Made by a program: the position numbers and the translations under genes
Shown here: positions 1-32,022 of the stretch, in pieces
How the letters are laid out: every line of letters starts with the position of its first letter
Numbering within the stretch: the first letter of the stretch is position 1
The notes under the pieces: model-generated
Database searches by the model: none
Told to the model about the DNA's origin: nothing
What the model saw: only the letters and a program-made list of their open reading frames with translations
From: Spirochaetales bacterium
GTDB taxonomy: Bacteria > Spirochaetota > Spirochaetia > JAGLYY01
NCBI GenBank assembly: GCA_023131935.1
Contig: JAGLYY010000030.1
Coordinates: 1 to 32,022, forward strand
DNA length: 32,022 bases
Direction: 5' to 3'

Positions 1-810
1 ATAATATGCAGTCGATCGGCTTGACCGGCTCCAGTCATAACTTGCCCAGTACTCATCAAATGAGGAATTAGCCTCCTCCTCGGTGGCATACCCAAGTTTT
101 ACCATGCGGTCAAGAATGTAACTCTGCCGTTTCTGTGCAACGTCCGGATGATTTATTGGAGAATAATTTGCAGGGTTGGATAGCTGAATAACCAGGATTG
201 CTGATTCCGCAAGGGTGATCTCTGCCGCGGAATGTCCAAAATAGAATTTCGATGCTTCTTCAACGCCATAACAGTTATGCCCGAAATACTCATGATTCAG
301 GTAGAGTTCGAGAATCTCGTTTTTTGTTAAGGCCCGTTCCAGTTGAAAGGACCACCAGAGCTCTTTCAATTTTCTGGCATACGATTTTACTGCTCTGTCC
401 GCGAAATGGCGGCCCGCGACCTGCTGGGTTATGGTACTTGCCCCTCCGGAAAATTGTCCTGTTAAGGCATTGAAGAGAGCCCGGGCGGTTCCTATGAGAT
501 CGAATCCTCGATGCTCAAAAAACTTGTCATCTTCTCTGGTAATGGTCGCATATACCAGGTGTTTCGGAAGTTCATCAATAGAAACGATTTTCCTTTTTTG
601 GTCGCTGAAAAGTTCTGATATAAGATTGCCGTTACGGTCTAATATCTGGCTTGGCAGGCTGGGGTTATAATCTTCGAGTGCTTTTCTTACATTTGTATCG
701 GAGGTAACAGCGAGAGCAACACCCAGGGCGATTCCAAAGCCGAGGGCGCAGAGAAGTACGAAGCCGAGAAGTATATCTACAACAATCCTGCGTTTTCTGT
801 TAAATACCAT
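1..810 (-). CDS. Class A penicillin-binding protein (transglycosylase/transpeptidase, PBP1A family), N-terminal part, truncated at window edge
   Basis: Own translation of the minus strand from ATG at 810 is open to base 1 (270 codons): MVFNRKRRIVVDILLGFVLLCALGFGIALGVALAV...ITREDDKFFEHRGFDLIGTARALFNALTGQFSGGASTITQQVAGRHF; the EDDKFFEHRG and GGASTITQQ motifs are glycosyltransferase family 51 signatures. Confidence 0.95.
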   Translation of the reverse strand, partial: MVFNRKRRIVVDILLGFVLLCALGFGIALGVALAVTSDTNVRKALEDYNPSLPSQILDRNGNLISELFSDQKRKIVSIDELPKHLVYATITREDDKFFEHRGFDLIGTARALFNALTGQFSGGASTITQQVAGRHFADRAVKSYARKLKELWWSFQLERALTKNEILELYLNHEYFGHNCYGVEEASKFYFGHSAAEITLAESAILVIQLSNPANYSPINHPDVAQKRQSYILDRMVKLGYATEEEANSSFDEYWASYDWSRSSRSTAYY

Positions 811-816
811 GCTGCT

Positions 817-845
817 ACAGTAGGGAATGGGTTTTGTTTTGTCAA
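817..845 (-). promoter_or_regulatory. Putative sigma70 promoter of the PBP gene (TTGACA-17-TACTGT)
   Basis: Minus strand reads TTGACA AAACAAAACCCATTCCC TACTGT AGCAGC ATG; consensus -35, exact 17-nt spacer, -10 matching TAxxxT. Confidence 0.65.
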
Positions 846-852
846 GAGAATG

Positions 853-884
853 AAAAAACGGCCGATTCCGTGAAGAATCGGCCT
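853..884 (-). terminator. Intrinsic terminator closing the minus-strand operon
   Basis: Perfect 9-bp inverted repeat GGCCGATTC-CGTGAA-GAATCGGCC followed on the minus strand by CGTTTTTT. Confidence 0.8.
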
Positions 885-977
885 GAATGTTAGGTGTGGA
901 AAAATAGCATAGTAAACTGGGAGGGGAACTATACTACCTATCCAACACCTATATAATCGGTAATTTTAAGGATAATG

Positions 978-1952
978 TTAATCCTCATGTATTAAAATAT
1001 CAAGAAAAAGGGAAATTTCATAGGTTTTTCCACCTTCTACAACGAACTTTTTGCTTAAAATATAATCTCCGAGGTTGAAAAGGACAGTATGTTCCCCCGC
1101 TTCGATAGGTTGTGGAATACCGGGATCAAGAGGTACCGGGTCACCATCGAGGAAGAGCAATGCCCCTTCAGGAGCCTGGAAAGTAACCTGAGGTGATAGC
1201 ACTATAAGCTCAATGGTAACTGAGGTGATCTGAGCTTGAGTTACAGTAAAAGATTGGGAAACAGGGTGGTATGAACCGGAGGTAATTTCCAGGTTATGAA
1301 GTCCGATATCAAGCAGAGTTTCGCCGGGAGCTGCCCTTTTTCCGTCGATCCTGATAGTAACATCAGCCGAATCCCCTTCTGGTGTCAGCACATCGATATC
1401 CGCGACTCCCTTATCTTCGAGGATAGGGTAGGCTTTCACTCTAATCGGGATGGAATAGATCCGGTCAGGGATTCCTTTCATTACCGGGAGAATTGTCAGT
1501 AAAAGGGGAAAGGATGAAGGATCCCCTCCCTGAACAATAATGGTATCGGGAGATGCGGTACCGGATCCTGAAAAGGGGAGATGGATGTAGACTTTACGCC
1601 GGAAGGGTAACACTTCGAAGGTTAAGCGGGTCCCCCGGTAACTTGCTCTGGATGCTTCAGGTTGTGGTGAGACATTCCGGAAGAGGTAGATGGCAAAACT
1701 GTCCCGCAGCTGTTGTATCTCCGCTGGAATGGTGAGTTCAATTTCGATCCCGCGGATAAATCTCCTATCATCAGGCATGGAGAGGGCAAGAAGTTCTTCT
1801 ATCTTGATTTCCGATTCAACGCTGTTATCTGTCCCCGGGATTGTAAGGATTGCCGCAAGGGATCCCCTGATACTGTCGGCCACAAGGGACACCCTCAAGC
1901 TTAGAAGGAGGATGATCATTCCAAGTGTGTATATAGTTCTTTTTCTCATCAA
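978..1952 (-). CDS. Exported protein with PEGA-like repeats
   Basis: 324-aa ORF with signal peptide-like N-terminus; two C-terminal PEGA-like segments (ADVTIRIDGKRAAPGETLLDIGLHNLEIT; GALLFLDGDPVPLDPGIPQPIEAGEHTVLF). ATG overlaps the stop of the upstream M23 gene. Confidence 0.75.
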   Translation of the reverse strand: MMRKRTIYTLGMIILLLSLRVSLVADSIRGSLAAILTIPGTDNSVESEIKIEELLALSMPDDRRFIRGIEIELTIPAEIQQLRDSFAIYLFRNVSPQPEASRASYRGTRLTFEVLPFRRKVYIHLPFSGSGTASPDTIIVQGGDPSSFPLLLTILPVMKGIPDRIYSIPIRVKAYPILEDKGVADIDVLTPEGDSADVTIRIDGKRAAPGETLLDIGLHNLEITSGSYHPVSQSFTVTQAQITSVTIELIVLSPQVTFQAPEGALLFLDGDPVPLDPGIPQPIEAGEHTVLFNLGDYILSKKFVVEGGKTYEISLFLDILIHED

Positions 1953-2872
1953 AACGCCTTAGGTAATAAAAGTGTGGGGTCGGTAACACGCCCCAGTTTG
2001 CGTATCTCAAAATGGAGATGTGGACCGGTGGAAAGACCGGTACTGCCCACTTCAGCTATAATAATAGTCGAATTCACCTCCTGATTCAACGAAATAAAGA
2101 TTTTTCTTAAATGTCCATAGAGGGTCTGCCATCCGCCTTCATGAAGGATGAGGATGAAGTTTCCATAAATTTCGTCCCAGCCGGTTTCGATAACCCTGCC
2201 TTCCCTTGCTGAAAAAACTTCAGTTCCTTCGGGAGCGGAAATATCGATACCTCCATGGAAGGTTTGTCTGCCGGTAAAAGGGCTCGAACGGTACCCGAAA
2301 CCGGATGTAATTACCCCTTTCGGCAGGGGAAACCGGAAGAGTATTCCGAGGAAATAGGCACGTTCTTCAGGACGGAAACGGGCATGGGGGATAAATACAA
2401 AATCTCCTTCCCGGGGATGGTCCCGAATTGTGATCTTGTAACCCTCAATTTCACTGGATTGTATCCTGAAAGCATACATAAGGGTTTCAAGCTCAGATAG
2501 GGGTTTTAAGGGAATGAAGAGACCAGCCTGATTTGGTATCAGAAGAACCATGTTTTCCCTTAAACCGTCGGAGGATTCTATCCCATTGAGTATAGCGATT
2601 GTTTCATAAGGAAGATTGACCCGGCTCGCAATGCCGAAGAGAGTGTCCCCGGAGCGCGTTCGATACTGGAACATCTTTAAGACCGGAAGATCCGCCAGGG
2701 TCTTTGTCGCGCGGTAATATTCCCGGATATCCCCTTCAAGCTGCCTGAAATAAAGGTCATCTATGGAGAGTATTTTGATTTCGGGGTAAAACCCAAAAAC
2801 CCGCGCGGGAATCAGCAGGAGAAGAAAGAGGTGGAAGAGGTAGAAGAGTTGGTGTTTAACGGGCAGATTCAC
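1949..2872 (-). CDS. LysM domain / M23 family metallopeptidase (LytM-type)
   Basis: LysM-like YRTRSGDTLFGIASRVNLPYETIAILNGI and M23 motifs TFHGGIDISAPEGTEVFSAREGRV, LYGHL, GSTGLSTGPHLHFEIR. Confidence 0.93.
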   Translation of the reverse strand: MNLPVKHQLFYLFHLFLLLLIPARVFGFYPEIKILSIDDLYFRQLEGDIREYYRATKTLADLPVLKMFQYRTRSGDTLFGIASRVNLPYETIAILNGIESSDGLRENMVLLIPNQAGLFIPLKPLSELETLMYAFRIQSSEIEGYKITIRDHPREGDFVFIPHARFRPEERAYFLGILFRFPLPKGVITSGFGYRSSPFTGRQTFHGGIDISAPEGTEVFSAREGRVIETGWDEIYGNFILILHEGGWQTLYGHLRKIFISLNQEVNSTIIIAEVGSTGLSTGPHLHFEIRKLGRVTDPTLLLPKAF

Positions 2873-2881
2873 AACCTGTCA

Positions 2882-3820
2882 TTACCTGGAAGAATCCTCC
2901 ATCTTACTGGAAACGATACTGAGACTTTCTTTGTAAATGATAACATCTTCCTCTTTGCCAAGGGCTTCAGCAACTCTGATGAGTCTTTCAAGCATCTTTG
3001 AAAGTTGTGGAAGAAGACCGATGACTTCGTATACAAGGAAAGCACGCTGATAGTATTCATAACTAACCTTGAGATTATTAGACTTCTCGTTAATGATGCC
3101 CAGGGCAACAAGGTCTTTAGCGATACCAATGCTGTTTTCAACCAATTTGTCATATTCAAGGGCAAGCAACGCGCTGCTGAGTGCTTCATCGTACCGTTGT
3201 GTTTTCGAATAGACGGAGGCAACCATGTAGTAATTCGCGGCGAGTTCTTCATACCGTTTTAATTTCAGGTTAATGGAAAGGGCGAGATTCAGGAATCGCA
3301 GGCTTTCTTCATAATCACCAAGTTGTTTGTGTGCTGTACCGGCATTATGGTAGAGAATTGCCCGTTCAGTTTCTTCGACCTCATTCGATTCCTCAGAGAG
3401 GGCTTGAGTAAAATATTCCAGTGCACCATGGGGATCCCCTTCGTTGAGTTTCAGCTCTCCAAGGTTATTCGCGCTTCGAGCTATGAGGTTTGCCTCCTTT
3501 ATTTTTGCCGCAAGCTCAAAGGCAGTAGAGAAGTGGGATTCCGCTTTCGTGTGATCACCGGTGGCAAGAGCGACTTTACCGAGGGAATTATGGGACTGTA
3601 CTATACCGCTCTCATTGTCAATTGACAGGTTGTAACTCAAAGCCTGTTGGAAAAAGAGTTTTGCCTGATCATATTGCCCCCGGGAAAAATAGGTATTACC
3701 AAAGTCTGTATATTCTGCCGCCCTCTGTTTCGTCTCAACGACACCGGCTTCATCTTCAGGTGCCGATGAGCAGGATGAAAGAATGATAAGGGCAATGAAG
3801 AGCAGGTACATATGTCTCAT
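2882..3820 (-). CDS. TPR-repeat lipoprotein
   Basis: N-terminus MRHMYLLFIALIILSSCSSAP with a lipobox (LSSC); multiple TPR-like helices (YTDFGNTYFSRGQYDQAKLFFQQALSYN, etc.). ATG directly abuts the mlaD stop. Confidence 0.88.
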   Translation of the reverse strand: MRHMYLLFIALIILSSCSSAPEDEAGVVETKQRAAEYTDFGNTYFSRGQYDQAKLFFQQALSYNLSIDNESGIVQSHNSLGKVALATGDHTKAESHFSTAFELAAKIKEANLIARSANNLGELKLNEGDPHGALEYFTQALSEESNEVEETERAILYHNAGTAHKQLGDYEESLRFLNLALSINLKLKRYEELAANYYMVASVYSKTQRYDEALSSALLALEYDKLVENSIGIAKDLVALGIINEKSNNLKVSYEYYQRAFLVYEVIGLLPQLSKMLERLIRVAEALGKEEDVIIYKESLSIVSSKMEDSSR

Positions 3821-4861
3821 TTAAAATTCCTCGTCACGATAGCTCTGGAAGGTTTCCGATTGCTGTGGCTGATCGGAAATCCCCCCGCGGAGGAGCGGAT
3901 TATTCGAAAGTCCCTCGAGAACATCTTTCCCCTTATCAAGGGCTTCCCGTGAATCCTCCAGAATACCGGAAATCTGGGGAGTAGTGGTATTGATATACGA
4001 AGTGAAATCCTTGAGTTCAAGAATAGTTGCGTTAAGGTTCGTGAGAATCAATTCAATCTGTGAAAACAGCGCGTTATCATCGTCAAGAATAGCAGCAATC
4101 GAACCTTTCGGATCGAGCAGTTTTGTTACAAGGCCTGTAGGGTCTGAGAGTTCCCCTGTGAGATGGGTAATATCTGCCATAATATCATCAATCTGACGAG
4201 ATACTTCGGCAAGAATCTCATCCAAGGAAGAGGTGATGCTGCTGACCTCTACCATGATTTGCCCCACCGGGCCGCTGGTATCACCGGCAAAAGCGCTGTT
4301 CACACTCCGGATGAGGGTATTAAGGTTTACTACCGCTTCATCAACATTAGTGAGAATTGGCTGTATATCATTGAGTATAGCACTAATTGTGTCCGTTTTC
4401 GCAGGCATGCTGACAGCTTTTTCTTTTACAAGTCTAAAACCCTGCTTGGAATCAGTGGAGAAAATAGTGCTTCCCTCGGGAGGAGGATCGCCGGGGATCT
4501 TGCTGGGATAGAACTGAAGCCCACCCCCGAGACCAAGCGGGCTTGCTGTAAGCTCTAATACTGAATTAGGGCGTACTTTGTGAATATACGCTTCTTCAAT
4601 GTAAAACTTTATTCGTACCGTATGGTTCTCGTTATCAAGGAGTTCGATCCCCTCGACAGATCCGATACGAAAGCCCCTTAGCATGATGGACATTCCCACG
4701 TTTATTCCGCTTGCTGAATTGAAGGTACTGATATAATGATATTTTTTCGAGAACCAGTCCTGATTCACACCCATAAGGATAAGGATAGCCGCGATGGCAA
4801 TGAGCGCGATGAGAATAAAAATGCCGCTTATCTGGTCCGCATACCGTATCTTGAACTTCAT
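3821..4861 (-). CDS. mlaD: MlaD/MCE family lipid-transport substrate-binding protein with long C-terminal helical region
   Basis: Single N-terminal TM followed by MCE domain (YHYISTFNSASGINVGMSIMLRGFRIGSVEGIELL...VRIKFYIEE); directly downstream of mlaF/mlaE homologues. Confidence 0.9.
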   Translation of the reverse strand: MKFKIRYADQISGIFILIALIAIAAILILMGVNQDWFSKKYHYISTFNSASGINVGMSIMLRGFRIGSVEGIELLDNENHTVRIKFYIEEAYIHKVRPNSVLELTASPLGLGGGLQFYPSKIPGDPPPEGSTIFSTDSKQGFRLVKEKAVSMPAKTDTISAILNDIQPILTNVDEAVVNLNTLIRSVNSAFAGDTSGPVGQIMVEVSSITSSLDEILAEVSRQIDDIMADITHLTGELSDPTGLVTKLLDPKGSIAAILDDDNALFSQIELILTNLNATILELKDFTSYINTTTPQISGILEDSREALDKGKDVLEGLSNNPLLRGGISDQPQQSETFQSYRDEEF

Positions 4862-4919
4862 AAGACAATTCTATGCATTTCACTGTTCCACTGTCAATCT
4901 ATAAGTCTCTGTATACTGC

Positions 4920-5723
4920 CTATAGTCTAAAATCATCATCACCAAGAATATCGAGAATGGCGCTATCGAAAGCTTCTGGTTTTGTAAAAACTTTAGCAAG
5001 GATCTCGGAGGAAAGAGGATTGGTTGTATTCAGAATAGTATTAACCTGACCTTGCTCGATAATACGTCCATCATGCATTATGATGATCCTGTCCGCCAGT
5101 TTGCTTACAAGTTCCGCGGAATGGCTGACAGCGATAATTGAAACGCCCTCCTCCTTTTTTCTTTTTAACAGATTGAGGATCCGGTCAATGGTATGGTGGT
5201 CGATTGAACTGAAGGGGTCATCGAGAAAAAGAATGTCAGGATCAGTTACCATTGCCCGCGCGAAGGAAACAATTTTTCTTTCCCCCATGGAGAGTTGGTC
5301 CGGTCTCAGATTTGGGCTGTCCCGGTAACCCGATTGATCAAGAATTTTACCGATCCTTCCATTCATTTCCGCGGCGGAGAGCTCGGGAAAGTGAAATTGA
5401 AGCGGGAGGGCGAGGTTTTGAAATACCGATTTATTCGCCCAGAGAGCGGCATCCTGAAAAGCAAATCCGTTTCCTTTTCTGAAAAGCCGTATATTCCCCG
5501 GGTCCATATCATAGATATTTTCTCCGTGAAACCGAACCGTACCCCTGTCTGGAGGGACAATACCAGCGGCAATTTTTAAAAAAAGACTCTTACCGCACCC
5601 GGAAAATCCCATAATGGCGGTTGTTTCTCCACCGTTGAAAATAGAGCTGACCCGTTTGATGATGGGCCGGGTTCCTTTCAGTTTAATGATATGTTGAAGT
5701 TCGATGAACGGTTCCATATTCAA
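4920..5723 (-). CDS. mlaF: ABC transporter ATP-binding protein, MlaF type
   Basis: Walker A GFSGCGKS, signature LSMGERK, Walker B ILFLDDP, H-loop VSHS; in the mlaEFD context. Confidence 0.93.
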   Translation of the reverse strand: MNMEPFIELQHIIKLKGTRPIIKRVSSIFNGGETTAIMGFSGCGKSLFLKIAAGIVPPDRGTVRFHGENIYDMDPGNIRLFRKGNGFAFQDAALWANKSVFQNLALPLQFHFPELSAAEMNGRIGKILDQSGYRDSPNLRPDQLSMGERKIVSFARAMVTDPDILFLDDPFSSIDHHTIDRILNLLKRKKEEGVSIIAVSHSAELVSKLADRIIIMHDGRIIEQGQVNTILNTTNPLSSEILAKVFTKPEAFDSAILDILGDDDFRL

Positions 5724-5736
5724 TACTCAACCTGAC

Positions 5737-6513
5737 TCACATATAATAGATGAGGGTAATGAAAACATCTGCTAACAGCAGAACGACGACACTATGAGCA
5801 ACCGCCTTTATAACAACGATTGGAATTTCTGTTGAAGACTGTTCCAGATGGAGTCCATAAAATGTAGCGATTGTGGATATGATAACCCCAAAAACAACAC
5901 TTTTTATCAGAGAGGAAAAGATATCTGAAGTGGTCAGGGTCTGCAGGAGGTTTCGGAAATACTCAAGGAATTGCACTGTAGTAAAAAACTGAGTAACAAA
6001 ATAACTGGCAATAAGGCCAAAAAGATTGAAATAGATGTTGAGGAGGAGCAGGGAAATTGTAACACCGAGGACCCGGGGAACCACGAGATACGCGATAGGG
6101 TTGATTCCAACTGAAATATAAGCCTCTACCTCGTGGGAATAGGTCATAGTTCCCAATTCTGTTGCAATCGCGGTACCGCTTCGGGCTATAATGATAAAGG
6201 CTGTGAGCAGAGGGCCAAGTTCCCGGGTGATAACGGTGATGAGGATCGTGTAGATAAGCTGTCCCTGGCCGAATTGGGGCAAAAGGGATACACCCTGGAT
6301 GATGATTACCGCCCCGAGAGAGACCGCAAGGATGGCGGTAATGCCAAGGGCTTCGACACCGGTGAAGAGAATTTGCATTCTTAACACCTTGAGCCCGACA
6401 TGGCGGCTCATGATAAACTTGATCGTCTCTTTCAGAACCTGAAAAAAATATCCCATGGCATAGAAAAACGCCACGACTTTCCGGTTAAACCATCTCCCAA
6501 GGGAGGTTATCAT
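5737..6513 (-). CDS. mlaE: ABC transporter permease, MlaE family
   Basis: MlaE-type motifs: ITRELGPLLTAFIIIARSGTAIATELGTM; hydrophobic multi-TM protein. Confidence 0.95.
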   Translation of the reverse strand: MITSLGRWFNRKVVAFFYAMGYFFQVLKETIKFIMSRHVGLKVLRMQILFTGVEALGITAILAVSLGAVIIIQGVSLLPQFGQGQLIYTILITVITRELGPLLTAFIIIARSGTAIATELGTMTYSHEVEAYISVGINPIAYLVVPRVLGVTISLLLLNIYFNLFGLIASYFVTQFFTTVQFLEYFRNLLQTLTTSDIFSSLIKSVVFGVIISTIATFYGLHLEQSSTEIPIVVIKAVAHSVVVLLLADVFITLIYYM

Positions 6514-6561
6514 CTATTCCTCCTGTCCTTGAATGATAGATGAAAAGGGACAACTCTTCAA

Positions 6562-7386
6562 CTAAAGAAAGGCCTCCAGAAAAAAGTCATGAATTTTTCT
6601 CTCTTTTCCCAGTCGGCCAAGTCGACGGTCAGGTTTATTTGCTCCGTGATAATCGGACCCTCCGGTGATGATAAGATCGAATTTATCCGCCAAACGGGAA
6701 AACCTGCGCCAGATTCGTGGTTTTACACCAGGGTAGTACGCCTCAATACCATCAAGCCCCATCCCTTTGAGCTCTTTCAGTTTGACTTCCAACTCCCTGC
6801 AGTTCAATTTGAGGGAACCCGGATGGGCAATAACCGCTTTTCCACCAGCCTGGTGAATTAAACTGATTGCTTCTTCATCTTTCATCAACTCCCTTGGTTC
6901 ATAGAACTTTTTCCCGTCGCCGAGATAAAGTTTAAATGCTTCCTGAATCGAAGAAATAACACCTTTGTTTATAAGAAACCGTGCAAAATGAGGCCTGCCG
7001 ATGGCATCCCCTCCGGCTATTTGAAGGATATCATCGTATGAAACATTGATCCCTGAATCCTGCATTTTTTTTACAATTTTTTTATTACGCTGGTGTCTTC
7101 TTTCTTTTAGATCCTTTACCGCATTGTTAAGAACACCATCTGTATCGCTGATATTGAGACCAAGGATATGCAATTCCCCTCCCGGGAATTGGGTTGAAAT
7201 TTCAATACCGGGGATGAAGATAATTTCTTCCTCAATGGCAGAAATCCTTGCCTCTTCCAGCCCCTCAAGAGTATCGTGATCGGTAAGGGCGATGGCTTTT
7301 AAACCCTCTGACTTTGCCAGTTTAATAAGATCACCTGGATTATCCGTTCCATCAGATTTATTAGAATGAGTATGTAAATCAATCAT
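6562..7386 (-). CDS. PHP domain metal-dependent phosphoesterase (YciV/TrpH type)
   Basis: MIDLHTHSNKSDGTDNP, AITDHDT-like AIALTDHDTLEG, IPGIEIST, ITGGSDYHG motifs. Confidence 0.93.
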   Translation of the reverse strand: MIDLHTHSNKSDGTDNPGDLIKLAKSEGLKAIALTDHDTLEGLEEARISAIEEEIIFIPGIEISTQFPGGELHILGLNISDTDGVLNNAVKDLKERRHQRNKKIVKKMQDSGINVSYDDILQIAGGDAIGRPHFARFLINKGVISSIQEAFKLYLGDGKKFYEPRELMKDEEAISLIHQAGGKAVIAHPGSLKLNCRELEVKLKELKGMGLDGIEAYYPGVKPRIWRRFSRLADKFDLIITGGSDYHGANKPDRRLGRLGKERKIHDFFLEAFL

Positions 7387-7484
7387 TTTATAAAATTCTC
7401 CATAATACGTTCTATCATATTTTAACGAAAAGTTTTCATGAGTTTAAGGAGAAAAACCGCCGATAGAGATAATGGAAGATGATG

Positions 7485-7514
7485 TTGACAGGGGAGAGGT
7501 AGAATTCTTACACT
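7485..7514 (+). promoter_or_regulatory. Putative promoter upstream of the cNMP/TPR gene (TTGACA-18-TACACT)
   Basis: TTGACA at 7485-7490, TACACT at 7509-7514 (4/6 match) in the divergent intergenic region. Confidence 0.4.
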
Positions 7515-7572
7515 TTATGAGTAGAGAATGTTCCCTTGCATCGTTTCTTAAGGAGGGGGTACAGGAAAACCG

Positions 7573-8550
7573 ATGCAGAAAGCTGTTGCCTATAAATCAA
7601 ATTCAATCGTTTTTTTTAAAGGCGATATGAATGATAAGGTGTACATCCTGAAGTCAGGTACTGTGAACCTGCGGTTCAATGATATAGAAACCGGGCAGGA
7701 GATACATGATGTCATTAAGACCGGCGAGTTCTTCGGTGTTAAGTCTGCTTTAGGGCACTATCCCCGGGAAGAAACCGCGGTTGTAATGAATGACGCCACC
7801 ATGCTGGTATTTACCGTTCCGGAATTTGAGCAGGTGATATTGAAGAATACAAGAATCATCATGAAAATGCTTAAAGTATTTTCCAACCAGCTCAGGAGAA
7901 TCCACAAACAAGTACAGAACCTCCTTTCAAAGGGGGAGCAAGGGGGGGGGCCTGAGGCCGGACTATTTCGGATTGGGGAATATTATATGCATGCCCGCAG
8001 GTACAGACAAGCTCTCTATGCCTTTTCAAGATATTTAACATATTATCCATCAGGAAAATATGCATCAGAGGCAACAAAAAACATAGAGATGTTAGAATCA
8101 CAGCCGTCGCACGGTTATTCGCCAGACCAGGAAACTCCGGAAGCATCCAGGGTTGGCAATGAATTATCTGAAATGGCAAAACAATATTACAACGGCGTCT
8201 CTCTTTTCAGTCAGCAGAAGCACGAAGCAGCGCTAAAAGAGTTTAAACATATCATTATGACCGGAGAGGATGCTGAATATACGGCAAAATCACTTTATGA
8301 AATTGGAAGATGTTATTATTCTCTTTCTCAGTATGATCAATGTATTCAGCATTATTCCGGTATGATTCAGAAATACCCGCATCACTCGGAATTGGTTGAC
8401 GCGCTCTATTATGTCGGAAGTTGTTACGAGAAAAAAGGGGATATCCAGAAAGCCAAAGGATTCTACACAAAGATATTATCCATGATATCAGATGATAAAC
8501 CGGTAGCCCGGAAAGCGAAAAAATCATTGAAGAATCTGGAGGGGAAGTAA
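7573..8550 (+). CDS. Cyclic-nucleotide-binding domain protein fused to TPR-like repeats (no HTH seen)
   Basis: N-terminal cNMP-like beta-roll (FFKGDMNDKVYILKSGTVNL...IKTGEFFGVKSALG); C-terminal TPR/YbgF-like repeats (ALYAFSRYLTYYPSGKYASEA; CIQHYSGMIQKYPHHSELVDALYYVGSCYEKKGD). Confidence 0.85.
   Translation: MQKAVAYKSNSIVFFKGDMNDKVYILKSGTVNLRFNDIETGQEIHDVIKTGEFFGVKSALGHYPREETAVVMNDATMLVFTVPEFEQVILKNTRIIMKMLKVFSNQLRRIHKQVQNLLSKGEQGGGPEAGLFRIGEYYMHARRYRQALYAFSRYLTYYPSGKYASEATKNIEMLESQPSHGYSPDQETPEASRVGNELSEMAKQYYNGVSLFSQQKHEAALKEFKHIIMTGEDAEYTAKSLYEIGRCYYSLSQYDQCIQHYSGMIQKYPHHSELVDALYYVGSCYEKKGDIQKAKGFYTKILSMISDDKPVARKAKKSLKNLEGK
7922..7950 (+). repeat. Palindromic-repeat-like insertion with G9 homopolymer inside the CDS
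   Basis: CCTCCTTT-C-AAAGGGGG(A)GCAAGGGGGGGGG; G9 at 7942-7950. The opposite strand encodes PLAPPLKGG, familiar from spurious ORFs over this kind of repeat. Confidence 0.55.
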
Positions 8551-8552
8551 GT

Positions 8553-9206
8553 ATGGCGGTAGATCTTTCAATGTTTAACAGGTTTGCCGTTACCTTCGAA
8601 AAGGGGCAAATCATCTTCTGCGAATATGAACCGGGAGATAATTTTTATCTCATTCAGTCCGGGCGAGTGCAGATCGTAAAAATTATGGATGATATCGAAA
8701 AAATCATTGACATACTGCAGCCTGGGGAAATTTTTGGTGAAATGGCTATCCTTGAGGAAGCCCCCAGATCCGCTACCGCGATAGCTCTGGATTCAGTGAG
8801 AGCGCTTGCGTTTAACAGGGAGAACTTTGAAGTTCTCATGCAGGGAAATCCCCAGATTGCCCTTAAACTTCTCAAGCTTTTTACCAAGAGGATATACGAT
8901 CAAAAACGCAGATTCATGATACTGACATTGGAAGATATACAGGCGAGGGTCGCGGATGTTTTTCTCATGCTGGCAGAGTTACAGACTGGAACTGATCCTG
9001 AAAGTGATGAGAGGACTTTTAAAACGAAGGTTGATGATATTGCCCATTGGGCGGGCATGTCGCCTGAATCCTGCCGGTCTGTACTCAACCATTTTGTTAC
9101 ACAGCGCAGGGTAGAGATTTTTCCTGATAAAATCATTGTGAAAAATATCAACGATTTCGCCCGCTTTGTAAGCAGCCGCCGAAAAGCCACGAAGATGGGT
9201 AATTGA
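8553..9206 (+). CDS. Crp/Fnr family transcriptional regulator
   Basis: cNMP domain (GDNFYLIQSGRVQIVK...LQPGEIFGEMAILEEAPRSATAIA) plus C-terminal winged-helix segment (TKVDDIAHWAGMSPESCRSVLNHFVTQRRVEIFPDKIIVKN). Confidence 0.92.
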   Translation: MAVDLSMFNRFAVTFEKGQIIFCEYEPGDNFYLIQSGRVQIVKIMDDIEKIIDILQPGEIFGEMAILEEAPRSATAIALDSVRALAFNRENFEVLMQGNPQIALKLLKLFTKRIYDQKRRFMILTLEDIQARVADVFLMLAELQTGTDPESDERTFKTKVDDIAHWAGMSPESCRSVLNHFVTQRRVEIFPDKIIVKNINDFARFVSSRRKATKMGN

Positions 9207-9249
9207 TGGAAGGCTGTAGGTGGATAGACTGTAGGGAAGGGAAATACGG

Positions 9250-9343
9250 AAGATGGAGACGGGAGGACGGAGAACGGAAGATTATAGAATCTTCTCTTAT
9301 TTCCGTTCTTCCTTCCTTCGGTCTCCGGTTCCCTGTCTCCCTT
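9250..9343. repeat. Purine-rich/pyrimidine-rich imperfect inverted repeat in intergenic region
   Basis: Left arm GGAGACGGGAGGACGGAGAACGGAAGATTAT roughly complements right arm CTTATTTCCGTTCTTCCTTCCTTCGGTCTCCGGTTCCCTGTCTCC around GAAGATTATAGAATCTTC. Confidence 0.5.
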
Positions 9344-9408
9344 CTACATCCTAAACAACCTGAATAGCTGCCTCGATTTTTAAATTCATGCATGGATAAT
9401 CGGAATAG

Positions 9409-9437
9409 TTGACAAATCTTCTGAATTCACCTAATTT
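9409..9437 (+). promoter_or_regulatory. Putative promoter of tRNA-Thr (TTGACA-17-TAATTT)
   Basis: TTGACA 9409-9414, 17-nt spacer, TAATTT 9432-9437, 38 nt before the tRNA 5' end. Confidence 0.65.
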
Positions 9438-9475
9438 TTAAGCCAATATCAGCAATATTCATGTGCTTGATAACC

Positions 9476-9547
9476 GCCAGAATAGCTCAGAGGTAGAGCA
9501 GCTCACTCGTAATGAGCAGGTCCAGGGTTCAATTCCCTGTTCTGGCT
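9476..9547 (+). tRNA. tRNA-Thr (anticodon CGT)
   Basis: Full cloverleaf: GCCAGAA/TTCTGGC acceptor, GCTC/GAGC D-stem, GCTCA-CTCGTAA-TGAGC anticodon arm, CAGGG-TTCAATT-CCCTG T-arm; 72 nt, CCA not encoded. Confidence 0.95.
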
Positions 9548-9709
9548 GAATTTAATGTAATTGAATCTCCTAACATTTCAGGAAAGACGAAATTGCAACT
9601 TGTATTTCCACTATTACCGTGTTACCTTTGATATCACCACAATTTTTCTACGAGAAAACCTTGATTTTGGCCGATAATTGAATTAACTAGTACTATAGAG
9701 GGACATTTC

Positions 9710-9961
9710 ATGTTGGATAAAGAGTTTACATATTATGAAAGTCAGAAGAAGCAACTCTTCGAAAAATACCCTGAGAAGTTCATATACATCGTTGAAAATA
9801 CTGTTTTCGGACCTTTTGATACAAAGGAAGCCGCCCTTGCTGATGCACTAAAAGAACACGAAGCTGGAACATTCCTATTACAACAATGTTTGGAAGAAGA
9901 CCAGCTAATGATGAGATTCCATTCAAGAGTGAGCTTCAGTCCACATGTTCAAATTCACTAA
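9710..9961 (+). CDS. Small protein of unknown function, overlapping and upstream of the retropepsin-like protease
   Basis: 83-aa ORF preceded by AGAGGGA; YIVENTVFGPFDTKEAALADALKEHEAGTFLLQQC. Overlaps the next ORF by 17 nt. Confidence 0.75.
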   Translation: MLDKEFTYYESQKKQLFEKYPEKFIYIVENTVFGPFDTKEAALADALKEHEAGTFLLQQCLEEDQLMMRFHSRVSFSPHVQIH

Positions 9962-10523
9962 ATCTCGCTACAGCGCTCTATATTCCGAAAACCCGAACGG
10001 ACTGGCAAGAGCAGTTATAACACCAGCAAAAATTCGAATACCTCTGATATTTACAAATCTGAAGCATGACTTCTTCGAGACTGGGGCATTATGGGATACC
10101 GGTGCTACAAATACAGTAATTTCAGTGAAGCTGGCTCAAGAGCTTGGTTTGCCTACAACAGGAAAAGCGAAAACTAGGGGTGTCCATGGTGAGAATGTAG
10201 TAAACACCCACCTCATTGATATTTTGCTGATGGATTCTGTTCTATTCCCAACATGGCAAGTATCCGCAGGTATCATTGATCCCGATAATAGGGGAATAGG
10301 ATTACTGATTGGAATGGATATTATAAGCCTTGGTGATTTTGCCTTAACGCATAATGGAGATAATACGGCTTTCTCTTTCTTAGTGCCTCATCTGGAAGAA
10401 CCTGTTGATTATCGAACTTCACTTGAAAAGCATGGCAAGGAGAGAAAGCGGAAAACTGTAAATGCTCAAGATAGGCGTGCTTACAATGCCACGGTAAAGA
10501 GGAAAAAAAAGAAAAGGAGATAA
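9945..10523 (+). CDS. Retropepsin-like (clan AA) aspartic protease domain protein with basic C-terminal tail
   Basis: Catalytic-type motif GALWDTGATNTVIS and downstream hydrophobic-hydrophobic-G motif GLLIGMDIISLGDFALT; C-terminus ERKRKTVNAQDRRAYNATVKRKKKKRR. Confidence 0.8.
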   Translation: MFKFTKSRYSALYSENPNGLARAVITPAKIRIPLIFTNLKHDFFETGALWDTGATNTVISVKLAQELGLPTTGKAKTRGVHGENVVNTHLIDILLMDSVLFPTWQVSAGIIDPDNRGIGLLIGMDIISLGDFALTHNGDNTAFSFLVPHLEEPVDYRTSLEKHGKERKRKTVNAQDRRAYNATVKRKKKKRR

Positions 10524-10623
10524 TCACCTCATCTTTAGTGATTCCCTTGTCCTGTGCAGTTGTAAAAATCATGAGTAAAAAGATGAAGAGAAGAGGGGAA
10601 ACAACGGTTGGTTAGGTTTTTGT

Positions 10624-11043
10624 TTATTCAACGCCCAGGTATTTCAGAATGGCAGCTGCGAAATCACGAAAATCCTTGAGATGTCTTGTGCAAATTGTGT
10701 ATACAACATTCCAGTCGATTTTCTCATATTCATGAACAGCTATATTGCGGAATCCTACTGATTTCCGCATTCGCTCGGCTAAATCTGTAGAAATGACATT
10801 ATGATCAGCAATGGCTTTGAAAGTTTCAGACATTGTCTTTGGTGTGCGTATATCAGTTGAAGAAAGTATATGCGATCCGATATCCACTGAAATCTGGACG
10901 GCACGTTCTAGATTCAAGGTGATGATATCCTGGAGATCGAAATCCCGCAGCAAAATATCAGCTTTAGGAGGTGTCTTTTCTTCTATCCTATTGATGTACT
11001 TCTTGAGCAGCTCAAGTTTTGAAATTATGAGATCATTTTCCAT
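10624..11043 (-). CDS. hepT: HepT-like HEPN ribonuclease toxin (DUF86)
   Basis: 139-aa alpha-helical ORF with the RX4HXY motif (FRNIAVHEY); overlaps an upstream MNT-type gene. Confidence 0.88.
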   Translation of the reverse strand: MENDLIISKLELLKKYINRIEEKTPPKADILLRDFDLQDIITLNLERAVQISVDIGSHILSSTDIRTPKTMSETFKAIADHNVISTDLAERMRKSVGFRNIAVHEYEKIDWNVVYTICTRHLKDFRDFAAAILKYLGVE

Positions 11044-11437
11044 GTGCGAATCTCTTTACCTTCTCCCGAATCATCATCCTGTAATTCGGAAGCATATCAG
11101 CATCGTAAAACAACATCTTCTTTATGAAATACGCCAGTAGTTCAGGTTTTTCGTTTTTAACACGTATACAGTTTGTAAGAACCTGTTGCAGGATTAAGCC
11201 ATCAAGTATAGCTATATCCAGCAGATCCACTTCTCGTTTAAGGAGATCAGAAAGATCTACCTGCATTTCCGCTAGTTTTTCAGCGCTGATCTCCGAACTG
11301 CTACATACTGCAATATCGATATCACTATCTTCTCTTAAAGTATCTCGCGAAATGGAACCGAATAGGAGGCATAAAGGGATCTCCGGGTTGTTATTGAGAT
11401 ACGTTTTCAGTTTTTGAATAATCTCCTCTTTCCCCAT
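11033..11437 (-). CDS. mntA: MntA-like minimal nucleotidyltransferase antitoxin
   Basis: GSX10DXD motif: LFGSISRDTLREDSDIDIAVCSS; directly upstream of and overlapping hepT. Confidence 0.9.
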   Translation of the reverse strand: MGKEEIIQKLKTYLNNNPEIPLCLLFGSISRDTLREDSDIDIAVCSSSEISAEKLAEMQVDLSDLLKREVDLLDIAILDGLILQQVLTNCIRVKNEKPELLAYFIKKMLFYDADMLPNYRMMIREKVKRFAHGK

Positions 11438-11443
11438 GTCAAT

Positions 11444-11478
11444 ACTATACTATAGCATTTTCAGGTAAGTAAAGATCA
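11444..11478 (-). promoter_or_regulatory. Putative promoter of the mntA-hepT operon (TTTACT-18-TATAGT) with overlapping TATAGT boxes
   Basis: Minus strand reads TTTACTTACCTGAAAATGCTATAGTATAGTATTGACATG; two overlapping TATAGT boxes (11449-11454 and 11444-11449). Confidence 0.45.
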
Positions 11479-11568
11479 GATTGATGTAGCAGTCGAAAAT
11501 TAACCAAGTCTAAGGCTTCTATAAGAAATATGGATTTCATCTAGGAACCGATAAACTCAAATGCACTC

Positions 11569-11597
11569 TTGACCTGTTTTCGATGAAATGCTATAGT
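11569..11597 (+). promoter_or_regulatory. Putative promoter of tRNA-Tyr (TTGACC-17-TATAGT)
   Basis: TTGACC 11569-11574, 17-nt spacer, TATAGT 11592-11597, 13 nt before the tRNA. Confidence 0.7.
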
Positions 11598-11610
11598 CCA
11601 AGCCGTTCGT

Positions 11611-11692
11611 GGGGAGGTTCCCGAGTGGCCAAAGGGGGCAGACTGTAAATCTGTTGGCAACGCCTTCGAAGGTTCGAATCCTTCTCTCCCCA
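11611..11692 (+). tRNA. tRNA-Tyr (anticodon GTA)
   Basis: Type II tRNA with variable arm; CAGACTGTAAATCTG anticodon arm, GAAGG-TTCGAAT-CCTTC T-arm, GGGGAGG/TCTCCCC acceptor. Confidence 0.96.
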
Positions 11693-11703
11693 GAATATTA
11701 TAG

Positions 11704-11742
11704 AGAGTCTTCTTAATTTTTTTCAAGAAGACTCTTTTTTTA
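11704..11742 (+). terminator. Intrinsic terminator downstream of tRNA-Tyr
   Basis: AGAGTCTTCTT-AATTTTTTTC-AAGAAGACTCT followed by TTTTTT. Confidence 0.9.
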
Positions 11743-11788
11743 TACTGCAATTTCCTCCACTCCACGATATTATTCTACATAAGGCTGT

Positions 11789-12232
11789 ATGTTAATGAGT
11801 GAGAGATTCTATAAAAACGGTTTATACTTTGAATGCAACAAGTGCCATGCCTGTTGCCGCCGTGATCCGGGGTATGTCTTCCTCACGGAGGAGGACCTCA
11901 ATAGGCTGAACACTGGTCTTCATATGGATCGGGATGCTTTTTTAAAGACCTACTGCAGGGTTGTTCCTATGGGAGAAGTAAACCGGATAAGCCTTATCGA
12001 AAAGGAAAATTTTGACTGTATTTTCTGGGAAGAGGGAGGGTGCAGAGTTTATGAAGATCGTCCTTTTCAATGCCAAAGTTTCCCTTTCTGGCCAGCTTAT
12101 CTGGATAGTCTTGAAAGCTGGAAGAACCTTGAAAATGATTGTCCCGGAGTGAACAGGGGACGATTTCATAGTGAAGAAGAGATAAACAGGTGGTTAGAAC
12201 AAAGAAGATGGCTTAAGTTTTTAACCACATAG
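11789..12232 (+). CDS. YkgJ family cysteine cluster protein
   Basis: FECNKCHACCRRDPGYVFLTEEDL N-terminal Cys cluster plus GGCRVYEDRPFQCQSFPFWP. The start could be the next ATG at 11795. Confidence 0.85.
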   Translation: MLMSERFYKNGLYFECNKCHACCRRDPGYVFLTEEDLNRLNTGLHMDRDAFLKTYCRVVPMGEVNRISLIEKENFDCIFWEEGGCRVYEDRPFQCQSFPFWPAYLDSLESWKNLENDCPGVNRGRFHSEEEINRWLEQRRWLKFLTT

Positions 12233-12276
12233 GGCATTGCGTTATAAAACTCTTTTTTTGTGGAGCGAGGAGGTTT

Positions 12277-13218
12277 ATGCGGATAAAATTCTGGGGTGTC
12301 AGGGGATCTATTCCCACACCGCTTACTCCCACCCAGCTGCAAAGTAAAATCGCCGCTATCATTCAGAGGGTACAGGCTTCGGATCTTTTATCGCCGGAAT
12401 CGAGGGAAGAGTTCCTTGCGGAACTCCCCTCCTACCTTCTTGACACCATAGGGGGAAATACTACCTGCCTCGAGGTGCGTCTCTCCGATGACACCCTGAT
12501 TATCCTTGACGCGGGATCGGGAATCCGGGAATTAGGTATGACCCTCCGGCACCGAAGGGAGCACATCCGTCATTATCATCTGTTTTTTACCCATTTTCAC
12601 TACGACCACCTGCAAGGACTTCCTTTCTTTGAAGCCGCATTTGATCCCGGATCCACAATCACTTTTTACAGCCCGGTGAAAAATCTCCCGGAAATCCTGA
12701 AGAATCATATGGGTCCTCCTTATTTTCCTGTGACTATGGATGTCATGACCGCGAACCTGGAGTTCCGGCATCTCAGCGGGACATCGATCCCAATTAGCAA
12801 CGGGAAAGTATTCTGGAGGTCTATGAATCACCCGGGAGACTGTTATTCCTACAAAATTGAAGAAAATGGTAAAACAATGATTTTTGCGACTGATTCTGAA
12901 CTTACTGATAAAGATTTTGAAAAAACTGAAGAAAATTCAGATTATTTTCATGAAGTAGATTGCCTTATTCTCGATTCTCAATATACCCTGGATGAAGCTA
13001 TAGAAAAGTATGACTGGGGGCATACCTCATACAGCCTTGGTGTTGATTTCGCTACTGAATGGGGAATAAAAAAGCTTGCCCTTTTTCATCATGATCCGAA
13101 ATATGATGACAGGAAGATATCAAGTATCGGAAAATCGGCACAATGGTATCTCCATCACCTTGAGCAGAAAAATCTGGAAATTTTCCTTGCCCGGGAGGGA
13201 ATGGAGATACAACTTTGA
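12277..13218 (+). CDS. MBL-fold metallo-hydrolase
   Basis: MRIKFWGVRGSIPTP, GGNTTCLEVR, FFTHFHYDHLQGLPFF, LFHHDP; preceded by GAGGAGGTTT. Confidence 0.92.
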   Translation: MRIKFWGVRGSIPTPLTPTQLQSKIAAIIQRVQASDLLSPESREEFLAELPSYLLDTIGGNTTCLEVRLSDDTLIILDAGSGIRELGMTLRHRREHIRHYHLFFTHFHYDHLQGLPFFEAAFDPGSTITFYSPVKNLPEILKNHMGPPYFPVTMDVMTANLEFRHLSGTSIPISNGKVFWRSMNHPGDCYSYKIEENGKTMIFATDSELTDKDFEKTEENSDYFHEVDCLILDSQYTLDEAIEKYDWGHTSYSLGVDFATEWGIKKLALFHHDPKYDDRKISSIGKSAQWYLHHLEQKNLEIFLAREGMEIQL

Positions 13219-13412
13219 TAGAACTGGCCAATATGGAAATTATAGCCCTCTACCTGCACTTGAAGAATCATCATGAAAATCTTGATGAAAGACTCGAGAA
13301 GGTAAGTGGGCGAATTGAGAAGTTACTCTGGGAGAATCTCTCGATAGCTGATTTTGAAGATCTTGAGAATCTCTATCAGAAAAACGTTGATGTATTTATT
13401 GAAAAGGGATAG
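13215..13412 (+). CDS. Small conserved-looking hypothetical protein (start uncertain: TTG 13215 or ATG 13233)
   Basis: 65-aa ORF between tightly packed genes; overlaps the MBL stop codon. Confidence 0.55.
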   Translation: MIELANMEIIALYLHLKNHHENLDERLEKVSGRIEKLLWENLSIADFEDLENLYQKNVDVFIEKG

Positions 13413-13416
13413 GTTT

Positions 13417-16400
13417 ATGACTATGAATAAACGGATCAATCTCATTATCGTTCTCCTGGTTGTTTTTTTCGCGGGAGGAGAAGTTTTCGCTCAAGCTATC
13501 GCTGGAAGCGATATCGTACCCGACTTCTATTCTCCCTTCCTTCAGGCTGGAGGACCCAGTGTAGTATCAACGATATCGCCGGCTTCGGATCTCATGAATC
13601 CGGCAGCTTCAGCAGCGAAACAGCGATTCACCATCGATTTGAGCTATCTCGGTCTCTTCGGTCCCGGCACACCAGTCTGGCAGGGGCACGGTGTTAACCT
13701 CGGTGCTACCCATCCAACAAAGATCGGTGTCTTCAGCTGGTCCGGCCATTTTCTCTCTTCTGAGGCATTAATTTTTCCGGCAGGAACCCAGGGGGGAATA
13801 CGCGGTTCTTTCGCCAAGGATGTTTATGAGAACCTGTATGTAGGCATGGGATTGAATCTTGGTTTCGGTACCGGCGGATGGTCTATTACCTCTAACTGGG
13901 GGTTCCTCCATTTCCCTGGAGATATTTCTTTTATGAAGAACTTCGTATGGGGAATTACTCTTCAGGAGTTTGGATACGCTCCAATGGCCACCACTTCCGC
14001 TGTTCACCCCCTCTTTACCCTGGCAGCAGGAACGGGGTTCACCCTGATAAACGCGGAAAAATTTCAGCTTAACGCTCAGGCGGACCTTTCATTTCCCACT
14101 TTTCAGAATATGAGGCTATCAGTAGGACTCACATCAAAACTCTTCAATGCTTTGTCCCTGCATCTTTCTTCCGACGTTGATATAAAGGAACTTATTGCTG
14201 GTGACACCTCCGGGCTCATCCCATCTTTCGGAATTTCCTACACCTTTCAGACAAATATACAGCAGGATAGTAAATTCCTCCGCCTTAAAGAACGGGGATG
14301 GAACGAAAGTCAGATTACTCCTGTAGTCTCAGCAGCTCCCTATGCTGAGGGATACTGGGGGATAGGAACAGGGGTGAACATACCCCTTGGTGTACTCGAT
14401 AGAGATCCTCCGGAGATTCTGGTAACCTGTGAGGATCCAACCTATATTTCGCCGAATTTTGATGGAACACAGGATGAGCTGAGCCTTCCAATAGAAATAA
14501 CCGACAGACGTTATATAAAAGGATACAGTCTCACAATCTACAATAACGATGGGGAGGCTGTAAGGACCATTTACAATAAGGAACAACGGGAAGAAAACGT
14601 AGAAATCGGTTTTTTCAAGAGGCTTTTTCAAGCGAAAAGCGGAATTGATATTCCTGAAACCCTTGTATGGAACGGCAACTCAGATGAAGGGAATGTTGTT
14701 CCTGACGGATCATATACTTTTGTTCTGGAATCCTGGGATGATAATGGAAACAATGGAAAAACCGGGAAGCAAACCGTTGTGGTCGATGCCACTGCTCCAG
14801 AGATAGTGATAACAGCGCCCGATTCCCTGATCTTTTCTCCAAACGCGGATGGTAACAAGGATGACATTACCATTGGTCAGAGTGGTTCATCCGAAGACCT
14901 CTGGGAAGCAAGGATCGTTGATCCCTCTGGTAATACCTTAAGGACAATAACCCTTGTGAATGATACTCCAAAGGATTTTGTCTGGGATGGAACCGATGCT
15001 GATGGATTACTCATTGGGGATGGGGTTTACAATTACATAATCAGCAGCACCGATCGCAGCGGAAACAGTACCGAGGAAAGTTTGGACAACATCATTATCA
15101 ATACCGAGGCAACTCCCATTACCCTCACTATTGACAAAGCCTTTTTCTCTCCAAATGGTGATGATGTTAAAGATTCTGTAATGATTTCACCAAATATCCC
15201 GGTACAGAGCGGTATTGATTTCTGGGAAGTAGTTATAAAAAATATTTCCGGAAAGTCTGTACGCAGCTATTCCGGTGGAAAACTCGCCCCTGGAGATATC
15301 ACCTTTGATGGAAAGGGGGTTTCGGGTAACCTGCTTCCCGAAGGTGGGTATACCGCTACATTGAAGGTCCGCTACCTGAATGGAAATGCTCCCGAAGAAA
15401 CGAGCCCGCCATTCACTATCGATGTGACCCCTCCGACAGCATCCGTCAGAGCGGACTTGAGAGTATTCTCACCAAATGGTGATGGACGTAAGGATGAGAT
15501 CACAATCTTTCAGGAATCTTCCCCTGAGATTTCCTGGTCTGGTGAAATTATCGGCCCTGGAGACAACCTCGTAAAGAGTGTTTCCTGGGTAGGTAACGCC
15601 GATGTGAAATACATATGGGATGGACGGGAAGAAAACGGAAGGCTTGCTCAGGATGGGACCTACAGGTACAGGTTACAGAGCACTGACAGGGCAGGGAATA
15701 GCGGGGCAAGCTCGGAAATTACCTTCGATCTTAATACCGAAGAAACCCCGGTCCTCCTTTCTGTCGATTTCGAAGCCTTCTCCCCTAATGCTGACAGAGT
15801 AAAGGACACCATTTCCCTACTTCCCGACTTAAAAATCGCTGAAGGGATCGATACCTATAAACTTTCCATCCTTTCCCGGGCTGGCGCAATTATCAGAACT
15901 TTCGAAGGAAAGGGAAGAATTCCACAGAGTTTTGATTGGGAGGGTAGAACAGATCAAGGGGAACGGGCCCCTGATGGATTGTACATGGGGCAGCTGTATG
16001 TTCTGTATCAAAACGGAAATGAAGAGACTGCTAAATCGCGGGGATTCATCCTCGATACGGTTTATCCAACCGTTGAAATACAGTCACGTTATACCATTTT
16101 CTCTCCCAACCAAGACGGTTTAAAGGACCGCTTTATTGTACAGCAGGAAACGAGTGAAGAAACACTCTGGGAAGGAACAGTACTTGATGCCTCAGGAAAG
16201 ATTATCCGACAGGTATTCTGGAAAGGGAGAGCCGAATCCTTCACGTGGGATGGAACAGACCAGGATGGCAATACTGTTTCAGATGGAAATTACCGGTACC
16301 GCATCACCACTGCCGATGAAGCCGGGAACCGGAGTGAAGCTTCTGTTGAAAACATTGAAGTTGACACGAGGATCACCCGGGTATTTGTAACCTCCAACGC

Positions 16401-17415
16401 AAGGCAGTTCTCCCCCTCGGGTGACGGGATCGATGATACAATCACCTTCAATACGATTGTGAACGTCACTGATGGCATTGAGGAATGGTCTCTGAAATTT
16501 TTTCGAGGGGAGATATTAGAAAAGAGCTATTCTGGTGAAGCCCGAATTCCGAAAAAAGTTATCTGGGATGGTTTGAATGAATCCGGTGTGGTAGTTGAAG
16601 GGGAATATACCGCTGAATTCTCTGTTTTATACGCAAAGGGTGATCGACCGGTAAGCAGGACATCCCCTTTCAAGCTGGATACATCAGCTCCGGAAGTTTC
16701 TTTGCAGATAACTCCGACTCCATTCTCTCCTGACAATGACGGTGTCGAAGATGAACTCACTATTACAATCGAAGTAGAAGACCTTTCTCTGATCGAATCA
16801 TGGAATTTGCTGATAGAAGATCCAAAGGGTGCCCGGTTCTATGAATACAGGGGAGAGGGCACACCGGGAAGCGAACTCACCTGGGACGGACTTTCCGCTA
16901 GCGGAGAACTCGTTCAGGCAGCTGAGGATTATCGATATACCTTCAGTATTCGTGATACCCTTGGGAATGAAAAGATAGTTTCCGGTATTATTCCGGTTGA
17001 TGTACTCGTAATCTGGGATGGCGATCAACTTAAGATCGCAATCGCAAGCATTACCTTTGCGCCTGACAAACCCGCCCTGGAAAAGAGCGATCCGGAAATA
17101 CTTGCAAAGAACAATTATGTTCTCCAGCGTCTCGCGGAGATTCTGAACAAGTACAGGACCTACCAGATTGTGATTGAGGGGCACGCAAATCGCACTCAAG
17201 CCGATCCAACCTTAGCAGTAAAAGAACAAAAGGAGGAACTCTTACCTCTTTCAAGGGATAGGGCGCAAACGGTTAAGGATGCCCTAATAGCTCTTGGAGT
17301 CGCCGAACAAAGACTTAGTGTTGTAGGCAGGGGAAGTGAAGATCCCAAGGTATCCTTCGAAGACCGTGAAAACTGGTGGAAGAACAGGCGGGTTGAATTC
17401 ATTCTGGTTAAGTAA
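13417..17415 (+). CDS. OmpA-family outer-membrane protein: N-terminal barrel-like region, FlgD-like/Ig-like repeats, C-terminal OmpA/MotB peptidoglycan-binding domain
   Basis: Signal peptide MTMNKRINLIIVLLVVFFAGGEVFAQA starts at 13417 (the track's 13354 start overlaps the preceding gene); eight FSPNxDGxxD-type motifs; C-terminal IVIEGHANR...SRDRAQTVKDALIALGVAEQRLSVVGRG...NRRVEF. Confidence 0.9.
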   Translation: MTMNKRINLIIVLLVVFFAGGEVFAQAIAGSDIVPDFYSPFLQAGGPSVVSTISPASDLMNPAASAAKQRFTIDLSYLGLFGPGTPVWQGHGVNLGATHPTKIGVFSWSGHFLSSEALIFPAGTQGGIRGSFAKDVYENLYVGMGLNLGFGTGGWSITSNWGFLHFPGDISFMKNFVWGITLQEFGYAPMATTSAVHPLFTLAAGTGFTLINAEKFQLNAQADLSFPTFQNMRLSVGLTSKLFNALSLHLSSDVDIKELIAGDTSGLIPSFGISYTFQTNIQQDSKFLRLKERGWNESQITPVVSAAPYAEGYWGIGTGVNIPLGVLDRDPPEILVTCEDPTYISPNFDGTQDELSLPIEITDRRYIKGYSLTIYNNDGEAVRTIYNKEQREENVEIGFFKRLFQAKSGIDIPETLVWNGNSDEGNVVPDGSYTFVLESWDDNGNNGKTGKQTVVVDATAPEIVITAPDSLIFSPNADGNKDDITIGQSGSSEDLWEARIVDPSGNTLRTITLVNDTPKDFVWDGTDADGLLIGDGVYNYIISSTDRSGNSTEESLDNIIINTEATPITLTIDKAFFSPNGDDVKDSVMISPNIPVQSGIDFWEVVIKNISGKSVRSYSGGKLAPGDITFDGKGVSGNLLPEGGYTATLKVRYLNGNAPEETSPPFTIDVTPPTASVRADLRVFSPNGDGRKDEITIFQESSPEISWSGEIIGPGDNLVKSVSWVGNADVKYIWDGREENGRLAQDGTYRYRLQSTDRAGNSGASSEITFDLNTEETPVLLSVDFEAFSPNADRVKDTISLLPDLKIAEGIDTYKLSILSRAGAIIRTFEGKGRIPQSFDWEGRTDQGERAPDGLYMGQLYVLYQNGNEETAKSRGFILDTVYPTVEIQSRYTIFSPNQDGLKDRFIVQQETSEETLWEGTVLDASGKIIRQVFWKGRAESFTWDGTDQDGNTVSDGNYRYRITTADEAGNRSEASVENIEVDTRITRVFVTSNARQFSPSGDGIDDTITFNTIVNVTDGIEEWSLKFFRGEILEKSYSGEARIPKKVIWDGLNESGVVVEGEYTAEFSVLYAKGDRPVSRTSPFKLDTSAPEVSLQITPTPFSPDNDGVEDELTITIEVEDLSLIESWNLLIEDPKGARFYEYRGEGTPGSELTWDGLSASGELVQAAEDYRYTFSIRDTLGNEKIVSGIIPVDVLVIWDGDQLKIAIASITFAPDKPALEKSDPEILAKNNYVLQRLAEILNKYRTYQIVIEGHANRTQADPTLAVKEQKEELLPLSRDRAQTVKDALIALGVAEQRLSVVGRGSEDPKVSFEDRENWWKNRRVEFILVK

Positions 17416-17433
17416 TAGTTGTACGGGAGAAGA

Positions 17434-18459
17434 ATGAAGAAATTCGCAAGATTTTTTGCAGTCCTTTTCGGAATGTTGATTGCTGCCCTCCTACTCGTGG
17501 TGGGGGGCGCTTTCTATCTGAATAAAGCCCCGGAAAACATACCACGGGAAGGTGTACTTTTTCGCGTTGAAGTGGGGGACTCAATGGTTTCAATCGCAGA
17601 TAGATTGAAATCTGAGGGTCTGGTCCGGACCCCTTTACTGATACGGGTTTTATGTGTTGCTCAGGGAACTGAAGGGGTAGTGAAGATTGGCACCTATAAA
17701 ATCCTGCCTGGTTATTCAAGTCTTGATATTCTCAATCTTCTTGTTTCGGGCAAACAACAATTATACAGGATAACTGTCCCCGAAGGCCGGACCCTCAGAC
17801 AGATCGCGGATTATCTGGAATCAGAGGGAATAACCGATGGAGATAATTTTCAGGAAATTGCCCGTAATGAAAATGTTACGGAGATGTTCGGGGTACCGGG
17901 GAATTCGGTTGAGGGGTATTTGTTTCCCGATACCTACTATATCCAGAAAGACTATCCCGCGGAAAAGGTTTTGAAACACTTAACAGAGCGGTTTTTTGAA
18001 GTCCTGGAAGAGATTGCCCCGGAGTATCGGGAAATGGGACCGCGGGAAATCACGGAGAAGGTCATTCTTGCATCGATTATCGAACGTGAATATCAGATCG
18101 ACGAAGAAGCCCCTCTTATGGCGAGTGTTTTTTATAACAGGCTTGAGATTGGAATGACCCTTGGTTCATGCGCTACCGTTGTATATATCATTACAGAGCG
18201 TCAGGGAAAGGAACATCCGTCATTTCTTACTTATGATGATATTGAAGTTGAAGATCCTTTCAATACTTATATACATCAGGGACTGCCGCCGTCTCCTATT
18301 TCAAATCCCGGCAGAGTGGCCCTGGATGCGGCTTTCCATCCTGCAGAATCCGACTACCTGTATTTTCTCCTCAAGGACGATAATACCGGAGCCCATTACT
18401 TTTCAATGTCCCTTTCGGAACACAACCAGGCCCATGTCCTGTACCTGAAGAAGAAATAG
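17434..18459 (+). CDS. mltG: Endolytic murein transglycosylase MltG
   Basis: N-terminal TM, LASIIEREYQIDEEAPLMASVFYNRLEIGMTLGSCATVVYI, and GLPPSPISNPGRVALDAAFHPAESDYLYFL; ATG 17434 preceded by GGGAGAAGA. Confidence 0.96.
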   Translation: MKKFARFFAVLFGMLIAALLLVVGGAFYLNKAPENIPREGVLFRVEVGDSMVSIADRLKSEGLVRTPLLIRVLCVAQGTEGVVKIGTYKILPGYSSLDILNLLVSGKQQLYRITVPEGRTLRQIADYLESEGITDGDNFQEIARNENVTEMFGVPGNSVEGYLFPDTYYIQKDYPAEKVLKHLTERFFEVLEEIAPEYREMGPREITEKVILASIIEREYQIDEEAPLMASVFYNRLEIGMTLGSCATVVYIITERQGKEHPSFLTYDDIEVEDPFNTYIHQGLPPSPISNPGRVALDAAFHPAESDYLYFLLKDDNTGAHYFSMSLSEHNQAHVLYLKKK

Positions 18460-18463
18460 ATCT

Positions 18464-20206
18464 ATGAAAATTCCGGAGCATATCATTCAGGAAATCTCTT
18501 CAAAAATCGATATTGTTGATGTTGTGGGTGATTTCGTGAGCCTCCGTAAACAGGGAGGGCGTTATTGGGGAAGATGTCCCTTTCATGATGAAAAAACCCC
18601 CTCTTTTACCGTAACACCGGAAAAGAATCTTTTTTACTGTTTCGGTTGTCATAAAGGGGGCACCGTATTCAATTTTCTGATGGAGATGGAAAATCTCTCT
18701 TTTGTTGAAGCCACGGAACGTCTGGCAAAAAAGGCCGGTGTCGCAATCCCCAAAGGGGAGGCTACTTCTGCCGACAGAAGGCGGAACGCATTAATAGAGC
18801 TGTATACAAAAGCAGCGGGAAGTTTCCATTACATCCTCGAAAACGCCAGTGAGGGAGAAAAAGCGCGGACTTATCTGGACAACCGGGGCCTTAACGCTGA
18901 GATAAGAGCCCTCTTTCAGTTAGGGTACATTCCCCGGGATATGAAGTGGCTGTTCCAATTCCTTAAAAAAAAGAATTTTTCCGAAGGGTTCCTGAAGGAA
19001 AGTGGACTTTTTATCAGGAACTATCCCCGTTTAGCCCTTCTTGCAGGCAGGATTATCTTTCCAATTCAAGCCACAGGGGGGCAGATTATTGCCTTTGGAG
19101 GAAGGAATCTGGAAGAGCGGGGTCCAAAATACCTGAATACACCAGAAACCGCAGTGTTCAGGAAACGCTACAATTTATACGGCCTTTTCATTGGCCTTTC
19201 TGCTATAAGAAAAAGTGGTGCGTTTATCCTTGTTGAGGGGTATATCGATGTAATGGCCCTTCATCTCGCGGGTATTTCAATAGCGATAGCTCCTTTAGGG
19301 ACAGCCTTTACCAGAGAGCAGGCAAATCTTATAAAGCGTTATGCCGGGAAGGGCTACCTTCTTTTTGATGGTGATAACGCGGGACAGGAAGCAACGAAAA
19401 AAGCTATTTATATTTGCGAAGAGGCGGGAATAGAAACCCGGGTTATCGAGCTGCCTGAAGGAGCTGATCCAGCTGATATTCTAAAAAAAGAAGGTATCGA
19501 AGCGTTGCATAAAATAGTAAAATGTCATATAAATAGCTTTAACTATCTGGTGCAGCATGCCGTTGTTAAATATGATGTGGCAACACCTGAGGGGAAAGAA
19601 GCAATCATCCACGAGATATTCCCATTTATTGATAAAATTGATACTGAAGTGAAACGTGAAGCTTGTCTCCAGATTCTGGCAGATGAGATTTCTGTTGATC
19701 AACGGTCAGTTTTGCATGATTATATAAAGGGGAGGAGAAAGCAAGGGGTTCGGCGCCCCCAGGAGGAAGCGAAATCATACAAACTTACATCAGAACTTTT
19801 CCTCATGATCGCAATCGCAGTACATCGAAATTATTTTCCGCGAGTGAGGAGCCTACTAACTCTTGAAGATCTGGAGGATCAGGCGGCAAGAAGCCTGTAT
19901 ATTGCTCTGGAGGAATGTTACAGGCGGGAAGATGAAACTTCTGATGGGCTTTTTGAGCGAATCGAGGATGATCGTCTTAGAAGGACTCTGTTGGAAAGGA
20001 TACACTCCGAGGAATTTAATAATAACCCGGAGCAACTTATTTCCGACAGCCTTGGACGTATAAAACAGATGAGCCTGGAAAAACGCAGAATCCATGTGGA
20101 ACAGCTCCTTAAAAAGGCGCAGGATGGGATGGAAATACAGAATCTTCTCGAAGAGAAGATATTTCTCGATGAAGAACTCGAACGATTAAGGGATTGGAAG
20201 GAATGA
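18464..20206 (+). CDS. dnaG: DNA primase
   Basis: CHC2 zinc finger [33 protein letters not shown]-like GRIIFPI; Toprim [16 protein letters not shown] and [12 protein letters not shown]. Confidence 0.98.
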
Positions 20207-21951
20207 CAGAATTACTGACTGACCCGGCAGTTCAGAAATTAATAGAATATGGAAAAAGTAAAAAAATCATCACCTATGATGAGGTAAATGATTTTCTGCC
20301 CGATTCTATTGTAAATTCGGAGAAAATCGAAGAGGTTATCATCATCCTCGAGAAAAATAACATAACGCTCGAAGATGATGCCCTGCCAGTGGAAGCACGG
20401 GGGGAAGCCCAGGAGGTCACGGAAGAGCAGGCAAAAGGGCAAAAGGGGAAACGCCTTGTTTATGGTGAAAAAGAAAGCGCGATTGATGACCCTATCCGGC
20501 TCTATTTGAGAGAAATCGGTAAAGAAAACCTACTTACAGCTGGACAGGAAGTTGAGCTTTCAAAGCAGATGGAAGAGGGGGAAATGATCATAAAGGATGT
20601 CATAAAAGGCTCCGGGATGATCATTCCTGAGTTATTCAATCTCATCGAAAAGACTTTCTCAAAAACCGATCCGCGGGAACTCGAGCTCTCAAAAAAAGAG
20701 ATCTCTGAGATGCTCGCGGAGCGGAGGAGATTAAACCAGTTTTATCGGGAAGACCTGAAGAAACTTTCTCCAACACTTAAAAGTTATATGGATCTTAAGA
20801 AAAAGATCGTCACCGCTGGCGGAGACATTTCTTCAGACGAAGAATTGGTTAAAAGAAGGAAAAACCTTTTTAAGCAAATCGAATATATTACTTTACGCCA
20901 GGAAGAGATACTCCATTTTTCTGATATATTTATCAATACTGAACGCCGGATTTTAAGATACAGGAAGGATCAGCACAGGATTGAAAGGACCTTACGGGTC
21001 TCCAGTTCACGGGAGCTCCGCAATATGGGTCGCAAGCTTGCCATGACCTCGGAGCGGCGAAATATTGAAACTGAACTCGGCCTTTCTGCTGATGTTATTA
21101 AAGAAAAAATCAAGCTTATTCAGATAAACGAAAAGAAGCTTAAAAACCTGGAAATAGATTTTGAGGACTCGGTCGATAACATCCTCAATCGGGCGAAGGA
21201 AATTTCCCAGGGTAAAATTCTGATGAAAAACGCGAAAGACCGGCTTATTCAGGCAAACCTGCGGCTTGTCGTCAGTATCGCCAAGAAATACACAAACAGA
21301 GGACTTCATTTCTTTGATCTGGTTCAGGAAGGTAATATCGGCCTTATTAAAGCCGTTGAAAAGTTTGAATACCGGAAAGGCTATAAATTTTCTACTTATG
21401 CTACCTGGTGGATACGGCAGGCGATTACCCGCAGTATTTCAGATCAGGCAAGGACTATCCGTGTACCGGTCCATATGATCGAGCAGATAAACAAGGTCGT
21501 TCGTGAGTCCAGACAGCTTATGCAGGTTCTTGGCAGGGAACCCACCGATGAAGAGGTCGCCGACAGGCTTGGCTGGTCTGTTGTTAGGGTCAAATCGGTA
21601 AAGAATGTTGCTCGAGAGCCTATTTCCCTCGAAACACCGATCGGCGAGGAGGAAGATTCTCTTCTCGGCGATTTCATCGAGGATAAGGATATAGAAAATC
21701 CCGCAAGCCAGACCGCTTTTCGTCTGCTGCAGGAACAGCTCAAGGAGGTGCTTTCAACGCTTCCTCCTCGGGAACAAGAGGTCCTCAAGATGCGTTTCGG
21801 CCTTGAGGATGGCTACTCACTCACCTTGGAAGAGGTTGGACTGTACTTCAACGTCACAAGGGAGCGGATCCGTCAGATAGAGGCGAAAGCCTTGCGCCGT
21901 CTGCGACATCCGAAACGAAGCAGGCGCCTTAAAGATTATATCGATCATTAA
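20203..21951 (+). CDS. rpoD: RNA polymerase primary sigma factor (sigma70/RpoD)
   Basis: Regions 2-4: [97 protein letters not shown] 20203 overlaps the dnaG stop. Confidence 0.98.
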
Positions 21952-21966
21952 GAGGTTGTACCGAAC

Positions 21967-22755
21967 ATGATTCAGGAAGTTTTTGATAAGCTGCGTACTT
22001 TACAGGACATTCTCTCTAAAAAGCATGAAATTGAGAGAGATATTACCGAAATCCCCAAGGCACTTACGACGAAAACTGAGCTCCTCACGCGGCTGAAAAA
22101 GCTGTACATCGAAAAGAACAGTTTAATCGAAGAAACCCGCAGCGAGCTAAAGGGACTCAGGATTCGCCTCGATGAAGCAGAGCGAAGGCGTGAAGAATAT
22201 GAAAAGCAGATGGATCTCATTAAGACGCAACGAGAGTATGAGGCTTTAGACAAAGAGATTAAAAAAGCTACCGAGAAAGAACAGCAGTACCGAAAGGACA
22301 TTTTCCGTGAAGAGAAAGAACTTGAAGAACTAATCTTTGCTCTGGAACGGGATGAGAAGATGATCGCTCAGCAGGAGGAAGAACTCCATAATGAGCAGGA
22401 AAAAAGAAAGAATGAAAGCCAGGAAAAAGAGGAACTCCTTTCTAAGCTGAAAGCAGAGGAGAAAAACATTACTCCCGGACTTGATGAGGAGATCCTTTTC
22501 AAGTTTGAACGAATTATCAGGAGCAAAGCAGGTCTTGGTATTGTACCGGTGAAAAATTCAGTTTGTACAGGTTGCCATATGATCCTTCCCGCTCAATTTG
22601 TGAATGATGTACGGGACGGTGAAGATATTTTCTTCTGTCCATATTGTAGTCGAGTACTCTTTTTTGACGAAGAAGAAAGCTCTGAGGTATTTTCTTTTTC
22701 TGATGAGGATTCAGGAAGCCTTGCGGACCTTGCGGATCTTGACGAAGAAGAGTAA
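21967..22755 (+). CDS. Coiled-coil protein with C-terminal C4-type zinc ribbon
   Basis: Long heptad-rich helix then VCTGCHMILPAQFVNDVRDGEDIFFCPYCSRVLFF. Confidence 0.88.
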   Translation: MIQEVFDKLRTLQDILSKKHEIERDITEIPKALTTKTELLTRLKKLYIEKNSLIEETRSELKGLRIRLDEAERRREEYEKQMDLIKTQREYEALDKEIKKATEKEQQYRKDIFREEKELEELIFALERDEKMIAQQEEELHNEQEKRKNESQEKEELLSKLKAEEKNITPGLDEEILFKFERIIRSKAGLGIVPVKNSVCTGCHMILPAQFVNDVRDGEDIFFCPYCSRVLFFDEEESSEVFSFSDEDSGSLADLADLDEEE

Positions 22756-22758
22756 AAT
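22730..22758 (+). promoter_or_regulatory. Putative rnpB promoter embedded in the 3' end of the zinc-ribbon CDS (TTGCGG-17-TAAAAT)
   Basis: TTGCGG 22730-22735, 17-nt spacer, TAAAAT 22753-22758; the rnpB 5' end lies about 11 nt downstream. Confidence 0.5.
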
Positions 22759-22768
22759 AAACAACCAA

Positions 22769-23162
22769 GGGACAGATCAGATAGTCGCTTTCCTGCAATT
22801 TGGCGGGGAAGAGGAAAGTCCGGGCTCCGTAGAACATGATGCCGGGTAACACCCGGGCACTTGCATGGGTTTTCTTCGGAAAAGCTATGCAAGCGACAGA
22901 TAGTGCCGCAGAAAAGATACCACCGGGCGCTGTAAAACCTTTGGTATTACAAGGGTCCGGTAAGGGTGAAAAGGTGGGGTAAGAGCCCACCGGCTTTGCT
23001 GGTAACAGCAAGCGCATGGTAAACCTCATCAGGAGCAAAGCCAAACAGCAGATGGGTAGTTCGTCCGTTAAACCTGCGGGTAGGCTGCTGAAACAGATGG
23101 GTAATCTTCTGTGATAGATAGATGACTATCCTTTGACAGAATCCGGCTTACCGATCTGTCCC
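22769..23162 (+). ncRNA. rnpB: RNase P RNA (bacterial class A)
   Basis: P1 stem GGGACAGATC/GATCTGTCCC closes the ends; universal blocks GAGGAAAGTCCGGGCTCC, ACAGATAGTGCCGCAGAAAAGATACC, GGTGAAAAGGTGGGGTAAGAGCCCACC, and TAGATAGATGACTATCC...ACAGAATCCGGCTTA. Confidence 0.97.
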
Positions 23163-23189
23163 GTTTATTATTGAAGGCAGAATTGAATT

Positions 23190-24131
23190 ATGAAACTTCC
23201 CAGGAGCCGTTATACCTTTTCTGCAAACCGAAAAGACCGTCGCCGAAGGATCTTCCGGACGATCATGTATAGCTGTTTAGCCCTGGCAGGAGTTATTGCG
23301 GGTATTGTTTTCATTCGCGCTCAGCCGTTGAGTCATTTGAGTGAAAAAAGTGATGATGACTACCATGCTCTCTGGGTTGACGAACAATATGCAAAAATAA
23401 TTGAAATCTCAGAAGAGGTGCTGTCGGAGGACCCTCTGGATTTAACCTCCCTTGTCCTGAATGGATTCGCGAATTTCTATCTTGGCACCGAGCAGTTTTC
23501 CCTTGAAGATAAAATACCTCTCTTTGATGAAGCTATTCTTTCGTTGAGAAAAGCCCTTGTAATAGGTGCAGGCCCTTTTTACGGAAAAGTTCAATACACC
23601 CTTGGGAAAGCGTACTTTCACAAGGGAAAATACTACCTTGATCTCGCGATATTATACCTTGAGGAATCTCTAAAAAAGGGGTATACAGGAGAAGATACAT
23701 TTAAGTATCTTGGGCTTATATATTCGGAACTTGGGAATTACGAAAGAGGAGTTGAATTCTTTCAAAAAGCTGTAGGGGATAATCCATCAGATATTCTTTA
23801 CCTGACCCTTGCTCAGAGCTATTACCAGCTTGAAGATTATGAGAAAGCTGAAGAATATCTTATTAAGACTTTGAATCGAAGACCAGATTTTACCATAGAG
23901 CAGAAAAGCCGATTTCTTCTCGGGAGGATTTATCTGGATCAGGACGAATACTTAAAAGCGGAAGATCAGTACAGTCTGATTTTGAAAATAAATCCGCAGT
24001 CAGCGGATGCTCATTACTATCTGGGGGAAATATTCAATAAGTTGAATGATATATTTAATGCTCGCGCGGAATGGAGAAAGGCATGGGAAATCGATCCCAA
24101 TCATCATGGAGCTTTGTTGAGACTTTATTAG
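23190..24131 (+). CDS. Membrane-anchored TPR-repeat protein
   Basis: Single N-terminal TM (IMYSCLALAGVIAGIVFI) and repeated TPR-like units (YLGLIYSELGNYERGVEFFQKAVGDNPSD). Confidence 0.88.
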   Translation: MKLPRSRYTFSANRKDRRRRIFRTIMYSCLALAGVIAGIVFIRAQPLSHLSEKSDDDYHALWVDEQYAKIIEISEEVLSEDPLDLTSLVLNGFANFYLGTEQFSLEDKIPLFDEAILSLRKALVIGAGPFYGKVQYTLGKAYFHKGKYYLDLAILYLEESLKKGYTGEDTFKYLGLIYSELGNYERGVEFFQKAVGDNPSDILYLTLAQSYYQLEDYEKAEEYLIKTLNRRPDFTIEQKSRFLLGRIYLDQDEYLKAEDQYSLILKINPQSADAHYYLGEIFNKLNDIFNARAEWRKAWEIDPNHHGALLRLY

Positions 24132-24149
24132 AAGTATTGGAGGTTATTT

Positions 24150-25196
24150 ATGAGGGATGGACGTAAATTTTCTGACGCCTTTTCAACTGATATAGGCATA
24201 GATCTTGGGACATGCAACACCCTTATTTATATACGTGGGAAAGGGATTGTATTATCCGAACCTTCGGTTGTCGCTGTTGAACGTGGTACAAAAAAAGTTG
24301 TGGCCGTCGGAGAAGATGCGAAACGGATGCTCTGGAAAACTCCTGGGGATATTATTGCTATCCGTCCCTTGCGGGATGGGGTAATTGCCGACCTTGAGAC
24401 TACAGAAAAAATGATCCGTCATTTTATTGCAAAGGTCCTTCCAAGACGATGGTTCGTTAAACCCCGAATGGTAATTGGAGTTCCTACATGCATTACCGAG
24501 GTTGAGCGGAGAGCTGTTGAAGAATCTGCCTATAAAGCTGGGGCCCGGGAAGTTAAAGTAATCGAGGAATCCCTCGCGGCTGCCATTGGAGCTAATATCC
24601 CTATATTTGAACCAGCAGGCCATATGATATGTGATGTTGGGGGCGGTACAACCGAGATTTCTGTTATTTCTCTTGGAGGCATGGTTGTAACCAAGGCAAT
24701 TCGTCTTGGGGGCAGCGAGTTTGATGAAGCAATTATTAAACATGTCCGGAGTGTCCACAATTTAATTGTTGGTGAGCAAACCGCGGAAAACCTGAAGATT
24801 TCCATTGGAAACGCTTCTCCCGATAAAAAGATAGAGAAAATGGAGATTAAGGGGACCGATGCGATAACCGGCTTACCTCGAAGGCTTGAGATCGATTCGG
24901 TAGAAGTCCGGGAAGCTCTTCAAGAACCGATTAATGCGGTCATTGAGGAGATCAAGCGGACTCTTGGAGAAACGCCTCCTGAACTCGCCGCGGATATCGT
25001 TGAACGAGGTATAGTAATGACTGGAGGTGGTTCTCTATTAAAAGGACTGCAAAAACTTATCTCAAAGGAAACGGGAGTTCCGGTAATACTTGCGGAGGAT
25101 CCTATGCTCTGTGTTGCTAATGGAGCCGGCATGTACCATGAACATACCAAGGATATGATTAGCCACAAGACAATTTACAACAATATCAACGTGTAG
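24150..25196 (+). CDS. mreB: Rod shape-determining protein MreB
   Basis: [83 protein letters not shown]. Confidence 0.98.
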
Positions 25197-25200
25197 ATGT

Positions 25201-26049
25201 ATGCAGGGCGTGAAAAACTTTTTCGCGAAACATCGAAGCGGCTCCACTCTTGGAGCCCTTCTTTGTATTAGCTTTATCATGATCATTATCTCCACCCAGA
25301 GTATCAATTTTCGTCCAAAACAAGTTGGGCTTTCAATATTCTCAACCTTACAAGTCGCCGTTTCCCGGACCGCGAGATTTTTTTCAGATACGGTAAATTC
25401 TATTTCTGAACTCAGAAAACTGAAAAGTGAGTATGAAGAGGTGCGGCGTAGACTGGAAGATTATGAAAACAGGGAGCGGGACTTTGTGGCCATAAGGCAG
25501 GAAAACGATCGGCTTACAGAATTACTGGGTTTTCAGAAACAGGTGAAGTATTCCCATGTTGCCGCGGAGGTAATCGCGAAGGACCCGGGTAATCTTTTCA
25601 GTACCCTTATCATCAATAAAGGAGCTCATAATGGTATCCGGAAAGATATGCCTGTAGTCGCATTTCAGGATGGTTTTCAGGGCCTTGTTGGTAAGATTGT
25701 TGAAGTTGGTCTCTTTTCTTCAGTTATGATGCCGATTTTTGACACCTCAAGTTATATTGGCGGGAGGATCCAGGGATCAAGATATGACGGTCTTGTAAAT
25801 GGTTCAGGAAAAGGGGTTGAACATATTTACATGAAATATGTAGAGAAACGTGCCCGCGAAGATATTCAATACGGTGATCTTGTAGTTACTTCAGGGATGC
25901 GTTCCCTCTATCCCCGGGACATTTATATCGGCCGCGTCAGAGCCATTGGAGCGAAAGAGTGGGAAACCTATCTCGAACTTGAGATAGAACCAATCATTGA
26001 TTTCTCCAGATTAGAATATGTTTTTGTGCTTGATGGAGGCGAAAAATGA
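25201..26049 (+). CDS. mreC: Rod shape-determining protein MreC
   Basis: N-terminal TM, coiled coil, VAAEVIAKDPGNLFSTLIINKGAHNGIRKDMPVVA; follows mreB. Confidence 0.95.
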   Translation: MQGVKNFFAKHRSGSTLGALLCISFIMIIISTQSINFRPKQVGLSIFSTLQVAVSRTARFFSDTVNSISELRKLKSEYEEVRRRLEDYENRERDFVAIRQENDRLTELLGFQKQVKYSHVAAEVIAKDPGNLFSTLIINKGAHNGIRKDMPVVAFQDGFQGLVGKIVEVGLFSSVMMPIFDTSSYIGGRIQGSRYDGLVNGSGKGVEHIYMKYVEKRAREDIQYGDLVVTSGMRSLYPRDIYIGRVRAIGAKEWETYLELEIEPIIDFSRLEYVFVLDGGEK

Positions 26050-26555
26050 ATCAGGCAGGTTTTGTTTTTCATACACTTCTTATCGCTCTATCAGTTATCC
26101 TTCAGTCAACCTTACTGAGGGGAATGGTAATAAGGGGCGCTACTCCCGATATCGCTCTGATTATTCTTGTTTTTTCCGCTCATCACCTTGGAGAATTTCG
26201 ATCACTATTCTCAGGATTTATTTCCGGACTTATTGAAGACTTCCTCAGCCTGTCTCCCCTTGGATTTCATGCGTTTTTAAAGACCCTCATCGGTTATCTA
26301 AACGGTTTATTCAAAGGGAAAATCTTTTTCGATCCTATTTTCATTCCCATGATTGTTGTATTGATTGCGACTACTATTAAAGCAGGTCTTGGATTTCTAC
26401 TTCTCTCTCTTTTCAACCCTGCACAGGCAGCTGGTATTTTTCAGATCTCCTTCTGGATCGAACTTGGGATGAATGTTGTTCTCGCTCCCTTTATCTTCGC
26501 TCTTCTGAAACTCTTTCGGATATTGCGACCTACTGAGAAGGAAGGTTATCGATGA
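26046..26555 (+). CDS. mreD: Rod shape-determining protein MreD
   Basis: Multi-TM 169-aa protein (PDIALIILVFSAHHLGEFRSLFSGFISGLIEDFLS) between mreC and mrdA. Confidence 0.9.
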   Translation: MNQAGFVFHTLLIALSVILQSTLLRGMVIRGATPDIALIILVFSAHHLGEFRSLFSGFISGLIEDFLSLSPLGFHAFLKTLIGYLNGLFKGKIFFDPIFIPMIVVLIATTIKAGLGFLLLSLFNPAQAAGIFQISFWIELGMNVVLAPFIFALLKLFRILRPTEKEGYR

Positions 26556-28399
26556 GAACTGCTCCCGTTGGTGTATGGCAGGGGAGAATTATCTTTATAA
26601 TCGTCTTAGTCATTGTAACTTTTCTGGGTTATGGAACGTACATCTTCAGTCTTCAGGTCATAAACGCAACAGAGTATCAGCAGAAAGCACAACGGGTCGC
26701 CCGAAGGGTAATTCCAATTCCAGCTCAACGGGGGAAGATATATGACAGGTATGCTGAAGTTCCTCTTGTTATGAATATTCCCTCCTTCGCTGTTGATATC
26801 ATTCCCGCGGAAGTGCCTGATGCGGACCGAAATAGAGTATATTCAGATCTGGCGGAAATTCTTGGAATACAAACAGAGGATATCAGGAAAAGTATCCCAC
26901 AAAGATACCACCATCTTTATCAACCGGTAGAGGTTAAGAGCGGGGTCACTTTTGGAACAATCACTGAACTGGCCGAACGGATAAATGATTTTCCAGGAGT
27001 TACCTGGCATAACAAACCAATCCGAAAATATCTTGAAATTGGTCCAATCTCCCATATCCTTGGATACGTTGGGAGAATAACTACCGAAGAATTACAGATC
27101 CTGTATAACAAGGGCTATGATATCAATTCAGCCCTTGGTAAAAGCGGAATTGAGAAACAGTATGATGAAATATTGCGGGGAAAAGATGGAGAAAGATACA
27201 GGACTGTAGATGTCCGGGGACGGAGCGTAGTAGATTCTTCCTCTCTAGACGTTCCTCCGGTGAATGGGAAAAATCTCGTACTTACCATTGACAGCCGTAT
27301 CCAGGCTTTGAGTGAAAAGGCCCTTGGGGAGCGTATTGGCTCTGTGGTTGTACTTAAACCGGCAACTGGAGAGATCCTTGCCCTCGTTTCCTATCCATGG
27401 TTTGACCCGAATCAATTTTATACCGACAAAGCAAAAGAGGTTTTCACCAAATTATCCCTTGATCCCAGTTTCCCTTTTTTGAATAGAGCTATACAATCAA
27501 GTTATGCTCCTGCTTCAACTTTTAAAGTAATCATGACCACCGCTGTATTGGAGGAGGAGGTATTTCCTCTAAACAAAAGGGTAACCTGTACGGGGGAGCT
27601 TCCATACGGGGATAGGATTTTCCATTGCCATCGGAAAGCGGGACATGGAAGCCTGAACTTAGCCGAGGGCCTTGCTGAGTCGTGTAATATATTTTTCTGG
27701 ACAATGGGAAGCGAATATCTGGGAGTTGAAAGGATAACCGAATATGCCCGCCGTTTTGGTCTTGGGGTTCGATCGGGAATTGATATCCCGGGAGAGATTA
27801 AAGGACTGGTACCGAGTCCCCAATGGAAAGAGATTCAGTACAATGTGAAGTGGGTTGGGGGAGACACCATGAACATATCAATCGGTCAGGGTGATCTTCT
27901 CGTATCCCCGATACAGATGGCGAATATGGTTGCTATGGTAGTAAATAGTGGCATCACTTTTGTTCCACACATTCTTAAAGAGGTGAGAGATCCTGTTTCC
28001 GGCGAAGTCCTTGAAACTGTAGAGCCAAAGGTTCTTCAGACTTCAAGCATCAGAAAAGAAACCTTCAAAACGGTACAGGATTATATGAGGGGTGTAGTAA
28101 GCAATGGTACTGCCCGTGTAGTAATCACAACAAAAGCTGTTGATGTGGCCGCGAAGACCGGTACCGGCGAGGTGGGTAGAAACCAGACAGAACAATGGAG
28201 CTCATGGTTTGCGTCCTATGCACCATATAAAACCGACGATCCTGATGAGCAGGTTGTTGTGGCGGTGAATGTAGAGGGAACAAATGAGTGGGAATGGTGG
28301 GCTCCAAAGGCCGCAAACATTATTTTCCAGGGCATTTTTGCAAATCAGACCTATGAAGAGGCTGTGGATGCCTTGAATCTCTGGTACTTAAGAAATTGA
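26552..28399 (+). CDS. mrdA: Penicillin-binding protein 2 (elongasome transpeptidase)
   Basis: PAQRGKIYDRY, SSYAPASTFKV (SXXK), SCN motif ESCNIF, KTGT motif AAKTGTGEVG. Confidence 0.96.
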   Translation: MRTAPVGVWQGRIIFIIVLVIVTFLGYGTYIFSLQVINATEYQQKAQRVARRVIPIPAQRGKIYDRYAEVPLVMNIPSFAVDIIPAEVPDADRNRVYSDLAEILGIQTEDIRKSIPQRYHHLYQPVEVKSGVTFGTITELAERINDFPGVTWHNKPIRKYLEIGPISHILGYVGRITTEELQILYNKGYDINSALGKSGIEKQYDEILRGKDGERYRTVDVRGRSVVDSSSLDVPPVNGKNLVLTIDSRIQALSEKALGERIGSVVVLKPATGEILALVSYPWFDPNQFYTDKAKEVFTKLSLDPSFPFLNRAIQSSYAPASTFKVIMTTAVLEEEVFPLNKRVTCTGELPYGDRIFHCHRKAGHGSLNLAEGLAESCNIFFWTMGSEYLGVERITEYARRFGLGVRSGIDIPGEIKGLVPSPQWKEIQYNVKWVGGDTMNISIGQGDLLVSPIQMANMVAMVVNSGITFVPHILKEVRDPVSGEVLETVEPKVLQTSSIRKETFKTVQDYMRGVVSNGTARVVITTKAVDVAAKTGTGEVGRNQTEQWSSWFASYAPYKTDDPDEQVVVAVNVEGTNEWEWWAPKAANIIFQGIFANQTYEEAVDALNLWYLRN

Positions 28400-28413
28400 A
28401 TTAGGAGCATCTG

Positions 28414-29718
28414 GTGAGGAATAGACTTTTCTTTGATTTTCCCCTGTTAATCTCCACAGCATCCCTGATGATAATTGGAATTCTTTTTATCTATTCGAGC
28501 GGAGTGACATCGGATGGATGGGTTTTTTCAAATGAATATATAAAGCAAATCATCTGGGCTTTTCTGGGTCTGGGAATTCTTACAGCCCTCCTTTTTTTCG
28601 ATTACAACCGCTATCGGGACCTGTCCTCGAGTCTTTATATCGGGTTTATCCTCTTACTCGTTATTACCCTCCTTATTGGCAAGCGGGTTAATGGTGCCCG
28701 TTCATGGCTGGGTGTCTTCGATTTTGGGATTCAGCCATCTGAATTTACAAAGATTGCTACGATGCTCTTTCTCGCCCATTTTCTGGAAAGTCGGAAAAAT
28801 TCTATTCAAAAATTATCTACATTCAGTATAAGCCTGGGTATTGTTATGTTACCGGTTCTGCTTATCCTAATTCAACCCGATATGGGGACTGCCCTTGTTT
28901 ACCTTCCCATTTTTTTTGTGATGACCCTGGTGGCTGGAGCAAGATTAAGGTATATACTATTTCTCTTCATTGCGGGGATGCTTACAATTTTCATGAGTAT
29001 ATTTCCAGCTTACACTGAAATGCTCCTGCATCGTGATCTTGTTTTTAATGATATAATCAGTAATCCTCAATATATCATGATAGATATTGTTGCCCTTTCT
29101 ATTATTGGTATTATTGCATTCATAGGATACCGGTGGTTAAAAAAAGGCTATTATTACTGGATTATTTATTCGTTGTTGATACTCATATCCAGTTTGTTAG
29201 GGTCCGTTCTTGTCCGAATGGTGCTGAAAGATTATCAGATGACAAGGCTTATCGTCTTTCTCGATCCTGGTGTTGATCCCCAGGGCGCGGGCTGGAATGT
29301 AATACAATCAATTACAGCTGTAGGATCCGGTGGTTTTTCTGGAAAGGGTTTTCTTCAAGGTACTCAGAGTCATTACCGGTTTCTTCCCCAGCAAAGTACT
29401 GACTTCATTTTTTCGATAATCGCAGAGGAGTGGGGATTCCTTGGAAGCATTATTATTCTTCTCCTTTATGGAATAATTCTTATAAGGGGAATGTTTATCC
29501 TTCTGCACTCTAAAGACACCTTTGGGGTTTATGTAGGCTCCGGAATCGTCGCGATGATTTTCTTCCATGTAATTATCAATATTGGCATGGCAATAGGTAT
29601 TATGCCTGTTACCGGTATTCCGCTCATGTTTTTGTCTTACGGCGGGTCATCCCTGTGGACTGGTTTGATTGGGGTAGGTTTGCTATTAAATATCCATCTC
29701 CGCCGTTATTCTTATTAA
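28414..29718 (+). CDS. rodA: Rod shape-determining protein RodA (SEDS glycosyltransferase), GTG start
   Basis: GARSWLGVFDFGIQPSEFTKIA; QPDMGTALVYLPI; DFIFSIIAEEWGFLGS; GIMPVTGIPLMFLSYGGSSL. Confidence 0.96.
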   Translation: MRNRLFFDFPLLISTASLMIIGILFIYSSGVTSDGWVFSNEYIKQIIWAFLGLGILTALLFFDYNRYRDLSSSLYIGFILLLVITLLIGKRVNGARSWLGVFDFGIQPSEFTKIATMLFLAHFLESRKNSIQKLSTFSISLGIVMLPVLLILIQPDMGTALVYLPIFFVMTLVAGARLRYILFLFIAGMLTIFMSIFPAYTEMLLHRDLVFNDIISNPQYIMIDIVALSIIGIIAFIGYRWLKKGYYYWIIYSLLILISSLLGSVLVRMVLKDYQMTRLIVFLDPGVDPQGAGWNVIQSITAVGSGGFSGKGFLQGTQSHYRFLPQQSTDFIFSIIAEEWGFLGSIIILLLYGIILIRGMFILLHSKDTFGVYVGSGIVAMIFFHVIINIGMAIGIMPVTGIPLMFLSYGGSSLWTGLIGVGLLLNIHLRRYSY

Positions 29719-29739
29719 TGATTAGGAACTGGTTAATTT

Positions 29740-32022
29740 ATGAATCATATCATTCCGGAACAGGACCTCCACAGTGTCCTCTATCAGGTAAAAAACCCAG
29801 TGCGTTATGTTGGAGGAGAATTCGGGTCTATCAGTAAAAGGAATAGCCAGTCCCTGCAGTTTGTACTTTCCTTCCCCGATCTTTATGAGATCGGAATGTC
29901 TAATACCGCAATAAAACTGCTTTACAGAGATATTAATGAAATACCGGGGATTAATTGCGAACGTGTTTTTGCTCCAGCACCCGATTTTGAAGAAGCACTA
30001 AGGATGAGGTCCTTACCCCTTTATACGCTCGAAACGGGGATACCCCTTTCAGAGTGTGATATCCTGGGATTTAGCATTGGATATGAGCTTTCAGCTACGA
30101 ATATACTAACAATTCTTGATCTGGGTGAGATTCCTGTGTTCCGAAAAGACCGCAGTGGTAATGATCCGATTGTGATAGCAGGCGGTCCAGCGGTTACAAA
30201 CCCGCTTCCCTTTAGTGATTTTCTTGACGGAGTATTCATTGGAGAGATTGAAGGGGATTTTTACCAGGTATTACAGAAAGCCGCAGAAATAAAAAAAGGC
30301 GGGGGCGGTCGGAAGGATATTCTCAATCATCTTTCCACCAGTACCGCTTTTTGGACGCCGGAAGGAGATAACAGGGTTAAACGTGACCTGTGGAACGGTT
30401 TTCACCTTGGAAAATCTCAACGTCCAATTCTTGTCCCCTCCTTTAAAACCGTGCAGGACCATGGGGTGGTTGAGATAATGCGTGGTTGTCCAACCGGCTG
30501 CCGGTTTTGTCATGCCGGGATGTTTTATCGACCTTACCGTCAGAAAGGCTTTGCTCAAATAATCGAAGAGGTGGATTTTCTGGTATACAACTGCGGATAT
30601 CGGGAAATAACTCTCTCTTCCCTCTCAACTGGGGATTATCAGAATGTAGATAAACTTGTGCGGTTGCTGAACCACAGGTATTCAGAAGAGGGAGTTTCTT
30701 TTTCTTTACCTTCTCTGCGGGTAGATTCCTTTACCCTGCCTCTACTTGCGGAAGTCAGCCGTGTTCGAAAAAGCGGTTTAACCTTTGCGGTTGAAACCCC
30801 CCGAAGCTCATGGCAGCGTGGAATAAATAAAGAAGTCTCCATTGAACAAACAATTGAAATCCTCAGAGAAGCAAAGACTATGGGCTGGCGAGTTGCAAAG
30901 TTTTATTTTATGCTTGGTTTGCCTGTATCAAAAGGGGAAGATGAAGTTGATTATATTCTCGATTTTCTCTTCGAAACGTGGCGTAAAACAAAAATCCAAT
31001 TGAATGTAAATATTGGAACCTTCATACCGAAACCGCACACCTCTTTTCAATGGGCAGAGCAGCTTACCGAGCAGGTTTCACTTGATAGAATCATGAGACT
31101 GAAATCCGGTGTAAAAGGAAAACCTATTAAAGTAGGTTATCATGGCCCTTTTTCCTCCTATCTTGAAGGAGTCATATCACGCGGGGATGAACGCGTTGGA
31201 AAGTTGATATATAACGCATGGCGGAGGGGTGCCCGTTTAGATGCCTGGGATGATTATCTGAAACGGGATGATTGGAAAGAGGTATTAGCCTCCGCATCAT
31301 GGGATGTTGAAAAAGAGACCTGCCGGGAACGGAATACCGAAGAGAAATTACCCTGGGACCGAATCACTTTAGGAGTAACCAGAACTTTTTTACAAAGGGA
31401 ATATAAACGATCTTTATCTTCTGAAATGACACCACACTGCTTACCTGAATGTAATCACCATTGTGGAGTCTGCTCTTCGGAAAACAGGGTAGTCGAATCA
31501 GTTGAAAAAGATACTATTGAAAAAGAAACTGCCGGTAAGGGTGATTCTCCTGACAGATGGTGGAGGATCCTCTTTGCTTTTGAAAAAAAGGGGAAAGCAG
31601 TCTACCTGTCTCATATCAGCCTGATGGGTGTTATTGAGCGCTCGCTGCTCAGGGCAGGAGTAAAGGTTCGGTATTCAAAGGGATTTAACCCGAAACCGAA
31701 ACTGGAATTTGCTCAGCCTCTGTCACTTGGGATTGGATCGATAGGTGAAGTTGCTGCAATTGAAATCATAAACTTTCAGGAAGTAAAAATATTTATTTCC
31801 AGGATGAACGAAAATCTTCCTTCGGGACTCAAGATAACAAGAGCAGCTATCAATGAACGAACAGCCGGCGGGCGCAAGCCAAAATCTCTCATGGCTCTCT
31901 ATGGAGGGGCAATTTATCAGGTTTTCCCTAGCAGGGAAAACGGAGAGACCGATTTGAAAGAAAAAATTGAAAAGGCACTGAAAGAACAGGACTACTTTGG
32001 TTCAGTTAAGGTGACGGAAGAA
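29740..32022 (+). CDS. Radical SAM protein (TIGR03960-like) fused to a DUF2344/TIGR03936-like C-terminal domain; truncated at window edge
   Basis: Own translation open for 761 codons from ATG 29740; MRGCPTGCRFCHAGMFYRPYR (CX3CX2C); C-terminal region RWWRILFAFEKKGKAVYLSHISLMGVIERSLLRAGVKVRYSKGFNPKPKLEFAQPLSLG. Confidence 0.93.
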   Translation, partial: MNHIIPEQDLHSVLYQVKNPVRYVGGEFGSISKRNSQSLQFVLSFPDLYEIGMSNTAIKLLYRDINEIPGINCERVFAPAPDFEEALRMRSLPLYTLETGIPLSECDILGFSIGYELSATNILTILDLGEIPVFRKDRSGNDPIVIAGGPAVTNPLPFSDFLDGVFIGEIEGDFYQVLQKAAEIKKGGGGRKDILNHLSTSTAFWTPEGDNRVKRDLWNGFHLGKSQRPILVPSFKTVQDHGVVEIMRGCPTGCRFCHAGMFYRPYRQKGFAQIIEEVDFLVYNCGYREITLSSLSTGDYQNVDKLVRLLNHRYSEEGVSFSLPSLRVDSFTLPLLAEVSRVRKSGLTFAVETPRSSWQRGINKEVSIEQTIEILREAKTMGWRVAKFYFMLGLPVSKGEDEVDYILDFLFETWRKTKIQLNVNIGTFIPKPHTSFQWAEQLTEQVSLDRIMRLKSGVKGKPIKVGYHGPFSSYLEGVISRGDERVGKLIYNAWRRGARLDAWDDYLKRDDWKEVLASASWDVEKETCRERNTEEKLPWDRITLGVTRTFLQREYKRSLSSEMTPHCLPECNHHCGVCSSENRVVESVEKDTIEKETAGKGDSPDRWWRILFAFEKKGKAVYLSHISLMGVIERSLLRAGVKVRYSKGFNPKPKLEFAQPLSLGIGSIGEVAAIEIINFQEVKIFISRMNENLPSGLKITRAAINERTAGGRKPKSLMALYGGAIYQVFPSRENGETDLKEKIEKALKEQDYFGSVKVTEE

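What the first reader, a model, noticed from the sequence alone, without database searches (positions are those of the whole stretch)
9710..10523. Overlapping small ORF + retropepsin-like protease with a very basic C-terminal tail: candidate uncharacterised two-gene module
Seen: an 83-aa ORF overlaps by 17 nt an ORF with a retropepsin-type DTGA motif and a matching C-terminal GMDI motif. The protease ends in ERKRKTVNAQDRRAYNATVKRKKKKRR, a tail not expected of the protease fold. Established: clan AA retropepsins work as dimers with one DTG/DSG per monomer, so one motif here implies a homodimer. Inference: the small partner may be a substrate, inhibitor or regulator, and the tail may bind nucleic acid or ribosomes. 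The location beside a HEPN-MNT toxin-antitoxin pair hints at a stress or defence role.
Basis: partly seen in the sequence, partly recalled or inferred. Interest (0 to 1): 0.62.

Follow-up and report, generated by a model that had tools for sequence, protein, structure and literature searches.

The report
Retropepsin paired with dedicated small partner
Next to a small gene sits a bacterial gene for a protease related to the HIV protease; the same pair recurs across about 20 bacterial phyla and some phages, so the small protein is very probably the protease's own dedicated, unstudied regulator.

Summary
ORF1 (9710-9961, 83 aa) overlaps ORF2 (9945-10523, 192 aa) by 17 nt. ORF2 is a clan AA retropepsin by Pfam, and an AlphaFold model of a homologue resembles Rickettsia APRc. 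The two-gene module is strongly conserved. Of 192 loci chosen by the protease alone, 178 carry the same small ORF directly upstream; of 30 chosen by the small protein, 28 carry the protease. It is patchy across Spirochaetota and about 18 other NCBI phylum names, and rare in phages. The small protein is a relative of Pfam DUF5678, which has no known function. In a sample of three phyla, 32 of 37 DUF5678 proteins precede a retropepsin, some of another type. DUF5678 can be fused to a receiver domain (certain) or a Phd/YefM-like antitoxin piece (marginal), which suggests a regulator rather than a substrate. The basic tail is one of two interchangeable C-termini; the other is a SEC-C zinc motif. 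Both are almost absent from neighbouring genes. The HEPN-MNT neighbour occurs only in this window and says nothing about function. I favour a protease held in check by a bound DUF5678 partner and docked by its tail to ribosome or RNA; inhibition and docking are inferred.

The parts
9710..9961 (+). ORF1, 83-aa small partner, relative of Pfam DUF5678; predicted alpha-beta-beta-alpha-beta with a conserved but unfolded C-terminal peptide (here MRFHSRVSF)
   Evidence: found directly upstream of the protease in 178 of 192 homologous loci
9945..10523 (+). ORF2, 192-aa clan AA retropepsin-like aspartic protease
   Evidence: Pfam PF13650 8.3e-8 and PF13975 1.1e-7; Foldseek of a homologue's model to Rickettsia APRc 5c9f, E 2.5e-7
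9945..9961 (+). 17-nt overlap of the two reading frames; translational coupling likely (inferred)
   Evidence: across homologues the median gap from small stop to protease start is 2 nt and 40% overlap
10095..10106 (+). Catalytic motif DTGA (residues 51-54)
   Evidence: Asp in 178 of 178 ungapped homologues
10305..10322 (+). Hydrophobic-hydrophobic-Gly motif LIGMDI (residues 121-126)
   Evidence: Gly in 181 of 181 homologues
10440..10520 (+). Very basic C-terminal tail (residues 166-192); in homologues this position is basic, a SEC-C motif, or absent
9476..9547 (+). tRNA-Thr(CGT) just upstream; context, not part of the module
10624..11437 (-). HepT-MntA (HEPN-MNT) toxin-antitoxin pair; a neighbour, not part of the module
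   Evidence: NF047751 1.5e-42; NF047752 1.6e-20; association not conserved

Best explanation
The two ORFs form one conserved, self-contained and horizontally mobile unit: a retropepsin, presumably a homodimer with one DTG per subunit, and its dedicated DUF5678-type partner made from the same mRNA. I think the small protein binds the protease and keeps it in check (an inhibitor or antitoxin-like regulator) until a signal removes it, and that the C-terminal tail docks the protease on ribosomes or RNA, so the targets are probably cytoplasmic proteins of that compartment. Shown here: conserved pairing, retropepsin sequence and fold, tail alternation. Predicted: a confident docking of the two domains. 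Inferred: inhibition as the sign of the regulation, ribosome or RNA docking, and the nature of the targets.
For: Pairing: 178 of 192 protease-selected loci, 28 of 30 and 19 of 22 small-selected loci. Median spacing is 2 nt, the opposite of a chance neighbour. In sampling by DUF5678 alone, 7 of 7 Spirochaetota, 4 of 4 Bacteroidota and 21 of 26 loci in the phylum of an Aminicenantes genome precede a retropepsin, including other retropepsin types, so the partnership is older than this subfamily. Binding: AlphaFold2 of a natural in-frame pair read through its stop gives pLDDT 88 and pTM 0.80; by my estimate about 0.66 would be expected if the small domain were not placed. Regulator: DUF5678 fused to a receiver domain upstream of a retropepsin (L334; Response_reg 1.2e-22, DUF5678 4e-9); Phd/YefM profile matches inside DUF5678 ORFs (E 0.0014, 0.18, 0.35, 1.5; four of 11 matches in two genomes of over 8 Mb each). 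Tail: SEC-C in 52 and strongly basic in 43 of 181 against 0 and 6 of 232 neighbours, with at least 23 SEC-C/basic changes on the tree. The SecA C-terminal tail with its metal-binding domain crosslinks to ribosomal protein uL23 (PMC6620043).
Against: No activity, binding or toxicity was measured. About 7% of protease loci lack the partner, so the free protease is not always lethal. Some DUF5678 proteins lack a protease (L391, L394, L401). About a third of proteases have neither tail type. Inter-protein covariation is not significant after permutation and phylogenetic control. The fused-chain model carries a tether and contains one protease copy, not a dimer. The antitoxin-like N-termini got no PDB match.
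Confidence: 0.5

Rival explanations
1. The small protein is an activating cofactor or adaptor that brings substrates to the protease or completes its active site, as in regulated proteolysis; no toxicity is involved.
For: Near-obligate pairing. A receiver-domain fusion is as compatible with an activator as with an inhibitor. The protease keeps its catalytic residues everywhere. In Brachyspira the pair sits at a fixed place next to a dnaN-like gene, which suits a housekeeping use.
Against: Patchy distribution (29 of 393 Spirochaetota genomes), heavy transfer between phyla, placement next to integrases and repressors in some viral contigs, and Phd/YefM-like fusions look more like an accessory conflict or addiction module.
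Confidence: 0.25
2. The module is an anti-phage (abortive infection) or toxin-antitoxin system with a retropepsin as the toxic effector.
For: PADLOC-DB lists retropepsins related to ORF2 as two-gene phage-defence candidates (PDC-M08B, 9e-8; PDC-M52B for the other retropepsin type). Accessory, self-contained two-gene layout; presence in proviral contigs near integrases and CI-like repressors.
Against: Nearest neighbours of 74 genomic loci show only scattered defence hits. The HEPN-MNT association is unique to this window. No DUF5678 protein matched the small-partner models of those candidates. No plasmid record and only 5 of 50,697 phage records hold the protease.
Confidence: 0.25
3. The small protein is chiefly a substrate: the protease cuts its conserved, unfolded C-terminal peptide (consensus YTQTFHSRVxF) and so switches or matures it.
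For: The C-terminal peptide is conserved (F/Y71, S73, R74, V75, F77) yet predicted without structure, and retropepsins favour extended hydrophobic peptides (general knowledge).
Against: DUF5678 proteins that pair with other retropepsins lack this peptide, and receiver or Phd/YefM-like fusions fit a regulator better.
Confidence: 0.12
4. Two unrelated neighbouring ORFs, one perhaps not a gene; the tail is a compositional accident.
For: Neither ORF1 nor ORF2 has a characterised close homologue, and ORF1 alone hits no Pfam model.
Against: Conserved pairing and sequence in more than 170 loci.
Confidence: 0.01

Closest known systems
APRc of Rickettsia (retropepsin-like, 5c9f; PMC4140852)
   Same: Nearest solved fold to the modelled protease (Foldseek E 2.5e-7); single DTG per chain, bacterial
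   Different: APRc is membrane-embedded and found in Rickettsia; no DUF5678 partner or SEC-C/basic tail is described in the passages read
Ddi1 and retroviral proteases
   Same: Sequence profile matches the Ddi1 RVP domain (1.1e-6) and foamy virus and HTLV proteases; LIGMD motif like LIGLD of Ddi1
   Different: No ubiquitin-like or UBA domains; encoded with a small bacterial partner
RimB / RloA retropepsins of Pseudomonas (PMC12239564)
   Same: Bacterial retropepsin-like proteases that work with operon partners
   Different: Partners are RimK/RloC ATP-grasp and RloB proteins; RloA is secreted. No DUF5678 and no overlap layout
PADLOC candidates PDC-M08 and PDC-M52
   Same: Entries whose B protein is a retropepsin; the PDC-M08A model is 86 positions long, so a small protein too
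   Different: ORF1 and other DUF5678 proteins match no A model. The window ORF2 reaches only 30 bits. No paper on PDC-M08 was found
Pfam DUF5678 (PF18929)
   Same: Relatives of ORF1 match it above the cut-off (L056 4.6e-6; 7 of 19 members at E <= 0.5, best 9.4e-8)
   Different: The window's own ORF1 does not reach the model by itself; ORF1-type proteins carry an extra conserved C-terminal peptide
Type II toxin-antitoxin operons
   Same: Small gene first, tight or overlapping with a larger effector gene, patchy; some DUF5678 proteins carry Phd/YefM-like N-terminal pieces
   Different: No retropepsin toxin is known to me; the window's partner has no DNA-binding domain; toxicity untested

Membership tests
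Clan AA retropepsins | Asp-Thr/Ser-Gly catalytic motif, one per chain | tested here: met
   DTGA at residues 51-54; Asp in all 178 ungapped homologues
Clan AA retropepsins | Hydrophobic-hydrophobic-Gly motif after the flap | tested here: met
   LIGMD; Gly in 181 of 181
Clan AA retropepsins | Retropepsin fold | tested here: met
   Model of homologue L127 matches 5c9f, E 2.5e-7, prob 1.00; Pfam on the window protein itself
Clan AA retropepsins | Active as a homodimer, inhibited by active-site mutation | not testable with these tools
   Needs protein; no multimer prediction available here
DUF5678 (PF18929) | Reaches the curated cut-off | tested here: inconclusive
   Window ORF1: no hit. Homologues L056 and five module members exceed it
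PADLOC PDC-M08 | B protein is a PDC-M08B retropepsin | tested here: met
   9e-8, 30.2 bits; the system's own score cut-off is not given by the tool
PADLOC PDC-M08 | A protein matches a PDC-M08A model | tested here: not met
   No hit for ORF1 or 18 homologues, nor for 7 other DUF5678 proteins
Toxin-antitoxin system | Two-gene operon with small first gene, adjacent or overlapping | tested here: met
Toxin-antitoxin system | Effector is toxic and the small protein neutralises it | not testable with these tools
   Needs expression tests
Toxin-antitoxin system | Antitoxin carries a DNA-binding domain (usual in type II) | tested here: not met
   None in ORF1. In other DUF5678 proteins a Phd/YefM-like piece at E 0.0014 to 1.5
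Anti-phage defence system | Enrichment among defence genes | tested here: not met
   Scattered single hits among 122 nearest neighbours; HEPN-MNT only in the window. No random-locus control was run
SEC-C proteins | C-x-C...C-[HC] motif at the C-terminus | tested here: not met
   Absent from the window protein (basic tail instead); present in 52 of 181 homologues, Pfam 8.4e-8 in L056

The most novel reading that the evidence does not exclude
DUF5678-retropepsin pairs are a new, widespread class of bacterial effector-antidote system in which the effector is an HIV-protease-like aspartic protease aimed at the ribosome or translating proteins through a SEC-C or basic tail, and the DUF5678 protein is its antidote, sometimes under receiver-domain or self-repressing control.
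Probability: 0.28. Interest if true: 0.88.

Novelty: new variant of a known kind. Interest (0 to 1): 0.63.

Why it matters
If right, it gives a function (dedicated retropepsin partner) to a Pfam family of unknown function and shows that a large group of bacterial retropepsins across about 20 phyla works with a co-encoded regulator. Natural protein regulators of retropepsins would interest protease and HIV-protease biochemists. A retropepsin docked on ribosomes or RNA by alternative tails would be a new kind of bacterial proteolysis and is directly testable. If the protease proves toxic, it would be the first aspartic-protease toxin-antitoxin type known to me.

Tried and rejected
Single-protein scans of GTDB and IMG/VR contigs with ORF2 found nothing; alignment queries were needed. 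No match in 72,556 plasmid records. Covariation between the proteins (mean-field DCA, 181 pairs, Neff about 163): the best pair, 1.23, barely exceeds the largest of 12 permuted maxima, 1.19, and independent-pairs tests on the tree are not significant, so I do not use it. Fold search of the small protein: no significant PDB match (best E 0.99); the recurring ubiquitin-family hits have probability of about 0.1 or less and are rejected as evidence for a ubiquitin-like fold. PDB search with the small-protein profile gave only a local match to PUF4, taken as spurious. PDC-M08A was not found in the phylum, but nothing rang in the control genomes either, so that is uninformative. HEPN-MNT as functional context: rejected. 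Attachment-site repeats around the tRNA genes: none convincing. Promoter and terminator scan: nothing. Antitoxin-like N-termini against the PDB: no support. Literature: no paper on DUF5678 function, on SEC-C with retropepsin, or on PDC-M08 in the held library.

Full report
CHECK OF THE OBSERVATION. The two ORFs, the 17-nt overlap, the DTGA and GMDI motifs and the basic tail are all present at the stated places. ORF2 matches Pfam Asp_protease_2 (8.3e-8) and gag-asp_proteas (1.1e-7) above their cut-offs. Its family profile matches the solved Ddi1 and retroviral proteases (1.1e-6 and weaker). ORF1 hits no family by itself. The genome belongs to Spirochaetota: this is inferred from its phylum mates, which include Brachyspira records seen as such.

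CONSERVATION OF THE PAIR. Single-sequence scans of public contigs found nothing, but a search of 393 genomes of the phylum found the protease in 29, and in nearly all of these a small ORF of the same kind lies just upstream. Alignment searches then brought in at least 242 relatives from GTDB contigs, at least 121 from IMG/VR contigs, and three Leptospira phages. Of 192 loci selected by the protease alone, 178 have the small partner directly upstream, and no small ORF was found elsewhere in those loci. In the reverse direction, 28 of 30 loci selected by the small-protein profile, and 19 of 22 in viral contigs, carry the protease. The median distance from small stop to protease start is 2 nt and about 40% overlap; these are estimates, because start codons were assigned mechanically. 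The loci contain some redundancy.

DISTRIBUTION. Genomic loci carry 19 NCBI phylum names (some are candidate phyla within Patescibacteria), and the protease tree needs 27 phylum changes against 45 for shuffled labels: partly vertical, with much transfer. No plasmid record has it. In viral contigs the nearest genes include CI-like repressors, integrases, methyltransferases and head genes, but no single recurring neighbour. Around genomic loci the nearest neighbours are mixed housekeeping, mobile and occasional defence genes. So the unit is two genes, not part of a larger operon. HepT/MntA relatives occur near the module only in this window.

THE SMALL PROTEIN. Seven of 19 aligned members match Pfam DUF5678 at E <= 0.5, best 9.4e-8, and L056 exceeds the cut-off. 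I therefore sampled DUF5678 itself. In Spirochaetota 7 of 7 hits precede a retropepsin, in Bacteroidota 4 of 4, and in the phylum of an Aminicenantes genome 21 of 26 loci that I examined, judged from motif and layout. Several of these retropepsins are of other types (LDSGA, IDTGS, and DCG, DPG or DTV variants). In 38 genomes chosen for having the module, extra DUF5678 genes of other types also mostly precede retropepsins. DUF5678 is therefore, as far as sampled, a retropepsin-partner domain. In L334 it is the C-terminal part of a response-regulator receiver protein whose gene overlaps a diverged retropepsin (Pfam confirmation). In the third phylum it is the C-terminal part of 110-300 aa proteins. 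Some of these have N-termini that a Phd/YefM antitoxin profile matches marginally: E 0.0014, 0.18, 0.35 and 1.5, that is four of the 11 matches in two genomes, on independent DUF5678 ORFs. A PDB profile search did not support this. Other N-termini look like ribbon-helix-helix proteins from memory only (one search is not significant).

STRUCTURE. In 37 loci the two genes lie in the same frame, so reading the intervening stop as a residue gives a natural tandem chain. AlphaFold2 on L127 with 31 such paired rows gave mean pLDDT 88.4 and pTM 0.80, with only the junction unstructured. From the length and domain sizes I estimate a pTM of about 0.66 if the small domain were not placed relative to the protease, so 0.80 suggests a defined docking. 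Foldseek matches Rickettsia APRc best (5c9f, E 2.5e-7), then retroviral proteases and Ddi1. The window's small protein alone (91 rows) folds as alpha-beta-beta-alpha-beta with a low-confidence C-terminus (pLDDT 82, pTM 0.60) and has no PDB match. Its C-terminal peptide (consensus YTQTFHSRVxF) is conserved although unfolded, which suggests a docking or active-site peptide; this is inference.

THE TAIL. In 181 distinct proteases the C-terminus is a SEC-C motif in 52, strongly basic in 43, weakly basic in 21 and neither in 65. In 232 neighbouring proteins the first two counts are 0 and 6. SEC-C and basic tails interchange at least 23 times on the tree, against 38 for shuffled labels. The tree is a quick FastTree of short sequences, so the count is approximate. 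SEC-C is the SecA metal-binding motif, and the SecA C-terminal tail contacts ribosomes and is needed for nascent-chain binding (PMC6620043). The simplest reading is that both tails dock the protease on ribosomes or RNA. That reading is inferred.

MECHANISM. I commit to a retropepsin controlled by a bound DUF5678 partner, most likely inhibited, with tail-mediated docking (0.5). An activating adaptor (0.25), an anti-phage or toxin-antitoxin role (0.25, overlapping with the first) and a substrate role (0.12) remain open. For inhibition or antidote: gene order and overlap, receiver and Phd/YefM-like fusions, patchy spread, and one Brachyspira locus (L035) where the protease is gutted while the small gene is intact. 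Against: partnerless proteases exist, and some DUF5678 proteins lack a protease.

NOVELTY. Retropepsins in bacteria are known (APRc; RimB and RloA, PMC12239564). PADLOC-DB lists two-gene candidates with retropepsins, PDC-M08 and PDC-M52, but no DUF5678 protein matches their partner models and I found no paper on them or on DUF5678. The DUF5678-retropepsin partnership, the alternating tails and the receiver fusion appear undescribed in the library I could search, which lacks most subscription papers. I rate it a new variant of a known kind.

Noticed in passing
window 9207-9367: Intergenic sequence with an imperfect inverted repeat; similar copies occur at about 30 other places in the genome (87-91% identity over about 150 nt at two of them), so it is probably a MITE-like or REP-like repeat.
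   Followed up: partly
L334 1060-2083: Response-regulator receiver domain fused to DUF5678, overlapping a diverged retropepsin gene: a possible signal-controlled version of the module.
   Followed up: partly
L116 5853, L120 5566, L121 2963, L063 4784, L119 5955, L319 2974: A partnerless retropepsin subfamily in viral contigs begins where an ORF of about 350-390 aa, which looks like a phage tail-tip protein (from memory), ends. It may be inserted in, or coupled to, a tail gene.
   Followed up: no
L011-L015, L035 (Brachyspira): The module sits at a fixed place beside a dnaN-like gene in several Brachyspira, with broken copies in some; in L035 most of the protease is gone while the small gene is intact.
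   Followed up: partly
G000:C188:1324-2028 (loci L342, L343): A 440-aa ORF of the window's genome has two weak retropepsin-like stretches in tandem, perhaps a fused two-domain aspartic protease.
   Followed up: no
L378 / L390 (G715:C15): A 192-aa protein with two DUF5678 copies in tandem, upstream of a retropepsin.
   Followed up: no
L383, L402, L398: Retropepsin-like proteins beside DUF5678 genes with DCG, DPG or DTV in place of DTG; perhaps inactive versions.
   Followed up: no
L222 about 4760-5629: An ORF of about 290 aa made of CSFGE-type five-residue repeats lies downstream of a small-partner ORF that has no protease after it.
   Followed up: no
window 22769-23166: RNase P RNA, bacterial class A.
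   Followed up: no
window 10624-11437, minus strand: HepT-MntA toxin-antitoxin pair between tRNA-Thr and tRNA-Tyr genes, beside the retropepsin module: a small accessory region flanked by tRNA genes.
   Followed up: partly
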